A stretch of DNA of 64,000 bases, taken from positions 930,001 to 994,000 of the forward strand of contig NKJG01000001.1 of NCBI GenBank assembly GCA_002256395.1, in the 5' to 3' direction. The translations under genes and the position numbers were made by a program. Source of the stretch: Bacteroidetes bacterium B1(2017). GTDB lineage: Bacteria > Bacteroidota > Bacteroidia > UKL13-3. Each line of letters begins with the position of its first letter. Within the stretch, counting starts at the first letter, position 1. A model generated the notes under the pieces. That model saw nothing but the letters and a program-made list of their open reading frames with translations, was not told the origin of the DNA and did no database searches. Below are positions 1 through 64,000 of this stretch, one piece after another.

Positions 1-712
1 AACAATAGGCAATACAAGAGATTACATTGATATAACCTATAACAAAATTTTAATACATAAACAAAATAAGGAAGGTGTAGTACTAGATTCCATTTTACTA
101 AACCCGGTTTTGGATATGGATAGTGCCAGTTATATTATTATTAAGGATAATAATTATATAGAGGGTTTTAATGCCACCCTGGCTAACGCAATTATTGAAG
201 GTTGTCAAGTAATGGGGCCAAACAGTTTGCTATTTAGTTATAAGAACCAAACAGGAAGTACGTTTGTTATTAACTTAGATTCTAATTTTAACACTATTTG
301 GAGTAAGGAAATTAAATTAGGCTACCATAATTATTACAGTTTATTGGCAACTTCTGATGGTGGCTGTATACTTACAGGTTGGAATTATTCTGCCATCAGC
401 ACTCAGGAATTACCCTTATTTGCTGTAAAATTGGATTCTAAAGGTCAGCTAAATTCAATACATGAAACTAATCCAAATAAGGAAAATTGGAATGTCTATC
501 CAAATCCTTTCGTATCAAAAATTACAATTGAAAATAAGGAAAATGCTTGTTATGAATTTAGCTTGTATTCTATTGCTGGAAACCAACTAATGAGTCAAAT
601 TAATTGTGTAGAGAAACAAGAAATTGACTTAAACGGAGTTTCCTCTGGTATTTATTATTACACGCTAAGGAAAAACGGAATAAACTTTAAAAACGGAATT
701 CTTGTAAAGTAA
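1..712 (+). CDS. T9SS cargo protein, 3' part (5' end outside window)
   Basis: The frame is open from base 2 to the stop at 710-712 without a convincing start, so the gene enters from upstream and only the last 236 residues are seen. The final ~75 residues form a type A T9SS sorting domain: NVYPNPF, then a β-rich stretch, then GVSSGIYYYTL and a terminal lysine. In Bacteroidota this tail sends a protein through the type IX secretion system to the cell surface or medium. The part before it (segments such as TSDGGCILTGW and LDSNFNTIW) resembles the blades of secreted β-propeller proteins. Its stop lies four bases from the convergent stop of the kinase gene. The substrate or role is unknown. Confidence 0.85.
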   Translation, partial: TIGNTRDYIDITYNKILIHKQNKEGVVLDSILLNPVLDMDSASYIIIKDNNYIEGFNATLANAIIEGCQVMGPNSLLFSYKNQTGSTFVINLDSNFNTIWSKEIKLGYHNYYSLLATSDGGCILTGWNYSAISTQELPLFAVKLDSKGQLNSIHETNPNKENWNVYPNPFVSKITIENKENACYEFSLYSIAGNQLMSQINCVEKQEIDLNGVSSGIYYYTLRKNGINFKNGILVK

Positions 713-716
713 TCCG

Positions 717-1877
717 CTACTCCGCATTCAACACAATTCTAAACGTAGTGCCTTTGCCTAGCTCTGAGTGGCGCACATAGATTTGGCCTTTGTGGTACTC
801 GTTTACAATGCGCTTTACTAGCGATAATCCTAGTCCCCAGCCACGTTTTTTAGTGGTAAAGCCTGGCTTAAAAACTGTTTTAAACTTGCCACGTGGAATA
901 CCTTTACCCGTATCTGTAATATCAATAAAAACATTTAGCTCATCGTGGTTAATGGCTATGCGCAAGCTGCCCGTTCCATCCATGGCATCAATGGCGTTTT
1001 TGCATAGGTTTTCTATTACCCAATCAAAAAGCGGAATATTAATTTTAGCCCAATTGCCAGGCTGACCAATTTCTATAGAAAAATCTACTTTGCTTGATAC
1101 ACGGTTGCGCAAATAGCCAATGGCTTTTTCTATTACTAAGTCGAGGTTTTCTGCTTTTAATATAGGTTCAGACCCAATTTTAGAGAAGCGCTCTGTAATT
1201 AGTTCTAGCCTCTTAATATCGTAATCTACTTCTTTTAAGATTTCTTCTTGCTGGTCTTTTTCTGTTTCCTTTAGCATGTTATGCCACTCGCGCAAACTAG
1301 AAATAGGTGTGCCTAATTGGTGGGCTGTTTCTTTGCTCATACCTACCCACACTTGGTTTTGCTCTGCACGCCTGCTGTTACTTAAGGCAAAATAGCTCAT
1401 TAAGGCAAAAAAAGCGATAAGCGATAATTGAATAAAAGGATACGTTTTTAGTGCCGTTAAAATGTAGGAGTTTTTATAGTACAGAAAATTAGAGCGGTTG
1501 TTCTCTTTGTCGTATTCTATTTGAATGGGCTCATGCTCTTCTTTCATTATTGCCAATTCAGAAGCAAGGTAATTTGTATCTAAAGCCTTTAATGAATCGA
1601 GGTTTCTATGCGAAATTATTTTGTCGTTATCGTCTACCAAAATGGTAGGAATCGTTTCATTGTCTTTAATAATATCTAGTAAGAAATTAATATCTGTTTC
1701 GCCGGTGGCCGCACCTAATTGCCTGGTGGCATTTGCCCAGAGTTTAATTTTTTTATCTTCCTGTGCCGCCAAATCTTTTACCAAGCTGCGGGTATATAAC
1801 AAAGAAAAACCGCCAATAAACATGGCAGCAATTACTATACTTATTTTCCAATAACGCTTTTTTTCGTATGCCTTCAT
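717..1877 (-). CDS. Membrane sensor histidine kinase
   Basis: A 386-residue inner-membrane kinase. Two hydrophobic segments (about residues 11-28 and 148-165) bracket a ~115-residue periplasmic sensor region. The dimerisation/phosphoacceptor helix holds AHQLGTP with the likely phosphorylated His186. The HATPase domain follows with the N box (ENLCKNAIDAM), G1 (DTGKGIP) and G2 (RGWGLGLSLVKRI). No HAMP, receiver or DNA-binding domain is visible and no response regulator is adjacent, so the partner must be elsewhere. The AHQLGTP H box, rather than a plain SHELRTPL, is typical of a Bacteroidota kinase group. An exact TATATTTG box sits just upstream of the start and implies a very short leader. Confidence 0.9.
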   Translation of the reverse strand: MKAYEKKRYWKISIVIAAMFIGGFSLLYTRSLVKDLAAQEDKKIKLWANATRQLGAATGETDINFLLDIIKDNETIPTILVDDNDKIISHRNLDSLKALDTNYLASELAIMKEEHEPIQIEYDKENNRSNFLYYKNSYILTALKTYPFIQLSLIAFFALMSYFALSNSRRAEQNQVWVGMSKETAHQLGTPISSLREWHNMLKETEKDQQEEILKEVDYDIKRLELITERFSKIGSEPILKAENLDLVIEKAIGYLRNRVSSKVDFSIEIGQPGNWAKINIPLFDWVIENLCKNAIDAMDGTGSLRIAINHDELNVFIDITDTGKGIPRGKFKTVFKPGFTTKKRGWGLGLSLVKRIVNEYHKGQIYVRHSELGKGTTFRIVLNAE

Positions 1878-1891
1878 TTTTGCTCTTAGGT

Positions 1892-1899
1892 CAAATATA
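1892..1899 (-). promoter_or_regulatory. Candidate -7 box for the histidine kinase gene
   Basis: Read on the minus strand this is TATATTTG, an exact match to the Bacteroidota -7 consensus TAnnTTTG. It lies 15 bases before the kinase ATG. No TTG -33 element is found at the ideal 17-23 base spacing. Confidence 0.5.
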
Positions 1900-1958
1900 C
1901 GTTTCCGATTTACAATAAATCAGAAACAAAATCCAATATTTGCCAGAAAGAACGCAAA

Positions 1959-2714
1959 ATGAAGGCAATTATTGACTGGAACGACAAAAAATACGAGATA
2001 AATTTCTCAAAACTGCACGATTTGTCTATTCCTATGCAGAGTGGCGATGCCAATCCCAATGCATTTCATATTCCCTCGCCTAGGTTCGAACCAATTAAAG
2101 TGGGCGATTTTGTAGGTTCTGTGGCTCAAGGTAGCGGCGCCAATTGCGAAAACCTTATGATAAACGCCCATGGAAACGGCACTCATACCGAGTGTATAGG
2201 GCATATTACCAAAGAACGCGTAAGTATAAACCAAAGCCTAAAACACTTTCATTATGTGGCGCAAGTAATAAGCCTTGAACCTATTCAACTGCCAAATGGT
2301 GATTGGGCAGTACCAAAAGATGATGTAGAAAACAGGCTCGAACCCAATATACAGGCGCTTATTATTAGAACTTTGCCCAATTCCAGCGATAAGTTAACTC
2401 AATTCTATTCGGGCAATAACCCTTGCTATTTATTGCCTGAGCTAACTGCTTTGCTGGCAGAAAAGCAAATAGAACATTTATTGGTTGACTTACCCTCTGT
2501 AGACCGAGAGGAAGATGCCGGAGCCATGGCGGCACATAAGGCTTTTTGGTGTTATCCAGAAAAACCACGTATCAATGCTACTATAAGTGAAATGGTTTTT
2601 GTTGAAAATTCTATTGCCGACGGAATCTATTTCTTAAACATACAAATTGCCTCACTCGAAACAGATGCAAGTCCATCGAAACCGGTTTTGTATGGGATGG
2701 ATTGTATCGGATAA
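1959..2714 (+). CDS. Cyclase-family metal-dependent hydrolase
   Basis: A 251-residue protein of the cyclase / kynurenine formamidase-like fold (Pfam 'Cyclase'). The metal-binding signature is present as HGNGTHTECIGH, matching the family pattern HxGTHxDxxxH with Glu in place of Asp. The later LLVDLPSVDREED...AHKAFW segment matches the conserved LLVDxxSxD...H block. Family members hydrolyse amides or lactones such as N-formylkynurenine, but no kynurenine gene is nearby, so the substrate is open. No signal peptide is visible, so it is probably cytoplasmic. It is divergent from the kinase gene, with 81 bp between the two starts; a near-match AATATTTG lies at 1935-1942. Confidence 0.85.
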   Translation: MKAIIDWNDKKYEINFSKLHDLSIPMQSGDANPNAFHIPSPRFEPIKVGDFVGSVAQGSGANCENLMINAHGNGTHTECIGHITKERVSINQSLKHFHYVAQVISLEPIQLPNGDWAVPKDDVENRLEPNIQALIIRTLPNSSDKLTQFYSGNNPCYLLPELTALLAEKQIEHLLVDLPSVDREEDAGAMAAHKAFWCYPEKPRINATISEMVFVENSIADGIYFLNIQIASLETDASPSKPVLYGMDCIG

Positions 2715-2757
2715 AGGTCAATAAATAATTAAAAAAACTAGATGAGGCAGGGTTTAC

Positions 2758-2787
2758 TTGCATGGGTGCCTCAAATTCCTATTTTTG
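2758..2787 (+). promoter_or_regulatory. Promoter of the PPIase gene (TTG-N19-TATTTTTG)
   Basis: TTG at 2758-2760, 19 bases, then TATTTTTG at 2780-2787, fitting the Bacteroidota consensus TTG-N17-23-TAnnTTTG. Transcription would begin near 2793, which places it downstream of the possible ATG at 2762 and supports the ATG at 2810. Confidence 0.65.
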
Positions 2788-2809
2788 CATCACTTTAAAA
2801 ATTACATTT

Positions 2810-4804
2810 ATGAAGAAAACCGCATTAGTGCTAGGTTTTTTAGGTTGTTTAGGTGCATTTCAAGCGAATGCTCAAAAAGTTTCTAAGAATGCTCCTGCCA
2901 AAAAACCCGCAGCCGCAGAAGTTGTTAAACCAAATCCAAGCATTTTTACCATAGGTAGTGATGCTATTTTGCAAGACGAATTTCTTCGTCAGCTTAACAA
3001 AAACAGAAAAGACAAAACCACTCCTACCGAGGCCGAAATTAGGGAGTACCTTGATTTATATGTGAATTTTAAATTGAAGGTGAAAGAGGCAATTAGCATG
3101 AGTTTGGATACAAACCCTGCTTTTAAATCGGAATTAGCTGGTTACCGCAAGCAATTAGCTGCTCCTTATTTAAATGACAAGAAGGTAACTGAAGGTTTAA
3201 TGCAAGAGGCTTACGATCGCATGAAATCTGAGGTTAATGCAAGCCATATCTTAATTACCGTTGCACCTAATGCATCGGCAAAAGATACCTTAGAGGCTTA
3301 CAACAAAATTTTAGATTTGCGCAAGCGTGCCCTTAAAGGCGAAAGCTTTGATAGCTTAGCTTCTAAATATTCAGATGATCCATCGGCTAAAAAGAACTTT
3401 GGTAAATTAGGTTGGTTTACTGTTTTCCAAATGGTATATCCGTTTGAGAACATGGCCTACAAAACCAATAAAGGTGATATTAGTGCTCCTTTCCGCACTC
3501 AATTTGGGTATCATATTATGCGTGTAAATGGCAACCGTGCTGCACGTGGCGAAATTAAGGTTCAACACATCATGGTGAGAACGGGTTATGGCGCTACACC
3601 AGAAACGTTAGGAAATGCAAAAGAACGCATTGATGCTGCCTACAAAGAATTTCAAGCTGGTATTCCATTTGATAGTTTGGTAGAAAAATACTCTCAAGAT
3701 GATGGTAGCAAAGGCAACAAAGGTGTAATGAACTGGGTATCGAGCTTAAGTGGTTACCCTGATGAATTTAAAGATGTTTGTTTTTCCTTAAAACCAGGCG
3801 AAACCTCTAAACCTTTTGCTACTGATTACGGTTACCATATGGTAAAATATGTAGAGTTTAGACCACTTGGCGAAATGAAAGATGTACAAGATGTAATTAA
3901 AAATAAAGTTACACGTGATAGTCGTTCTGAGGGTTCTAAAACAGCGGTGATTGCCCGTGTGAAAAAGGAAAACAACTACAGAGAAAACACCGCTAACTTA
4001 AATGAGTTTGCTAGTAAATTAGATACCAGCTTTATTAAAGGCACTTGGAAGTTTGACGAAACTAAAGTAGTGAGCAAGCCTTTGTTTACTATTGGTAACG
4101 TAACGTATACCACACACGATTTTGGTAAATACCTAGAAGGTAACCAAGATGTACACGAGAAAGAAAATGCTGCCATGGTAGCTAAAAATCAGTTCACTAC
4201 TTGGGCTAGCGATAAATGCTTAGCGTATGAAGAAAGCATTTTGGAAACTAAGTACCCAGAGTTTAAAAACATTATGACCGAATACCACGATGGTATTTTG
4301 TTATTTGATTTAACAGATAGAAAAGTTTGGAGTAAAGCCATTAACGATACTGCAGGTTTAGAAGCTTATTATGAAGCTTACAAAACCAAATACATGTGGA
4401 AAGACCGCGTACACTACCAAACTTACAATTGCTTAGATGCTAAAACTAAAGAAGCCGCTATGAAGATGTTTAAAGCTGGTAAACCAGAAGCCGATATCTT
4501 TAAGAAACTAAACAAGAAAGTAAGCAATGCCTTAATAGCGAAAGATCATAAAGCAGAAAAAACAGATGCTACTGCTGCTAAACTTTGGGATGCAAAAGGT
4601 GTGGTAGATATTACCGAAGCCGATGCCAACAAGTTTTATAATGTATTAGGAATTATTGCTCCTGAACCTAAAAGCTTAAAAGAAGCTAAAGGATTAGTTA
4701 CAAGCGATTACCAAGAATATTTAATGCTAGAATGGGTAAAAGAGCTTAGAGCTAAATACCCTGTAGTAGTAAACGAAGCTGCTTTGTTAGACCTAACTAA
4801 ATAA
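2810..4804 (+). CDS. Periplasmic peptidylprolyl isomerase with two parvulin domains (SurA/PpiD-like)
   Basis: 664 residues from the ATG at 2810. This start gives a clean signal peptide (MKKTALVLGFLGCLGAFQANA) and lies after the promoter; an in-frame ATG at 2762 would precede it. Two consecutive PpiC/parvulin rotamase domains are visible. The first opens with ASHILITV and closes with QFGYHIMRVNG; the second opens with VQHIMVRTG and closes with DYGYHMVKYVE. Flanking N-terminal helices and a long C-terminal region give a SurA-like plan. Such proteins chaperone outer membrane proteins in the periplasm and catalyse prolyl cis-trans isomerisation. The gene stands alone and ends at a strong terminator. 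Confidence 0.9.
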   Translation: MKKTALVLGFLGCLGAFQANAQKVSKNAPAKKPAAAEVVKPNPSIFTIGSDAILQDEFLRQLNKNRKDKTTPTEAEIREYLDLYVNFKLKVKEAISMSLDTNPAFKSELAGYRKQLAAPYLNDKKVTEGLMQEAYDRMKSEVNASHILITVAPNASAKDTLEAYNKILDLRKRALKGESFDSLASKYSDDPSAKKNFGKLGWFTVFQMVYPFENMAYKTNKGDISAPFRTQFGYHIMRVNGNRAARGEIKVQHIMVRTGYGATPETLGNAKERIDAAYKEFQAGIPFDSLVEKYSQDDGSKGNKGVMNWVSSLSGYPDEFKDVCFSLKPGETSKPFATDYGYHMVKYVEFRPLGEMKDVQDVIKNKVTRDSRSEGSKTAVIARVKKENNYRENTANLNEFASKLDTSFIKGTWKFDETKVVSKPLFTIGNVTYTTHDFGKYLEGNQDVHEKENAAMVAKNQFTTWASDKCLAYEESILETKYPEFKNIMTEYHDGILLFDLTDRKVWSKAINDTAGLEAYYEAYKTKYMWKDRVHYQTYNCLDAKTKEAAMKMFKAGKPEADIFKKLNKKVSNALIAKDHKAEKTDATAAKLWDAKGVVDITEADANKFYNVLGIIAPEPKSLKEAKGLVTSDYQEYLMLEWVKELRAKYPVVVNEAALLDLTK

Positions 4805-4820
4805 ACAAAAGATTCATTAT

Positions 4821-4850
4821 AAAAGAAGAGGGCTTGTCCCTCTTTTTTTA
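4821..4850. terminator. Bidirectional intrinsic terminator
   Basis: A 12-bp stem (4821-4832 with 4838-4849, one G-T pair), loop CTTGT, ending in a T run on the plus strand and preceded by an A run, so it can also act on the minus strand. It lies between the convergent PPIase and PLP-enzyme genes. Confidence 0.85.
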
Positions 4851-4853
4851 TGC

Positions 4854-5744
4854 TTATTGATAAGCACTTAAGCCACCTATTAAACCGCCATTATGGTAAG
4901 CCAAAACGGTTTCTCCTGGGGCAAAATAATCTTCTTCTATAAGGGTAAGTATACCTTGCATCAATTTGGCTTCGTAAACCACATCTAATAAAACGCCTGT
5001 GCTAGAAGCAAAGCTTTGTATAAAAGCCAACAAGGCTTCATCCCATTTGGCATAGCCTGAACCACAAAAGCGGTGATGTAATACAAAACTATCGGCACTA
5101 AAATCTGCAAACTCTGCGGCCATGGCTTCTGCACCTTTAAGCACTACTACCCCATGAACTTTAGTAGCTAGTTTATTTTCTAACACACCACGCAGTAAAC
5201 CGCGCATGGTGCTACCGGTGCCTACAGATGTAAATACATGAGTAGGAGTTTTTAATTCCTCACTCAATTCCCAATCCTTTACACTTTCGGCCACTCCCAG
5301 CTCTCCATGCAAACCAGCGCCACCTTCGGGCACTTGGTAGGCTAGTTGGTTCGAACCGAAATAGCTAGCAAACAAAGCATCTTTTTGTTTGTACTCCTCT
5401 CTTGAAACAAATTGTAGGTTCATACCAAATGCTTTACATAAGGCTAGTTGCATATTTGTTTCTACCTGACCGCGCACAAAGGCATGCGTTTTAAACCCAT
5501 ACTTAGCTCCAGCCGCTGCTGTGGCCAATAAATGATTGCTATAGGCGCCACCATAGGTAACTAACAAGTTTGCTTTTTGTGCATGTGCTGCCAACAAATG
5601 GTATTTAAGTTTGCGCCATTTATTGCCCGAAATAAAGGGATGCGAAAGATCTTCGCGCTTAATAAATAAGGAAATATTTTTAGCTGCTACTTGCTCTAAA
5701 AAAACTTGCTCAATAGGTGCATATGGATTACTTAGTTGGAGCAT
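4854..5744 (-). CDS. PLP enzyme, ACC deaminase / D-cysteine desulfhydrase family
   Basis: A 296-residue fold-type II pyridoxal-phosphate enzyme. The N-terminal FIKREDLSHPFISGNKWRK segment carries the Schiff-base lysine (Lys42 in GNKWRK). YGGAYSNH and the phosphate-binding VGTGSTMRG match the 1-aminocyclopropane-1-carboxylate deaminase / D-cysteine desulfhydrase group, which removes ammonia (and H2S from D-cysteine) from small amino acids. It is slightly shorter than the usual 320-340 residues. Many Bacteroidota have one copy of this gene; true ACC deaminase activity cannot be told from the sequence alone. Its start overlaps the upstream membrane-protein gene by 17 bp, so the two are probably co-transcribed. 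Confidence 0.85.
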   Translation of the reverse strand: MLQLSNPYAPIEQVFLEQVAAKNISLFIKREDLSHPFISGNKWRKLKYHLLAAHAQKANLLVTYGGAYSNHLLATAAAGAKYGFKTHAFVRGQVETNMQLALCKAFGMNLQFVSREEYKQKDALFASYFGSNQLAYQVPEGGAGLHGELGVAESVKDWELSEELKTPTHVFTSVGTGSTMRGLLRGVLENKLATKVHGVVVLKGAEAMAAEFADFSADSFVLHHRFCGSGYAKWDEALLAFIQSFASSTGVLLDVVYEAKLMQGILTLIEEDYFAPGETVLAYHNGGLIGGLSAYQ

Positions 5745-7059
5745 ATTTTCTGAACCAAGGATGTGAAAGAATAAACCAAACTAGACTCAGCCAAAGCAGG
5801 GGAGCAACAGCTACTCTATACCTAGAAAGGCCCAATACGCCAGTAGAGGCAATAATATAGGCAACAAACAAAAACAGACAGATACGAAAGGCCCCACTCA
5901 ACTCTTTTTGAAACAAGGCCCTAAGAAAAGCAAATGCTGCGAGGGTGTTAAAGAGCAAGCAAACTAATAATATAACTAACAACGCAAGCGGTGCATTGGC
6001 AACAAAACTACCTAAACCATGTATCAAACCTTGTGTGTGTATTACATGGTATAATCCTAGGTAATTGCCTTCGCTCATATTTAAAAAATGCACCCACTCA
6101 AACCTACCCGGATCAAGCATAAAGGCAAACCAGGCTTTTATATTAAACCACGCAAAAAAGTATGGGTGCTGAGCTATAATTTCTTTGCCCGATGCATTCA
6201 TTAATTCATACCTGTTCTTGTATACTTCTTGTGCATTAATCTTGGCCATCAATACGTCCTGAACCGAGTCGGCATAGGCCTCTCCAAAGAGTTGGCCGTT
6301 GGTGTATTTGGCCATGTATTTAAGTACAAAAATGGGTGTAACAGACGAGTAATGGTAATACCCAGTTATGCGCTGGTTATAGCTTGAATAGCCATGATAG
6401 ATAAGTGGTAATAATAAAAAGGGTAGCAAGAAACGCAAGGCTTTCTTTCTAAGAAATACTCCAACTAAAATTAAAGCAATGCTTATACCCAATAAAAAGG
6501 CAACAGGTTTGGTAAGCATAGCTATAGCAAAAAATACTACCGCATACACACTGTTTTTATAGTTTGGTTCTTGCCAAAGTTGCCACGTAAAATAGAAGGC
6601 CCAAAACAATAAACTTTGGAACAAAATATCGCTCATAACAAAGTTGCAATGGATAATTTGTGAAGGGTAAAGAACGAGTAGTAACAAGAGTAAAAATCTG
6701 CTTACACCCGCATTTAAGTTAAGCTTATTAAGCACCAATAGAACACCAAACAAGGTGCTTAAACTAATACCCATTTGCAGCAGCAGTATGGCATAATCTG
6801 TTTGAACCAACAGCTTTACTACATAAATTAAAAAGCCATATACAGGCGGACGAAAGCTATAGTAATCGGGTTTTATGGGAGCATCCCAGGGAGCGGCATA
6901 GAGGCTCGCATGCAACTTAATATTGGTAGCTTGCGAAAGGTAATCTATAGAATCTACCAAATAAATACTACCCGTATGCCAAGCTTGTAAAAAGCCTAGC
7001 AGATGCAGAATTACTGCTCCTATCCAAAATTGTTTACCAGATATAGAAGGGAGTTTCAT
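5728..7059 (-). CDS. Polytopic membrane protein, glycosyltransferase 39/ArnT-like
   Basis: A 443-residue integral membrane protein with about ten hydrophobic segments. The first loop (about residues 30-75) contains DSIDYLSQA and a YSFRPPVYGFLIYVV stretch, the layout of the acidic-motif loop in GT-C dolichyl/undecaprenyl-phosphate-sugar transferases such as PMT/ArnT. It probably moves a sugar or other group from a lipid carrier to an envelope acceptor, but the acceptor cannot be named. The start is four bases downstream of the M1 peptidase stop, and the gene overlaps the PLP enzyme, forming a short minus-strand run M1 peptidase, this gene, PLP enzyme. Confidence 0.7.
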   Translation of the reverse strand: MKLPSISGKQFWIGAVILHLLGFLQAWHTGSIYLVDSIDYLSQATNIKLHASLYAAPWDAPIKPDYYSFRPPVYGFLIYVVKLLVQTDYAILLLQMGISLSTLFGVLLVLNKLNLNAGVSRFLLLLLLVLYPSQIIHCNFVMSDILFQSLLFWAFYFTWQLWQEPNYKNSVYAVVFFAIAMLTKPVAFLLGISIALILVGVFLRKKALRFLLPFLLLPLIYHGYSSYNQRITGYYHYSSVTPIFVLKYMAKYTNGQLFGEAYADSVQDVLMAKINAQEVYKNRYELMNASGKEIIAQHPYFFAWFNIKAWFAFMLDPGRFEWVHFLNMSEGNYLGLYHVIHTQGLIHGLGSFVANAPLALLVILLVCLLFNTLAAFAFLRALFQKELSGAFRICLFLFVAYIIASTGVLGLSRYRVAVAPLLWLSLVWFILSHPWFRKYAPTK

Positions 7060-7063
7060 GTCC

Positions 7064-9424
7064 CTATTTTTGTGCCTTCTTCATTGGGTTGTCTTCGTTG
7101 TTTTGTCCGCGACCAATAGTTTTAGCCTTGTACAAATCAAATCTACTTGGAGCGTCTTTGCTAGGCCAGGTATTATTACCCTCAAATATATCGGCAGTTT
7201 CTTTATATGGGTCGAGAAGTATTGACTTAACCTTCTTTTCTTTCATAAAGGTTTTGGTTACCCTAAACTCATTCTTCCGCCAGATATAGGCGCTAATATA
7301 GTCCACCTCAGACGTACCATCTTCATAGTTCCATTGAATAATAACTGGCATAACTAAACCACCAATATTACTTAAATGTAGTTCGTAATAATACTTACCT
7401 GCATAAGCTTTTAGCTCTTCTTCGTTAACCGGAGTAATGTTCTCGTGGCGATTAACCATTTTAGTGGTTTCTGGTTCTGATGATTCGTTATAGTAATAAT
7501 AGAAATCGCGCAGGGAGGTGTCTTGATCTACTAAAAATTTCATGCCACTTGCCTTGTTGCGTATACGCGAAATATGAATAAACTCTGCAGGTTTAACCCC
7601 ACCCGATTTTACCTCAACCATTTTCTCTAGAGCGCCCGACGGCATCTTAGCTTCAAAACATAAGACACTATCTAAAGAAATATCAACCGGTTCTATATCA
7701 TAAAACCAACCACGCCAATACCAATCTAAATCTACCCCAGAGGCATCTTCCATAGTTCTAAAGAAATCGGCAGGTGAGGGGTGCTTAAAGGCCCAACGGC
7801 GACAATATTCTTTAAACGCATAATCGAACAACTCTTGGCCCATTACTGTTTCGCGTAATATATTTAAGGCGGTGGCAGGCTTAGCATAGGCATTCGGACC
7901 AAATTGATTAATGTTTTCGCTATTGGTCATAATAGGCTCTAGCTGGTTTTTAGGCAGCTTCATGTAATCTACAATTTTATGCGCTGGCCCACGTGCCGAA
8001 GGATAATTATTATCAAACTCTTGCTCGGCCAAAAACTGCACAAAGGTATTTAAGCCTTCATCCATCCAACTCCAATTGCGCTCATCTGAGTTTATAATCA
8101 TTGGAAAGAAATTATGTCCCACCTCATGAATAATAACACCCAACATACCATACTTGGTTCTCGAACTATAGGTACCATCGGTATCGGTTCGACCAAAATT
8201 AAAACAGATCATAGGATACTCCATTCCATTGGCAGCCTCTACGCTAATAGCCACAGGATACGGATACGCAATAGTATATTTAGAATACACACGAATGGTA
8301 TGCGCCACCGTTTTGGTAGAATATTTTCTGTATAAGCCATAGGCCTCTTTAGGATAATAGCTCATACACATTATTTTCTTTCCTTCAACCACAACTGGCA
8401 AAGCATCCCACACAAATTTGCGCGAGCTACCCCAAGCAAAGTCGCGTACGTTTTTGGCAGTGTATTTCCAAACCTTATAGTTTGTTTTATCGGGGTTAAG
8501 TTCACGCGCCTTAGCTTCGTCTAAGGTAACCACTTCGACAGGCTCAGTGACCGTGCCGGTGGCAGAGCTCGTCGAAGTCCAACGAGCAAATTGTGCAGGC
8601 GTTAATACCTCTTTGTAATTGCTACAGGTACCGGTAGACGCCACCACATGATCGGCAGGAACTTTCATAGACACCTCAAAGTTTCCAAACACTAGAGAGA
8701 ACTCTCCCCTACCCGTAAACTGTTTATTATTCCAACCTTGGTAATCGCTGTACACACACATGCGCGGGTACCATTGCGTAATGGTAAAAGTGCAATTGCT
8801 ATCTGTTCCAAAACGCTCGTAACCACCCCTACCGCCAATCTTCATGCGCTCGGGTAGTTTATAATTCCATTTTATTTGAAAGGTAAATTTCTGTTTTGGT
8901 TTTAGCGCAACGGGCAAATCAATGCGCATCATGGTATAGTTAATGGTGTATTTTAAAGGTATGCCACTAGTATCGGCTACCGTTAAAATATTTACTCCAT
9001 AACCCTCCAAATTCTTCTTAATATCCATACCATCCAATTGGCCGGTAGTTAAAGGAAAGCCCTTTTCGTTACCATCAAAAAAGTTCGATTCGTTGTTTGG
9101 GTTATGTTGGTTTTCGTCAAGCTGAACCCATAAATAGGTAAGTACATCGGGCGAATTATTGGTATAGGTAATTTGCTCCTCACCATGCAAGCGCAAAGCC
9201 TTCTCATCTAAGGTAGCATTAATTTTATAATCGGCTTGCTGCTGCCAATAATTTGCACCTGGCGCACCCGAAGCAGTGCGGTAAGGTGAGGCATCGGGCA
9301 AAATGGTTCCTAATTGTTCAAACTTATTTCCATGGTTGGAGCTAGGGTTATTACGCAAGTTTTGAGCCTGCAAACCCAAATGAGTCAAAGAAATAAGTAG
9401 GAATGTAAGTATGTATTTATTCAT
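7064..9424 (-). CDS. M1-family metallopeptidase (secreted aminopeptidase)
   Basis: 786 residues from the ATG at 9424, which begins the signal peptide MNKYILTFLLISLTHLGLQA; an earlier in-frame ATG at 9454 would overlap the upstream gene. The gluzincin zinc site is HEVGH (residues 433-437) with the third ligand Glu in WMDEGLNTF 19 residues later, and GMEYP takes the place of the GAMEN substrate motif. These are hallmarks of M1 aminopeptidases, here exported to the periplasm or surface. The N-terminal half is the β-saddle domain. A REP-like palindrome inside the gene (8532-8578) is translated in frame as about 16 extra residues before the catalytic domain. Upstream are HupE-like and DUF6702-like genes. 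Confidence 0.92.
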   Translation of the reverse strand: MNKYILTFLLISLTHLGLQAQNLRNNPSSNHGNKFEQLGTILPDASPYRTASGAPGANYWQQQADYKINATLDEKALRLHGEEQITYTNNSPDVLTYLWVQLDENQHNPNNESNFFDGNEKGFPLTTGQLDGMDIKKNLEGYGVNILTVADTSGIPLKYTINYTMMRIDLPVALKPKQKFTFQIKWNYKLPERMKIGGRGGYERFGTDSNCTFTITQWYPRMCVYSDYQGWNNKQFTGRGEFSLVFGNFEVSMKVPADHVVASTGTCSNYKEVLTPAQFARWTSTSSATGTVTEPVEVVTLDEAKARELNPDKTNYKVWKYTAKNVRDFAWGSSRKFVWDALPVVVEGKKIMCMSYYPKEAYGLYRKYSTKTVAHTIRVYSKYTIAYPYPVAISVEAANGMEYPMICFNFGRTDTDGTYSSRTKYGMLGVIIHEVGHNFFPMIINSDERNWSWMDEGLNTFVQFLAEQEFDNNYPSARGPAHKIVDYMKLPKNQLEPIMTNSENINQFGPNAYAKPATALNILRETVMGQELFDYAFKEYCRRWAFKHPSPADFFRTMEDASGVDLDWYWRGWFYDIEPVDISLDSVLCFEAKMPSGALEKMVEVKSGGVKPAEFIHISRIRNKASGMKFLVDQDTSLRDFYYYYNESSEPETTKMVNRHENITPVNEEELKAYAGKYYYELHLSNIGGLVMPVIIQWNYEDGTSEVDYISAYIWRKNEFRVTKTFMKEKKVKSILLDPYKETADIFEGNNTWPSKDAPSRFDLYKAKTIGRGQNNEDNPMKKAQK
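8532..8578. repeat. REP-like palindrome inserted in frame in the M1 peptidase gene
   Basis: The ends ACTTCGACAGGCTC and GAGCTCGTCGAAGT are near-perfect inverted repeats around a GC-rich centre. On the coding strand this reads TSTSSATGTVTEPVEV. The same TTCGACAGGCTCA / TGAGCTCGTCGAA core occurs in intergenic DNA at 10555-10680 and, as halves, near 12233 and 41407. Confidence 0.75.
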
Positions 9425-9434
9425 TATTTGGTTA

Positions 9435-10016
9435 TTAAAACGGAAAGCGCGCAATCATTAAAATTAAAGCAAGAATACTAGCCAAAGCAGAAAATACCAA
9501 AGCCACTTTATTTTGTGACCATTTAAAGGCTAGTACTAAGCCACTTTGCCAAAGAATTATTGCCGTCACAATAGCTATTTGGCCTATTTCTATGCCCACA
9601 TTAAAAGCAAATAAAGGAAACACAATACTTTCTTGCGCACCCAGCATAGAACGCAGCAAATACGAAAACCCTAAGCCATGTATCATCCCAAAGCCAGCTG
9701 TAAACGCATATTTAATAGCTAGCTTTTCGGCTCGGTGTGTACCTAAATAGAAAAGGGAGTAAAGTGCGGTGAGTAAAATGGTAAAAGGAATAAGAAACTC
9801 AATAATACTGCTATCTATTTTAACAAAGCCCAGCACACTAAGGGCCAGCGAAAGGCTATGGCCAAGGGTAAAAGCGGTGATTAACCAAAACAAAGGGCGC
9901 TTTTCTTTACATGAATAAGGCACGCATAATACTAGCAGAAAAAGTATATGATCATACGCATACCAATCTACAATATGGTTAAAGCCTGTTCCGAACCAAA
10001 GCAAGAAATCGTTCAT
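9435..10016 (-). CDS. HupE/UreJ-family membrane protein
   Basis: 193 residues from the ATG at 10016 (MNDFLLWFGTGFNHIVD); an ATG at 10067 is possible but would run across the divergent gene start. Six or so hydrophobic helices with conserved histidines (GFNHI, YDHILFLL, TLGHSLSLAL, GMIHGLGFS) match the HupE/UreJ family, in which such residues are thought to bind nickel or other metals for uptake. No hydrogenase or urease gene is present. In Bacteroidota this family often sits beside an M1 peptidase and a DUF6702-like protein, as here, so the transported ion and the link remain open. Stop and next start are 10 bp apart. Confidence 0.85.
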   Translation of the reverse strand: MNDFLLWFGTGFNHIVDWYAYDHILFLLVLCVPYSCKEKRPLFWLITAFTLGHSLSLALSVLGFVKIDSSIIEFLIPFTILLTALYSLFYLGTHRAEKLAIKYAFTAGFGMIHGLGFSYLLRSMLGAQESIVFPLFAFNVGIEIGQIAIVTAIILWQSGLVLAFKWSQNKVALVFSALASILALILMIARFPF

Positions 10017-10024
10017 GGTTTTAG

Positions 10025-10032
10025 TATATTTG
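10025..10032 (+). promoter_or_regulatory. Candidate -7 box with almost no leader
   Basis: TATATTTG, an exact TAnnTTTG match, ends five bases before the ATG at 10038. If used, transcription would start at or next to the start codon, giving a leaderless mRNA. No clear TTG -33 element is present. Confidence 0.35.
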
Positions 10033-10037
10033 AGCGG

Positions 10038-10553
10038 ATGCAAACTAAAAAAATATTTCTGAAACACCTGCTCTTATTTGTGGGAGTGGTGGCCACTTTA
10101 TCCTTTCATAAGGCCGCCCATCCTTTTTATTTAAGTGTAACAGAGATTAACATAAGCAGCAAAGACAAAACCCTAAAGCTTAGTTGCCGCCCCTTCTTAG
10201 ATGATTTACAACTAGCCCTGCATGCACAAAGCAAACAAGCCCTGAACCTAAGCATACAAAGCGAAGCCAATAAAAAACTAGTCGCCAATTATATTCAAGA
10301 ACACGTAAAATTAAAGCTAGATGGCAAAGCTTTTACACTCACCTGTCTTGGTTACGAGATAGAAGAAGAAGCACTTTGGTGCTACCTAGAAGCGCCCTTT
10401 AAAGCAGGCAGCAAAAGCCTAAGTATAGAAAACACCATTCTTTGCAGCAGCTTAGAAGGACAGGTTAATATTATTCATTGTATCTACAATGGCCAACGTC
10501 AGAGTACGAGATTGGCTTGCCCGGACGCTTTGGCGGCCTTTGAGTTGAAGTAG
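10038..10553 (+). CDS. DUF6702-like exported protein
   Basis: 171 residues from the ATG at 10038. The N-terminus is basic then hydrophobic (KKIFLKHLLLFVGVVATLS), consistent with export, and is followed by AHPFYLSVTEI, a segment I associate with the DUF6702 family of Bacteroidota. The body is β-rich, with CRPFLDDLQLAL and late cysteines. In this phylum it is found next to HupE-like transporters, and here it is divergent from one with 21 bp between starts. No enzyme motif is visible; a periplasmic partner of the transporter is a guess from context only. Confidence 0.7.
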   Translation: MQTKKIFLKHLLLFVGVVATLSFHKAAHPFYLSVTEINISSKDKTLKLSCRPFLDDLQLALHAQSKQALNLSIQSEANKKLVANYIQEHVKLKLDGKAFTLTCLGYEIEEEALWCYLEAPFKAGSKSLSIENTILCSSLEGQVNIIHCIYNGQRQSTRLACPDALAAFELK

Positions 10554-10554
10554 G

Positions 10555-10680
10555 TTCGACAGGCTCACCTACCTTATTAATCAGTGTCACCTACCTTTTT
10601 AATCAGGCTCACCTAACTAATGCTTAGTATACCCAGCTTTTGGGAGCAAGGTCCCTGAGCTCGTCGAAGGGAGTCCCTTT
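10555..10680. repeat. REP-like inverted repeat pair
   Basis: GTTCGACAGGCTCACCT near 10555 and TGAGCTCGTCGAAGGGA near 10657 are inverted copies of the REP core found in the M1 peptidase gene. The space between holds short direct repeats of TCACCTAC and AATCAG. Non-coding. Confidence 0.6.
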
Positions 10681-10705
10681 ACTTTACAAACACTCTGCTT
10701 AATAA

Positions 10706-11312
10706 TTAGGCAAGTACCTCTTTAATTTTAGGAGAGTACTCACTGTACTATAGGAGAGTGTACTTTGCAGTTAGGTAAGTAGGCAATGTATATTAGGAGA
10801 GTACTCATTGCACTATAGGAGAGTGTCTTTGCACAATAGGCGAGTACTCCTTGCACTATAGGAGAGTGTCTTTGCACAATAGGCGAGTACTCTTTGCACT
10901 ATAGGAGAGTGTCTTTGCACAATAGGCGAGTACTCATTGCACTATAGGAGAGTGTCTTTGTACAATAGGCAAGTGGGCAATGTATATATGGCGAGTACTC
11001 ATTGCACTATAGGTAAGTGTCTTTGCACAATAGGCAAGTGGGCAATGTATATATGGCGAGTACTCATTGCACTATAGGTAATTGTCTTTGCACAAAAGGT
11101 AAGTGGGCATTGTATATATGGCGAGTACTCATTGGACTATAGGAGAGTGTCTTTGCACAATAGGCAAGTAGGCAATGTATATTAGGAGAGTACTCATTGC
11201 ACTATAGGAGTGTGTCTTTGCACAATAGGTAAGTGGGCATTGTATATATGGCGAGTGTGCTTTGTATATTAGGAGAGTACTCATTGTAATACAGGTAGTG
11301 AACATTGTATAT
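10706..11312. repeat. Minisatellite, about 28 units of 21-23 bp with higher-order order
   Basis: Units follow TATAGGAGAGTGTCTTTGCAC / AATAGGCGAGTACTCATTGCAC / AATAGGCAAGTGGGCAATGTATA. By eye there are 28 consecutive units. In the 5' half two unit types alternate to give ~43-bp repeats; in the 3' half three types recur to give ~65-bp repeats. Many units carry the palindrome GAGTACTC. Since 43 and 65 are not multiples of three, no frame is kept and coding is unlikely. With the flanking repeats it fills the 955-bp gap between the DUF6702 and GxxExxY genes. Confidence 0.9.
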
Positions 11313-11348
11313 ATCACTCTTCCTTTTATTTTATCGAAGCAGCTTCAT

Positions 11349-11505
11349 GTGTGAGTGGTTTTTTTACCACAACGAACACAAAGGGAAGAACACAACGGAC
11401 ACAAAGCATTGCTGCGAGGTACCTTACAACTGCGCCGTTGTGCTCGTTGTGTGCTTCCTCCGTTGAGTTCGTTGTGGTTACTCTTACTTTTAATTATTGA
11501 TGCAT
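11349..11505. repeat. CACAACGGA foldback repeat, copy R1 (3' side of nuclease gene)
   Basis: Left arm: TTTTTTTACCACAACGAACACAAAG..., degenerate tandem 9-mers of the form CACAACGGA. Right arm: the reverse complement series ending CGTTGTGGTTACTCTTACTTTT and GATGCA. Together they form a long imperfect foldback of about 155 bp. Confidence 0.85.
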
Positions 11506-11508
11506 TTT

Positions 11509-11907
11509 CTAAAGAATACCGTTTATTACCCTTTTAATACCATCCTTTAGGAACACCACATTGAAGTTAATTAATAGGCCTAACTTGTAATCCATCAATT
11601 TTAAATAGGTTAAGGTTTGAGCCAAATGTATATCACTAATTTTATCCAAGGATTTTAGTTCAATGAGGAATTTATTATCTAAAACTAAATCGGCTCTATA
11701 CCCACATTCCAACTTAACTGTTTCGTAAATCAATGGTATCGGTTTTTCTTTTTCAACTTGAATACCCGTTTTACCAATTTCATAAAACAAACACTCCTTA
11801 TATACCGATTCAAGTAATCCAGGCCCAAGATCTTTATGCACCTTAAATGCGCAGTCCATCGTTATCCTGCATAGGTCGTTTTCTGTTAGAAAGGATGTGG
11901 TATACAT
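11509..11907 (-). CDS. GxxExxY protein (PD-(D/E)xK nuclease-like)
   Basis: 132 residues from the ATG at 11907, the usual length for the family; longer in-frame starts run into the flanking repeat. The name-giving motif is GLLESVY (Gly30, Glu33, Tyr36). The nuclease core is visible as YRADLVLDNKFLIELKS, giving Asp73 and Glu83-x-Lys85, followed by a QTLTYLKL helix with the QxxxY pattern of Cas4/λ-exonuclease-like PD-(D/E)xK enzymes (Pfam PDDEXK_3). The family is multi-copy in Bacteroidota and its function is not established. Here the gene is tightly bracketed by two copies of the CACAACGGA foldback repeat (R1 and R2), which suggests that gene and repeats belong together. Confidence 0.88.
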   Translation of the reverse strand: MYTTSFLTENDLCRITMDCAFKVHKDLGPGLLESVYKECLFYEIGKTGIQVEKEKPIPLIYETVKLECGYRADLVLDNKFLIELKSLDKISDIHLAQTLTYLKLMDYKLGLLINFNVVFLKDGIKRVINGIL

Positions 11908-12027
11908 AGGTTCTACTTTATTAAATATATTCCTATCAAATGTTAAACTAAATAAATTAGCACAAAAATCTTTTTCAACTTTTATCCAGTAAATAGGATT
12001 TGTTTCTTTTAATCGAAAAATAGGCAT

Positions 12028-12213
12028 GTGTGAATAGTTTTTTTACCACAACGGACACAACGGAGGAAGCACAACGAGCACAACGTTCTGATATAAGTTC
12101 CCTGACAACTGCGTCGTGGTGTCCGTTGTGTTCTTCTTTGCTAGCCGTAGCTTTAGCGAAGGTTAGCACTTTGTGTCCGTTGTGGTTACTCTTACTTTTC
12201 AATTGATGATGCA
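12028..12213. repeat. CACAACGGA foldback repeat, copy R2 (5' side of nuclease gene)
   Basis: Same plan as R1: GTGTGAATAG, a T run, ACCACAACGGACACAACGG..., a centre with CTTTGCTAGCCGTAGC, then GTCCGTTGTGGTTACTCTTAC and GATGCA. Nearly identical to R5 (16133-16318), including the central insert. Confidence 0.85.
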
Positions 12214-12366
12214 GTTTCTTGTGTGAGTAGTTGTCATTCTGAGTGAGTCGAAGGATACCAAAACGAGCACAACGGGCATAACGGCGAAGTTGTAAGGAAG
12301 AAAGGGAAAGAGAAACAGAAAGAGTTGCTTTTAACCCCCTAAAAGTGAATTCATCTGATTCCTTAA
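12214..12366. repeat. Repeat remnants between nuclease region and lipoprotein gene
   Basis: Holds a half REP-like motif (GTCATTCTGAGTGAGTCGAAGG, 12232-12253) followed by a short CACAACGGGCATAACGG stretch of the foldback family and a purine-rich run. No gene seen. Confidence 0.5.
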
Positions 12367-12954
12367 TTAAGGTAGTAATTGATACAGATTATTCTGGGAT
12401 TTAAATTCTAATACGCCAACTTTCTTCTTAACTACTAAATAGGCTCCATAGGTAGTGCTTATTTTAAATACACTATCATATATGTGTTGATTTATAGTGT
12501 ACTTTTTAATAAATATAGATTTTAAATCTCCTTGGGAATTAAAACCTGTACTTGCATCATTATAATAATCATACTTGTTTATTTCATATTTTAAATCAGG
12601 AATTCCTAAGATTCCAGTATTATAAAGAGTTATTTTAAAATACTCCTTGTCGTTGGCTTTCATTGTTAAACCTTGGCCTTCGTATTTGTATAAATCAGCA
12701 CAACCAGCTCCAGGCCGCGCATAATCATAAAAATAGCTTGAAATACCACTACTTGAATACACAAGAGTGTCAGTGCCATTTTTTAAAAACCTTACGCTAC
12801 ACGTATCACAATAGGGTAGAATCATTTCTTTATCGTACTGCGCTACAAAATAGGTATCGGTAAGGCCTGTTGGACATTTATGGCAGGAATGAAAAACAGG
12901 AAAGAGCCATGCTAAAAAAGCTATTTGGGTAAGAGGTTTTGAACGCCATTTCAT
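12367..12954 (-). CDS. Lipoprotein, PY-motif family (member 1)
   Basis: 195 residues from the ATG at 12954. The signal peptide ends in a lipobox-like FPVFHSC, so it is probably a lipid-anchored envelope protein. After this it has ILPYCDTCSVRFLKNGTDT, matching the pattern PY-x(3-5)-[LV]-x-F-x-[NK]-x(2)-TD shared with the proteins at 18677, 19320 and 34884. A mid-protein cysteine and a C-terminal GVLEFKSQNNLYQLL hairpin are also shared. It is rich in β-strand. No known domain is recognised. It stands alone in a repeat-rich region. Confidence 0.75.
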   Translation of the reverse strand: MKWRSKPLTQIAFLAWLFPVFHSCHKCPTGLTDTYFVAQYDKEMILPYCDTCSVRFLKNGTDTLVYSSSGISSYFYDYARPGAGCADLYKYEGQGLTMKANDKEYFKITLYNTGILGIPDLKYEINKYDYYNDASTGFNSQGDLKSIFIKKYTINQHIYDSVFKISTTYGAYLVVKKKVGVLEFKSQNNLYQLLP

Positions 12955-13011
12955 AAAATGCAAATTACTATTGTTTTAACGATAATAGCTCCCAAGTTTC
13001 TCCATTCTCAA

Positions 13012-13136
13012 ATTAAATTTTTATACAGCCTACTTTCTTATCAAAATAGGCAATATTGGGGGGTACATTCAGATTAACATGGGGTACCTTTTGTACTTTA
13101 TAATACGTTTTGTCAATACGCTTTAATGAATCCAAA
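13012..13136 (-). pseudogene. Possible gene fragment (C-terminal remnant)
   Basis: The minus strand is open for ~42 codons with protein-like content (segments TYYKVQKVPHVNLNVPPN and FDKKVGCIKI) ending in TAA, but with no start codon; a stop lies just upstream, and the frame differs from the upstream gene. It may be the tail of a decayed lipoprotein gene. Weak evidence. Confidence 0.3.
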
Positions 13137-13622
13137 TCAGTAATTTAAATGATCTACAAGCAAAACATATTTACATTGGTTTTCGCTTGAGCTCAGAAGT
13201 TCGTAGTCGTTTATATACCAGTATTTACCCAAAAGTCTGTGTTGATTCTTTTGATGCGAGGTGTTTTGAAATTCAGCATAATTTCTAACTTTTCCTTGTA
13301 AGACCACATTTCCTGAAAGGTCTTTGGGAAATGAATAGGTGTCATCGATTGGTTTTGCAATTACAAATGTGTGTTTACTAATCCAGAACTTTATCCAGGA
13401 ATGATTTTCCTTGTCACTATTTTTATTGCTTACAAATGCCTTTACAAAAACCTTGGCAAACATATTCGTGTCTGTATAGTTTGCAATTGCGGCAGGTGTA
13501 ACAACTATTGAGGAGTCTAATGGCTCAGTTATTTTCCCAATTATTTTATTGCGGTGCGTGCAATTAAAAGTAAAGAACAGCAGGATAATAAGAACTGAAA
13601 TTTTTTGTAGTGTTTTTACCAT
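13137..13622 (-). CDS. Hypothetical lipoprotein
   Basis: 161 residues from the ATG at 13622 (MVKTLQKISVLIILLFFTFNC), which places a Cys directly after the hydrophobic segment as in a lipoprotein signal. The rest is a small β-rich domain with KVFVKAFVSNKN, WIKFWISKHTFV and GKYWYINDYELL. I do not recognise the family. It is not clearly related to the PY-motif lipoproteins nearby. The gene follows foldback repeat R3, and a possible gene fragment lies immediately downstream in another frame, so a frameshifted longer gene cannot be excluded. Confidence 0.65.
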   Translation of the reverse strand: MVKTLQKISVLIILLFFTFNCTHRNKIIGKITEPLDSSIVVTPAAIANYTDTNMFAKVFVKAFVSNKNSDKENHSWIKFWISKHTFVIAKPIDDTYSFPKDLSGNVVLQGKVRNYAEFQNTSHQKNQHRLLGKYWYINDYELLSSSENQCKYVLLVDHLNY

Positions 13623-13670
13623 GGTTTCTTTTATAAAGTGTCTCCTGCTTAACAAAGGGGACTTTTACAG

Positions 13671-13820
13671 AATAGTTTTTTTACCACAACGAACACAACG
13701 GAGGAAGCACAACGGGCACAACGGCGCGGTTGTTAGGTACATCGCAACAGAGCTTTGTGTCCGTTGTGTTCTTCCCGTGGTGTCCGTTGTGGTTACTCTT
13801 CCTTTTCAATTATTGATGCA
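13671..13820. repeat. CACAACGGA foldback repeat, copy R3 (solo)
   Basis: AATAG plus T run plus ACCACAACGAACACAACGG, then inverted arm GTCCGTTGTGTTCTTCCCG and GTCCGTTGTGGTTACTC, ending in TATTGATGCA. No nuclease gene inside. It is followed by 45 bp that also follow copy R5, leading into the stop of the membrane-protein gene. Confidence 0.85.
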
Positions 13821-13865
13821 TTTTCATACATTAATACCCTGGCATTTTTCTAATCGCAAAGGGTT

Positions 13866-15035
13866 TTATTCACCTATATCACCCGACAAATATCCCTTTT
13901 TTCCAAATAAATAAAATCTATCGCCGAGGCTAAAAATTCCTGCGATATTGTCGGGTTCTAAATTATCTGTGAAAAAGTTTTCTTGCAATGGAATTTTAGT
14001 AACACTACTGATATCCTTTCTAAAGGTTCCAATATAGATTGTGTTTTTTTCATAGAGTGCTTTTTCATTTTCCTTACAGGTGCTTGGTGTTACTAGAGCA
14101 AATATCCGATCCTTTTTATCCCTTATGATTATCCTTTGGCTAGTTGGTCTATACAGCGTGGCCAATGCAAATCCATTTAATTCTTTATAGTTCAGTTTGC
14201 CTTTTCCATCCGAGATTTCCATGAAACAGTTTTGCCAAATTTCAAATGAGCCATTTATACACGATTTAGAATCACTTTTTACAACATAATAGGTTCCTCT
14301 TATTGTATCATGTTGGCCATAACTGTTCCTTAGTTCATTTAGAAAATATCTTTTCTCAACCTTCTCAATTATTTTATTCTTATTAGAAATCTCCCAAATA
14401 CTATCTTTACAAATAGCAAAATATCTTAAACTACACTCATAAGCACTGCACGCATAATTGTCTTTTTGCCAGCATAAATCTGGCTTCATCACAATTACTT
14501 TATTCAAATTTCCCTTCTTTTTACAATAATAATAGGCCGAATCTTTATCACTCCCAGTAACAAAATACCCCGTGTCATTCTGGGTATAACAGTATAGAAT
14601 ATCGGATTCATAATAGCTGAATAATTTTTTGATCTTTAAATTTCTGCCTTCTTCAATTTGACCCATTGTTTTAGATACAACTGAACTCTCTTTGATAAAT
14701 ACATTAAGTTTATTCGTTCCTATAATAGCAAAAGGAAGTAGCAGGATTAGGATATTAAGGATAACAAATTTCCTATTCTTCCAATGTTTATAGATATCTA
14801 TTAGCATCCTTATGGTCCACCAGAGCGCAACTGCAATGCATAATCCAATTCCTAAATATCCAACTGCCATTCCATCTCCCATACCTGCTGGAATACCCAC
14901 ATCTGAATATTGGTTCCCCGAAAATTTCTCCACTAAAAACCCTAATAGTACTGTAATTCCAAAAGCTATAAATAGGCCTAAAGGCAAACTAAAAAAGTTC
15001 CATACAAGACGCTTATTTAAATTTTTGGGTGGCAT
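13866..15035 (-). CDS. Hypothetical membrane protein with extracytoplasmic β-rich domain
   Basis: 389 residues. Three hydrophobic helices lie in the first ~125 residues (about 13-35, 57-77 and 90-108). The remaining ~265 residues are β-rich with many Tyr, Lys and Cys and repeating strands (for example YFAICKDSIWEIS, IYIGTFRKD, FYLFGKKGYLSGD) that suggest a β-propeller-like periplasmic domain. I do not recognise the family. Its last ~25 codons recur as a broken copy at 16364-16445, so a paralogue once existed nearby. It has no obvious operon partners. Confidence 0.7.
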   Translation of the reverse strand: MPPKNLNKRLVWNFFSLPLGLFIAFGITVLLGFLVEKFSGNQYSDVGIPAGMGDGMAVGYLGIGLCIAVALWWTIRMLIDIYKHWKNRKFVILNILILLLPFAIIGTNKLNVFIKESSVVSKTMGQIEEGRNLKIKKLFSYYESDILYCYTQNDTGYFVTGSDKDSAYYYCKKKGNLNKVIVMKPDLCWQKDNYACSAYECSLRYFAICKDSIWEISNKNKIIEKVEKRYFLNELRNSYGQHDTIRGTYYVVKSDSKSCINGSFEIWQNCFMEISDGKGKLNYKELNGFALATLYRPTSQRIIIRDKKDRIFALVTPSTCKENEKALYEKNTIYIGTFRKDISSVTKIPLQENFFTDNLEPDNIAGIFSLGDRFYLFGKKGYLSGDIGE

Positions 15036-15216
15036 ATTTATAGTTTAAATTTCTTTGAGTTTGTTTGAATCCAGGGCTACAATTTAATAGTTTATCTATG
15101 AGTTATGAATTGGGGAAGCAAGATGGTTTCTCCATCCAGCAAAGTACACATAATATTAAATAGAATCAGTTGATCTTTGCGTCATTGAAAATTATAATCG
15201 AACCAACAAATAACTA
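15036..15216. other. Intergenic, nothing recognised
   Basis: 181 bp of AT-rich DNA between two minus-strand genes. I see no repeat, hairpin or convincing promoter box. Confidence 0.6.
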
Positions 15217-15711
15217 TTACTTATATAAAATCCAAAAGTTTGGGTGTTTAGTTTGTGTTGCAACTCTTCGATTTAAAGTAATTTGAACAGGTAAAAAATC
15301 ATACCCTTCCCACCCTTTAGGATTTGGAGCAGTTTTAAAATCCACAAACAAAGTGTCGGGAATTGAAACTTTATTGTAGAATAACAACGAAGTCTTAATT
15401 TTTTGAACTGCCGAATATTCAATTAATGAACCACACGAAATATATGGACCATTAATTTCTGGCCAAACAGCTAAATGTCCTTGAGTTGGTTTTTTACTAT
15501 CGGGTTGTGGGAAAACTAAGGATATGCTATCATTAATCGATAAAAAAAGACTACTGTCATTTGAGTTATAAATTACCAAATTTAAGTCGGGTGCAGGCGG
15601 GATGTCATTTATATGTCCATTATTAGACTTCCTGCAGGATTCGAAACTAAATAACAGTAACAAAAAAACTATTATATTATTAGTATATGTCAACAACCTT
15701 CTCTTTTTCAT
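15217..15711 (-). CDS. Hypothetical lipoprotein
   Basis: 164 residues. The N-terminus KKRRLLTYTNN plus a hydrophobic run and SFESC gives a lipoprotein signal with the modified Cys followed by charged and Asn-rich linker residues. The mature part is β-rich (LNLVIYNSNDSSLFLSIND, GPYISCGSLIEY, LPVQITLNRRV). I do not recognise the domain. The gene stands alone between the membrane-protein gene and the toxin-antitoxin remnant. Confidence 0.65.
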   Translation of the reverse strand: MKKRRLLTYTNNIIVFLLLLFSFESCRKSNNGHINDIPPAPDLNLVIYNSNDSSLFLSINDSISLVFPQPDSKKPTQGHLAVWPEINGPYISCGSLIEYSAVQKIKTSLLFYNKVSIPDTLFVDFKTAPNPKGWEGYDFLPVQITLNRRVATQTKHPNFWILYK

Positions 15712-15856
15712 TTTGATAATTACTATTAGTTTGTATCGGTAAACTGTATGGAGCTTGCTACATACTCTCTTATTTGCCTGCGATTAATTTTGTTGAATTG
15801 ATATTACAACTTAACAAAACAGTTAATATCATTGTGATTGAAAATCTAATCATACT

Positions 15857-15991
15857 TCAATGTGCCGTAACAATGGTTTTATCCAATAGGCCAATTTTAC
15901 TAATTAGTATTAAGGATGGTTTTTTTTGCCTATTTGTTCCATTAGGATTAATTACGTTTAAAATTCTTTCTATAATTAATTGCCTTGTCAT
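15857..15991 (-). pseudogene. Toxin-antitoxin remnant: antitoxin N-terminus fused in frame to MazF-type C-terminus
   Basis: A 44-codon frame from ATG 15991 to TGA 15857. Residues 1-15 (MTRQLIIERILNVIN) match the start of the antitoxin at 18111-18341 (MSRQSIIERILNAIN). From residue 15 on, NPNGTNRQKKPSLI and SKIGLLDKTIV match the C-terminal part of the toxin at 17801-18118 (NPNSTNRLKNPSLI). Similarity to the intact locus continues on both sides (about 15790-16030), including the leader GATAGTATTTGTTAAACG. In the intact locus GATTAATTG occurs at both breakpoints (17956-17964 and 18296-18304), so a ~340-bp deletion between short direct repeats explains the fusion. Confidence 0.8.
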
Positions 15992-16054
15992 AGGATAGTA
16001 TTTGTTAAACGAATATAAAGCTTTTCTAAGGCTAATGTTTGTACAGAATACAAT

Positions 16055-16125
16055 GCACCGTGGTGTCCGTTGTGTTCTTCCCTTTGTGTCCGTTGTGGTT
16101 ACTCTTACTTTTAATTATAGATGCA
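16055..16125. repeat. CACAACGGA foldback repeat, copy R4 (right half only)
   Basis: Only the right arm remains: GTGTCCGTTGTGTTCTTCCC, GTCCGTTGTGGTTACTCTTAC and ATAGATGCA. It abuts copy R5 head to tail. Confidence 0.75.
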
Positions 16126-16132
16126 GCTTCTT

Positions 16133-16318
16133 GTGTGAGTAGTTTTTTTACCACAACGAACACAACGGAGGAAGCACAACGAGCACAACGTTCTGATATA
16201 AGTTCCCTGACAACTGCGTCGTGGTGTCCGTTGTGTTCTTCTTTGCTAGCCGTAGCTTTAGCGAAGGTTAGCACTTTGCGCCCGTTGTGGTTACTCTTAC
16301 TTTTCAATTATTGATGCA
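16133..16318. repeat. CACAACGGA foldback repeat, copy R5 (solo)
   Basis: Full foldback: GTGTGAGTAG plus T run plus ACCACAACGAACACAACGG..., centre with CTTTGCTAGCCGTAGC, right arm CGTTGTGGTTACTCTTAC, TATTGATGCA. Almost identical to R2 over its whole length. Confidence 0.85.
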
Positions 16319-16363
16319 TTTTCATACATTAACACCCTGGCATTTTACTAAGCGTAATGGGTT

Positions 16364-16445
16364 TTATTTACTCATATCACCCGACAAATATCCCTTTTTT
16401 TCAAATAGATAAAATCTATCGCCGAGTCAAAAAATTCTTGTTAGG
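16364..16445 (-). pseudogene. Broken copy of the 3' end of the membrane-protein gene
   Basis: On the minus strand LGDRFYLFEKKGYLSGD followed by a stop matches the end of the protein encoded at 13866-15035 (LGDRFYLFGKKGYLSGD). The codon before this block is TGA where the intact gene has AGC, so it is not functional. Similarity continues downstream through 16319-16363 into foldback repeat R5, exactly as the intact gene abuts R3. Confidence 0.75.
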
Positions 16446-16487
16446 CAAAAGATTTCACTAATAAATAGGAGCACCGCTTTATTCATT

Positions 16488-16679
16488 TTGGTAGTATTTA
16501 TAGATAGTCAAGAATATAGCAGGGTAAATATTACAAAAATTGATTTAACCTATAAGAATAAAAAAACAGATTACTTTCCTTTAATTGACCAAGAGAGAAT
16601 TCAATTTATTTGGAATGACAGAAATAGACATGACTTTTCCAATACAATGAATGAAAGAAAAATAATTAATCGTAAATAA
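16488..16679 (+). CDS. Small ORF of doubtful status
   Basis: 63 codons with a TTG start and no ATG; the frame is open a further ~20 codons upstream and ends at TAA 16677-16679. The content (VFIDSQEYSRVNITKIDLTY, FPLIDQERIQFIWNDRN) is protein-like, with a hydrophobic run just before it (STALFILVVFI). It may be the tail of a degraded lipoprotein or membrane-protein gene rather than a living gene. No ribosome binding site or relative was recognised. Confidence 0.25.
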   Translation: MVVFIDSQEYSRVNITKIDLTYKNKKTDYFPLIDQERIQFIWNDRNRHDFSNTMNERKIINRK

Positions 16680-16775
16680 GGAAAACTACTTTCTATTTAT
16701 TGAGAATATATTTTCTTGTAATTGGTGTATTATTTTTTGAATCACAAAACTCGTCCCTGTAATTTTGTTTTCCTA

Positions 16776-17489
16776 CTAAGGCATTATTAATGGTCCAAAT
16801 TTTATTAACCATAAATAATATCCTAGGATTCCACCGACAAGACCCGAAATTAAAAAAGTTAGTAAAATTGCCTTTGGTAGTAATCGCAAAACGATAACAA
16901 GAACGCCAATTCCAATAAGTCCAGTGATAATTTGAATAGTCCAAATATTGATATCTAAATAGTTGGCAAGTCGCATTTCGTCTCCCCTTTGAGAAGGTTT
17001 TCCTGAAATTAATAATGACATTACAGCCATAAAAAGATTTGCAACTTGCCTTAACCAGAATAATGAAATAAAAATGGTGGCCCATGCAATTAAATGAACC
17101 TTTTGCGGCGTGATATATTTTTTTCTAAAAACAAATAAAAGTAATAACCCAATAGTACCAGTAAGTATTGTCTCTAAAGGACCTGCAAGTATTATCCAAA
17201 AAGTGTCAGTTTCATATTTTCGAACTTTTTCAAGATACTCTTCCTTACCTGGAAAGTCTGTATTGTTTAGTATTTCGTTTTCGTATTTTTCATATGTATC
17301 ACTTAGATATTTATTAAAGTCATTGTCCCAGTACGACGAACTTTGATAATTTATACTTGCATTATACCCCAAAATTTTTGAAATAGAATAATGACCCAGT
17401 TCGTGAGTTAAAGTTCCAACAACAGTCATAAGGATGAATGTAATTATTAGAAAAATTGAACGTTTAAAATCAAATTTTAGGTATTCCAT
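16776..17489 (-). CDS. Membrane zinc metalloprotease-like protein (HELGH)
   Basis: 237 residues from the ATG at 17489; an ATG at 17540 is less likely. The first helix carries the zincin motif THELGHY (His29, Glu30, His33), and AGPLETILTG lies in a later helix, resembling the arrangement in site-2-protease-like (M50) and related membrane peptidases, where a second helix offers the third ligand. About five hydrophobic helices are visible, with an 80-residue loop after the HELGH helix. The usual NPDG motif of M50 enzymes is missing, so this may be a divergent or different membrane zincin. No substrate gene is adjacent. The base composition is very AT-rich, fitting an accessory gene. Confidence 0.6.
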   Translation of the reverse strand: MEYLKFDFKRSIFLIITFILMTVVGTLTHELGHYSISKILGYNASINYQSSSYWDNDFNKYLSDTYEKYENEILNNTDFPGKEEYLEKVRKYETDTFWIILAGPLETILTGTIGLLLLFVFRKKYITPQKVHLIAWATIFISLFWLRQVANLFMAVMSLLISGKPSQRGDEMRLANYLDINIWTIQIITGLIGIGVLVIVLRLLPKAILLTFLISGLVGGILGYYLWLIKFGPLIMP

Positions 17490-17750
17490 ACTGTTTAATA
17501 TCGCTGCAAAAAACCTTTCTAGAAATAGAAGAGTTAACAACTTGGTAAATGCAAATTGTTAAGCTAATATAAAAATAAAAGCGAAAGGAAATGCTGCAAT
17601 TGGTTATTTAACAGCAATACGTCTATACTCATGGTAACGAAAGTTGCTTTATTCCTAATCTGGAGTATATCGTTTGGTATATTCTTTTGCAAGACAAAAT
17701 ACCAATGCCTTTTGAAACACTAAGTTTGAGATTGCTTGTGAACTATTAAA
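17490..17750. other. Intergenic, nothing recognised
   Basis: AT-rich spacer between the HELGH gene start and the end of the toxin gene. No repeat family or gene-like frame recognised. Confidence 0.5.
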
Positions 17751-17777
17751 TGTTAAAGCTACAATGAAGCTTTAACA
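17751..17777 (-). terminator. Hairpin downstream of the toxin gene
   Basis: A perfect 10-bp stem, TGTTAAAGCT with AGCTTTAACA, around a 7-base loop. On the minus strand it follows the toxin stop by 23 bp and is followed by TTTAATAG, a weak T run, so it is a plausible but not strong terminator. Confidence 0.4.
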
Positions 17778-17800
17778 GGCAACTAGCAATTTCTGTTGAT

Positions 17801-18118
17801 TTATAAATTGAACAGAGTCCTTAAATTACTATTTATTATAGAAATTTCATTATTAGAAATTTTGCCAAGCAGTCCTTTAACAATTGTTTTATCTAATGTG
17901 GCAATTTTACTAATTCGAATTAGGGAGGGGTTTTTTAGCCTATTCGTGCTATTAGGATTAATTGGAATATCTAATAGTTCTTGTCGTTGGATTTGTGTAG
18001 TAATAAAACAAACAGTAAGATCCAAGGTAGACTCAGCAAGGATAATTGCAGGCCGCAACTTACTTCCCGTTAAATCAGTAAAAGGGAAATTAATTAAAAC
18101 AATATCCCCCTTAGCCAT
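17801..18118 (-). CDS. MazF/PemK-type toxin
   Basis: 105 residues. The N-terminus MAKGDIVLINFPFTDLTGSK followed by LRPAIIL is the signature of the MazF/PemK endoribonuclease fold (β1-loop-β2 with the GDIV and RPAI motifs). Such toxins cut mRNA or tRNA when freed from their antitoxin. It overlaps the antitoxin gene by 8 bp (antitoxin AATGGCTAA, toxin ATGGCTAAG), the standard arrangement of a type II module. A decayed second copy lies at 15790-16030, so the module has been duplicated or moved here before. Confidence 0.85.
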   Translation of the reverse strand: MAKGDIVLINFPFTDLTGSKLRPAIILAESTLDLTVCFITTQIQRQELLDIPINPNSTNRLKNPSLIRISKIATLDKTIVKGLLGKISNNEISIINSNLRTLFNL

Positions 18119-18341
18119 TATATACTTCTTTTAAATCCTCAATGGAGTAAATTTCCTCTTCTTGGTTTAGGAAATCAAAAGTAGTTGCTTCAGCGCTCAA
18201 TTTCTTAATCCCATTAAGTAGTGTGGTTTCTTCATAACGTTTAAATACGAAATCAGCAAAATCAGAAATTTCTTCAGCCTTTTCATCAGGTAGCTGATTA
18301 ATTGCGTTTAAAATTCTTTCTATAATTGATTGCCTTGACAT
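18111..18341 (-). CDS. Antitoxin of the MazF/PemK-type pair
   Basis: 76 residues from the ATG at 18341 (MSRQSIIERILNAINQL); a longer in-frame start at 18386 is less likely because the decayed copy of the locus has its ATG at the corresponding position. The first half is helical and contains LPDEKAEEISDFADFVFKRYEE, a pattern seen in short DUF2281/VapB-like antitoxins; the acidic C-terminal tail (NQEEEIYSIEDLKEVY) is the expected toxin-binding segment. It precedes and overlaps the toxin gene and probably autoregulates the pair. Confidence 0.8.
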   Translation of the reverse strand: MSRQSIIERILNAINQLPDEKAEEISDFADFVFKRYEETTLLNGIKKLSAEATTFDFLNQEEEIYSIEDLKEVYNG

Positions 18342-18479
18342 AGGATAGTATTTGTTTAACGAATATAAAGCTTTTCTAAAAAACATTAGCGGATATATGT
18401 GAAATATTTAATAAAAATATGGTCCAATCTTTTTAAAGAATAAACCTTTAAATTGCGTTGGTTCAGGGAAGCTTTAAAG

Positions 18480-18635
18480 ATGAAGACTAAAAACAAAAAC
18501 CAAGAAAAAGATTTTGATACCGTAGCAACCTTTAGAAAAATAAAGGAAGAAATTTCTGCTGATTTAATGGGAAAATCATTTAAACAAATCAAGGAATATT
18601 TAAGAGTAAATAGTTTAAAATTGAAGGAGAAATAG
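18480..18635 (+). CDS. Small antitoxin-like protein, no partner
   Basis: 51 residues from the ATG at 18480, preceded by a purine-rich GGGAAGC. The sequence is highly charged and helical: DFDTVATFRKIKEEISADL, then FKQIKEYLRVNS. This resembles the short antitoxins that pair with PIN or RelE toxins in Bacteroidota (DxVxxxRxIKEEIS pattern), but no toxin gene follows; the next gene is on the other strand. It may be an orphan left after loss of its toxin. It lies divergent from the MazF pair. Confidence 0.5.
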   Translation: MKTKNKNQEKDFDTVATFRKIKEEISADLMGKSFKQIKEYLRVNSLKLKEK

Positions 18636-18676
18636 TTTTCCAGATTTTACTATTAATTAAAACTACTACTAGTCCT

Positions 18677-19243
18677 CTATTTCTTAATGAGCGTCCATTG
18701 TTCGCCGCTTTGAAAACCAAATTTAATCATCCCAACTTCATTATCATAATAAAGCGTGTCTTTGGGTTCACGAGGTATAAAGGTAATGTCATTATATACT
18801 ATACCATTTAATTTTATCTCATTTAAATTGAATGGGGCATTCAAATACACCATCGGTATTTTAAATACTTTATTTTTAAAATAACAATTAAAATATTCTG
18901 GATAAATTAATTCAATTATTATTTTATCCTGGATTGTATTTGAACTAAAAGTATACCTATAGTTATCATTATGTTCATACGATGTTGGGCCGCAGCCTCC
19001 AAGGTCGCCAGGCTCTGTTGTAATAATTTTATTTTTACCCATACCATAAAAGGTGATGGTATCAGTATTATTTCTCAAAAAAACCAGTGTATCAAAACCT
19101 TTATAGGGTACATAATTTAAATCACTTTGGTCTATAGCATTATAATTATCCTTAGGCTTATAGTTTTTGCAGTCGTCTTTGCAGGCAACAAGAATTTGCA
19201 GCAAGAATATAGTTAGCAAAAGAATTTGGGGTCTAGTTTTCAT
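18677..19243 (-). CDS. Lipoprotein, PY-motif family (member 2)
   Basis: 188 residues with signal peptide and lipobox LQILVAC followed by KDDCKN. The core motif reads YVPYKGFDTLVFLRNNTDT, then GDLGGCGPTSYEHNDNYRYTF, and the C-terminus ends MIKFGFQSGEQWTLIKK. All three blocks align with the lipoproteins at 12367, 19320 and 34884. The shared layout is: lipobox, PY, FxNxxTD, central Cys, β-strands, and a final G-[IMV]-[IL]-[KRE]-[FI] hairpin. It is probably lipid-anchored. No function is known to me. It lies in the same direction as the related gene at 19320, 76 bp downstream of it. Confidence 0.75.
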   Translation of the reverse strand: MKTRPQILLLTIFLLQILVACKDDCKNYKPKDNYNAIDQSDLNYVPYKGFDTLVFLRNNTDTITFYGMGKNKIITTEPGDLGGCGPTSYEHNDNYRYTFSSNTIQDKIIIELIYPEYFNCYFKNKVFKIPMVYLNAPFNLNEIKLNGIVYNDITFIPREPKDTLYYDNEVGMIKFGFQSGEQWTLIKK

Positions 19244-19319
19244 TTTTTTGATTCTTTAGCTAAGCCATAATTTGATACAAACTATCTTTTAATAGACATG
19301 TAATTTTATTTAATCCTCG

Positions 19320-19919
19320 CTACTTCTTAAACTCAATCAACTCTAAGTTGCCGCTGTCTCTTTCTATTTTTAAAATTCCGCTTTCTACCGAATAATAACA
19401 TGAATAATCGGTATTATATTCAGGTGCATTTTCATTCTTAAAAATAGAAACTTTGTTGTATGGTTTGTTGGCAATTAAAATGCTGTCCTTTAAAACATTT
19501 TTATTAATTAATGATAATGGAAATTGATAAAATTTCTGCCTTCCTATTTCAATATGCAAATATTTTGAACTAACCGAGGTATACTCCATTGATATTTTAA
19601 TTTGCTCGGGAAAAGTATTGCTTGTAAATATTTGCCTTACCCTTTGCAAATTATACGCTTGCGTGCATTCTTCCTTGTCGGCCTTATAATACCCAAAATC
19701 CTTTACCCAATTGCTTCCATTAAACAGATGGGTATCATGGGTAGTAGTATTTACAAATGTAAGTTGAGAATAATCTTGATAGGGAACTAAATCTAAATAT
19801 GCCTTTTCTATATGCAACTCCACTGGCACATAGTCACTGTCTTTGCACGTTAAATCTGGACTGCACCCTACTTGGAGCAATAATAATAGTATGGCTATAA
19901 GTAGGCTTGATTTTTTCAT
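19320..19919 (-). CDS. Lipoprotein, PY-motif family (member 3)
   Basis: 199 residues from the ATG at 19919, which gives the signal MKKSSLLIAILLLLLQVGC; upstream in-frame starts overlap the pyrophosphatase gene. Core motif DLVPYQDYSQLTFVNTTTHDT, central Cys in KEECTQAYN, an IFTSNTFPEQIKIS strand like the FSSNTIQDKIII of the neighbour, and the closing SGILKIERDSGNLELIEFKK hairpin. It is a paralogue of the gene at 18677. The tandem arrangement suggests local duplication followed by strong divergence. It starts 34 bp after the end of ppa, so read-through from that gene is possible. Confidence 0.75.
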   Translation of the reverse strand: MKKSSLLIAILLLLLQVGCSPDLTCKDSDYVPVELHIEKAYLDLVPYQDYSQLTFVNTTTHDTHLFNGSNWVKDFGYYKADKEECTQAYNLQRVRQIFTSNTFPEQIKISMEYTSVSSKYLHIEIGRQKFYQFPLSLINKNVLKDSILIANKPYNKVSIFKNENAPEYNTDYSCYYSVESGILKIERDSGNLELIEFKK

Positions 19920-19953
19920 GCTTTCATAAGTGCCTTGGTTCGCTCCGCAAAAA

Positions 19954-20505
19954 TTAATTCTTCGGTTTACCAAACTTTTGATTATACAATTCAAAGGCGT
20001 CTTTGAGGATTTGGATGGCGGTTTTTTTGTCGAGGAAATCTTCTACTACCACCGTTTTCTTTTCTAACTTTTTATAGTCTTCAAAGAAATTACGCATCTC
20101 AGAAATAAAATGGGTTGGCAACTCGCTTATATCATTTATATGGCTCACACTAGGATCGCCCGCTGCCACAGCAATAATCTTATCATCTGCTTCGCCATTA
20201 TCTAACATACGCATTACGCCTATAACCTTAGCAGGCACAATACATAAGGGCACTACATCTATTTGCGAGAGCACCAAAATATCTAATGGATCTTTATCGT
20301 CGCAATAGCTTTGTGGTATAAACCCATAATTAGCGGGGTAATACACCGATGAGTATAATACTCTATCTAATCGCAAGAGTCCGCTTGCTTTATCTAATTC
20401 ATACTTGGCACGGGTGCCTTTTGGAATTTCTATAATACCGTTTACTATATCGGGTAATTCGTCACCAGGTGAAACGTGGTGCCAAGGGTTAAAATCATTG
20501 TCCAT
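19954..20505 (-). CDS. ppa: Inorganic pyrophosphatase (class I)
   Basis: 183 residues, the normal size for the bacterial soluble enzyme that hydrolyses pyrophosphate to two phosphates and so drives biosynthesis. Family landmarks are all visible: [13 protein letters not shown]-like segment ([16 protein letters not shown]), [20 protein letters not shown] with the metal-binding aspartates, and the DxxxxD region [21 protein letters not shown]. No signal peptide: cytoplasmic. It lies 27 bp downstream of the hydroxylase gene on the same strand and could be the last gene of that operon-like run. Confidence 0.95.
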
Positions 20506-20532
20506 ACCTATGCTTATTTTATACGCACGAAG

Positions 20533-21276
20533 TTAGTTTTTTCCTTCTTTAATTTTCTCAGTTTTCATCCATTTATCCCAAAAGGTAAAATATAATCCAA
20601 AGTTAACTTTGGCATTCTGGTGATGCATGCTATGATGCGTGCCCGTATTTTGATATTTACCTAGAATACTGCGCCTAAATTTCTGTGAGAAGATCTCGTA
20701 GCCTAAGTGCCCCATTACGTTAATAAAGGTCATGTAGCCCAAGAAAATAAACAAGGCATAAGGATGAACCGGAAAGCTGAACACAATAAGAGGCACTATG
20801 CCTGCCGCCAAAATGGCCTCAAAAGGATGAAAAGAAAAGGCGCTAAAAGGATTTGGCAAAACAGATTGATGATGCACCTGATGCACCCATTTATACAAAC
20901 GTTTCCAATGGATCAATCGGTGGGTCCAATAAAAATACACATCGTGCAACAAAACCATACCCACTATGCTGCCAAAAAAATATAGCCAGGAGTGTTGGTT
21001 CAAACCGGCATAAATACGTGTATAGCCCAAATAATAAAGCTTAAAAATAAACCAGCTTAATAGGCAAAAGATCGTTAGCGTGCTGCATGAGTAGGCGAGT
21101 TCTTTTATAATTTGCCCCTTAGGAATAGGCGATGCACTTAGCTTACGAGCGGCAAAAGCCTCTTTTTTCCAAACATAAAACACAAAATAAGCAAGGCCAG
21201 CCATCACAAAATAACGGATAAAGATAGCTGCGGCATCTATTTGCCACGAGTATATACTAGCTTCTAAGGTTTGCAT
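20533..21276 (-). CDS. Sterol desaturase / fatty acid hydroxylase family protein
   Basis: 247 residues with four to five hydrophobic helices. The diiron histidine clusters of the family are intact: HDVYFYWTHRLIH (His111, 119, 123), HQVHHQS (His132, 135, 136) and THHSMHHQN (His214, 215, 218, 219). Such membrane enzymes use O2 to hydroxylate or desaturate acyl chains, sterols or carotenoids. Bacteria seldom make sterols, so a fatty acyl or carotenoid-type substrate is likelier. It follows a KAS III-like gene by 9 bp, and this pairing argues for action on a specialised acyl chain. Inner membrane. Confidence 0.88.
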   Translation of the reverse strand: MQTLEASIYSWQIDAAAIFIRYFVMAGLAYFVFYVWKKEAFAARKLSASPIPKGQIIKELAYSCSTLTIFCLLSWFIFKLYYLGYTRIYAGLNQHSWLYFFGSIVGMVLLHDVYFYWTHRLIHWKRLYKWVHQVHHQSVLPNPFSAFSFHPFEAILAAGIVPLIVFSFPVHPYALFIFLGYMTFINVMGHLGYEIFSQKFRRSILGKYQNTGTHHSMHHQNAKVNFGLYFTFWDKWMKTEKIKEGKN

Positions 21277-21285
21277 GTTAGTATC

Positions 21286-22176
21286 TTAAATAGTCCAAAT
21301 TCCACCACTAATAACCCCACCCGTTCCATAGCTACAAAGTAATACTTTTTTACCTTGGCACTCTTCATAAATCTTTGAAAAAGCTATGCCCACCGAGGCC
21401 GCACCGCAATTACCTGTTTGCCCAGAGAAATCAATAAAGCGCACCGGGTATTTGGAAAACACCTGTTTTAAATGCGCAATAATGATAGGGTTAACTTGGT
21501 GCAAAATCATAATGTCGGGCATTACACTTTTGGCCACAAGTTCTTTGAAAAAGTCTTCTGCTTGCTTTAAGAGTTTTACGGCTAATAGGTTATTCATATC
21601 TAAACCCAAATGCTTGCGCGGATCTGTTTGCATATCTTTTGGGTGCTTCATAATAAGTGCATCGGCATCATGACCTAATTTAACCGTTACCACCTCCGAT
21701 AAGCCCTTGTATTGCCGTGCTTGCGATTGCAGTAAACCCTGTTCGCCCTCTGTATAGCTAAGCAAAACTGCAAAGGCACCATTGCCAAAAATAGAATGAA
21801 TAAGCTTTGATTTAGAGGTAGCTTTTTGAGCCACATCGGCCGCAATTACCAATACACTACTAGTGCCAGCTTGAGCCAATTGCGAAGCTAATATTAAAGC
21901 ACTTACTCCCCCCGCACAGCCTTGCACCATATCTATACAAGCAATAGAACCAAGCTGGGCATGGTATTTTTCTACCAGCATTTGTCCTAATGAGGGCGCC
22001 AACATATCGGGACAAGTAGTGCTAATAATTAGGTGAGATAGATTGTTGGGTAATTCTGTTTTTGAGAGTAACTCTTCAAACACCAAAGATGCTAAAGCAA
22101 GCACTTGCCTTGGTGTTTCGGGCTCGGCCTTACCAAAGGCGTGGTAGTGGCATATCTCTTGTATTTTTACTCCCAT
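21286..22176 (-). CDS. KAS III-like 3-oxoacyl-ACP synthase
   Basis: 296 residues, shorter than the usual ~320-330 of FabH. The thiolase-fold catalytic triad is present: Cys87 in MVQGCAGGVSAL, His226 in LHQVNPII and Asn256 in QTGNCGAASVGIAF. A final GTGGVISGG loop is typical. Such enzymes join an acyl-CoA (or acyl-ACP) starter to malonyl-ACP. Because it is not next to fab or acpP genes but between a radical SAM enzyme and a fatty acid hydroxylase, it is more likely a specialised condensing enzyme than the housekeeping FabH. It starts 2 bp after the radical SAM stop, so co-translation is likely. Confidence 0.88.
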   Translation of the reverse strand: MGVKIQEICHYHAFGKAEPETPRQVLALASLVFEELLSKTELPNNLSHLIISTTCPDMLAPSLGQMLVEKYHAQLGSIACIDMVQGCAGGVSALILASQLAQAGTSSVLVIAADVAQKATSKSKLIHSIFGNGAFAVLLSYTEGEQGLLQSQARQYKGLSEVVTVKLGHDADALIMKHPKDMQTDPRKHLGLDMNNLLAVKLLKQAEDFFKELVAKSVMPDIMILHQVNPIIIAHLKQVFSKYPVRFIDFSGQTGNCGAASVGIAFSKIYEECQGKKVLLCSYGTGGVISGGIWTI

Positions 22177-22178
22177 GC

Positions 22179-23414
22179 TTATAAGGTAGACGTTTTAAAA
22201 GTAGCACAGCCTCCACGTTTTATTTTATGCAGGTGCTCTTGGGTTGAACCTACTAAAGCACTGCCGCTTTTTTTGTTACAAAAAGGGCAGGCATGCATAT
22301 CGCCATCGGTATCTATGTATAAGGTTCTATTGCCCGCAGCAAAGCAACCTGCGCGGCGTTGGTAATAGCCGTGGTATACTAAAATAGGATAGCTTTCAAA
22401 ACCTGCTTCATAATTATACTGCCAATACACTTCTTCTATGAGTTGCTCTTGTTCTTTTGTTAAGCTAACGTCTAAACCCGCATACCCTCCACTAGCTTTT
22501 GGTTCGAGCAATTGAACAAATGCAACACCCATTTCTTTGGCAAGGTTTAAATAAGAGTGTAGGTTTTCTTTAGTAGCAAAACTTTTCGTAATACAAATAG
22601 AAAGAGCCGTTACCAAACCTGCTTCTTGCGCATTTTTTATGGCCTCTTTTACCCAAGCATAGGAGTTGCTTCTACCTCTAAACGCATTGTGCTTTTCTTC
22701 CTCAAAATGATCGAGGCTAATAACTACTCCCGTAAGATTAGATTGCTTAAGAATATTTGCTGTTTCCTTGCTAAGTAAGTATCCCGAGCTAAGCACCCAA
22801 AACTCGGTGCCTGGTTTTGATACGGCCAATAATTCGCGAATGGCATCTAAGCGCATCAAGGGTTCGCCCCCACTTAATTGAATTTGGGAGCTACCTATTT
22901 TACATACATTCTCAAGTATCAATTTAAGCTTATCTATACTTAAAGTTTCCTTTTGGTTTAGGGCATTAAATTCAAAACAATGCTCGCATTTTAGGGCGCA
23001 TTTTTTGGTAATAGCCATCAGCACATTGGTCAGTTGTTTGGTGCCAAATGGCAGTGGCTCTACCCTATCTATTTCAGCTTCTATAAACTCATCAAAAGCC
23101 TGCGAAGGCCAAGAGGGAATGTATAAATCCCAGTAATATTGGCTACCTATTTTAGCAATCTTTTTTATTCTGCTCTCGCCCAAAAACGCCCTTCTATTTG
23201 CATTTAGTTTGTTTACAATTTTTATAGCCTGTATAGGGTTTTTAAATTGTTTGAGCACCAATTGAAAGATATTCCATTTTATTTTAAACTCTATCCATTC
23301 TTTGGCAAGTCCGTGTAGTATGCGTGTTTTATGCGCACTGGGTATAGGAGTATCAGAAGAATCTTCTGTTACATCAGGCAACAATTTGCTGCGTATAGGT
23401 GGTGCTACGGTCAT
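22179..23414 (-). CDS. Radical SAM protein
   Basis: 411 residues. The [4Fe-4S]/SAM site is CALKCEHC (Cys139, 143, 146), followed by QLSGGEPLMR, the SAM-binding GGEP motif. A C-terminal cysteine cluster (AGCFAAGN, then DTDGDMHACPFCNK) resembles a SPASM/twitch-type auxiliary cluster. The ~130 residues before the core are helical and not recognised. Members of this group modify peptides or small molecules. No precursor peptide gene is seen; the neighbours are a lipoprotein (4-bp overlap) and a KAS III-like enzyme (2 bp), pointing to a lipid- or envelope-related product. The exact reaction is unknown. Confidence 0.88.
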   Translation of the reverse strand: MTVAPPIRSKLLPDVTEDSSDTPIPSAHKTRILHGLAKEWIEFKIKWNIFQLVLKQFKNPIQAIKIVNKLNANRRAFLGESRIKKIAKIGSQYYWDLYIPSWPSQAFDEFIEAEIDRVEPLPFGTKQLTNVLMAITKKCALKCEHCFEFNALNQKETLSIDKLKLILENVCKIGSSQIQLSGGEPLMRLDAIRELLAVSKPGTEFWVLSSGYLLSKETANILKQSNLTGVVISLDHFEEEKHNAFRGRSNSYAWVKEAIKNAQEAGLVTALSICITKSFATKENLHSYLNLAKEMGVAFVQLLEPKASGGYAGLDVSLTKEQEQLIEEVYWQYNYEAGFESYPILVYHGYYQRRAGCFAAGNRTLYIDTDGDMHACPFCNKKSGSALVGSTQEHLHKIKRGGCATFKTSTL

Positions 23415-25093
23415 TGGTTTTGGCTTAAAGCAAGTGAAAATAAATTGGCTTTATGTTGCCATTCTGCAAGGCGTTGGTTCGAGAATTTTGCAAAGCCCCC
23501 TTTTTGTTTAAAGCTTATGAGTTGGGTGTAATTTGGCTCGTTTGTAAAGTTGCGTATATACTCGTAATAGCCTTTGCTATGCATAAATACGCTGCGTGTT
23601 AAACCGGGCTTTGTGGCAAGGGCGGTATAGCTTAAAGTAGCTTTGTTTCCAACTTTGGGCTGAACCAAATAGTTGGCATCATTTTCTAATAGTTGTGCTC
23701 TGATATCTTGCCCTGTTTCATCTTTAGCTGTTGTAGGTTTTAGGTAACTTACTTCTACGGCGCTAGGTTCAGAAAAATCTATGGCAACATAATCTAGCTC
23801 CCAAAACAGAGTGCCACAAAAGAGGCGTATGCTCAGTATATCATCTGTGCAGGCGGCTATATCTAAAGGCAATACTACATCTCTGGCGGCAAGCGGACCC
23901 ATTACTTCAAAATAGTCTTTGGTAATCATGCCTTTTTTAGTTTGTATTTGCACTTGTAGCGGTATTCCTTGCTCCAATGCCCACTGAATATTTTTAGCCT
24001 TAGATACCTTTTTTTGTTTCTCTACAAAGGTGCTGTAATAGGTTCCAAATTGCTTATTAAACTCGCCATAAGCATAATCTAACCACAAAGAGTTTTTGGC
24101 ATGTATAAGCAGTTTTGCTTGCTTGGCGTGCATAGGGTTTTTAAAGCTTAAATCAACATGGCTCATGTCCTTGTTTTCTTTGCTTGGTTCACTAAATAAG
24201 AAGTTATTGCTATCTATTTGGCTTAGCACACTCGCATATTCTTTTCCGTTTGCCTTAGCACTAAAAGGCACTTGCGCTTGGCTTATGGTTTGAACCGAGC
24301 CGTATTTATCCATCAGCACTTGCGTGTTTTGCGGATGATCTACCACTATTAATTCGGCCAAATTGGTATATTGTTTTTCCAGCAATTCGTTGGTTATTTG
24401 AAAGGTGTATATGCCACCTTGCGGGCTCACTCCATTGAGGTATAAATAATCGTGGCGCTCTAGGCTAGGATATATAGCACCACCATACAACTCGCCATAA
24501 AACTGAAAGTTTGTGCCATTATGCGTATATATAAACGGACAAGAGCTTTTGGTTAAAACAACCACAATGGCAATTACCGCCAATACACCAGCAACCACAC
24601 CTACGGTTCCAAAAACATAAGAAGCGGTAGTGGCACCAATATCTTTATCGTATACATCAATACGGTTAATGTCTTTAAACGAAATTTTAACTAAAACGTT
24701 TTGGGTAATTTCTACTTGGCTCACAAAAAAATGTGCTTCATAACTTGCCTCACCTTGGCTTGGTTTATACCTATTTGGTTTTCCCTCTTGGGCCTCTCTA
24801 TAATATTGATGATTCTCAGGAAGCTCTTCTAATACGCCATACATAAGCATGCTGCTATCAACAATAGATACATTGGTAAGGTGCCAAGCCTTATGGTTTA
24901 GATGCAACACAACATATTTTAAATCGCTACTATTTTCATGAATTGTTTGAGGCGTTGTTGCTACCCTATTTACTCGGTAATAATTGCAGCCAATAACCAA
25001 ATTTAGAAAGGCAAAAATCAAGGCTATTGCAATGTGCTTTTGATACTTTTTTACGCTTTTATAAATGAAAGCTATGTTTGTAAATGAATTCAT
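23411..25093 (-). CDS. Large envelope lipoprotein with transmembrane segment
   Basis: 560 residues from the ATG at 25093. The N-terminus holds a long basic segment, then FAFLNLVIGC, a lipobox. Residues ~45-185 align with the whole small lipoprotein at 26199: a YVVLHLNHKAWHL strand, HQYYREAQ, DINRIDVYDKD, then a glycine-rich hydrophobic helix. The extra ~370 residues begin with SSCPFIYTHNGTNFQFYGEL and GGAIYPSLERHDYLYL, a block I have seen in uncharacterised envelope proteins, followed by β-rich sequence. It overlaps the radical SAM gene by 4 bp (ATGA) and follows an outer-membrane-protein gene, as its short paralogue does. Confidence 0.75.
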   Translation of the reverse strand: MNSFTNIAFIYKSVKKYQKHIAIALIFAFLNLVIGCNYYRVNRVATTPQTIHENSSDLKYVVLHLNHKAWHLTNVSIVDSSMLMYGVLEELPENHQYYREAQEGKPNRYKPSQGEASYEAHFFVSQVEITQNVLVKISFKDINRIDVYDKDIGATTASYVFGTVGVVAGVLAVIAIVVVLTKSSCPFIYTHNGTNFQFYGELYGGAIYPSLERHDYLYLNGVSPQGGIYTFQITNELLEKQYTNLAELIVVDHPQNTQVLMDKYGSVQTISQAQVPFSAKANGKEYASVLSQIDSNNFLFSEPSKENKDMSHVDLSFKNPMHAKQAKLLIHAKNSLWLDYAYGEFNKQFGTYYSTFVEKQKKVSKAKNIQWALEQGIPLQVQIQTKKGMITKDYFEVMGPLAARDVVLPLDIAACTDDILSIRLFCGTLFWELDYVAIDFSEPSAVEVSYLKPTTAKDETGQDIRAQLLENDANYLVQPKVGNKATLSYTALATKPGLTRSVFMHSKGYYEYIRNFTNEPNYTQLISFKQKGGFAKFSNQRLAEWQHKANLFSLALSQNQ

Positions 25094-25097
25094 ATAT

Positions 25098-25922
25098 TTA
25101 TTTAAATAAATAACCAACACTTAATTCCCCTCTTAAGGTTCCTGAGAGATCTGTTTGATGCATATTCCCATAGGAGGGTCCCAAATTCAATTTCAATATG
25201 GAGTATTGCAATCCAAAACCTGCACCACAATTTATAATTACTCGCTTTGAAACGGTGCTACAAATACCAACATTAAAAATTACCTCATAAAAATTGTTAG
25301 TGCCCTCTGCATAATAATCCGAGAGTGATACAGTTGGACTATACTGTCGCATCCAAACTTTCCCCATCCCCCCTTCAAGTCCGCCACCTAAATAGGGTTT
25401 AAATGATCCTTGTCCCATAGGATAAAATAACAAGTCCAAACCCGTGCTAAATACTTTACCCGCAGCGTAATACGGATTATCGGCATAAAAACTAAACTTC
25501 TTAAAATCCTCGTTCTTATTTAAGGTGTACATTCCAACGGATAGGGGTATTTTATATGAAAAATAACCCGATTTAGAGAACTTATGGTAGGCAAATGTTA
25601 CAGTTGGAAAGAACAAAATATCAAATGAATTAAAACTTAAGGCATCTGTATACTGCAATTCAGGTATTGGCTTAGTGGCAACAACTTGTTTTTGTTCGGG
25701 TTCAAACACTACCCCATTGGTATATACTATGCGCTTAACCAAGTCTAGGCTTATTAAATTAGTACTAGAATCTATAGAAGGATAATTTCTATAATAGAGC
25801 ACACCCGAACTAATTTTGATGGTAGTAATACGTGTGGTATTACCATTTATTTGGTAGAGGGTATCTTGAGCAAAAAGCAGCTGCGAAAAGAATAGTAGAA
25901 TTAAAAGGAAACAGGTTTTCAT
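25098..25922 (-). CDS. Outer membrane β-barrel-like protein (paralogue of 26750 gene)
   Basis: 274 residues with signal peptide (MKTCFLLILLFFSQLLFAQ). Right after cleavage comes DTLYQINGNTTRITTIKI, matching DTLYRVDGRVQIVQIL of the protein at 26750. The C-terminal ~170 residues are alternating strands ending GELSVGYLFK, typical of a small β-barrel with a terminal aromatic residue. A MGQGSFKPYLGGGLEGGMG segment aligns with FGQGKAKYFVGPSIEFG in the paralogue. It is probably an outer membrane protein acting with the lipoprotein encoded 4 bp downstream. Ligand unknown. Confidence 0.75.
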   Translation of the reverse strand: MKTCFLLILLFFSQLLFAQDTLYQINGNTTRITTIKISSGVLYYRNYPSIDSSTNLISLDLVKRIVYTNGVVFEPEQKQVVATKPIPELQYTDALSFNSFDILFFPTVTFAYHKFSKSGYFSYKIPLSVGMYTLNKNEDFKKFSFYADNPYYAAGKVFSTGLDLLFYPMGQGSFKPYLGGGLEGGMGKVWMRQYSPTVSLSDYYAEGTNNFYEVIFNVGICSTVSKRVIINCGAGFGLQYSILKLNLGPSYGNMHQTDLSGTLRGELSVGYLFK

Positions 25923-26043
25923 AGTAATAAGAATTTGAATGGGGATTCACACTCAAAAGTAGTACTGCCAAAAACCAATGACTAATGATTTTGCATAACT
26001 GAGCTTGCTATTTGTTGCAAATTGCGCAAGTGAAGGGGGAAGT

Positions 26044-26170
26044 CGCTGGTTGCTGGTTGCTGGTCGCTGGTTGCTGGTTGCTGGTTGCTGGTCATCCTGA
26101 GGATGTTGAGGGGTGGTTGAACGTAGGGTATTTCTAAGCACGCCGCAAAAGCCCCAGCGACCAGCGACAT
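26044..26170. repeat. Heptanucleotide foldback repeat, copy 1
   Basis: Seven head-to-tail 7-mers (TGCTGGT/CGCTGGT, 26044-26092), then TCATCCTGAGGATGTTGAGG, a spacer, and a short inverted arm CCCCAGCGACCAGCGAC (26154-26170). The same plan recurs at 41332-41482. It separates the two envelope-gene pairs. Confidence 0.85.
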
Positions 26171-26198
26171 TCTTCCGCTACTGACAGAAGCTAATCTT

Positions 26199-26717
26199 CT
26201 ATCCTAACAATAATGCTAAAAGAAAAATAAAGGCAAAGAAGCCGCCTACTACTCCTAATACATAGGTAGCAAAGGTGGTTCCTCGTTCAAGTTCATACAC
26301 ATCCATGCGTTGTACGCTTGCAATGGGTATAATTACACCTGTAAGGCTATCTCGTCCAAATTCGCTTACATAAATATGCACTTCGGTTTCGGGGTGACCC
26401 ATATCTTTTCTATAAAAGTTTGTATTTCTACCTCTCGCATTTCGATAGAATTGATGGCTATAAGGCAAACTAGAATATTTACCATATAACTCACCCTTCT
26501 CGTAATTAAGCGCGGGATTATTTAAATGAAACACCTCAGAACCTTGGTGTATTATCAGGTATCGTTCGCTTGTAATAGCACTTTCAATTTCGGAGCCATC
26601 AGAGAAGCTTGCGGCAATTTTAAAGTAATGGCAGCTACTTAAGGTACTTACTAACAAGAGCAACAAAAGTTGGTTCAGCCCAAGCACGTGTTTTCCTTTA
26701 AATAAAATAGAGTTCAT
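26199..26717 (-). CDS. Small envelope lipoprotein (paralogue of the 23411 gene N-terminal part)
   Basis: 172 residues. The signal ends LVSTLSSC, a lipobox. The core YLIIHQGSEVFHLNN, HQFYRNARGRNTNF and IASVQRMDVYELERG, followed by a glycine-rich hydrophobic helix (TYVLGVVGGFFAFIFLLALLLG) at the very end, aligns with residues ~45-185 of the 560-residue protein at 23411. The short form therefore equals the long one without its C-terminal extension. It follows an outer-membrane-protein gene on the same strand, so the pair mirrors 25098/23411. Confidence 0.75.
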   Translation of the reverse strand: MNSILFKGKHVLGLNQLLLLLLVSTLSSCHYFKIAASFSDGSEIESAITSERYLIIHQGSEVFHLNNPALNYEKGELYGKYSSLPYSHQFYRNARGRNTNFYRKDMGHPETEVHIYVSEFGRDSLTGVIIPIASVQRMDVYELERGTTFATYVLGVVGGFFAFIFLLALLLG

Positions 26718-26749
26718 AGCTAAAATACTAAGTTAAGAGCGGTTTGAAC

Positions 26750-27613
26750 CTAAAACTTATACCCTAAATTTAACCCCCAACGGGCAGCAAAATCATTTGC
26801 ATTGGTTGCATAGGTATCGCCACCTGGGTATTGATTATTGGTATCCTTATGCAAAAAACGTGTGCGGCAATACCCTAAACCTATGGTAACAGAGAAATTA
26901 ATTTCGCGAGTAGGTTGAAATAAGAAGCCATTTTGCAATAACAAACTTTGAAAACTCGCTTGCATAATTGGTCCTGTAGAAGAAGATGAATAATAATTAT
27001 TATCTACGTACTCAAACCTACCAAATTCAATAGAGGGACCAACAAAGTACTTGGCCTTACCTTGTCCAAACGGGTAATAATTACACTCTATACCCGAGCT
27101 ATAAATTTTTGATTCGCGGTAATAACTTTGACGACCATATTCATTTTCGTTTTGCGAAAATTTGTTGAGGCCAAGCGTATGCAATCCTACTGATAAGGGC
27201 ACACGAATACTATAATCACCCGTCTTTAAGAAATACTCATAGGCAATGGTAATGGAGCCTGCAAAATAATCGGGGATGCTAATGTTTATAAAGCGACGTT
27301 TAAAGTTTGCACTCAAAGGATCGGCTTTGGCAAAGGGTGCTGCATATCCATTTCCCGATGTGCTTGGAGAAGGAGTATTATAAGCATATACATCTGTTTT
27401 ACCCGAAGCATATTTAATTTTAAGCACTTCTGATTTGCTTAAAGAGTATTTTAAATTAGGTGCACCATTAAGAGGTTTAAACTTTAACTGCGACTCTGTT
27501 TCCTCTAAAATCTGTACAATTTGTACTCTACCATCAACTCTGTACAAAGTATCTTGAGCGCTTGCCCACTTGCTGCAAATTAGAATAAGCGAAAGAAAGA
27601 ATACGTTTTTCAT
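26750..27613 (-). CDS. Outer membrane β-barrel-like protein (paralogue of 25098 gene)
   Basis: 287 residues with signal peptide (MKNVFFLSLILICSKWASAQ). DTLYRVDGRVQIVQIL follows, then KYSLSKSEVLKIKYASGKTD, a short N-terminal domain reminiscent of modules found before Bacteroidota barrels. The rest is strand-rich (YSIRVPLSVGLHTLG, ECNYYPFGQGKAKYF, GLNLGYKF at the end). Homologous along its length to the protein at 25098. It is probably first in the minus-strand run that ends with the hydroxylase or ppa. Confidence 0.75.
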   Translation of the reverse strand: MKNVFFLSLILICSKWASAQDTLYRVDGRVQIVQILEETESQLKFKPLNGAPNLKYSLSKSEVLKIKYASGKTDVYAYNTPSPSTSGNGYAAPFAKADPLSANFKRRFINISIPDYFAGSITIAYEYFLKTGDYSIRVPLSVGLHTLGLNKFSQNENEYGRQSYYRESKIYSSGIECNYYPFGQGKAKYFVGPSIEFGRFEYVDNNYYSSSSTGPIMQASFQSLLLQNGFLFQPTREINFSVTIGLGYCRTRFLHKDTNNQYPGGDTYATNANDFAARWGLNLGYKF

Positions 27614-27692
27614 TGCTATTAAATTAGGATGAAAAGATACGTCTTTTTTGAATGAATGTAAAAAAAATGCGTGAAACCGTGAGGAAGGGGAA

Positions 27693-27728
27693 CATTCGCA
27701 AGGACAGGTCGCGACCTGTCCTTACGAA
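27693..27728. repeat. Perfect palindrome overlapping the VF530 stop codon
   Basis: AAGGACAGGTCG/CGACCTGTCCTT (27699-27722) is a perfect 24-bp palindrome, extended to 36 bp with one mismatch. It includes the stop codon of the VF530-type gene and lacks a T run, so it looks like a dispersed BIME-like element rather than an intrinsic terminator. Confidence 0.7.
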
Positions 27729-27973
27729 TCCTTGTTTTTTCTTTTTACGTAGAGGTAAAGGAGTTCTACTTTGGTTCGGGCCCAAGGTGTTTTGCGCAAA
27801 AAGGTAAGGCTCGATTTAAGGGTAGGATTGCTTTGAAAGCAATTGATATTTACCTGTTCGCCTAAATACTCCCAGCCTTTTGTTTCTATTAAATAGGTAA
27901 GTATTTGCTCCAAGGTTATTCCATGCAGGGGATTGTTCTTTTGGCTAGGCTTAGCAGGCTCTTTGTTTTCCAT
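27722..27973 (-). CDS. VF530-family small protein (DUF2132)
   Basis: 83 residues. The family signature [20 protein letters not shown], then [31 protein letters not shown] and KVELLYL, is complete. The fold is a small helical domain solved for Vibrio VF530 and thought to bind nucleic acid; its cellular role is not established. The stop codon lies inside a palindromic repeat. Neighbours are a lipoprotein and the cold-shock gene on the same strand. Confidence 0.9.
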
Positions 27974-28005
27974 TTAGTGGGTGTTTAGGGCAAGGTGTGT
28001 TGGAC

Positions 28006-28524
28006 CTATTTCGCAACAAAAATCAAATCGTTGTTGAGTTTAAGGTATTGAGTGCCGTTTTGCAAAACGATGCTAAGATGTTCTTGGGTGTTTTCATACA
28101 AGGTGCCAGAGGTGGCTTGCTTGCTTAATTTAGCAGTTGCTGTTAAGATAATTGAGCCCTCGGTATGAGGCAAATAAACTTCGGCTTGCGAGCTATTGCT
28201 GGCAAAAATCACGAATGCTCCTAAGGTTTTATCGGTATTGTTTCCGTAAGCAACAAATGGCTTTCCGTCTTCAAAAATGCGCACACAGGTATTCTTAAGC
28301 ACGCTCCATTGGTAGCCTGCAGACCCTTTGCAATTGTGTTCATCTAAATCGTTGCCAACAATTGCTGCTTGAGCATTGGGCGTATCTATAGATGCACTTG
28401 CAGCAACTGGTACTGCAAGTGTATCTAGATTGGATGACGTTTTAGGCGTATTACTTTGGCAAGAAACCAAAGCACTTAAAAATAAAAATGATAGCGTATG
28501 CTTGATCCAAAATTGTGTGTTCAT
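28006..28524 (-). CDS. Hypothetical lipoprotein (CxxSAGYxWS type)
   Basis: 172 residues. Lipobox LSALVSC at the signal end, then a Ser/Thr/Ala-rich linker of about 40 residues. The conserved block DEHNCKGSAGYQWSVLKNTC and VRIFEDG is common in short Bacteroidota lipoproteins whose function is unknown; two cysteines flank the SAGYxWS motif and could form a disulfide. The C-terminal half is β-rich. Lies between the VF530-type gene and the cold-shock gene, same strand. Confidence 0.75.
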   Translation of the reverse strand: MNTQFWIKHTLSFLFLSALVSCQSNTPKTSSNLDTLAVPVAASASIDTPNAQAAIVGNDLDEHNCKGSAGYQWSVLKNTCVRIFEDGKPFVAYGNNTDKTLGAFVIFASNSSQAEVYLPHTEGSIILTATAKLSKQATSGTLYENTQEHLSIVLQNGTQYLKLNNDLIFVAK

Positions 28525-28541
28525 GCAGCAATTTAAATCAA

Positions 28542-28561
28542 TTTTGGGTTCAAACCCAAAA
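28542..28561. other. Inverted repeat between cold-shock and lipoprotein genes
   Basis: TTTTGGGTT-CA-AACCCAAAA, a 9-bp perfect dyad in the 52-bp gap. It has no T run on the minus strand, so it is not a canonical terminator; it could be an operator or RNA processing site. Confidence 0.35.
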
Positions 28562-28576
28562 AATGCGCAGCTAAAA

Positions 28577-28768
28577 TTAAGCTACTTTTACGTTTACTGC
28601 TGTAAGACCTTTTTTACCATTCTCAGTATCAAAAGTAACATTATCGTTTTCACGAATTGTTCCTTGAACACCTGTGATGTGTACAAAAATATCTTCTCCT
28701 GTTTCATTAGACTTAATGAATCCAAAACCTTTTTCGGTGTTAAAAAACTTAACTGTTCCTGTTGACAT
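28577..28768 (-). CDS. Cold-shock domain protein
   Basis: 63 residues, a single cold-shock domain (MSTGTVKFFNTEKGFGFI) with RNP1 (KGFGFIK) and RNP2 (DIFVHI). Such proteins bind single-stranded RNA and DNA and act as RNA chaperones. It is shorter than the ~66-70 residues of E. coli CspA but complete for the Bacteroidota type. It ends ...TAVNVKVA. The ~200 bp upstream, before the divergent Crp/Fnr gene, leaves room for a regulated leader, but no structure was identified by eye. Confidence 0.95.
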   Translation of the reverse strand: MSTGTVKFFNTEKGFGFIKSNETGEDIFVHITGVQGTIRENDNVTFDTENGKKGLTAVNVKVA

Positions 28769-28965
28769 ATTATTCTTACTTATCTTCTAAACCACATACA
28801 TTTATGGTTTAAAGTGGCGCAAGGATACGTCTTTAAATTGGTTTAATTAGTAAGTGCTCTAAATTAGTTGCTTGCCATAGCCCTAAAGCCCTATTAAGCC
28901 TCATACTCGCTACAAAATATTTTTTCATTATCTTCGGCATTCCCAACCTATAGATATACCAAATC

Positions 28966-29586
28966 ATGAATGCACAAGGCAATAAATTATTTAGCGACCC
29001 GCTTTTAGTGGCAGAAATAAATAGCTGCGCTAGAGTTCGCACCCTTCATAAGGAGGACAACCTCATTGAGCCTGGCGATGAAATTATTTTTATTCCCATC
29101 GTTCTGTCGGGTTGCTTGCGCATTTTGCGTTCGGATAAGGAGGGAAACGAGGTGTTTTTATATTATCTATACCCGGGTCAAACCTGCGCCATGAGCGTTA
29201 CCTGCTGCCAAGCAGGCAAAAAGAGCTTAGTTAGGGCCATTGCCGAAGAGGAAACAGAAATTTGGCAAATACCCGTAAAAATGGCTGGAGAATGGTATAA
29301 ATACAATGAATGGAAAGCCTATATAAGCAATAATTACAGCAACAGATTTGAAGAGCTTTTGGAGGTAATAGACCTTATAGCCTTTAATAATATGGATAAG
29401 CAATTACTGCATTACATTCAAGAACGTTGCAAGGCCGCCAAAACCAATACGCTTGAAATAACCCACCAGCAAATTGCCGACGAACTACACACCCACCGCG
29501 AAGCCATTAGCCGCCTCTTGCGAACCATGGAGAAGCAGGGCTTGGTTGCCCTAGGTAGGAATAGTGTTCAATTAATTGCTAATTAG
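28966..29586 (+). CDS. Crp/Fnr-family transcriptional regulator
   Basis: 206 residues. N-terminal cyclic-nucleotide-binding-like β-roll (EPGDEIIFIPIVLSGCLRIL, YLYPGQTCAMSVTCCQAGKK) and C-terminal winged helix with recognition helix HTHREAISRLLRTMEKQGLV. The effector pocket does not carry the cAMP-binding RxS motif of Crp. Several cysteines (GCLRIL, TCAMSVTCC) could sense redox or sulfur state. It reads toward the rhodanese/thioredoxin cassette and is its most likely regulator, a pairing seen in other Bacteroidota; that link is inferred from position. Confidence 0.9.
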   Translation: MNAQGNKLFSDPLLVAEINSCARVRTLHKEDNLIEPGDEIIFIPIVLSGCLRILRSDKEGNEVFLYYLYPGQTCAMSVTCCQAGKKSLVRAIAEEETEIWQIPVKMAGEWYKYNEWKAYISNNYSNRFEELLEVIDLIAFNNMDKQLLHYIQERCKAAKTNTLEITHQQIADELHTHREAISRLLRTMEKQGLVALGRNSVQLIAN

Positions 29587-29589
29587 GAT

Positions 29590-29775
29590 TTAGGCATGGT
29601 GTTGCAGGGCATAGCATGGACGGGCGCTTTGCTTCCTTATGCATGGTAAGAATTAATAAAAAGAATGTGAAGGAGAATGAATATAGGATATTTCTGTTAC
29701 TCATTCCCTAAATCTTACCATGCCATAGGCCCGCTCCTGCGGACCGTCCATGCAACACCATGCAACACCATGCCT
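29590..29775. repeat. GCATGG foldback repeat upstream of the sulfur cassette
   Basis: Left arm GGCATGGTGTTGCAGGGCATAGCATGGACGGGC and right arm ending GTCCATGCAACACCATGC are inverted, separated by ~100 bp that includes TGCATGGTAAG and CTTACCATGCC. Related copies lie at 33753-33796 and 35550-35640. No gene inside. Confidence 0.7.
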
Positions 29776-29847
29776 TCTTTGTAACAAATGTTCCCTTTCT
29801 TTCAAAAAAAAGCCTTAACCTTTGTTGCACAAAAAAATTTAAATACT

Positions 29848-30054
29848 ATGAAAAAAAACATGGGATCATTTGACCGTATTGCCAGAGTATTGGTAGCGGT
29901 AGTTATTTTAGGCTTGTACTTCACAGAACAAATTACAGGTACAGCAGCCATAATTTTATTAGCCTTAGCAATCATTTTTGCACTTACTAGTTTAGTAAGT
30001 TTCTGCCCTTTGTATTTGCCATTTGGTTTAAATACCAATAAGAAAAAAGATTAG
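29848..30054 (+). CDS. YgaP-like (DUF2892) small membrane protein
   Basis: 68 residues from the ATG at 29848. KKNMGSFDRIARVLVAVVIL is the opening of the DUF2892/YgaP membrane domain, followed by two hydrophobic helices and SFCPLYLPFGLNT with one Cys. In E. coli YgaP this domain is fused to a rhodanese; here it is a separate gene just before two rhodanese genes, so the same partnership is likely. It is followed by a strong terminator, so it may be expressed apart from the rhodaneses. Inner membrane. Confidence 0.85.
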   Translation: MKKNMGSFDRIARVLVAVVILGLYFTEQITGTAAIILLALAIIFALTSLVSFCPLYLPFGLNTNKKKD

Positions 30055-30076
30055 GTTCTAGTTTTATTTTTTTTTG

Positions 30077-30109
30077 AAATGCGGTTGGCTTTTGCCTTCC
30101 GCATTTTTT
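30077..30109 (+). terminator. Intrinsic terminator after the DUF2892 gene
   Basis: AAATGCGG (30077-30084) pairs with CCGCATTT (30099-30106), with an inner GGC/GCC pair, followed by a T run to 30109. Confidence 0.8.
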
Positions 30110-30198
30110 GTTAAAAAGAATAGGCAAGTAACAATTGTTCCAAACCAATTAAAGAACGCATCGCATCTTTGCAGCGCACTAATTAAAAAACTATAACA

Positions 30199-30471
30199 AT
30201 GCAAAACTTAGGAAAATTAATGGAAACAGGAGAGGTAACAGTAATTGATGTACGCACTCCAGGAGAGTTTATGGGTGGTCATGTGGCTGGAAGTAAAAAT
30301 ATTCCTTTAAACGAAATACCCGACTATGTAGAAGATTTTAAGAAGCATAAAAACATTATCTTTTGCTGTGCATCGGGTGGTCGCAGCATGCAAGCAACCA
30401 TGTTTATGCAAGAAAGAGGCGTAACTTGCCAAAATGGTGGTCCATGGGTAGTAGTAAACAGTAAATTATAA
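30199..30471 (+). CDS. Rhodanese-like sulfurtransferase (single domain)
   Basis: 90 residues, one rhodanese domain: VIDVRTPGEFMGGHVAGSKN and the active-site loop FCCASGGRS, where the second Cys is the persulfide carrier. Cytoplasmic, no signal. Such proteins move sulfane sulfur between thiols. The C-terminal NGGPWVVVNSKL is shared with the next protein (NGGSWYSVDSEL), indicating tandem duplication. First gene of a tightly spaced plus-strand run reaching to 33750. Confidence 0.92.
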   Translation: MQNLGKLMETGEVTVIDVRTPGEFMGGHVAGSKNIPLNEIPDYVEDFKKHKNIIFCCASGGRSMQATMFMQERGVTCQNGGPWVVVNSKL

Positions 30472-30480
30472 AATACAAAC

Positions 30481-30801
30481 ATGCTAAATACATTAAAAAA
30501 CATATTGGGCTTTGGTCCTAAAGTAGATTTAAACGAATTGATGCAACAAGGTGGCATAGTAGTAGACGTGCGCAGTAAAGCAGAATATGCAGGTGGACAT
30601 GTAAAGGGTTCTATTAATATTCCTTTGGATCAATTAAACGGAAACCTTAAAAAACTAAAAAACAAAGAGCAACCTATTATTACTTGTTGTGCTTCGGGTA
30701 TGCGAAGTTCTTCGGCAAAAGGCATGTTAAAGAGCGCTGGTTATACCAATGTTCATAATGGCGGAAGCTGGTACAGTGTAGATAGCGAACTAGGTAACTA
30801 A
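30481..30801 (+). CDS. Rhodanese-like sulfurtransferase (second copy)
   Basis: 106 residues. VVDVRSKAEYAGGHVKGSIN and the active loop TCCASGMRSS are clear. It is longer than the previous rhodanese by an N-terminal helix (NTLKNILGFGPKVDLNELMQ). Starts 9 bp after the preceding stop, and its own stop overlaps the next start (TAATGA type, 1 bp). Part of the sulfur cassette; the loop CxxGxR length suits small sulfur substrates rather than phosphates. Confidence 0.92.
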   Translation: MLNTLKNILGFGPKVDLNELMQQGGIVVDVRSKAEYAGGHVKGSINIPLDQLNGNLKKLKNKEQPIITCCASGMRSSSAKGMLKSAGYTNVHNGGSWYSVDSELGN

Positions 30802-31067
30802 TGAAACTACTTTCACTTCAGAATATAACGAGCAATTGGAATCTGTTTAAGATTCTAAAACTAAGTCTTGGCTTGATGGTTTTAATACAATCGGTTCAAG
30901 CACACGATGCCGTTATGGGATTGTTTGGCGGTTTGTTTATGGGACAAGCTTTGCTAAACGTGGGCTGCTGCGGACCAAATGGCTGCGGAGTTCCAAGCCA
31001 AACAAAAACAGATACTAAAAATACTCCCATTACCTTTACAGAAATAAAATCTTCGGAGGAGGAATAA
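30801..31067 (+). CDS. Small membrane protein with CCGPNGC tail
   Basis: 88 residues. One or two hydrophobic helices (KLSLGLMVLIQSVQAHDAVM, GLFGGLFMGQALLNVG), then a cysteine cluster CCGPNGCG and a charged tail. The helices and position resemble DUF2892/YgaP-type proteins that accompany rhodaneses. The CC...C motif could carry persulfide or bind metal at the membrane surface. Starts on the last base of the previous stop; the thioredoxin gene begins 6 bp later. Function is inferred from context only. Confidence 0.75.
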   Translation: MKLLSLQNITSNWNLFKILKLSLGLMVLIQSVQAHDAVMGLFGGLFMGQALLNVGCCGPNGCGVPSQTKTDTKNTPITFTEIKSSEEE

Positions 31068-31073
31068 ACAGAT

Positions 31074-31370
31074 ATGTCGAGCTTTGCAGAAATAATAGGA
31101 TCGGACCAAGTTACCTTGGTAGATTTTTCGGCAGAATGGTGTGGCCCATGTAAAATGATGGCTCCCATTTTAAAAGACCTTGCTTCGCAAATTGGCGAGG
31201 AGGCGCGCATTATAAAAGTAGATGTAGATAAAAACCCTGCCGCCGCCCAGGCCTATCAAATACAAGGCGTGCCAACATTAATTATATTTAAAGGCGGACA
31301 AATTAAATGGCGCCAAAGTGGTGTTGTACCCGCTAATCATTTAAAACAACTTATAGAACAATATGCGTAA
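31074..31370 (+). CDS. trxA: Thioredoxin
   Basis: 98 residues, a single thioredoxin fold with the classic [11 protein letters not shown] active site and the cis-proline loop QGVPTLIIF. Cytoplasmic. It would reduce disulfides or persulfides formed by the neighbouring rhodaneses. It overlaps the next gene by 8 bp. A dedicated second thioredoxin rather than the housekeeping one is likely, because of the operon context. Confidence 0.93.
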
Positions 31371-32100
31371 TACTAGAAAACAACTTACTAAGCTTACAGG
31401 TATTTTTATCCTTGCTTTGTTTAGCTTAAACTTTGGTTCGTGCCAACAAAATACAGGCAAGGGCGGAAAACTTTCTGTGGATGAATTTGAACAAAAACTA
31501 AGCAAAACAAATGCGCCTCAACTTATTGATGTGCGCAGTGCCGAAGAGTTTATGGGTGGACATTTAAAGAATGCCGTAAACATAAATATTAATGATGGTG
31601 AGTTTGAAACAAAGGCAGCTGCCTTAAATAAAAAAGAGCCTCTATTTGTGTATTGCCTGTCGGGTGGAAGAAGCGCTAACGCAGCCTCTTGGTTCAGAAA
31701 AAATGGCTTTGAAACTGTATATGAAATGCCCGGAATGCTAGCTTGGAATAGTGCCGGAAAAGAAGTGGTAAGCGGACAAGGCGAAGCTCCTGCCAAAAAA
31801 GGTTTAAGCATAGACGAGTATCAAAAACAAGTAACAAGCGACAAATACGTATTGGTAGATTTTAATGCCGTTTGGTGCAAGCCTTGCAAGGTAATTGGAC
31901 CCATGTTGGATAAAGTTGCCGAGAGCAAAAAAGACAAATTGATTTTGATAAAAATAGATGCCGATGAAAATGCCGACTTATTGCAACAAAAGCAAATAGA
32001 TGGCATTCCTTACCTAGAGCTTTACAAAGATGGAAAGCTTATTTGGCAACATAAAGGCATGATTGACGAGCCAACATTTTTGGCCGAAACAAAACTTTAA
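31363..32100 (+). CDS. Lipoprotein with rhodanese and thioredoxin domains
   Basis: 245 residues. The lipoprotein signal ends LNFGSC. A rhodanese domain follows (about residues 35-130; [15 protein letters not shown] and active loop [10 protein letters not shown]), then a thioredoxin domain (about 145-245; [11 protein letters not shown] and cis-Pro GIPYLELY). Both active sites look intact. The fusion would couple sulfur transfer to thiol reduction on the periplasmic side of the envelope, next to cytoplasmic versions of both domains in the same operon. The order rhodanese-thioredoxin on one lipid-anchored chain is unusual. Confidence 0.9.
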
Positions 32101-32112
32101 AAATATACACAT

Positions 32113-33750
32113 ATGAAATATGTAATTGTTGGAGCGGTTGCCGGTGGTGCATCTGCTGCGGCCCGCTTGCGCCGTTTAAATGAGCATGCAGAGATCGTAA
32201 TTTTTGAAAAAGGTGCCTATATTTCCTACGCCAATTGCGGCTTACCCTACTATATTGGAAATGTAATTGCCGATAGAAATAAACTTTTTGTACAAACAGC
32301 CGCTGCCTTTAACGCACGCTTTAATGTAGATGTGAGGGTTCAAACAGAAGTTACTGCTATAAACACCGAGCTAAAAACCATTGAAGCTCGCAACTTACAA
32401 ACTGGCGAAGTATATACCGAAAGCTATGATAAACTCTTATTATCTCCCGGTGCCGAGCCTATAAAACCACCTTTGCCAGGCATTAACTTAGAAGGTATTT
32501 TTACCTTGCGCAATGTTACAGATACCGATTATATAAAAGCTTGGGCCGACAAACATAAAACCGGAAAAGCAGTAGTAGTAGGAGCAGGATTTATTGGCTT
32601 AGAAATGGCGGAGAACTTACACCATTTAGGAATGGATGTGAGCGTGATAGAAATGGGCAAACAAGTAATGGCGCCGCTTGATATAGAAATGGCAGCCCAT
32701 GTTCAAAACCATATCAAAAGCAAAGGCGTTCACTTGTATTTAAACAATGGCGTAAAAGGTTTTGAAAAGCAAGAAAAAGGCATGCACGTAATGCTACAAG
32801 ATGGCTCACACCTAGAAGCAGATATTGTTATTTTATCCATTGGAGTAAAACCAGATACCAAGCTAGCCACCTTAGCTGGCCTGAACCTAGGACCTGCAAA
32901 AGGAATTTGGGTGAACCACTTTTTGCAAACCTCTAACCAAGATATTTATGCGGTAGGTGATGCCATAGAATTTACCAACCCAATTACTGGTAACAGTATG
33001 CCAACCTACCTAGCCGGACCAGCAAATAAGCAAGGAAGGATGGCTGCCAACAATATGGTTTTTGGCAATAAAGAAAGCTATAAAGGATCTATTAATACAG
33101 CTATTGTAAAGGTGTTTGATATAACCGTTGCAACCGCAGGTATGGCCTCAAAACACTTGCAAGCATCAAATATTCCTCACCTTGTTAGCACCACACATAG
33201 TGGTTCGCATGCGGGCTATTATCCAGGTGCACAACAAATGAGTATCCAACTGGTGTTTTCGCCAGAAAACGGACGCGTATTAGGCGCACAAATTGTGGGC
33301 TATGAAGGAACAGATAAACGCATAGAAATGTTATCGGCTATTATTAAGAATGATGGAAATTTAGGTCATGTTACCGCCTTGGAACACGCCTATGCCCCAC
33401 CCTTTTCGAGTGCAAAAGACCCCGTAAACATGGCAGGTTTTGTTGCAGAAAACATGTTGCTAAAGCGCATGCCAGTAGTGTATTGGAACGGTTTGAACCA
33501 AGTGGAGAACTCCTTCTTAGTGGATGTGCGTACCTCAACAGAATTTGCCGAAGGACATATACCCGGAGCAGTAAATATTCCGGTAGATGATATACGCCAA
33601 AGGTTGGATGAATTTAAAGATAAAGGAACTGTAATAGCTTATTGCGCCTTAGGACAAAGAGGCTATTTGGCACAACAAATATTGGTGCAAAACAATATAC
33701 CCACCCTCAATCTATCTGGCGGCTACCGCACTTGGAGCGCCATGCAGTAG
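32113..33750 (+). CDS. CoA-disulfide reductase-type flavoprotein with C-terminal rhodanese
   Basis: 545 residues. FAD-binding GAVAGGASAAARLRRL at the N-terminus, active-site Cys42 in SYANCGLPYYIGN as in CoA-disulfide reductases, NAD(P)-binding VVVGAGFIGLEMAENL, and the dimerisation domain. The last ~90 residues are a rhodanese (VDVRTSTEFAEGHIPGAVN, active loop YCALGQRG). Fused enzymes of this type reduce CoA persulfide/polysulfide with NAD(P)H. It closes the sulfur cassette. Start 12 bp after the previous gene. Cytoplasmic. Confidence 0.93.
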   Translation: MKYVIVGAVAGGASAAARLRRLNEHAEIVIFEKGAYISYANCGLPYYIGNVIADRNKLFVQTAAAFNARFNVDVRVQTEVTAINTELKTIEARNLQTGEVYTESYDKLLLSPGAEPIKPPLPGINLEGIFTLRNVTDTDYIKAWADKHKTGKAVVVGAGFIGLEMAENLHHLGMDVSVIEMGKQVMAPLDIEMAAHVQNHIKSKGVHLYLNNGVKGFEKQEKGMHVMLQDGSHLEADIVILSIGVKPDTKLATLAGLNLGPAKGIWVNHFLQTSNQDIYAVGDAIEFTNPITGNSMPTYLAGPANKQGRMAANNMVFGNKESYKGSINTAIVKVFDITVATAGMASKHLQASNIPHLVSTTHSGSHAGYYPGAQQMSIQLVFSPENGRVLGAQIVGYEGTDKRIEMLSAIIKNDGNLGHVTALEHAYAPPFSSAKDPVNMAGFVAENMLLKRMPVVYWNGLNQVENSFLVDVRTSTEFAEGHIPGAVNIPVDDIRQRLDEFKDKGTVIAYCALGQRGYLAQQILVQNNIPTLNLSGGYRTWSAMQ

Positions 33751-33752
33751 AG

Positions 33753-33796
33753 GAAGGCATGGCGTTGCATGGTGTGGCAGGGCATTGCATGGTTGG
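33753..33796. repeat. GCATGG repeat downstream of the sulfur cassette
   Basis: GGCATGGCGTTGCATGGTGTGGCAGGGCATTGCATGGTTGG: tandem and inverted GCATGG/TTGCA words of the same family as 29590-29775. Confidence 0.6.
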
Positions 33797-33802
33797 TATA
33801 AT

Positions 33803-34789
33803 TTATTTGATAATTAATTTTTCTTCTAGGGTTTGAGGGTTCAGGCTATAGAGCGAATGTTTTTCATCTATTCTCATTTCATTTATTTTGGTACGAGTTA
33901 CCTTTTCAAGCACTAATAGGTTTGAAGTATAGGTACTCAAGGAAGAATATTCTAAGCTATCGCAAGAGCTTTTAATATTTACTGGGATTGTGTTTTGTAA
34001 ACTAATTTTTTTGATACCATTGCCATCACAGAAAAAGACACAATCCATGGGTACACTATATGTAATTGATTTTATTATGTCTTTATTGTTGGTATTTGTA
34101 GCCTCATAAATGGTTTCAACCTTTCGTGTTGTTAGGTCAAATTGTTTCATACCATAAAGGAGTTTATTGTTTTGAAAAACATATAAAAGGGTATGGTCAT
34201 TTATCCAACTAATTTTAGTCCATTTCTCTAAAGCTAAATCGAAATAGTTTATGCTATCTACCTTTAATAAATTTGAATCTCTAATAAAAATATAGGATTC
34301 CTTAATATTATCTTGGTTTTGTGCCTCGTAAGCAAACTTTGAACCATCTGGACTAAAAGAAAATTCGCTACAAAAAAACGTCTTACCGGCTTCTAGAACC
34401 TTGGTTTGATCTGTTTCAATATCATAGTAATTTACATAACCTGTAAGTGCATCTCTAAAAATTATTTTGTTGTTAAAAAAGGTAAACTTGCCACTAGCTT
34501 TTGCACTCGTAAGAAGCCTTATTGAATTATCTTTATTAATAAGCAAAAGCTCATTTTCATTCGTCTCGGTATTTAAATAATTGCAAACAATATTATCCTT
34601 TGAATAGCTTGGTTGGGTGTACTGCTTGCCGACCCAAAAATACGAATACCCAAAATTACTTTGTGAAGGGGCAAAATTGCAATCTATTATTGGGTTTGAT
34701 GAATCTACATTAACTGATTTCTTTTTACAAGCAACGAGTGCAAGTGTAACTAGAATAGAAATAGAAATCAGATTAAATATACTCCTCAT
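33803..34789 (-). CDS. Lipoprotein with β-propeller-like repeats
   Basis: 328 residues. Lipobox TLALVAC followed by KKKS. Repeating strands such as NKIIFRDALTGYVNYYDIET, FSFSPDGSKFAYEAQ, ISWINDHTLLYVFQNN and MKQFDLTTRKVETIYEA are typical of a TolB/WD40-like (PD40) propeller; FSPDGSKFAY is the classic blade signature. It is probably a lipid-anchored sensor or binding protein in the envelope. It is divergent from the lipoprotein gene at 34884, and a TAATTTTG box lies 40 bp upstream of the start. Confidence 0.75.
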   Translation of the reverse strand: MRSIFNLISISILVTLALVACKKKSVNVDSSNPIIDCNFAPSQSNFGYSYFWVGKQYTQPSYSKDNIVCNYLNTETNENELLLINKDNSIRLLTSAKASGKFTFFNNKIIFRDALTGYVNYYDIETDQTKVLEAGKTFFCSEFSFSPDGSKFAYEAQNQDNIKESYIFIRDSNLLKVDSINYFDLALEKWTKISWINDHTLLYVFQNNKLLYGMKQFDLTTRKVETIYEATNTNNKDIIKSITYSVPMDCVFFCDGNGIKKISLQNTIPVNIKSSCDSLEYSSLSTYTSNLLVLEKVTRTKINEMRIDEKHSLYSLNPQTLEEKLIIK

Positions 34790-34829
34790 AGTTTAGGATA
34801 TTCTTGACAAGCAAAAAATTAGTGTCACC

Positions 34830-34837
34830 CAAAATTA
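34830..34837 (-). promoter_or_regulatory. Candidate -7 box for the propeller lipoprotein gene
   Basis: Minus-strand TAATTTTG, an exact TAnnTTTG match 40 bases before the ATG at 34789. No TTG at the expected -33 distance. Confidence 0.35.
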
Positions 34838-34883
34838 GTATACTTTCCCTAATTCTCATTAAATTAGTTTTAAAATTAGGCAA

Positions 34884-35456
34884 ATGAAATATACCAAATT
34901 CTTGTTAGGCGTATTGCTTCCAATAGTATTTGCGGGATGCAAAAGTGGTGCAGATTGCCCTAATCCGCCAATAATAGAATACGGATTCATTTTTTTATTT
35001 AAAAAGGCAATCATTCCCTATACAAATGATTCTAAACTGAAATTTAGAAATATGAAAACTGATTCCATAGAATATTTTCATGTATTATCTAAGGATAGTA
35101 CCATTGAAAGTCTTTTATACCACAAGGATGATGAAGAATGTTTAACGAATTTAAAATATGAACTTAATCAAATTTTGTTTACAGATTCATTTAGTCAAAA
35201 CTATATAATGATAAAGCACTATAGCACAAGTGGCTTTGATTACGCCCAAATAAATTTAAATAATAAAGCATTTGGGCCTGAAATTGATTATGATTTTGGT
35301 AGACCGAGCAAAGCTTTAAGTCTTACCATTAATGGAAAACTATACGAGGATTTATCTTGGAAATTCTATGACAGCAGTAATTATGTAATTTTTAAACCCA
35401 ATTTTGGAATACTAAGAATTGTTACGCCAGAGAAGGCTTATGAGTATGTGGAGTGA
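34884..35456 (+). CDS. Lipoprotein, PY-motif family (member 4)
   Basis: 190 residues. Lipobox PIVFAGC then KSGADC. Core motif IIPYTNDSKLKFRNMKTDS, central Cys in DDEECLTNLKY, then ILFTDSFSQNYIMIKHYS matching the IFTSNTFPEQIKIS strand of the protein at 19320, and a closing FGILRIVTPEKAYEYVE hairpin. It is thus a fourth, distant member of the family at 12367, 18677 and 19320, located 15 kb away. Function unknown; probably an envelope protein. Confidence 0.75.
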   Translation: MKYTKFLLGVLLPIVFAGCKSGADCPNPPIIEYGFIFLFKKAIIPYTNDSKLKFRNMKTDSIEYFHVLSKDSTIESLLYHKDDEECLTNLKYELNQILFTDSFSQNYIMIKHYSTSGFDYAQINLNNKAFGPEIDYDFGRPSKALSLTINGKLYEDLSWKFYDSSNYVIFKPNFGILRIVTPEKAYEYVE

Positions 35457-35549
35457 TTTTATTTATTTCCTAAACGAGGAAGAGGAAATATAATCCATCA
35501 AAGATTTAAAAGAAGTATAAAAAAGTTAAGAGAGAGAATTCCAAACCTC

Positions 35550-35640
35550 TTACCATGCCAAAGCATTGGCAAAGCCAATAAGCCCATGCTACACCATGCA
35601 TAGTTTGCCGCAGCGCGAGCGGAGGCAAACTATACCCTGC
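35550..35640. repeat. GCATGG/hairpin repeat between convergent genes
   Basis: Contains ATTGGCAAAGCCAAT (hairpin), CCATGCTACACCATGC, and ATAGTTTGCC...GGCAAACTAT (35600-35633, 10-bp stem). Shares CTTACCATGCC with the element at 29590-29775. It could also help end transcription of both flanking genes. Confidence 0.65.
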
Positions 35641-35644
35641 CTTC

Positions 35645-37255
35645 TTACGACACAGCGCCTTCGTTGGCTACGGCGGCGTATTCTGAAATGGTATGGAATA
35701 CTATTTCTGGGAAATCGTTTTTAGAGAGCGTTACATTCCATTCGCTTTCGGCTAAGAAAACAGGGTTGCCTTCTTTGTCCTTGGCAATAGCGTAACTCTT
35801 GCGGTGCATAAACGTTTCTAAGATCTTTTTATCGGGGCAGGTAATCCAAAATGCTTTGTAGAATTTAAGTGGCATAAACGCACATTTTGCGCCATACTCG
35901 TGCTCTAATCTAAACTGTATTACTTCAAATTGAAGATCGCCCACGGTGCCAATAATTTTGCGGTGACCCGGTTCTTGCACAAACAATTGTGCTACCCCTT
36001 CTTCGCTCAATTGCGAAATGCCTTTTTCCAATTGCTTTGTCTTCATTGGATCGCGGTTCTCCAGCTCTTTAAAGATCTCTGGCGAAAAGCTTGGGATACC
36101 TTTAAAATGAAGGTTTTCGCCTTCGGTTAAGGTATCGCCAATTTTAAAGTTACCGCTATCGTATAAACCAATTACATCGCCTGGATAGGCCTCGCTGGTT
36201 AATATTTTTTCGTTGGCCATAAAGGTTGCTGGGTTGGCAAACTTTAGTTTTTTACCGGTACGGGTATGGTAGTAAAAGGTATTGCGTTCGAACTTACCCG
36301 AGCAAATACGCATAAAGGCAATTCTATCGCGGTGGTTTGGATCGAGGTTGGCATGTATTTTAAACACAAAGCCTGTTAATTTAGCCTCTTCAGCGGCCAC
36401 CATGCGCTCTGATGCCTCGCGGCTACGTGGGGATGGTGCAATTTCTAAAAAGGTTTCGAGCAATTCTTGGATCCCAAAATTGTTAATGGCCGAACCAAAA
36501 AATACGGGAGCCAATAAACCAGCACGGTATAATTCAACATCAAAGGGTTCGAACACACCTTCTATTAACTCAACATCTTCGCGTAGTTTCTTGGTGTCTT
36601 TTTCGCTTAGATAGTTTAATATTTCTGGTCCGTGCAAATTAGGAATACTAATTACCTCATCGGCCAATTGCGATTTGTTGGATTCGAATAAATTAAGGGA
36701 GCTCTTATACAAATTGTAAACCCCTTTAAACAAAGAACCTTGGTTGATAGGCCAAGTAAGCGGCCTAGTTTGAATATGTAGGGTGGTGTCTATTTCTTCA
36801 ATTAAATCAAAAGGGTCTTTTCCCTCGCGATCCATTTTATTGATAAAAATAATAACAGGGGTATTGCGCATGCGGCAAACTTCCACCAAACGTTTTGTTT
36901 GATCCTCTACCCCTTTTACAGAATCTACCACCAAAATAACCGAATCGACAGCGGTAAGCGTGCGATAGGTATCTTCGGCAAAGTCTTTATGGCCGGGAGT
37001 ATCTAAAATGTTTACGCGCTTATCTTTATACTCAAACGCCATTACCGAGGTAGCCACCGAAATACCACGTTGTTTTTCTATCTCCATAAAATCGGAGGTA
37101 GAGGTTTTGCGAATTTTGTTGCTCTTTACAGCCCCAGCCACCTGAATAGCACCACCAAAAAGTAGAAACTTCTCGGTAAGCGTGGTTTTTCCCGCATCGG
37201 GGTGACTAATAATAGCGAAGGTTTTGCGTTTATCTATTTCTTGCTTTAAGCTCAT
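35645..37255 (-). CDS. prfC: Peptide chain release factor 3
   Basis: 536 residues, the normal length of RF3, the GTPase that recycles RF1/RF2 after termination. G1 is [13 protein letters not shown], the switch region [14 protein letters not shown]3 [14 protein letters not shown] and G4 [11 protein letters not shown]. The C-terminal domain ([20 protein letters not shown]) separates it from EF-G. Cytoplasmic. It is transcribed alone, divergent from the outer-membrane-protein gene. Confidence 0.97.
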
Positions 37256-37415
37256 GTATGTTTTTCATTTCCACCCTACTAGGTATATTTTACCAAGTAA
37301 GCGGGCCGCAAAAGTATTGCATAATGGTGGTAATGACAAATATAAGCTATACAGTAGCCCATAGTTTGGCGTTGAATAGTGGAGAAAGCCTGAGGGGAGA
37401 GTGTGAAATGTGGCC

Positions 37416-37423
37416 TACATTTG
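37416..37423 (+). promoter_or_regulatory. Candidate -7 box for the Omp85-like gene
   Basis: TACATTTG, an exact TAnnTTTG match, 18 bases before the ATG at 37442. It decides for that start over the in-frame ATG at 37403, which lies upstream of the box. Confidence 0.5.
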
Positions 37424-37441
37424 CACACCATATTTTACAAA

Positions 37442-38671
37442 ATGAAAAATATCGCTGGACTTGCAATCCTTATGTGTGTTTGTTTGAACCTCTTTGCTCA
37501 AGAAGCAGAGTTAGGGTCAGACACGCTTTTGGTTCAGCACCCCAAAGACACCATACCACAGCGCGATATAATGGATATGATGCTACGTATGCGGTATACC
37601 AACAATGAAATTACGGGCTTAGATTCTTCTGATAAAAGCAAAACACATTTTGCCTTGGTACCTGCTGCAGGTTATAGTTTGCAAACAGGCTTTGCCGTAA
37701 TTATTGCCGCCAATACTGTTTTTAATACGGGTAAACCAAGTACTACAAAAGCATCCAGCATATTTACTTGTGTTTCGTTTACTCAATATCACCAATTAAT
37801 TGTACCCTTTATTGCCAGTGTGTGGACACCCAATAATACCTATCAATTTGTTTCGGATAATAGGTATTTAAAATACCCTTCTTTAACATTTGGAACAGGT
37901 CCGGATGCTTTAACAAATAAGGGCTATGCCATTGAGTATTATTACCTAAAACTACACGAAACCCTTATGCGCAGAATTGTGCCCAATGTATATGCAGGTG
38001 TTGGGTATTACTACGATTACTTTTGGGATATACGCGAGAAGCAAAACACTCGTCACCGTGGGGTTCCAGAGCCCATTCCTTTTGTCTTAAACAAAGAAGA
38101 AAAAGCAGCAGGTTGGGTAGCTAAAGTAAATTACGATACACGCCCAAGATTAATAAACCCAAGCAAAGGATTCTATGCATCTGTATTGCTTAGGCATAAC
38201 CCAAAATGGCTAGGTAGCACTAGCAAATGGAGTTCTGGATTAGTGGAGCTTAGAAAGTTTTTTACCTTGCCTGGCCGAGCCAAAAATGTATTGGCATTTT
38301 GGAGTTATAATTGGTTTACCGTGGCAGGCACACCCACCTACTTAATGCTGCCCTCAACGGGTTGGGACGATTACTTTAACTCGGGACGAGGCTATATACA
38401 GGGCCGCTTTAGGGGAAAAGACATGGTGTATTTAGAAAGCGAATACCGCTTTAAAATCTTACGAAGTGGCTTATTGGGAGGCGTATTATTTGCCAATGCA
38501 CAATACTTCACGGGCTCGCCCGAGCGCTCAAATAGTGTATGGGCGCCCGGAGGAGGAGTGGGTTTACGCTTAAAAGTAAACAAGCTTTCTGCTACCAATT
38601 TAGCCATAGATTACGGCTTTGGATTAAATGGTTCGCAGGGCTTTTTTGTAAACCTAGGAGAAGCGTTTTAA
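37442..38671 (+). CDS. Outer membrane protein, Omp85/BamA C-terminal-like barrel
   Basis: 409 residues from the ATG at 37442, giving signal peptide MKNIAGLAILMCVCLNLFAQ. The barrel region shows DTRPRLINPSKGFYASVLL and GRGYIQGRFRGKDMVYLESEYRF, which match the Omp85 'D-R-NP-KG' strand and the VRGY/F loop motif near the C-terminus of BamA/TamA/surface antigen proteins. No POTRA domain is seen before the barrel, so it is a short single-barrel member, not BamA itself. Outer membrane; cargo unknown. Stop is 6 bp from the convergent coiled-coil gene. Confidence 0.82.
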   Translation: MKNIAGLAILMCVCLNLFAQEAELGSDTLLVQHPKDTIPQRDIMDMMLRMRYTNNEITGLDSSDKSKTHFALVPAAGYSLQTGFAVIIAANTVFNTGKPSTTKASSIFTCVSFTQYHQLIVPFIASVWTPNNTYQFVSDNRYLKYPSLTFGTGPDALTNKGYAIEYYYLKLHETLMRRIVPNVYAGVGYYYDYFWDIREKQNTRHRGVPEPIPFVLNKEEKAAGWVAKVNYDTRPRLINPSKGFYASVLLRHNPKWLGSTSKWSSGLVELRKFFTLPGRAKNVLAFWSYNWFTVAGTPTYLMLPSTGWDDYFNSGRGYIQGRFRGKDMVYLESEYRFKILRSGLLGGVLFANAQYFTGSPERSNSVWAPGGGVGLRLKVNKLSATNLAIDYGFGLNGSQGFFVNLGEAF

Positions 38672-38677
38672 GTCTTC

Positions 38678-39307
38678 TTATTTCTTTGTCCAGCCTTCTG
38701 CGTAGGCTTTCATTTTCTCGAAGTTTTCGCGCAATTGCTTGTTCATTTCATCCACATTTTCCATAGCAGTTTGTTGGATGGTTTTGAACTGTTGGTTCAG
38801 CTCAATCATTTTATCGCTAATTTCTTTTTGCTTGTCTTTAAGCTCATCTTTAGCATCCATTTTAGCCAAAGAGAATTGCATTTTAATAATTTCTAAACCT
38901 GTTTTAAATGCTTCGGCATTATGATCGAACATAGTTACGCTTTTATTAAAAGCATCGTTGAACGTGGCTTTGTAGCTTACATAAAACTCATGCATAGCCA
39001 ATTCAATTTTTTTCTTTTGCTCTTCAAAAGCATCCATGCCATCGGCTTTACCTAAAGAAAGTTGAAGACGTAATTCCTCCATTTTAGCTTTCATTTCAGC
39101 TGTTTTTTCTTCGGCTAAATCTTGACCCTTATCTAAGTTTTCTTTAAGAGTAAGTAGCGCAGCGCGGTATTGTTCTTTTTGTTTTTCAAATGCATCTACT
39201 GCATCCATTTTACCTAAAGAAAATTGCACTTGCATTTCTTCTAATTTTTTTTGCCAATCAGAAACCAATTGTTTGGTTTGATCGCTAAATTGTTTTGCGT
39301 CCATCAT
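38678..39307 (-). CDS. Coiled-coil protein with triplicated SLGKMDAxDAF motif
   Basis: 209 residues, almost entirely charged amphipathic helix with no signal peptide. A motif occurs three times: VQFSLGKMDAVDAFE (27-41), LQLSLGKADGMDAFE (81-95) and MQFSLAKMDAKDELK (143-157). Each is followed by a Lys/Gln/Glu-rich helix, so the protein looks like three related helical hairpins. It resembles phasins or stress-type helical bundles in plan but I do not recognise the family. It follows the UbiB-like kinase gene, with a phasin-like gene at the head of the run. Confidence 0.75.
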   Translation of the reverse strand: MMDAKQFSDQTKQLVSDWQKKLEEMQVQFSLGKMDAVDAFEKQKEQYRAALLTLKENLDKGQDLAEEKTAEMKAKMEELRLQLSLGKADGMDAFEEQKKKIELAMHEFYVSYKATFNDAFNKSVTMFDHNAEAFKTGLEIIKMQFSLAKMDAKDELKDKQKEISDKMIELNQQFKTIQQTAMENVDEMNKQLRENFEKMKAYAEGWTKK

Positions 39308-39318
39308 CTTGTTTTGTA

Positions 39319-40977
39319 TTAGTATTTACCGTTTTTATATATTGAAAACAACATTAATGTGCCAAAGATACCCGAAAAAATTATACCTATTAGCCCAATA
39401 ACAGGAATTCCGTACCATAAGGGTGGTATATGAGAAAGCACCACCAAAGAAGAACCTAAAATCATAGCTGCCAATATAATGGCAGCGGCAAGCCGGTTCG
39501 AAACAACATCCAGCATATGTATTAATTGGTTCAGCCCTAAAAACTCTAATTTAACTTTACCTTCTTTAACCCTATTAATAATACTCTTAATATCTTTAGG
39601 CAATACCCTTACAAAATCCCATACATCTAAAATTTCGTGAAGAGCCGTTTTAAGTAGGTTCTTAGGTTCAAGTCCTTCTTCAAACAAACGCATAGAATGT
39701 TTCCTAATTCTTTCGAGGGTATTAAATTTAGGGTCGAGCTGCCTACTAATTCCATCTAAAATAACGAGGGTTCTGAGCAGTAAAAAGAAATCGTTGCTAA
39801 AACTAAGTTTGTGTTTATAGATAATTTTTTGAAGCCTATCTACTATCTCGCCCATATTACGCTCATCAATGGTTTCGGGCGGAAACTCTTCTATGAGAAT
39901 GCTTAAATCGTATTCTAATTCTTCTTTACCTGTTACACGTTTTCCTTTTGTAAGTTGCTCAATGGCATCGGTAAGGCTGCGTATATCGCCTTTTGCAATG
40001 GCTATAATAAAGTCTTTAAAGGCGTCTTTATCTTTATGGTTCATGGTACCAACCATGCCAAAATCTATCAAACAAATACGGCCATCTCTAAGCACAAATA
40101 CATTCCCCGGATGTGGATCGGCATGAAAAAAACCATACCTAAATATTTGCTGGAAGTAGATAAACAAGCCTTTTTCGGCAAGTGCACTTAGGTTAATATG
40201 ATGAGTTCTTAATTGCTCAATTTTATCCACCTTTATGCCATCTATATACTCCATACAAATAACACGGCGTGTGCTGTATTTGCTATATACTTTTGGCACA
40301 TACACATTTTCATCGTTCTTAAATAAATGCTGAAAATGGTTGATATTATAGGCTTCAAGCAAAAAGTTAAGCTCCCTGTTCATCGATTTATTCAAAGACT
40401 TCACCAACTCCATTGGTTCGAAGCGAGCAATTTGAGGGAAATGGTTTTCGGCTATTTCAGCCAAATCGGCTAGAATTTTTAAGTCCTCTTCAATTATCTC
40501 TTCAATATCGGGTCGTTGAACCTTTATAACTATTTGCTCACCTGTAGGCAAAGTAGCCAAATGCACTTGCGCAATGCTTGCAGAGGCAATGGGTGTTTCT
40601 TGAAAACTAATGAACAGGTCTGAAAGGTTTCCATTCAAATCTGTTTCGATAATATTTTTAACTGCTTCAAAAGAAAAAACAGGAACAGAGTCTTGCAGTT
40701 TCTTTAATTCTTCAATTAATTCAGCAGGTAAAATATCGGGTCTATTACTAAGTATTTGGCCAAACTTTATGTAGGTCGGACCTAATTCTTCCAAAGCCAT
40801 TCTAATACGCTCATGCCTAGAAAAAGATGCCTTTGAAAGTTGCCCCTTTATCTTTTTGTGAATGCGTATTCGTGGTAAAAACTTCTGCAAGCTTGAGTGC
40901 GCCAACATATCATCTAGCCCATGTTTCATGAGCACTTGCAGCACATGTTTGTAGCGGCGCAGGTGTTTAAATGTCAT
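39319..40977 (-). CDS. ABC1/AarF/UbiB-family atypical kinase
   Basis: 552 residues. UbiB-type landmarks: the KxGQ-like motif in YIKFGQILSNRPD, the Ala-rich loop PIASASIAQVHLA, invariant lysine in VIKVQRP, FFHADPHPGNVFVL (catalytic loop) and LIDFGMVG (metal-binding DFG). Two hydrophobic helices end the protein. These membrane-bound atypical kinases/ATPases support ubiquinone or menaquinone and other prenyl-lipid metabolism. It overlaps the phasin-like gene upstream by 11 bp and precedes the coiled-coil gene by 11 bp, so all three probably work together. Confidence 0.92.
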   Translation of the reverse strand: MTFKHLRRYKHVLQVLMKHGLDDMLAHSSLQKFLPRIRIHKKIKGQLSKASFSRHERIRMALEELGPTYIKFGQILSNRPDILPAELIEELKKLQDSVPVFSFEAVKNIIETDLNGNLSDLFISFQETPIASASIAQVHLATLPTGEQIVIKVQRPDIEEIIEEDLKILADLAEIAENHFPQIARFEPMELVKSLNKSMNRELNFLLEAYNINHFQHLFKNDENVYVPKVYSKYSTRRVICMEYIDGIKVDKIEQLRTHHINLSALAEKGLFIYFQQIFRYGFFHADPHPGNVFVLRDGRICLIDFGMVGTMNHKDKDAFKDFIIAIAKGDIRSLTDAIEQLTKGKRVTGKEELEYDLSILIEEFPPETIDERNMGEIVDRLQKIIYKHKLSFSNDFFLLLRTLVILDGISRQLDPKFNTLERIRKHSMRLFEEGLEPKNLLKTALHEILDVWDFVRVLPKDIKSIINRVKEGKVKLEFLGLNQLIHMLDVVSNRLAAAIILAAMILGSSLVVLSHIPPLWYGIPVIGLIGIIFSGIFGTLMLFSIYKNGKY

Positions 40978-41275
40978 GACCCATTTCTTTAAGAATCGCC
41001 TCTAATTTCACTACTCTTTTTTGGAGATCAATAAACTCTTTTTTAGAGGGAGATTCGAGTTCATTAAGTACTTCGTGTAAATATCGGTACACATCGTCTT
41101 GTAGGTGTGAACCTTCACTTTTTACGCTTTGTACAATTTCGCTTACAATGCGTTTTCCTTCTTCTTCGCTTAACTGGCCTTCTAGGTCTAATTTGTTAAG
41201 CAAAAGCTTTGCTTTGTGTGAGGTGGATGCTAGTCCAACTCCCATATATAACAGGCTTTTTAAACGTTCGTCCAT
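40967..41275 (-). CDS. Phasin-like small helical protein
   Basis: 102 residues. MDERLKSLLYMGVGLASTSH followed by a Gln/Glu/Lys-rich helix and a heptad-patterned C-terminus (LQKRVVKLEAILKEMG) matches short proteins annotated as polyhydroxyalkanoate regulator phasins. In several Bacteroidota it sits directly before a UbiB/AarF gene, as here with an 11-bp overlap, so it may be a helper or membrane adaptor of that kinase and not a PHA protein. No PHA synthase gene is in the window. Confidence 0.7.
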   Translation of the reverse strand: MDERLKSLLYMGVGLASTSHKAKLLLNKLDLEGQLSEEEGKRIVSEIVQSVKSEGSHLQDDVYRYLHEVLNELESPSKKEFIDLQKRVVKLEAILKEMGHDI

Positions 41276-41331
41276 AGCCTTTGAATTAGAGTGTAAAGGT
41301 AAGTGTTTTTTTATTGATAATGGAAGAAAGT

Positions 41332-41482
41332 CGCTGGTCGCTGGTTGCTGGTTGCTGGTTGCTGGTTGCTGGTAGTTGGTCGCTGGTTTTGGGTGGGCTG
41401 CTTATGTCATCCTGAGCTTGTCGAGGGGGGGGGGGATAGCCAGAGGCCAGCAGCCAGTTGCCAGAAGCTAGTTGCCAGCAGC
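41332..41482. repeat. Heptanucleotide foldback repeat, copy 2, with an 11-G tract
   Basis: Eight 7-mers of CGCTGGT/TGCTGGT type (41332-41387), TCATCCTGAGCTTGTCGA, a run of eleven G (41425-41435), then the inverted arm of CCAGCAG/CCAGTTG-type 7-mers up to 41482. Same plan as 26044-26170. The arms end at the stop of the next gene. Confidence 0.85.
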
Positions 41483-42642
41483 TAATTTGTGAGAACGTTT
41501 AAGTTTTGATCGAGTTTGAAGAAGAGTAATTTTTCGCCGGCATTATTTACATACTTATTCATAACTAATACATAGTTTCCATTGGCGAGTTTACCTAGAA
41601 CAGAATTGTTTTGCACTCCATCACCAAAGGTTTTCAATTGTTGGAGCTCGAAATTAGCATTATACTGAGCCACGCCTGCAAAATATTGCTTCGTAGAAGG
41701 AGAACTAGGGTTTTGTTGAGCAGTAAGCCTTAAGCCAACATACCCAGAATTGCCATTAGGGTATAAATTATAGTCTGGGCCAACAGCATTACTTAGCAAA
41801 TTACCTTCTTTATCTACTACTATTCCAAAATTTCCATTATAAAAAACAATTCTATCTTGTTCAACTAACATTTCTTTTACAAAATTAGTGGACAGATTTT
41901 TCGTCCAAAGCAATTGCCCAAATTCGTTGAGTTTATATAAAAAACAAGGAGAACCATTACCGTTTTCATAAGAAACTACAACATATAGGTTATTTCCGTC
42001 GGAACCCATAGCTCGCAGTACGTTGCCATAATTGCCCAATGGCTTGAATAGTAGGGAATCATTCACCCATTTAAAAGTTAAGTTTGTGGGGTCAAAGGCA
42101 GAAATACACGGAGCAATTTTACCCGAAACAATGGTATTGAAACCAGAGATGAGGGTTCCATTTTGCAACTTCACAAGCAGAGGTTTACCATACCCTGAAT
42201 AACTCTTATTTAGATCACTGAGAATATTTACGCTCGATTGAATAGGCTTATAATTATAATCAGTTTGCAATACATTAAAACGCCAATTGGTGCTTGCATT
42301 TTTTGCACGAGCATGTGCGCTGTATACATTAGAACCCATAGCCACGGCATTTGAATAATCATACACCTCCTCCATTTGGGTGGAGTCTATAAAATTAAAA
42401 TGCTCGTCGTAATGCAAATAAACGGCCTTATATAAATGCGTATACGATTCTGTTTTAGAGGCAATTATAAACGAGTTATCTGGCAAGGCAACAAAAAAAG
42501 ATTCGCTTAAGGTTAAGCCATCTTTATAGTTTGGCGAAGGATTGAAGACTGCTGGAAGAGCAACATTTTCAACCGTTTTTTTACATGAATTAAAAGCTAT
42601 ACAAAACAGCAATAATAAAAGTAGGTGAGGTATCTTTTTCAT
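41482..42642 (-). CDS. Hypothetical lipoprotein, propeller-like
   Basis: 386 residues from the ATG at 42642; signal MKKIPHLLLLLLFCIAFNSC ends at a lipobox. The body consists of repeating strands with the pattern seen in PQQ-like or delta-60-type propellers: NGTLISGFNTIVSGK, GSDGNNLYVVVSYENGNG, NEFGQLLWTKNLS, LANGNYVLVMNKY. It is probably a lipid-anchored surface or periplasmic binding protein. It starts just after the stop of the outer-membrane-protein gene at 42644, so the pair forms a two-gene operon of barrel plus lipoprotein. Confidence 0.7.
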   Translation of the reverse strand: MKKIPHLLLLLLFCIAFNSCKKTVENVALPAVFNPSPNYKDGLTLSESFFVALPDNSFIIASKTESYTHLYKAVYLHYDEHFNFIDSTQMEEVYDYSNAVAMGSNVYSAHARAKNASTNWRFNVLQTDYNYKPIQSSVNILSDLNKSYSGYGKPLLVKLQNGTLISGFNTIVSGKIAPCISAFDPTNLTFKWVNDSLLFKPLGNYGNVLRAMGSDGNNLYVVVSYENGNGSPCFLYKLNEFGQLLWTKNLSTNFVKEMLVEQDRIVFYNGNFGIVVDKEGNLLSNAVGPDYNLYPNGNSGYVGLRLTAQQNPSSPSTKQYFAGVAQYNANFELQQLKTFGDGVQNNSVLGKLANGNYVLVMNKYVNNAGEKLLFFKLDQNLNVLTN

Positions 42643-42643
42643 A

Positions 42644-43672
42644 CTATTCAAATTTTTTAATAGCTTTATGAAAGAGATGGGTGTAGCCAATGCTAAAAAG
42701 TATATGATCCATTTTTAAATCATCATCTACATAAAAATAATTGTAGAATACATGGGGGGTATCAAAACGTGTTTCTGGCTTATTGTATTGAGTGGTGGAT
42801 CGCAAATAACTAGCTTCAAAATTAAGGTGTCCGTTTCCTACTTTATACATCATACTAAACCCAATGCTATAGCCTGTATTCCAACGTGTGCGCCTATCTA
42901 CAGAGATTTCTCTTAACAAACTTTCATTTGCTCCAGTTGGCCAATAAGTGGAATAAAAGTTGTTTTCGGAAAGAAAAAGATATTGCTTATAGGCTCCAAT
43001 TTTTGCAGCATAGCGCAAGCGTTTTTGCGGGTTAAAAATGTATTGTACGGCAAGTGGAAAATTGGCACTTAATTGATTTTCCTGATACGTTAATTTCCAA
43101 TCTGGCACATCATATTGAATGGCGTATCTGGTTCCAAAAACTCGAGCTCCCAACTCAACAGATACTTGAGGATGCAGATAGACTCCAACTTGCATTCCTA
43201 ACTGAAATCCCACATAAGGTACATACGTTTTGGGTGTTTTAGCTAAGGCATATGTTTGAATAATATGTGGCTGAGCAGTGGCCGTACCTAAAAAGAAATT
43301 TGTGTAAATCGTTTTAGGTTTCACAATTACAAATTCATTGGTGAGTTTTCTAAGAGCTATTGGGTTATTAATTTTATCTGGCACATAACCTGGATATATT
43401 TTTAATAATTCTTGAGAGGCCCAAGTAGCACTATCATTTTTATTGGTATATACATATGAAATAGCAAGTATTCTATATGCTTGCCAGCGCACAGATTTGC
43501 TGTTGGTGGTATCTGTGCAGCCCTGAACCAATGCAATGCTTTTAGGATATTCTTTTGCTTCAATGAGTTTATTCGCTTGATCAATTTTCTCAATGCAATT
43601 TTGCGCTCGAGAGCTGAGCGCAATACTTAACAAAACAGCAAGGGAAAATAAAATTCTAGTACAATAGTTCAT
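42644..43672 (-). CDS. Outer membrane barrel protein with N-terminal helical domain
   Basis: 342 residues with signal peptide (ILFSLAVLLSIALSSRAQ). Residues ~25-110 are helical and TPR-like (ANKLIEAKEYPKSIALVQGC, AYRILAISYVYTNKNDSATW) and are followed by a ~230-residue strand-rich barrel ending YTHLFHKAIKKFE. The TPR-then-barrel plan and the segment YPGYVPDKINNPIALRKL resemble T9SS-related and other Bacteroidota outer membrane accessory proteins. The lipoprotein gene downstream starts before this stop codon is cleared by one base, so co-expression is likely. Confidence 0.7.
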   Translation of the reverse strand: MNYCTRILFSLAVLLSIALSSRAQNCIEKIDQANKLIEAKEYPKSIALVQGCTDTTNSKSVRWQAYRILAISYVYTNKNDSATWASQELLKIYPGYVPDKINNPIALRKLTNEFVIVKPKTIYTNFFLGTATAQPHIIQTYALAKTPKTYVPYVGFQLGMQVGVYLHPQVSVELGARVFGTRYAIQYDVPDWKLTYQENQLSANFPLAVQYIFNPQKRLRYAAKIGAYKQYLFLSENNFYSTYWPTGANESLLREISVDRRTRWNTGYSIGFSMMYKVGNGHLNFEASYLRSTTQYNKPETRFDTPHVFYNYFYVDDDLKMDHILFSIGYTHLFHKAIKKFE

Positions 43673-43689
43673 ATGCCAAACGAAGTTAC

Positions 43690-43899
43690 TAAATAATTAT
43701 CAGTTTTTTTTGATAGCATACAAAGTATATGTATGTGGTTAGTATAGCCACCAACCTTTATGGCATGGCACTCTAGTTTATTGCAAATTCCACCAAGATA
43801 GGCGTGCAACTCTGACTCGATAGCTTCGTCTATTAGGTGTTGCCGGTGCTTGGTACTAAAAACAATATGTATGTAGTTTTTAACTAAGGACTGTCCCAT
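43690..43899 (-). pseudogene. Truncated Y1 (IS200/IS605-type) transposase
   Basis: From the ATG at 43899 the protein reads MGQSLVKNYIHIVFSTKHRQ and continues to GGYTNHIHILCMLSKK, containing the HxH (HIH) metal site of the HUH nuclease fold. The frame then runs into unrelated sequence and stops at 43669, about 75 residues in all against ~150 for the family. The helix with the catalytic Tyr is missing, so it cannot be active. It adjoins the 67-bp hairpin array, as expected for REP-associated Y1 transposases. Confidence 0.85.
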
Positions 43900-43979
43900 A
43901 AGTAGTGTAAAGGTCGGGGATTGAAGTGCACAAATTCAATCGTAGAACTACGGTATTTTCTTAAACACAAAAAGTATTA

Positions 43980-44085
43980 CGCCCCTTCAGGGCTTAAGAG
44001 GAGGTTAAGGAACTACAAAACGAAGGGCCTTACACTTCGATAGCAGATATCGCCCTTTCAGGGCTTATATATCAAATAAACCAAC
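43980..44085. repeat. Degenerate hairpin units before the 67-bp array
   Basis: GCCCCTTCAGGGCTTAAG and CGCCCTTTCAGGGCTTATA are inverted relatives of the GCCCTGAAAGGGC core found in the following array. The rest of 43900-43980 shows nothing recognised. Confidence 0.6.
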
Positions 44086-44339
44086 CAAGCCCTGAAAGGG
44101 CGCCATACATCAACGATGGGCAAAGCCTATCGATTACACCCACGATAGCTCCAAAGCCCTGAAAGGGCGCCATACATCAACGATGGGCAAAGCCCATCGA
44201 TTACACCCACGATAGCTCCAAAGCCCTGAAAGGGCGCCATACATCAACGATGGGCAAAGCCCATCGATTACACCCACGATAGCTCCAAAGCCCTGAAAGG
44301 GCGCCATACATCACCGATGGGCAAAGCCTATCGCTTCCC
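44086..44339. repeat. Tandem array of 67-bp double-hairpin units (~3.8 copies)
   Basis: Units begin at 44086, 44153, 44220 and 44287. Each holds two hairpins: GCCCTGAAAGGGC and CGATGGGCAAAGCCCATCG, with CACCCACGATAGCTCC as spacer. Copies differ by only one to a few bases. The array runs right up to the stop of the EF-hand gene. Confidence 0.92.
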
Positions 44340-46535
44340 CTACCAAAGGCCCAAAATACCCAGACGGAATAAAATATAAATAGTAGCACTCGCCATCAAC
44401 ATTGCACCCAAAACAATCTTCCAAATAGGTACACCCTTTTTTGAGAATGGATCGTTAAGATTTACGCGAGAATTTAATGGGAGGCTAGCAATTTGAGTGA
44501 GCAGATTACCAAAGCTAATATTTACAGTAGCTTTTGCATTAATAGCCCAACCATTTGCATCTAAGATTGGTGCCAAATTACGTTTACGAAGTTTAAGGTA
44601 AGCCATTATCATAGCTGGGCCAGATATGAGCATAATAATGCCTAAAACGGCCAATGGCATTTTCCACCAAGTAAGCGCCATAAATCCTGCAACTATAGAT
44701 GCAATGGCTGCTCCAATGGCGCCAAGAGCTAAACTTATTGCGGCAAAAATTCCCACAAATTTACCTACATCAAATGGAGGCGGTGGTGGCGCCGTATTTA
44801 CATTTACCGTTGCTGGTGCTGAAGGTGCTGCAACAGATTTACTAGCATGTGCGTCGGCCGCGGCAGCTTTCTTTTCTATGCTTTCGGTAGCCTGACTTTG
44901 CACCTTATTATCTTGTGCCGCAGCAAACTTATTTACCTGTGTTTCTATAAAGCGAGAAACCTTGCGATAAGGTGTCCAAAATGCCTGACGAATACTAATA
45001 GGATTGTCTACAATTTTTATAACTGTAGCATCCCAATCAAGTCCGGTTCTATCATAAAACACTGCGTTTCTACCAACAATTAAATTATCGATATCGCCAT
45101 TTGTTAGTGCGGCAACAATAATCATTTCTTGCCCACTCGATTTAGAAACGCACTTACAATAAATCAAAAACATTCCACTAAGTGCCACCATCGAATCGTG
45201 TTTGGCCATATCATTTACCCTTATACAAAGTGTGCAACTTCTTTGATCAATGTATAAGGTTCCTGCTTGAAAAATTGCTTTAGAGCCTGGTGTATAAAAA
45301 TCAAAAAATGTAACAAAGTTTTTAAGTAATCTAAACAAATCGCGGTAGTACCTAACTAATTTATCAACTACTATCATACTCTCTGCTTCATCGGCCAAAT
45401 CAGTGTCTTGGGCAATAAGTTGGTTCAAAACGTTTCTTACATCTGAACCTAAAAGCTCATTAATTCTTTCAATTCCTAATTGCTCAACCGCTGTTCCTGC
45501 CTTTTGTGTTTTCCACGTACCGTAGGGTGTTAGCTTAGCAACAATAGAAAGATAATCGGCTTCTGTTAAACTGCTTTTACCAGGCAATACTACATCCACA
45601 ACAGAGGCTTTAAACGTTTGCATAGCAGTCTCCCATGATGGATTAATTCCAGTTGATAAAGGCATCGCTTTACCCGCTTCAATTTTGGCTAATGGGTAAT
45701 TGCTAATTTCATCGTGGCACTCTGATAAATCTTTAGCTGCAATAAATTCTACACGAGCCGTGAGTTGATTTAATGTATCTGTTGTTTGAGGGTCAAAGGC
45801 AGCTAATTTGCAACGTAAATAATAATCTTCAATCTTATGTTTTACTGCTTGCCATGCTTCGTAGGCTGCATCTGTTTGTTGCTCTAAAGGCAAAATGGTT
45901 TGCGTATTGGCTTGTGAATCTAATTGCCAAGCAGCATACTGAGTACATTGGTCGAAAAAGCTATCTACTAAGGCTTGGTCAACCCCTAACTTTCCACCTC
46001 TATCATCTTTTGAACCAACACAAAGAATAATCTCAGCAATAAGTTTTTTAAGATCGTCATTCTCGCACGAATCTTCTGTAATTATTCCATCGCCATTAAA
46101 CGGTGTGGCCGCAAAAATTTTGGTAAAATCAACCGTATCTTCCACAGAAATGGTATTGGCATCTTTCTTACCTAAATTAGTTAAGATAATTTGAGCGCAT
46201 TTAAGCAAATACATACCTTGTTCGGTACCTGTGTTAATTGCATTTAAAGGTAAAACCTCTTCTTGCTTGAGCAAATCATTTGGGTTTTTTAGGATGCTCA
46301 TTATCCATTTAACCGCTTCCAAAATTTCTGGAACACGAATTTGTCCGTCTTTATCGGTATCAATTAATTCGAGCGTTTTAGCATCTATTTCTAGGCCATT
46401 AACAGGGCAGCTTAGTGCGGTCCAAAGCTTTTGATCAAGCGATTCAAGTGCTAATAAATCGGCACCCGATTCTAGATTTACACGTTTAACACCGCCAACG
46501 GTAGAGAAACTCCAGGTATGATTGTTGTTTTCCAT
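44340..46535 (-). CDS. EF-hand membrane protein
   Basis: 731 residues. A canonical EF-hand calcium loop lies at residues 59-70 (DTDKDGQIRVPE, with D, D, D, Q, R, E at positions 1, 3, 5, 7, 9, 12); a degenerate second one (FNGDGIITEDSCEND) follows later. The long middle is helical and unrecognised. After an Ala/Pro-rich linker with APPPPPP-like sequence the last ~170 residues have two to three hydrophobic helices (GIFAAISLALGAIGAAIASI and WWKMPLAVLGIIMLIS) and a final one at the C-terminus. No signal peptide, so the large N-terminal part is probably cytoplasmic. Function unknown. It stands alone. Confidence 0.75.
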   Translation of the reverse strand: MENNNHTWSFSTVGGVKRVNLESGADLLALESLDQKLWTALSCPVNGLEIDAKTLELIDTDKDGQIRVPEILEAVKWIMSILKNPNDLLKQEEVLPLNAINTGTEQGMYLLKCAQIILTNLGKKDANTISVEDTVDFTKIFAATPFNGDGIITEDSCENDDLKKLIAEIILCVGSKDDRGGKLGVDQALVDSFFDQCTQYAAWQLDSQANTQTILPLEQQTDAAYEAWQAVKHKIEDYYLRCKLAAFDPQTTDTLNQLTARVEFIAAKDLSECHDEISNYPLAKIEAGKAMPLSTGINPSWETAMQTFKASVVDVVLPGKSSLTEADYLSIVAKLTPYGTWKTQKAGTAVEQLGIERINELLGSDVRNVLNQLIAQDTDLADEAESMIVVDKLVRYYRDLFRLLKNFVTFFDFYTPGSKAIFQAGTLYIDQRSCTLCIRVNDMAKHDSMVALSGMFLIYCKCVSKSSGQEMIIVAALTNGDIDNLIVGRNAVFYDRTGLDWDATVIKIVDNPISIRQAFWTPYRKVSRFIETQVNKFAAAQDNKVQSQATESIEKKAAAADAHASKSVAAPSAPATVNVNTAPPPPPFDVGKFVGIFAAISLALGAIGAAIASIVAGFMALTWWKMPLAVLGIIMLISGPAMIMAYLKLRKRNLAPILDANGWAINAKATVNISFGNLLTQIASLPLNSRVNLNDPFSKKGVPIWKIVLGAMLMASATIYILFRLGILGLW

Positions 46536-46721
46536 AAAATAATTTGGGTTCGGTATGAACCAAGTAATATCAGAGCAAAATATAAAAAATTGATTAAAAG
46601 GCTAGGGCAATTTTTACAATTAGGTTGAATTGCCATATAAATGGGTTAAGTGAACAAAGTTATCTAACCTCGGGACAACAAAATTTTCCTAGACTAAATG
46701 GAAATGCTAAATTAAAATGAT

Positions 46722-46729
46722 TATTTTTG
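46722..46729 (+). promoter_or_regulatory. Candidate -7 box of the RelE-type toxin-antitoxin operon
   Basis: TATTTTTG, an exact TAnnTTTG match, 18 bases before the ATG at 46748. It overlaps the alternative ATG-like start near 46727, which is therefore rejected. Confidence 0.5.
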
Positions 46730-46747
46730 AATGAAGTAAAAAAAGCA

Positions 46748-46957
46748 ATGAAAGTATTAATTGATATCCCTGATAATGAAGCAACTTTTGGTTTAAAAGT
46801 ACTAAAGAGCTTGTCTTTTGTTAAAAAGGCAAAGCCAATGTCAGTTGCTAAGATTAAACTTTGGGAGAATTTAAAAGAAGCTGCCGAAGAGGTTAAATTA
46901 CACAAAAAAGGTAGTATAAAACTTAAAACTGCTCAGGATCTTTTAAATGAGTTATAA
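46748..46957 (+). CDS. Antitoxin of a RelE-type pair
   Basis: 69 residues from the ATG at 46748. MKVLIDIPDNEATFGLKVLK is the ribbon-type N-terminus seen in many Bacteroidota antitoxins; the C-terminal half (ENLKEAAEEVKLHKKGSIKL) is a charged helix that would wrap the toxin. It overlaps the RelE-type toxin gene by 11 bp. It is expected to repress its own promoter, whose -7 box lies just upstream. Confidence 0.8.
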   Translation: MKVLIDIPDNEATFGLKVLKSLSFVKKAKPMSVAKIKLWENLKEAAEEVKLHKKGSIKLKTAQDLLNEL

Positions 46958-47282
46958 CATACTTCCCACCCATCGTTTTGAAAAAGAACTTAAACGATTA
47001 GTTAAAAAATTCCCATCCCTAAAAAGCGAATTTGGAGAACTAATTTCTGAGCTTTTAAAAAAACCAGAATCAGGTGTTTTTCTTGGCAATAATTGCTATA
47101 AAATTAGATTATCTATTGCAAGTAAAGGAAAAGGAAAAAGCGGTGGCGCAAGAGTTATTACCTATCTATATTTAAGTGCTAAGGTTGTATACCTTCTAAC
47201 AATTTATGATAAAAGTGAGAAGGAAGATTTAAAACAAAACGAATTGCTTGAAATGATAGGAAGCTTAGAATTAGAAAATTAA
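46947..47282 (+). CDS. RelE/ParE-superfamily toxin
   Basis: 111 residues. HRFEKELKRLVKKFPSL, then CYKIRLSIASKGKGKSGGAR and VVYLLTIYDKSEKEDL follow the RelE/HigB pattern: N-terminal helices, the Arg/Lys-rich K-I-R-L strand, GKSGGARVI and the Y-x-K-x-E-x-x-D end. Such toxins cleave mRNA on the ribosome or inhibit gyrase. It forms an operon with the antitoxin and ends 38 bp before hrpB. Confidence 0.88.
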   Translation: MSYNILPTHRFEKELKRLVKKFPSLKSEFGELISELLKKPESGVFLGNNCYKIRLSIASKGKGKSGGARVITYLYLSAKVVYLLTIYDKSEKEDLKQNELLEMIGSLELEN

Positions 47283-47299
47283 TACTCCCCCTTTTACCT

Positions 47300-47307
47300 T
47301 AAGTTTG
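47300..47307 (+). promoter_or_regulatory. Candidate -7 box for hrpB
   Basis: TAAGTTTG, an exact TAnnTTTG match, 13 bases before the TTG start at 47321. Transcription would begin near 47314, leaving a leader of only ~7 bases. Confidence 0.5.
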
Positions 47308-47320
47308 CCGCAAATACCAA

Positions 47321-49810
47321 TTGCCCTTGAGTTTCGATCCATATTCGCAGAACTTGCCTGTTGCCGAAATAATTTCGGATGTACGCAAGCAATTATCAGA
47401 ACAAAATACACTTATTATTCAAGCTCCTCCTGGCGCAGGTAAGAGTACGCTTTTGCCTTTAGCCTTGTTAGAAGAAACTTGGTTGCAAAATCAAAAGATA
47501 ATTATGCTTGAACCTAGGCGTCTAGCGGCTCGCAGCATTGCTATGCGTATGGCTCAATTGCTTGGTGAAGAGGTTGGACAAACAATAGGCTACCGCATTC
47601 GGTTCGATACGAAAATTGGCCCGAACACGAAAATTGAAGTGGTTACCGAAGGCATTTTAACCCGCATGTTGCAAACAGATAATGCCTTGGAAGGTGTTGG
47701 CTTAGTTATTTTTGATGAGTTTCATGAACGTAGCATACATGCCGATGTGGCAATGGCTTTGTGCCGAGAGGCGCAACAAGTTCTTAGGCCTGATTTACGC
47801 ATGATGATTATGAGTGCTACCTTAAACATGCCTCAATTAAGCGCAATGCTTAAGGCTCCAGTTTGCAGTAGCGAAGGAAAACAATACCCTGTTGAAGTTA
47901 AATATGTAGGCGGACAAGATGAGCGCTTATTACCCGATACCTGCGCGAGAGTAATTATTACAGCCAGCAGAGATCATGAAGGTGATATCTTAGTGTTTTT
48001 ACCTGGCGAAGGAGAAATAAGAAAAACCGCTGAGCTTTTAAAAAGGGAACTAACAGGTTTTGCCATACATCCACTCTATGGAATTTTGCCTCAAGGCGAA
48101 CAATATGCAGCCATTATGCCCAACAAAAATGGCAAACGAAAAGTGGTGTTGGCCACTTCTATTGCCGAAACAAGTTTGACCATTGAAGGGGTGAAAGTGG
48201 TTGTAGATACTGGCTTTGGCAAAATGCAACGCTTTGACCCAAAGAGTGGATTAAGCAGACTAGAAACCGTACAAATTTCAAAAGACTCTGCCGATCAACG
48301 AGCAGGAAGAGCAGGCCGTTTAAGCGCAGGTGTTTGCTACCGTATGTGGACCAAAGCCACCCATGATAGATTAGCTGATCATAGAATTCCAGAAATTATG
48401 GAGGCTGATTTGGCGAGTTTAGTGTTGGATTTAGCGCAATGGGGCATTGTAAATATCAATCAATTGAGTTGGCTCAGCCCACCACCCAAAGCACATGTAG
48501 CCCAAGCAAGTGAGGTATTACACCAATTGGGAGCACTAGAAAACGGAAGAATAACTGCCCATGGAAAACAAGTACATCAATTGGCTTGTCACCCACGCAT
48601 TGCGCATATGTTGCTCTTGGCTCAAGAAGACCATAGCATACAATTAGCAACCGATGTGGCAGCTGTTTTAGAAGAACGCGATCCCTTGCCACGCGAAGCA
48701 GGAATAGATATTAATTTAAGAGTAGAGGCTTTGCGCAGAGCACGAAAAAATAATGCTTTAGGTAAAGGTTTTAGCAGAATAGAAAAAGTAGCCGAATCGT
48801 ATAGAAGATTATTAAATGTAGAGGCCAATAATGGACCTGTAGATTCATTTGAAACAGGCTTGCTTTTGGCACATGCATACCCCGAAAGAATATCGTGCGC
48901 TAGGCCAGGAAATAATGCACAGTTTCAATTGGCAAATGGTAAATATGCCATGGCCGGACATAAGGACGATTTAGCTCACGAAGCTTGGTTAGCAGTGGCT
49001 CATATGGATACACGAGATGGATTAGGCAAAATATTTTTGGCTTCGCCCTTAAACCCTAAAGATTTGCGTGCACTTGTAAAAGAAAAAGAAATTATCACTT
49101 GGGATACACGAAAAGGCGGATTAATTGCCACCAAAGATTTGCGCATTGGCAGCATTGTTTTGCAATCGAAACCATTGCCACAACCAAATCCTATTCATTT
49201 AGTAGATGCCATTTCTGAAGCGCTAAAAACTGAGGGAGAAAACCTATTGAACTTTGATGAAGACATGGTTCAATTACAAAACAGAATTTTGAGTTTGCGC
49301 AAATGGAACAGCACCCAAAATTGGCCAGATGTAAGTACACATACATTACTCATTCAAAACAAAGAATGGTTGGAGCCCTATTTAGGTTCGATAAAAAAAC
49401 CAGAAGAGCTTAAGAAAATTAATTTGCAGCAAGCATTACTACAGCATTTAGAGTGGGATCAGCAACAAGCCTTGAACCAATTGGCTCCTGCAAAAATTGC
49501 TGTGCCAAGTGGTTCAAATATAGCTTTAGAATATTTTCCTAATGGCGAAACGCCTGTATTGGCGGTGCGTTTGCAAGAAGTATTTGGACTTGCAGATACA
49601 CCAAACATTAATGAAGGAAAAACATCTTTGGTTATGCATTTGCTTTCGCCCGGTTTTAAACCCGTGCAAGTTACCTCTGATTTGCGCAGCTTTTGGAATG
49701 GCACGTACCACGAAGTAAAAAAGGAACTAAAACGACGTTATCCTAAACATAGCTGGCCCGAAGACCCTTGGGAAGCGGTGCCTGTAGCCAAAGGAAGAGC
49801 AAGAAAATAA
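47321..49810 (+). CDS. hrpB: ATP-dependent helicase HrpB
   Basis: 829 residues from a TTG start at 47321; there is no ATG before the helicase core and the length fits the family (~820). Walker A is QAPPGAGKSTLLPLALLEE, the DExH box is FDEFHERS, motif III SATLN, and motif VI QRAGRAGRL. The C-terminal HA2/HrpB domain is present (PREAGIDINLRVEALRRARK and the closing YPKHSWPEDPWEA, diagnostic of HrpB). DEAH-box RNA helicase; role in RNA or envelope-linked processes is not fully known. TTG-start genes with a short leader are unusual. Confidence 0.95.
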   Translation: MPLSFDPYSQNLPVAEIISDVRKQLSEQNTLIIQAPPGAGKSTLLPLALLEETWLQNQKIIMLEPRRLAARSIAMRMAQLLGEEVGQTIGYRIRFDTKIGPNTKIEVVTEGILTRMLQTDNALEGVGLVIFDEFHERSIHADVAMALCREAQQVLRPDLRMMIMSATLNMPQLSAMLKAPVCSSEGKQYPVEVKYVGGQDERLLPDTCARVIITASRDHEGDILVFLPGEGEIRKTAELLKRELTGFAIHPLYGILPQGEQYAAIMPNKNGKRKVVLATSIAETSLTIEGVKVVVDTGFGKMQRFDPKSGLSRLETVQISKDSADQRAGRAGRLSAGVCYRMWTKATHDRLADHRIPEIMEADLASLVLDLAQWGIVNINQLSWLSPPPKAHVAQASEVLHQLGALENGRITAHGKQVHQLACHPRIAHMLLLAQEDHSIQLATDVAAVLEERDPLPREAGIDINLRVEALRRARKNNALGKGFSRIEKVAESYRRLLNVEANNGPVDSFETGLLLAHAYPERISCARPGNNAQFQLANGKYAMAGHKDDLAHEAWLAVAHMDTRDGLGKIFLASPLNPKDLRALVKEKEIITWDTRKGGLIATKDLRIGSIVLQSKPLPQPNPIHLVDAISEALKTEGENLLNFDEDMVQLQNRILSLRKWNSTQNWPDVSTHTLLIQNKEWLEPYLGSIKKPEELKKINLQQALLQHLEWDQQQALNQLAPAKIAVPSGSNIALEYFPNGETPVLAVRLQEVFGLADTPNINEGKTSLVMHLLSPGFKPVQVTSDLRSFWNGTYHEVKKELKRRYPKHSWPEDPWEAVPVAKGRARK

Positions 49811-49825
49811 TATTGTTTAGCCTAC

Positions 49826-51172
49826 TTAATTTTTGATAAGCTTTTTGCATATGGTGTTTCCAGTTTCATCTGTTAAATACACCAAATAAACTCCATTGGG
49901 AAGTGATTGTATGTCTATTTCAGTTTTGTTTGAACCAACATTTTGCTGAAACAGTTGCCTTCCATCCATGGATGTGATAGAGATTTGCTTAATAGAAAAG
50001 TTGCTTTCAATACTCACTTTGTCCTGACTAGGATTTGGATAAATTTCGATGCTTTTTACACCTAAGTTTTTAGCTATTCCACTTGTGCCACCTCTCATTC
50101 GAAATGGGCTTGCGGAAATGCAGTTTTCAAAATTTCGCATCATATCAAAATATTCACCATTCTCAAAACTCAATTCCAAATTGCTTACCACCAAACCACT
50201 TACCATTGATACCCCAACGATGGCTTTTCCTCTATTGAAATAATAGGTCATGTTATTTGGATCAATGGCCGAACCCCCATTTAACGTATAACCACCCTGC
50301 ATGAGCGAGTAGGGAGAAACAACAGTTACCACACCTGTATTAGGATTAATTCTACCCAATTTAATGGTACTAGAATCTAACAGTTCAATAGTGTCTAATG
50401 GAAAACTAGGGTCTATTCTATAAGAAAAATGATTTTGTCTAATCAAACCATAAAGAGCTGTATCCACACAACTGTAGGTAAAATTATCGAAATACCTTCC
50501 TTTAGTAACACCTATGGGAACATTGCTAAATATAGAACCATTGTAAATATCTAAACCCACCAAATTGCTACCTGTTGAAAAGTAATAAACCATTTGATAG
50601 GGATCAATTGCGCTTCCTGCCAGCGCATACCCATTACCAATTGAATTGGGCGAAATTTGAGTGATGACACCTGTTTGGGTATTTACTTTGGCCAAATACA
50701 ATTGTCCATTGAATAATCCAGTCACTGGATCAAAAATGTTTCTTCTAGCTAAACCATACAAGGTGCTATCTGCATTATTGAACCTAAAATTATCAAAATA
50801 GCTAGCTGCAATTGGGTTTACTAAAGGAACACTTTTGGTAATTTTCCCATCCGATAATTGAACCGTGACAATATTATTACCTCCTATAAAAATATAAGAA
50901 CTTATATACGGATTTAGGGCAGCACCAGTGAGATTAACCGCCATTTGATAGGTATTGGGCCCTAAATTATATACCATGCCATAAGAAGGATCCGTAGTTC
51001 CCAAACGAACGGTGGCCGAATCGAATCGCTCGTATGAAATTGAATCTGTTGGATCTGTAACTAGGGAATAGTAGTTTTTTCTTACTATTCCGAATAAGTT
51101 ATTAGGCGTTTGCGCCAAGATTTGGTCGCTAACAAAAAGTAATACTAAGAAAATAATTTTACGCATACACAA
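49826..51172 (-). CDS. T9SS cargo protein, propeller-like
   Basis: 448 residues with signal peptide (MCMRKIIFLVLLFVSDQILA). The body repeats a pattern of NLFGIVRKNYYSL, TVRLGTTDPSYGMV, PYISSYIFIGGNNIV, VPLVNPIAASYFDNFRFN, seen about three times (ALYGLIRQNHFSY, TIKLGRINPNTGVV), so it is an internally repeated β-rich protein. The last ~75 residues are a type A T9SS sorting domain (IEIYPNPSQDKVSIE, ... LPNGVYLVYLTDETG). Secreted or surface-attached; binding partner unknown. It follows the SBBP array on the same strand, 66 bp downstream of it. Confidence 0.88.
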   Translation of the reverse strand: MCMRKIIFLVLLFVSDQILAQTPNNLFGIVRKNYYSLVTDPTDSISYERFDSATVRLGTTDPSYGMVYNLGPNTYQMAVNLTGAALNPYISSYIFIGGNNIVTVQLSDGKITKSVPLVNPIAASYFDNFRFNNADSTLYGLARRNIFDPVTGLFNGQLYLAKVNTQTGVITQISPNSIGNGYALAGSAIDPYQMVYYFSTGSNLVGLDIYNGSIFSNVPIGVTKGRYFDNFTYSCVDTALYGLIRQNHFSYRIDPSFPLDTIELLDSSTIKLGRINPNTGVVTVVSPYSLMQGGYTLNGGSAIDPNNMTYYFNRGKAIVGVSMVSGLVVSNLELSFENGEYFDMMRNFENCISASPFRMRGGTSGIAKNLGVKSIEIYPNPSQDKVSIESNFSIKQISITSMDGRQLFQQNVGSNKTEIDIQSLPNGVYLVYLTDETGNTICKKLIKN

Positions 51173-51238
51173 ACAATTTCAAACTAAACAATGCACGTAC
51201 AGAATTGTTTTCACTGGGGCTTGAAACTCTCCGTTAAT

Positions 51239-54200
51239 TTATCGAATCAACTGTATTTTTCTGTGTAGCGTTTCACCTCTTTCATTACTCAGCTGCATTA
51301 GGTAAATCCCAGCCGGTTCTTGGGTCAAATCTATCTCTGATGTTTGTGTGCTTTTACTTGTGTATATAAGTTGTCCGCTTAGGGTATAAATAAAGACGTC
51401 TATGTTTGCCTTTGCCTCGGTATCTATAAAGAATTTCCCATCGCTTGGATTAGGGTAAATGCTAAGGTCTGATCCAAACAATTCTTCCTCTGAAGTGGGT
51501 AGTTTTACATAAATATTTTTATACGCTGTATCGCCCTTGCAGCCGCCACCATTGGTTTCGAGCATAGCTAATTGAACGTTGCCTTGTAGTGTCCAATGTA
51601 TGCTTATGCTATTTGTGGTGCTTCTACCTGTTCCATTGGTATAATACCAGCCATAGCTTGATCCATTGGTGCTTGGCACTGTGTATACTTCTGTTGTGCC
51701 TTTCATTACAGTGTCTTTGCCTGATATAGATTTTGCTATTGGGTTGCTTATTGTAAAAACATTCATCACAGTAGTATCGGCACAACCTCCATTTAGGCTA
51801 GTTACTAATTGCACACGGTACATGTTGTTTACCGCAGCATTATACCATACGGTATCTGTTTTATTTGTGCTCGTTTTTCCATTACCAAAATCCCACCAAT
51901 ATGTTAAGGTTCCAGAGCTTATGGTGGTGGTATCTTTAAAAATAAATTGGTTGGTTTTAATGCATTGAATAGTTTTATTTACTGTAAAGCCTGCGCTTAT
52001 ATTAGAGCTTACAATCACACTAATCATGTTTGATGTATCTGTTTGTGTGCCCGAAAAAACTACACGTTTGAAATAGGTAGTTACAGTTAATGAACCAGGT
52101 ATATAGGTATCATTTGCATTGGTGCCAAAGGCTGGCACAAAGCTTCCTGCAAGTCCTGTAAGGCTTGAGAGCCATTGGTAATTATACATGCCATCGCCAC
52201 CGGCGGGGTTGGTGCCTGTAAGAGTTTGAGCTGCATTGCCAAGGCATAAACCATGGTTGGGTGAAATGGTGTTGTTGCTAATGGGTGTTGGACCAGAGCT
52301 ATTGAAGAGTCTTATTTTAGTGATAAATACATCACTAGATCCTTTTAAAACTTCTTGGTATGATCCTGGGGTAGCAATGCCACTTGTAGAAAAAGTTTCA
52401 CCTGAAATAATAAGATTTCCAAAATTATCTAGCGCCAATTCTCTACCAATATCGTTACCAGGACCACCAAAATAACTGCTCCAAGTTCTAGTGCCACCTT
52501 TACTAAATTTTGCTACCAAAGCGTCCATTCCACCTCCCCCGTATGTGGGCTGAAAGCCATCTGTTGTGCTCATACCAGTAGTAGTTCCGGTAATACCTAT
52601 GGCATAAATATCCCAATTAGCATCGGTGCAAATGGCATACAAATACTCGTCGCCACTGCCACCAAAATACGTACTCCAAATAGGTATACTAGAGGTGTCG
52701 GCTTTTAAAAGATAGCCATCATAATTACCTCCTCCATACGTTGTTTGAAATGCACCCGCACTAGCAATTCCAGAAAGGGAAGAGGTGAATCCAGTCATCA
52801 CTAATTTAGTATCATTATCTAGGGTTATGTCAAAAATATAATCGGTGCCCGAACCGCCAAAAAAAGTTCCAAAATTTAATGCACCTAAGGAGCCATTAAA
52901 TTTGGCATATAAACCTTCTACCCCACCCGAACTTGTTTGCTTGAAACCATTGGTAGTAGCAATTCCATTTGCTGATCCTGTATATCCGCATACATACACA
53001 TTATTCGCTTGGTCAACACAAATTCCACTAATATAATCCGCTACTGATCCACCATAAAAGGTCTCCCCTTTTAAGGTTAATCCGTCACCGCTTACTTTAA
53101 CAATAATTCCATCATAGTTTCCTCCATTCGACTTTTGGTATGCCCCAGGAGTTAAAGAAATGGTACTATTAGATGTACCACATGCGTATACATCATTTGA
53201 AGCATCCACACAAATTCCTAATAATTGATCGGTTCCACCAAAACCAAAATAGGTACTCCAAAGCAAGCCTCCAGCTGTATTATATTTAGTAATAAACCCA
53301 TCTACCCCTCCAACTAAAATTGGTTGCATTCCAAAAGAGGTAGCAATTCCACTTGTTGATTTGGTGTATCCAACTATAACCACATTTCCAAAATTATCCA
53401 AGCTTATGTCTTTGCTTGTTTCATCCTCGGTTCCTCCAAAATAAGTGGCCCATTTAAGTGTGCCTGCCGAATCAAATTTTGCTACAAATGCATCATAGGT
53501 ATTTGTGCCTACAGCCAAATTTCTTTGCTGTGCAAATGGGGTTGCAATACCATCTGGAGATTGTGTTTGCCCAACAATAAAAACATTTCCATAGGTATCT
53601 GTAACTGTTCCCCACATAAACTCTGTAATAGAGCCGCCAAAATAGGTGCTCCAAGCAATTGGGTCAACAATAAGTGTTTTGTTTTTTGCATGTTTACCAA
53701 TAGTCAAACCAAATAGGTTCGAACCAATTTGCTTATAGCGAACCTCAATTTCTTTTCCCTTTTTGCCTGTATGCGTTTGCTCATAACTAAGAGGAATTCT
53801 TTCTTCCAGTTGCCCTTCACCCGTTTGCATTTGTAAGGCTCCTTTACTATTAATTTGGGTAGCATCGGCACCACTAATTTTTAATTTAATGGCATCCGAA
53901 TTTGCACCAGGATGAAGGATGAAATTATATTTAAACGTATGTGTTTCATTTTCTACTAAAAACTCTAAATCAATGTTTGGATACACATTTTTATAGAGCA
54001 CTTTACTATAATGATTTACTGTAACAAATTTCTCAATATTTTGAGGCGAGCGATAGATTAATTCTCCTTCACCCATCTCCGATTCAATATGTTCAATAGT
54101 ATTGTTTGAGCCAATTAAATCAACATCAATGCGTCTTGATTTTAAATTAGAATATTTTTCTCCTTCTTGAACGGTAGCTAAAGAGTTGTTTAAGGTACCC

Positions 54201-54400
54201 TCTAACAAAGTATAACTAAACCCATTATTACGCAATTGAACATTGAGTTGTTGTCCGCTAAAGGAATACAAAACATTCGCTTTGCACTGACCTTTATTTG
54301 GAATAAAGCCAATTTTCATAGCTGGAGTTTGCGGTTTTTTTGCAGCAAACCCAGAGAAAAAAATGGTTAAAAATAAGAGTATTAGTATGGCTTTTCTCAT
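51239..54400 (-). CDS. DUF7948/SBBP-repeat surface protein A (PKD, T9SS)
   Basis: 1053 residues. Order: signal peptide; DUF7948 domain (~25-245; VNHYSKVLYKNVYPNIDLEF, SYEQTHTGKKGKEIEVRYKQ); seven SBBP blades (~250-700), each opening with a [WYF][SAG][TS][YF][FY]GG signature; an Ig-like domain; a PKD domain (YWWDFGNGKTSTN); a second Ig-like domain (GTTEVYTVPSTNGSSYGWYY); type A T9SS tail (LSIYPNPSDGKF). Secreted and attached at the cell surface, probably an adhesin or binding scaffold. Its central domains match protein C almost base for base. It overlaps gene B by 4 bp and is last of the four in the transcription order. Confidence 0.93.
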   Translation of the reverse strand: MRKAILILLFLTIFFSGFAAKKPQTPAMKIGFIPNKGQCKANVLYSFSGQQLNVQLRNNGFSYTLLEGTLNNSLATVQEGEKYSNLKSRRIDVDLIGSNNTIEHIESEMGEGELIYRSPQNIEKFVTVNHYSKVLYKNVYPNIDLEFLVENETHTFKYNFILHPGANSDAIKLKISGADATQINSKGALQMQTGEGQLEERIPLSYEQTHTGKKGKEIEVRYKQIGSNLFGLTIGKHAKNKTLIVDPIAWSTYFGGSITEFMWGTVTDTYGNVFIVGQTQSPDGIATPFAQQRNLAVGTNTYDAFVAKFDSAGTLKWATYFGGTEDETSKDISLDNFGNVVIVGYTKSTSGIATSFGMQPILVGGVDGFITKYNTAGGLLWSTYFGFGGTDQLLGICVDASNDVYACGTSNSTISLTPGAYQKSNGGNYDGIIVKVSGDGLTLKGETFYGGSVADYISGICVDQANNVYVCGYTGSANGIATTNGFKQTSSGGVEGLYAKFNGSLGALNFGTFFGGSGTDYIFDITLDNDTKLVMTGFTSSLSGIASAGAFQTTYGGGNYDGYLLKADTSSIPIWSTYFGGSGDEYLYAICTDANWDIYAIGITGTTTGMSTTDGFQPTYGGGGMDALVAKFSKGGTRTWSSYFGGPGNDIGRELALDNFGNLIISGETFSTSGIATPGSYQEVLKGSSDVFITKIRLFNSSGPTPISNNTISPNHGLCLGNAAQTLTGTNPAGGDGMYNYQWLSSLTGLAGSFVPAFGTNANDTYIPGSLTVTTYFKRVVFSGTQTDTSNMISVIVSSNISAGFTVNKTIQCIKTNQFIFKDTTTISSGTLTYWWDFGNGKTSTNKTDTVWYNAAVNNMYRVQLVTSLNGGCADTTVMNVFTISNPIAKSISGKDTVMKGTTEVYTVPSTNGSSYGWYYTNGTGRSTTNSISIHWTLQGNVQLAMLETNGGGCKGDTAYKNIYVKLPTSEEELFGSDLSIYPNPSDGKFFIDTEAKANIDVFIYTLSGQLIYTSKSTQTSEIDLTQEPAGIYLMQLSNERGETLHRKIQLIR

Positions 54401-57400
54401 CGTATCAAGTGTATTTTTCGGTGTAGGCTTTGGCCTTGTTCAGTTGTAATTTGTAAAATATAAATTCCTGCAAGCTCTGTATTCAAATCTATCACTAATT
54501 GGTTTGATCCCTTATCAGAATAAATAATTTGACCACTAAGGGATGTGATTTTTACATGAAAATTTTCACTTGAACCTGTTTCAATAGTAAGTACTCCTTC
54601 ACTTGGGTTAGGGTAAATTGTAAGGTCTGATCCAAACACTTCTTCTTCTGAAGTTGGGAGTTTTACATAAATATTTTTATACGATGTGTCGCCTTTGCAG
54701 CCTCCACCGTTGGTTTCAAGCAGAGCTAATTGTACAGCACCTTGTAAAGTCCATTTTATATTTATGCTATTAGTGGTGCTCCTACCTGTGCCATTTGTAT
54801 AATACCAGGCATAGCTTGATCCATTTGTACTGGATACCATGTAGGGTTCTGTAGTGCCTTTCATTACTGTGTCTTTTCCTGAAATGGTTTTAGCAAGAGG
54901 ATTATTAATAAGTATTACCTGAGTATAACTTGTATCGGCACAACCACCATTTAAGCTAGTTACCAAACGTACTTTAAATAAATTATCAACCGAGGCCGCA
55001 TAGCTAATTGTATCTGTTTGATTGGTACTTGTTTTTCCATTTCCAAAATCCCACCAATAGCTTAAGGCTCCTGCGCTTGAGGTAGTGGTATCTGTAAAAA
55101 TAAATTGATTATTCCTTACACATTGAATGGTTTTATTAACCGTAAATCCAGCACTTAAATTAGGGCTTACTAGTACACTAATCATGTTTGATGTATCTGT
55201 TTGTGTGCCCGAAAAAACGACGCGTTTGTAATAGGTATTTACTGTTAATGAACCAGGTATATAGGTATCATTTGCATTGGTTCCAAAAGCTGGTACAAAG
55301 CTGCCAGCAAGTCCAGTTGGGCTCGAGAGCCATTGGTAATTAAACATGCCATCGCCACCTGTAGGAGTTGTGCCTGTTAGGGTTTGAGCTGCATTGCCTA
55401 AACATACACCTTGGTTGGGTGAGATGGTATTGTTGCTAATGGGAGTATTACTAGCGGGCAGGCCAACAAAATACTTAAACAAAAACACTTCCGAATTACC
55501 TTGCCTTGTTGTTTGATACGCACCAACAGTGGCAATGCCAACATCAGAGCTAGTACCTCCAATTACAAGTAAATTTCCTAGTTTATCAAAATAAATATCA
55601 GACACATTTTCCATGCCTGTTGGACCACCAAAATAGCTACACCACAGACGCGCTCCGGTTTTATCAAAACATCCAAAAATAGCATCGCCTATTCCCGACA
55701 TAACCGTTTGGTAAGCCCCGCTAGTAGCAATGCCTGAACTAGAAGATGAATTTCCACTGAAAAAGATATTTCCTGCGGCATCACCAGCTAAACCGCTCAT
55801 CATTTCTGTTGACGAACTACCATAATAAGTGCACCATAAAATGGCGCCAGCAGTATCCATTCGTAATATAATTCCATCATAAGCACTACCCGTAATAGTA
55901 GTTTGAAACGCACCCGTTGTTGCCACATTGCTAGTGGAACTTGAATGACCCACAATTACAATTTTACCTTCTGCATCAAGCATTAATTCTATACCCACAT
56001 CAGAGGCAGTGCCTCCATAATACGTACCATATTTAAGTGTACCAAGCGAATCAAACTTTGCAAAATAAAGATCTGACGCACCTCCATTGGAAGTTTGGTA
56101 AGCACCAGTAGTACTAAGTCCAGAAGCAGAAAATGAATTCCCAGTTAAATAAATATTTCCTAGTACATCGCTTACTATTCCATACGCATTATCATTTAAA
56201 GTACCCCCATAATAAGTTGCCCATTTAACAATTCCATTTAAATTAAATTTCACCAATAACACATCCGTTAATCCAGCATTTGTTGTTTGGTGAACACCAG
56301 AATAACTCAAGGTATTAGTTGAAGTGGCGCTGCCAATAACATTAATATCACTATTCTTGCCAATTTCTATCCCGTAAAAAGCATCTGTTCCATTTCCGCC
56401 ATAATAGGTTGCCCAAATAAGTGTTCCTGTAGGGGCAAACTTAATAAGCATTCCATTTATAGACCCATTGAGTGTGGTTTGAAATGCTCCAAACGTGGCA
56501 ATTCCAGAGGTGCTTGAAGTGCTTCCAACGGCAATCAAATTTTGTTGTTTATCAATTGCCAATTCAGTAATTTCATCTGTGCCAACACCGCCGTAATAGG
56601 TTGCCCAAAACAATCCACCGCTTGAACTAAATTTTGCAATAAATCCATCATAGCCTCCTGTACTGCCTAAACTCGTTTGGTGTGATCCAATGGTAGCAAC
56701 AAAGGTGGTAGATGATGTTCTTCCACCAATATAAATATTGCCATTATCATCTACTGCTACACCTCCGCTACTCTCGGCCGAATTACCTCCAAAATAGGTG
56801 CTCCAAATCATAGGGTCAATAACCAAGGTTTTGCCCTTATTATAATTTCCAATATTCAGGCCTATTAGGTTCGAACCTATTTGCTTAAATTTTGCAAGAA
56901 TTGTTTTCCCTTGTTCTCCTGTTTGCTCTTGCTCATAACTTAATGGAACACGTTCTTCCATTTTACCAAAACGAGTGGTATAGGCTATATTGCCTTTGTT
57001 GGTAACTCTTGTATCTCTAGCGCCTAAGACGTTTAATTTTATATCCTGACTATTGGCGCCTGGCTTTAAAATAAAATTGTATTTAAACTTCTCTTGCCCC
57101 TTATCCTCATAAATTACAAACTCTATATCAATGTTTGGATACACATTTTGATAATAGATTTTCTTGTACATACTAAGAACTTTTTCATCGCTTGCATTTA
57201 GTTTGGAGCGATAAATGATTTGTCCTTCAGCCTTGTTTAGAGTTAGTTTTTTTGAATGAACATTTGCTCCTACAAAATCTATATCAATTCTATGAACCTT
57301 TACACCTTGATTCTTTTCAAATACATCGTAACTAAAGCCATTGGCGCGCAATTGAACATTTAATTGCCCACTTGCAAAATGGTATAAAACCTCCTTATTA

Positions 57401-57531
57401 ACTTGGCCATATTGGTTTACTACTTCACCCAAATTTTCAACAAAACCTAAACGTAAGCGAGGAGTAATTGCGTAAGATGGAAGAGAAAATAAGGCTAAAA
57501 TTAAAACAATACTTAAAAGGTTCTTTTTCAT
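54397..57531 (-). CDS. DUF7948/SBBP-repeat surface protein B (PKD, T9SS)
   Basis: 1044 residues from the ATG at 57531; an earlier in-frame ATG at 57552 overlaps the promoter box. Same domain order as protein A with seven blades. The PKD and last Ig-like domains carry the KTISGKDTVMKGTTEPY version shared with protein D and not with A or C. The T9SS tail is LTIYPNPSEGVLTIE. It stands at the head of the second half of the tandem array: a promoter-like gap precedes it, and gene A follows with a 4-bp overlap, exactly as D is followed by C. Confidence 0.93.
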   Translation of the reverse strand: MKKNLLSIVLILALFSLPSYAITPRLRLGFVENLGEVVNQYGQVNKEVLYHFASGQLNVQLRANGFSYDVFEKNQGVKVHRIDIDFVGANVHSKKLTLNKAEGQIIYRSKLNASDEKVLSMYKKIYYQNVYPNIDIEFVIYEDKGQEKFKYNFILKPGANSQDIKLNVLGARDTRVTNKGNIAYTTRFGKMEERVPLSYEQEQTGEQGKTILAKFKQIGSNLIGLNIGNYNKGKTLVIDPMIWSTYFGGNSAESSGGVAVDDNGNIYIGGRTSSTTFVATIGSHQTSLGSTGGYDGFIAKFSSSGGLFWATYYGGVGTDEITELAIDKQQNLIAVGSTSSTSGIATFGAFQTTLNGSINGMLIKFAPTGTLIWATYYGGNGTDAFYGIEIGKNSDINVIGSATSTNTLSYSGVHQTTNAGLTDVLLVKFNLNGIVKWATYYGGTLNDNAYGIVSDVLGNIYLTGNSFSASGLSTTGAYQTSNGGASDLYFAKFDSLGTLKYGTYYGGTASDVGIELMLDAEGKIVIVGHSSSTSNVATTGAFQTTITGSAYDGIILRMDTAGAILWCTYYGSSSTEMMSGLAGDAAGNIFFSGNSSSSSGIATSGAYQTVMSGIGDAIFGCFDKTGARLWCSYFGGPTGMENVSDIYFDKLGNLLVIGGTSSDVGIATVGAYQTTRQGNSEVFLFKYFVGLPASNTPISNNTISPNQGVCLGNAAQTLTGTTPTGGDGMFNYQWLSSPTGLAGSFVPAFGTNANDTYIPGSLTVNTYYKRVVFSGTQTDTSNMISVLVSPNLSAGFTVNKTIQCVRNNQFIFTDTTTSSAGALSYWWDFGNGKTSTNQTDTISYAASVDNLFKVRLVTSLNGGCADTSYTQVILINNPLAKTISGKDTVMKGTTEPYMVSSTNGSSYAWYYTNGTGRSTTNSINIKWTLQGAVQLALLETNGGGCKGDTSYKNIYVKLPTSEEEVFGSDLTIYPNPSEGVLTIETGSSENFHVKITSLSGQIIYSDKGSNQLVIDLNTELAGIYILQITTEQGQSLHRKIHLIR

Positions 57532-57551
57532 GTAAGGAGATTTACGATACA

Positions 57552-57559
57552 CGAAAATA
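57552..57559 (-). promoter_or_regulatory. Candidate promoter box before gene B (TATTTTCG)
   Basis: Minus-strand TATTTTCG, one mismatch from TAnnTTTG, 21 bases before the ATG at 57531. The same TATTTTCGT word precedes gene D at 63962-63969, supporting a conserved promoter of the duplicated unit. Confidence 0.45.
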
Positions 57560-57618
57560 AGGTGCTTTAAGGCCTTATCTGCCTCATTAAGAAAAAATTA
57601 GTAAACAGCTAGGTGTTA

Positions 57619-60600
57619 TTAATGAAACAACTGAATCTTTTGATGAATACTTGATCCCCATTCATTGCTAATGCTTAATACATACATTCCAGCTTCAAGG
57701 CTAGTTAAATCAAGGGGTTCAAGATTAGTAATTGTTTTTATATACACACTTTTTCCAATCTTATCAAACACCTCCACTTGTAGTGTTTTTGCTTCACTGC
57801 CTTCTATATAAAGCCAGCCCTCGCTTGGGTTAGGGTAAATGGTAAGGGCCGAACCAAATAGTTCTTCCTCTGAAGTGGGGATTTTTACATAAATACTTTT
57901 ATAAGCCGTATCGCCCTTGCAGCCGCCACCATTGGTTTCGAGCATAGCTAATTGAACGTTGCCTTGTAGTGTCCAATGTATGCTTATGCTATTTGTGGTG
58001 CTTCTACCTGTTCCATTGGTATAATACCAGCCATAGCTTGATCCATTGGTGCTTGGCACTGTGTATACTTCTGTTGTGCCTTTCATTACCGTGTCTTTGC
58101 CTGATATAGATTTTGCTATTGGGTTGCTTATGGTAAAAACATTCATCACAGAAGTATCGGCACAACCTCCATTAAGGCTCGTTACTAATTGCACTCGGTA
58201 CATGTTGTTTACGGCCGCATTATACCATACAGTATCTGTTTTGTTTGTGCTTGTTTTTCCATTGCCAAAATCCCACCAATAGCTTAAAGTGCCAGCACTT
58301 GAGGTAGTAGTATCAGTAAAAATAAATTGGTTGGTTTTAATACATTGAATGGTTTTATTTACCGTAAAGCCGGCGCTTAAATTAGCACTTACTAGTACAC
58401 TAATCATATTAGAGGTATCTGTTTGTGTGCCCGAAAAAACTACGCGTTTGTAATAGGTAGTTACAGTTAATGAACCTGGAATGTAGGAATCATTTGCATT
58501 GGTTCCAAAGGCTGGAACAAAGCTACCTGCAAGGCCTGTAGGGCTCGAGAGCCATTGGTAGTTATACATGCCATCGCCACCTGTGGGGGTTGTACCTGTT
58601 AAAGTTTGTGCTGCATTGCCTAAACATACACCTTGGTTGGGTGATACTATGTTGTTGCTAATAGGTGTTGGACCAACAACAGTTTCCGAATATTTAAACA
58701 AAAAGGCATCCGTACTGCCATTTCTGGCAACTTGCCAAACACCGGCGGTGGCAATATTATCAGCGGATAGTGTTTGCCCAATTAAATAAATTGCATTAGC
58801 TCCATCAGAGGATAGTCCAAAGCCAAGATCGCCACCAGTGCCACCAATATAGGTTCCCCAAACTTTGCTTCCACTTTTATTAAACTTCAATAAACTGGCA
58901 TCCTGACTAGCACCTCCAAATGTTTCTTGGTATGAACCTGGTGTTGAAATATTTGTGGTAGAACTTGTGGAGCCTGTTATATAAATATTTGAGTTAGCAT
59001 CTGTAACAAGCCCATAAACATAATCTAATCCATTTCCTCCAGCATAGGTGGCCCAAAGAGGTGCACCAAGGGTATCCATTCTTAGAATAAAGCCATCATT
59101 TGCCGAACCTCCAAAAGTAGCTTGGTAAGAACCTGTAGTAGCAATATTTGTAGTTGAATAAGTGTATCCTGCAATTACCAATTTGCCTTCTACATCAAGT
59201 GCTAAATCTGCACAATAATCGTTTAAGGTACCACCAAAATAAGTGGCAAATTTTAAGTTAAATGTCGAATCAAAACGAGCAATAAACCCATCCATTTGTC
59301 CGCCAAGTGTGGCTTGATAAGCGCCGCTAGTTGCAATTCCAGAAGTAGAAGTTACCTCTCCACAAATATAGAAATTCTTGTTTTTATCTATACTAATAGA
59401 CATGGCTTCATCATTTAAGGTACCACCAAAATAGGTAGATAAAACATGCGCACCTAGACTCGACATTTTCATAATTAATACATCGTATGCTCCCGCATTG
59501 GTGGCTTGTTGTACACCGCTTGAAAGATTATTAGTAGAATTAGATTTGCCACATAAGTATATATCATTGTCTTTATCAACAGCCAAGCCATAAAAATATT
59601 CGTCGCCCGAAAAGCCATAATAAGTTGCCCAAACATTGGCACCAGCAGGGGTAAATTTTGCTACAAAGCCATCTCTTAACCCAGCCAAAGCTGGTTGCAA
59701 AGCAATTCCATTTGAAATACCCGAGGTACTAGAAGTATATCCCGAAATAACAATATTACCTGAATTATCGAGCAAAATATCGGTCACTCGTTCATCGGCC
59801 GAACCACCAAAATAGGTTGTCCATAACATAGCACCATTGGAGCTAAACTTAGCCAAAAAAGCATCGTAGGCGCCAGCATAATTAAATTGGTAGGCACCCA
59901 TACTGGCAAAGCTAGTAGAGGAAGTTGTAATGCCGGTAATATAGACGCTATTTGATTTGTCGCTTACAACTCCATAACCAATATCAACAACCGATCCACC
60001 GAAATAGGTACTCCAAGAAACTGGGTCGATAAGTACTGTTTTGTTGGCGATCGTTTCATTGGTTTTAAATCCAAAAAGGTTCTGACTTAGCTTCGTATAT
60101 TTAGCTTTAAACTCTTTTCCTTTGCTGCCATCTTGGTTCAGTTCATAACTAGTTGGAATGCGCTCTTGTAGGTTTCCATAAGGCATTTTTATACACAAAG
60201 AACCGGCAGCATTTACACGTGTTTTTCTTGCTCCATTTACCTCCAATTGTATGGTTGATAATTCGGCACCTGGATGCAAAATAAAATTATATTTAAATTG
60301 TTCTTGCCCCTTCTTATCGTATGCAATCAAAAACTGTACATCAATATTGGGATATATATTTTTATATAAAATTTGCTTGTAATGTGCAACCTCAATGCTT
60401 TGTGCGAAGCTTTCTTTTGAATGATATATTAATTGCCCATCGGCCTTATCTAATTCTAGTATTTGGGCATGTGGGTTTGAACCTAAAAACTGAATGCTAA
60501 TTTCTTGAACCTTTAGCTTACTACTTAATGAAAGCTCTTGCTCCTTTTTTAACAACTGGTATTTAAAACCTGTTGCGCCTAATATAACTGTGCTACTTCC

Positions 60601-60768
60601 GCTCTTATATTGAAACAAATTAGCCTCCTCTAAGCTACCAAATTGCGCAGAAAATTGTCCCCTATTAGGCACAAATCCAACTCGTATGGCGGGCTGTTTT
60701 GGTTCAGCTTTTGCAAAAAGTAAGCTGCAAAAATGGATACAAAAAAGAAGGCTTAAAATAGGCTTCAT
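57619..60768 (-). CDS. DUF7948/SBBP-repeat surface protein C (PKD, T9SS)
   Basis: 1049 residues; DUF7948, seven blades, Ig-like, PKD, Ig-like and T9SS tail (LTIYPNPSEGWLYIE) in the same order. The Ig-PKD-Ig block has the ISNPIAKSISGKDTVMKGTT version with TEVYTVP shared with protein A, and the DNA of these parts (57880-58680) differs from A's (51500-52290) at few positions by eye. The propeller and the tail are much more diverged. It overlaps gene D by 4 bp and is separated from gene B by a 66-bp promoter-like gap. Confidence 0.93.
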   Translation of the reverse strand: MKPILSLLFCIHFCSLLFAKAEPKQPAIRVGFVPNRGQFSAQFGSLEEANLFQYKSGSSTVILGATGFKYQLLKKEQELSLSSKLKVQEISIQFLGSNPHAQILELDKADGQLIYHSKESFAQSIEVAHYKQILYKNIYPNIDVQFLIAYDKKGQEQFKYNFILHPGAELSTIQLEVNGARKTRVNAAGSLCIKMPYGNLQERIPTSYELNQDGSKGKEFKAKYTKLSQNLFGFKTNETIANKTVLIDPVSWSTYFGGSVVDIGYGVVSDKSNSVYITGITTSSTSFASMGAYQFNYAGAYDAFLAKFSSNGAMLWTTYFGGSADERVTDILLDNSGNIVISGYTSSTSGISNGIALQPALAGLRDGFVAKFTPAGANVWATYYGFSGDEYFYGLAVDKDNDIYLCGKSNSTNNLSSGVQQATNAGAYDVLIMKMSSLGAHVLSTYFGGTLNDEAMSISIDKNKNFYICGEVTSTSGIATSGAYQATLGGQMDGFIARFDSTFNLKFATYFGGTLNDYCADLALDVEGKLVIAGYTYSTTNIATTGSYQATFGGSANDGFILRMDTLGAPLWATYAGGNGLDYVYGLVTDANSNIYITGSTSSTTNISTPGSYQETFGGASQDASLLKFNKSGSKVWGTYIGGTGGDLGFGLSSDGANAIYLIGQTLSADNIATAGVWQVARNGSTDAFLFKYSETVVGPTPISNNIVSPNQGVCLGNAAQTLTGTTPTGGDGMYNYQWLSSPTGLAGSFVPAFGTNANDSYIPGSLTVTTYYKRVVFSGTQTDTSNMISVLVSANLSAGFTVNKTIQCIKTNQFIFTDTTTSSAGTLSYWWDFGNGKTSTNKTDTVWYNAAVNNMYRVQLVTSLNGGCADTSVMNVFTISNPIAKSISGKDTVMKGTTEVYTVPSTNGSSYGWYYTNGTGRSTTNSISIHWTLQGNVQLAMLETNGGGCKGDTAYKSIYVKIPTSEEELFGSALTIYPNPSEGWLYIEGSEAKTLQVEVFDKIGKSVYIKTITNLEPLDLTSLEAGMYVLSISNEWGSSIHQKIQLFH

Positions 60769-63700
60769 CGGCTCAATTGTATTTTCTTATGGAGTGTATT
60801 TCCGTCTACGTTTGTTAAGCAAATTATATACATGCCTGCAGGTGCATTGCTTAAGTCAATCTCCGTGTTTGCTATGTTGCTTGCTTTGTAAATTTGCGTT
60901 CCAGTAATATCAAGTACTGCTATGCTTAATGGTTCATTTGAGCTAGATTCAATAAACACTTTTCCTTGGCTTGGGTTAGGGTAAATTGTAAGGTCTGATC
61001 CAAAGAGTTCTTCCTCTGAAGTTGGAAGTTTTACATAAATATTTTTATACGATGTATCGCCTTTGCAGCCTCCACCGTTGGTTTCAAGCAGAGCTAATTG
61101 TACATCACCCTGTAAGGTCCATTTTATATTTATGCTATTTGTGGTGCTACGGCCTGTGCCATTTGTATAATACCAGGCATAGCTTGATCCATTTGTACTG
61201 GATACAATGTAGGGTTCTGTAGTGCCTTTCATTACCGTGTCTTTTCCTGTAATGGTTTTGGCTAAAGGATTATTTATAAGTATTACCTGCGTATAACTTG
61301 TATCGGCACAACCGCCATTTAAGCTAGTTACCAAACGTACTTTAAATAAATTATCAACTGAGGCTGTATAACTAACAGTGTCTGTTTGATTGGTACTTGT
61401 TTTTCCATTGCCAAAATCCCACCAATAGCTTAAAGCTCCTGCTCCTGTTGTTGTTGTATCAGTAAAGATAAATTGGTTATTCTTTAAACATTGAATGGTT
61501 TTATTTACCGTAAATCCAGCGCTAAAATTAGTACTTACTATCACACTTATCATATTAGAAGTATCTGTTTGTGTGCCCGAAAAAACTACGCGTTTGTAAT
61601 AGGTATTTACAGTTAGTGAACCTGGTATATAAGTATCATTTGCATTTGTACCAGAGGCTGGCACAAAGCTACCTGCAAGTCCACTTGGGCTAGAGAGCCA
61701 TTGGTAATTAAACATACCATCGCCACCTGTAGGGGTTGTGCCAGTAAGGGTTTGAGCCGCATTGCCTAAACATAAACCTTGGTTGGGCGAAACAATGTTG
61801 TTGCCAATACTACCCGGAGCAGAGTTTGATAACTTACAAATAAAAATATCAGAAACACCCTTCATGGTTGTTTGATGGGTACCTGCAGTTGTTATACCAG
61901 AAGGAGAAGTTGTTTCTCCAGCAAAAAGCAAATCGCCAGAAGTGCTTATGGTACATTCTCTAACAAAATCTGAACCAATGGCTCCAAAATAGGTGCCACT
62001 TAAATTGGTTCCGGTTTTATCCAATTTTATAATATATCCATCATAAGAGCCTCCTGCATTAGTAGCTTGATTAGCGCCAGCAGTAGCAATTTTATCTGTG
62101 GAAGCAGAACCACCACAAATATAGATATTAGAACTTGCATCTGAAACAGCAGAATAGGTAAAATCATTAGAACTACCCCCAACATAAGAAGCCCACTTAG
62201 GCACTCCGCTTGTATCGGTTTTTAAAACCAATCCATCCCAAGTACCACCGCCAAAGGTATTTTGGTATCCTCCTGTTATGTAGATTCCTGTTGCCGAATT
62301 TGTATATCCTACAAAAATTAAATTCCCATCTGCATCTACATCCATTTCAACAAAATAATCATTGCTAGTACCTCCATAATAGCTTCCATAAACTAATTGC
62401 CAGCTAGAATTAAACTTAGCAAAAACGCCATCTATATTGCCAGATCTATTTGGTTGATAACTCCCTGCAGTTGTAATACCAGCGGTAGAATTAGCATAGC
62501 CCGCAAAATAGATGTTTTTGTCTTTGTCCACATAAATATCTGTAGCATAATCGCTGCCAATACCACCGTAATAGGTGGCATATAAAAGTGAACCCGCACT
62601 CGAAATTTTTGCTAGGAATGCATCTGAGGCTCCGGCATTATTCATTTGATAAACTCCTGGCATAAGCGCGGTTGTTGAACTTGTATATCCTGTTACATAA
62701 ACATCCGCATTTAAGTCAATTGCTATACCCATTAAATCGTCTGCACTTGTAAATCCTAAATAGGTACTCCAAATGGCCGAACCAGTAGTAGAAAACTTAG
62801 AGATAAAACCATCAATGCTGCCTGAAAGAGCTGGTTGAAATGCTGTTGCTGTAGAAATACCTGTAGTTGAACCAGTAGACCCACAAATAATAACATTCCC
62901 AAACTTATCAATTGCCAAATCATTTACATTGTCTTGTTCTGTGCCCCCTAAATAGGTAGCCCAAAGTAGTGTACCTCCGCCAGTAAACTTGGCTATATAG
63001 GTATCATTATTGGTTCCTCCGCCCAAAGTAGTTTGGTAGGCTCCTGCAGTTGCAAGGCCGGTGGTAGAATTGGTTCTACCTGTTACAAAAATATTTCCTG
63101 AATTATCATACGCAATACCTGAGGGAAACTCATACCCATCTCCGCCAAAATAGGTACACCAAGCAACGGGGTCAATTACTAAGGTTTTAGTTAAATCTCT
63201 TTTTCCTATGCTAAAGCCAATTAAATTAGAAGCCAATTGCACATACTTTGCCTTAATAGATTTTCCTTCTTTACCACGTTCATTTAACTCATAACTCAAA
63301 GGAATATTTTCTTTTAAATCGCCTAAAGAAGTTGCTATAACTAAATCTCCATTTGGTGTTATGGTAGATTGTTCTGTTCCATTAATTTTAAACTTTATAT
63401 CATCAACTTTAGCTCCCGGGTGTAAAATAATATTGTACTTAAATGTATTCTGTTGCTTTTGTGTACGTATTAAAAACTCAATATCAATATTGGGATACAC
63501 ATTTTTGTAAAGCACCTTTTTGTAATGATTTAGGGTATAAGCAGTGTTAAAATCTTTCTTATCATGAAAAATTAACTGCCCTTCTCCTTGTTCCAATTCT
63601 TCTTTTGTAATGGCATTTGAGGCACCTACAAAATCTATATCAATTCTATGAATATTGGCGCTTGACTTGATAATTTGCTGGGGCTCCATTGGAATCTCCA

Positions 63701-63944
63701 AGCTGTTTTCACGTAGGTTTTGCACAAGCTCATAGCTAAAACCATTCTCGCGCAACTGTATATTTAGGTTGCCACTTTGAAATAGATACATAACAGAGGA
63801 ACTTACTTCGCCCTTTTGGTTCAGCCATTGCCCAGCATTTTTAACAAAGCCAAAACTTAGCTTTGGCGCATTGGCGCTTGGCTTTATTGCCATTGAAAAA
63901 AAGGAATAAAAAATAAGGCCGAGAATGAGTAATGTTCTTTTCAT
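60765..63944 (-). CDS. DUF7948/SBBP-repeat surface protein D (PKD, T9SS)
   Basis: 1059 residues with signal peptide (MKRTLLILGLIFYSFFSMA). N-terminal DUF7948 domain (LNHYKKVLYKNVYPNIDIEF), seven SBBP blades each starting with a TYFGG/TYLGG/SYYGG-type signature, an Ig-like domain whose text is near-identical in all four proteins (CLGNAAQTLTGTTPTGGDG), PKD, the EPY-type last Ig-like domain as in protein B, and T9SS tail LTIYPNPSQGKVF. First gene of the array in transcription order. Secreted and surface-attached; the ligand is unknown. Confidence 0.93.
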   Translation of the reverse strand: MKRTLLILGLIFYSFFSMAIKPSANAPKLSFGFVKNAGQWLNQKGEVSSSVMYLFQSGNLNIQLRENGFSYELVQNLRENSLEIPMEPQQIIKSSANIHRIDIDFVGASNAITKEELEQGEGQLIFHDKKDFNTAYTLNHYKKVLYKNVYPNIDIEFLIRTQKQQNTFKYNIILHPGAKVDDIKFKINGTEQSTITPNGDLVIATSLGDLKENIPLSYELNERGKEGKSIKAKYVQLASNLIGFSIGKRDLTKTLVIDPVAWCTYFGGDGYEFPSGIAYDNSGNIFVTGRTNSTTGLATAGAYQTTLGGGTNNDTYIAKFTGGGTLLWATYLGGTEQDNVNDLAIDKFGNVIICGSTGSTTGISTATAFQPALSGSIDGFISKFSTTGSAIWSTYLGFTSADDLMGIAIDLNADVYVTGYTSSTTALMPGVYQMNNAGASDAFLAKISSAGSLLYATYYGGIGSDYATDIYVDKDKNIYFAGYANSTAGITTAGSYQPNRSGNIDGVFAKFNSSWQLVYGSYYGGTSNDYFVEMDVDADGNLIFVGYTNSATGIYITGGYQNTFGGGTWDGLVLKTDTSGVPKWASYVGGSSNDFTYSAVSDASSNIYICGGSASTDKIATAGANQATNAGGSYDGYIIKLDKTGTNLSGTYFGAIGSDFVRECTISTSGDLLFAGETTSPSGITTAGTHQTTMKGVSDIFICKLSNSAPGSIGNNIVSPNQGLCLGNAAQTLTGTTPTGGDGMFNYQWLSSPSGLAGSFVPASGTNANDTYIPGSLTVNTYYKRVVFSGTQTDTSNMISVIVSTNFSAGFTVNKTIQCLKNNQFIFTDTTTTGAGALSYWWDFGNGKTSTNQTDTVSYTASVDNLFKVRLVTSLNGGCADTSYTQVILINNPLAKTITGKDTVMKGTTEPYIVSSTNGSSYAWYYTNGTGRSTTNSINIKWTLQGDVQLALLETNGGGCKGDTSYKNIYVKLPTSEEELFGSDLTIYPNPSQGKVFIESSSNEPLSIAVLDITGTQIYKASNIANTEIDLSNAPAGMYIICLTNVDGNTLHKKIQLSR

Positions 63945-63961
63945 AAAAAAGTATTGTTCTA

Positions 63962-63969
63962 CGAAAATA
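63962..63969 (-). promoter_or_regulatory. Candidate promoter box before gene D (TATTTTCG)
   Basis: Minus-strand TATTTTCG, 18 bases before the ATG at 63944, with a TTG 17 bases further upstream (TTG-N17-TATTTTCG). Matches the box before gene B. Confidence 0.5.
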
Positions 63970-64000
63970 ACAACCTAAACCTTAATCAAATGCACATTAC

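Follow-up and report, generated by a model that had tools for sequence, protein, structure and literature searches.

In RAYT/REP systems, as described in one account (PMC2817692), a single small gene lies between two inverted palindromic repeats. Protein and repeats are said to coevolve, solo copies of the repeat are found elsewhere, and in some species the repeats accumulate locally near the gene. The 23S rRNA IVS that carries an S23/IVP ORF is presented (PMC4990558) as a short ORF within terminal inverted repeats whose host product tolerates the split, and is there called selfish. Here we analyse a window of 64,000 nucleotides from Bacteroidetes bacterium B1(2017) (contig NKJG01000001.1, positions 930,001 to 994,000), in which a GxxExxY nuclease gene is flanked by palindromic repeats. 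A further point of comparison is offered by PD-(D/E)xK homing endonucleases, small nuclease genes in otherwise non-coding inserts, with occupied and empty alleles. In the openly available journal papers searched, no role was given for GxxExxY genes, GxxExxY was named only in other contexts, nothing linked the nuclease to palindromes, and box-array palindromes were left unexplained, the repeat strings occurring only in unrelated papers. We propose that the window probably holds a member of a widespread selfish unit, in which the gene of a minimal QxxxY-type PD-(D/E)xK nuclease is nested in or between element-specific palindromes of helically spaced boxes.

The nuclease gene and palindromes of the window

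The gene lies in an open frame of 172 aa (11509-12027, minus strand) that extends 5′ of the likely coding part (Table 1). The internal Met at 11907 is likely the start codon, and the residue numbers D73, E83, K85, Q97 and Y101 are counted from it. Residues 51-168 of the 172-aa frame form the family domain, with matches to PF13366 (E 5.6e-39; 133.6 bits against a curated cut-off of 22) and TIGR04256 (E 7.4e-40; 135.9 against 35). PF13366 was the only Pfam match of the protein, PF01797 (Y1 transposase) and PF05635 being absent. The nuclease motifs, which a first-pass annotation of this DNA had described as intact-looking, are indeed all kept (D73, E83-x-K85 and Q97xxxY101), and G30, E33, Y36, D73, E83, K85, Q97 and Y101 are invariant among 37 aligned sequences. 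Judged by its sequence, the window gene is an intact GxxExxY/PDDEXK_3 nuclease; it is one of three GxxExxY genes in the source genome.

The AlphaFold2 model of the protein (mean pLDDT 92.5, pTM 0.86) is mixed alpha/beta with PD-(D/E)xK matches. The best of these is Cas4 (4r5q; E 5.7e-3, prob 1.00, TMq 0.48), and lambda exonuclease is among the further ones (6m9k; 1avq_A, E 0.10); the fold search with this model gave no match at E <= 0.001, and PDB chains gave no sequence match to profile A1 up to E 1. A reading as a defence gene was rejected, PADLOC giving just a weak Cas4 profile match (E 0.022). The match in PHROGs (E 0.06) is to an entry of unknown function.

Table 1. Nuclease gene and repeat copies in the window (positions are those of the window)
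Feature	Position	Strand	Evidence or remark
Palindrome R1 with shared flanks (core 11366-11478), past the gene's 3′ end	11349..11506		fold z -7.0
Likely coding part of the GxxExxY / PDDEXK_3 nuclease gene (132 aa + stop)	11509..11907	-	profile matches, invariant residues, AlphaFold2 model
Palindrome R2 with shared flanks (core 12045-12186), past the gene's 5′ end	12028..12214		fold z -6.6
Short box-array piece adjoining R2	12257..12283	+	repeat family D3; match at C137:942266-942297
Solo palindrome R3 (core 13683-13797)	13671..13825		fold z -6.7
Half copy R4, consisting of the right arm plus its flank	16055..16130		repeat comparison
Solo palindrome R5 (core 16150-16291), closely resembling R2	16133..16320		fold z -3.7

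The repeats on either side of the gene fold back, as had been noted. All four full copies (R1, R2, R3 and R5) fold as DNA 3.7-7.0 s.d. better than their dinucleotide shuffles, compared with +0.3 and +0.1 for two control stretches in the same test. The gene stop is 30 bp from the R1 core and the likely start about 137 bp from the R2 core; the distances annotated earlier (3 bp from R1 and about 120 bp from R2) agree if the shared flanks count as repeat. The arms had been described as degenerate tandem 9-mers. In the left arm of R2, R3 and R5 these are four CACAACG boxes spaced 9/14/9. Three solo copies had also been listed: those at 13671 and 16133 are the full palindromes R3 and R5, whereas the one at 16055 is the half copy R4. 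We saw no recognisable gene remnant in the window's own solo copies. The arrangement of the window, a gene between two whole palindromes, recurs at locus L032 and departs from the usual layout, in which the gene lies inside one inverted pair of arms.

In the source genome, 17 BLAST pieces of the repeat fall at eleven places. Five of these places lie beyond the window (C113:165 kb, C113:523.7 kb, C113:524.3 kb, C9:106 kb and C9:336 kb), and the copy number is low, unlike that of REPs. A known RNA family was rejected as the source of the repeat, Rfam giving no match up to E 0.5 over positions 10000-17000. Some solo copies adjoin other repeats. Just before R1, the region 10734-11317 contains a 65-bp tandem array (10734-11256; 8.1 copies, TRF), and in L023 (about 1800-2100) a solo copy has a similar-looking array beside it. 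Several palindrome copies are directly adjoined by a GTCATTCTGAGTGAGTCGAAGGA-like repeat (at about 12225-12258 in the window, about 1690-1715 in L021 and about 2160-2190 in L023); we take it to be a common REP-like intergenic repeat, with which palindrome copies may form chimeras. Toxin-like frames were noticed as well: by family resemblance, window positions 17801-18386 (minus strand) presumably hold a MazF/PemK-like 105-aa frame with a 91-aa partner, and what we take to be a RelE/ParE-like 98-aa frame with a 71-aa partner adjoins a solo copy on C113 (L021 2349-2871, minus strand).

Inverted box arrays around GxxExxY genes in other genomes

For each gene, we compared the 250 bp upstream with the reverse complement of the 250 bp downstream, assuming no repeat sequence and taking a score >= 14 as positive. 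The first sample comprised the window gene, 32 genes from relatives and its own genome, and 78 of 80 named loci (the best 80 of 572), that is, 111 of 113 genes, two having been dropped for short flanks. Own flank pairs were positive in 73/111 genes, as against 3/464 shifted positions, 112/1319 mismatched gene pairs and 1/555 shuffles. In a fuller relative set, made up of the 131 better-scoring relative matches among those listed and the three own-genome genes (101 of these genes being new, from 100 fetched stretches), 90 of the 134 genes lie inside an inverted array pair and 44 have no clear one. Near-identical loci remain in the samples (L036, L041 and L063). Control genes from the same genomes scored 0/30 (GlcD) and 3/30 (the N part of MetH, where some adjoin units). 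A chance or low-complexity artefact is ruled out by the shuffles, shifted positions and control genes. Among named loci assigned to phyla other than Bacteroidota, 9 of the 13 with usable flanks were positive as well. Direct rather than inverted flank similarity reached the same score in 36/111 genes, so tandem arrangements are common too.

The pairing of GxxExxY genes with inverted arrays is thus a general tendency. The first-pass annotation had named, as an outcome that would speak against its proposal, an absence of flanking repeats around most homologues; the majority of those examined are flanked. One of the loci from other phyla, L081 (CALPLL020000220.1), is labelled as a Rhizobium MAG and has a Flavobacterium-type GxxExxY protein and unit; the contig is probably misbinned.

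GxxExxY genes were found in 104 of 147 relative genomes. A strict two-box pattern gave 126 matches in the 147 genomes, against 17 for the reversed pattern, and occurred in 39 of the 104 genomes that have the gene, compared with 2 of the 43 that lack it (Fisher 1.6e-5, a value that ignores kinship and genome size). The repeats are therefore not equally common in genomes that lack the gene, the second outcome that had been set against the proposal. Read by eye, the pattern adjoins a GxxExxY gene in ten genomes among the matches listed, and the matches in G110 (six, in a genome where no GxxExxY gene was found) and in G132 (6 of 10 read) mostly have a single-arm look, while one in G119 lies in GC-rich sequence and is chance-like. 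G132, which has one GxxExxY match (E 3.3e-28), carries a dispersed family (L361-L366) whose members start from one CACAGAGAA arm and continue into a common body that is not an obvious palindrome.

The arms are rows of boxes of the form C[AG]C[AGT][AG][AC]G (CRCARAG-like). Across 214 genes, the 100 bp upstream hold 262 forward boxes versus 53 reverse, and the first 50 bp downstream 251 reverse versus 43 forward, with about 10 boxes per 50-bp bin far from the gene. Boxes on the same strand are preferentially spaced 9, 21 and 30-31 bp apart, distances close to one, two and three turns of the helix. A TTTWAC lead stands ahead of the first box (T in 149/193 at -4, A in 147/193 at -2), and the outer end of the unit is TTTWAC-CRCARAG. 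At the GlcD-DPP4 locus, occupied by a gene in G019, G025, G026, G028, G037 and G038, the sequence of G019 and that of the gene-free G032, of the same genus, are alike up to ATATTGCATGATTCAAATATAAA and diverge exactly at the first box, so the left end of the unit is the start of the arm. No target-site duplication was seen in this one within-genus filled/empty comparison, in which the left junction could be aligned and the right could not. Read by eye, the DPP4 gene at the GlcD-DPP4 locus (L195-L199 and L220) seems to begin inside the unit and to take the hydrophobic core of its signal peptide from the right arm; repeat DNA would here have been exapted into a secretion signal.

The box itself differs between elements, and the sequence CACAACGGA, by which the foldback had been annotated earlier, turned out to be only this element's version. 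The arms are private to each element. In the 85/111 genes with two or more boxes per side, 5′ and 3′ box types were concordant in 64%, versus 16% when permuted (never >33%). Of 214 loci, 121 carried at least two boxes on each side, including 66 from relatives; the cosine between a gene's own 5′ and 3′ arms was 0.71 (relative set, 66 genes), versus 0.13 between elements of the same genome (44 ordered pairs) and 0.18 between other genomes. A host-wide repeat merely lying near the gene is ruled out by this same-genome comparison. Between genomes, boxes are more alike the closer the proteins are, the similarity being 0.05 at <40% protein identity and climbing through 0.17, 0.21 and 0.27 to 0.40 (70-80%), 0.69 (80-90%) and 0.87 (>90%); the arms evolve more quickly than the protein, but the two arms of an element do so in concert. 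When mapped on a tree of 108 proteins (95 labelled, near-copies and stop-bearing rows having been dropped), box tails required 37 changes versus 47.6 when shuffled, a value as low in 0/200 shuffles; this signal is real but modest, the tree being poorly resolved (57/105 inner branches open) and near-copies adding to it. No recent transposition was seen: where two genes with boxes share a genome (41 pairs), protein identity is <60% in 39 cases, which makes movement within a genome rare or old.

Gene-free sites and shared slots

In Flavobacterium, the gap between hemW and a cyclase gene holds a GxxExxY gene between arms in many species. We collected gene-free sites at this place where a two-piece match showed no gene. 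These number 20 rather than 21, since L404 and L411 are one place; L383, L393 and L403 were unreadable. Two or more boxes each way are present at 15 of the 20 sites, some of the CGCAAAG/CACAAAG kind and others of a different CGCTGAT kind, and one site is a near-clean scar of 21 bp. These box counts replaced a self-alignment palindrome score (6/21 rows at or above the shuffle maximum), which proved too weak a measure, and they were chosen after the sequences had been seen, so at these sites they are descriptive only. Gene-free palindromes thus occupy the same orthologous place as gene-bearing units. A static palindrome losing its gene would equally yield gene-free sites, and a tree of hemW and the cyclase, with 33/47 inner branches open, does not separate gain from loss. 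The 32 gene rows at the site (30 distinct, two pairs being the same gene) are 69-98% identical apart from duplicates, and their distances track those of the flanks (Mantel r 0.40, higher than in any of 2000 permutations), as expected if descent was mostly vertical.

Truncated or internally deleted gene pieces stand in tandem beside an intact gene at L041, L032 and L261. At L041 (G059), 104-bp tandem units fuse the first codons (MKTNIYTEN) to the last at a shared GAGTTATT; at L032 (G135) and L261 (G082), tandem copies with the gene start alternate with arrays. Because the short copies at L041 keep both gene ends, at least some gene-free copies arise by loss. Together with the hemW-cyclase sites, they bear out the earlier suggestion that solo repeats can be gene-free forms of the unit.

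That sister species have palindromes with no gene at the same site is also what one would expect if the palindromes were older and separately kept, and a homing endonuclease cut the gene-free palindrome at its loop, repair from a gene-bearing copy then installing the gene. The gene does occupy the loop of an inverted pair, and the arms would be natural halves of a split target. Resident palindromes, however, predict arms shared within a genome, whereas arm type is specific to the element; the Mantel agreement at hemW fits mostly vertical descent, and the L041 copies point to loss in at least some cases. We consider homing of this kind unlikely. The same gene-free sites bear on a reading of the boxes as operators, autoregulatory sites of the nuclease or of a toxin-like gene with no mobility involved. 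Boxes near the start and stop codons, helically spaced, would suit an operator, but it would need neither gene-free palindromes at this and other sites, nor tandem truncated copies, nor 3′ arrays in inverted order, and we give this reading very little credence.

The selfish unit that we favour instead has a counterpart in another gene family. Genes of PF05635 (23S_rRNA_IVP) lie inside inverted arrays in 21 of the top 30 loci, versus 21/870 mismatched pairs and 0/112 shifted positions. Their arms have a strict 7-bp period (identity 0.72-0.75 at lags 7, 14 and 21). In the IVP loci L135-L164 and in the source genome's own (C137:723206-723523), the arms are element-specific and the genes often sit in a split of metH. 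In many relatives metH is one frame of ~1200 codons, and in others it is split after ~340. By coordinates, the gap holds a co-directional GxxExxY gene in at least seven genomes (G022, G045, G053, G061, G063, G071 and G073), an eighth case having been found by sequence (G011, L048), and an IVP gene in at least 22, including the source genome at C137:723206. None of these 30 genomes has a metH N-part frame >400 codons among the matches listed. GxxExxY and IVP units therefore use the same metH slot.

A slot within a split gene, shared by both families, would also suit a unit acting at the level of RNA, with arms that work in the transcript like those of the 23S rRNA IVS, the stem being removed by RNase III, which would make the unit tolerable within operons and genes, and the nuclease serving another purpose. 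IVS are indeed ORFs within inverted repeats (PMC4990558). Neighbours of GxxExxY genes are co-directional in 66/75 cases upstream and 61/72 downstream, as such a unit would have it. Strong co-direction is nevertheless ruled out by other neighbouring frame pairs in the same loci, 190/258 of which are co-directional, so the excess at the units is mild and we weight the RNA-level reading slightly lower. It is also at odds with boxes ~10.5 bp apart, which point to a DNA-binding face, with gene-free copies elsewhere in the genome, and with an enzyme core that weakly resembles nucleases acting on DNA, such as Cas4 and lambda exonuclease. We regard it as decidedly unlikely.

The flank test was also positive for 17 of 28 Y1/RAYT genes (from the top 30 loci), versus 3/108 shifted positions, and such genes are present in 79/98 genomes. 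Could another transposase, then, move the palindromes, with the nuclease gene as cargo or a chance capture? The abundance of Y1/RAYT genes and the solo copies that adjoin other repeats would allow it. The flanks of Y1 and IVP genes, however, differ in sequence from GxxExxY arms, box type tracks the GxxExxY protein, and the pairing of gene and array is present in several phyla, all of which makes a passenger nuclease highly improbable.

A proposed nuclease-palindrome unit and its relatives

By analogy, we read the proposed selfish unit as working like RAYT/REP, but with a PD-(D/E)xK enzyme. We infer both an action of the nuclease on its own arms and a mobility of the unit. In this proposal, an oligomer of the nuclease would recognise the boxes of its own arms and cut or resect an extruded hairpin or cruciform; an end-processing action is proposed since its nearest folds, weakly matched, are of the end-processing kind. 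Template-switching repair between the arms would keep them alike, and the same repair could copy the unit in tandem and strip out the gene, leaving solo palindromes, with a unit occasionally being placed elsewhere. Units might persist in intergenic gaps and where a gene such as metH is split, since at these places they would do little harm and read-through would be possible.

A broader idea, which we hold only tentatively, is that GxxExxY units (9/21/30 bp) and four-helix IVP units (7 bp) together form an undescribed class of palindrome-nested selfish genes. Their private, self-matching arms would diversify with the protein and be kept alike by nuclease-driven, hairpin-templated conversion; they would be rivals for safe slots, the metH split being one, and would account for scattered gene-free palindromes in environmental bacteria.

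The link proposed here would give the repeats a cognate protein and the nuclease a cognate DNA, so that both can be tested by one binding and cleavage assay. It would also bring a second class of enzyme into the RAYT/REP scheme and suggest that IVS-type ORFs belong to a guild wider than rRNA. The units further amount to a naturally occurring collection of proteins matched with boxes, which might allow a recognition code to be deciphered.

The RAYT/REP-like system suggested by the first-pass annotation is partly upheld: the pairing, the layout of gene and repeats, and the gene-free forms stand; CACAACGGA, however, is one version of a box that varies between elements, the gene usually lies inside one inverted pair of arms, and the copy number is low. 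As in RAYT/REP, the GxxExxY gene lies between inverted palindromic repeats whose boxes coevolve with the protein, if modestly on the tree. The enzyme, in contrast, has a PD-(D/E)xK fold where RAYT is a Y1 transposase (PF01797), the arms are multi-box arrays with a TTTWAC lead where a REP is a short GTAG-headed hairpin, and the cognate repeat has few copies per genome.

With the IVS the units share an ORF within complementary termini. However, the S23/IVP protein (PF05635) is a four-helix bundle unrelated to the GxxExxY protein, IVP arms have a strict 7-bp period instead of 9/21/30, and the window unit sits among protein frames, whereas the IVS lies in 23S rRNA. MITEs and other transposons with TIRs resemble the units in their inverted termini and in the short copies that internal deletion leaves (L041; gene starts in L032 and L261), but the GxxExxY unit is without a DDE transposase, and its arms vary between elements while matching within one. 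Like homing endonucleases, it comprises a small nuclease gene with gene-bearing and gene-free sites, although no intron or intein was recognised and the unit's arms are its own repeats. The best fold matches, weak as they are, are the QxxxY enzymes Cas4 and lambda exonuclease, of the PD-(D/E)xK kind, the window protein being about half their size. The GxxExxY unit thus stands beside both of its closest described counterparts, lacking one defining feature of each: the Y1 domain of RAYT/REP and the S23 ORF of the IVS.
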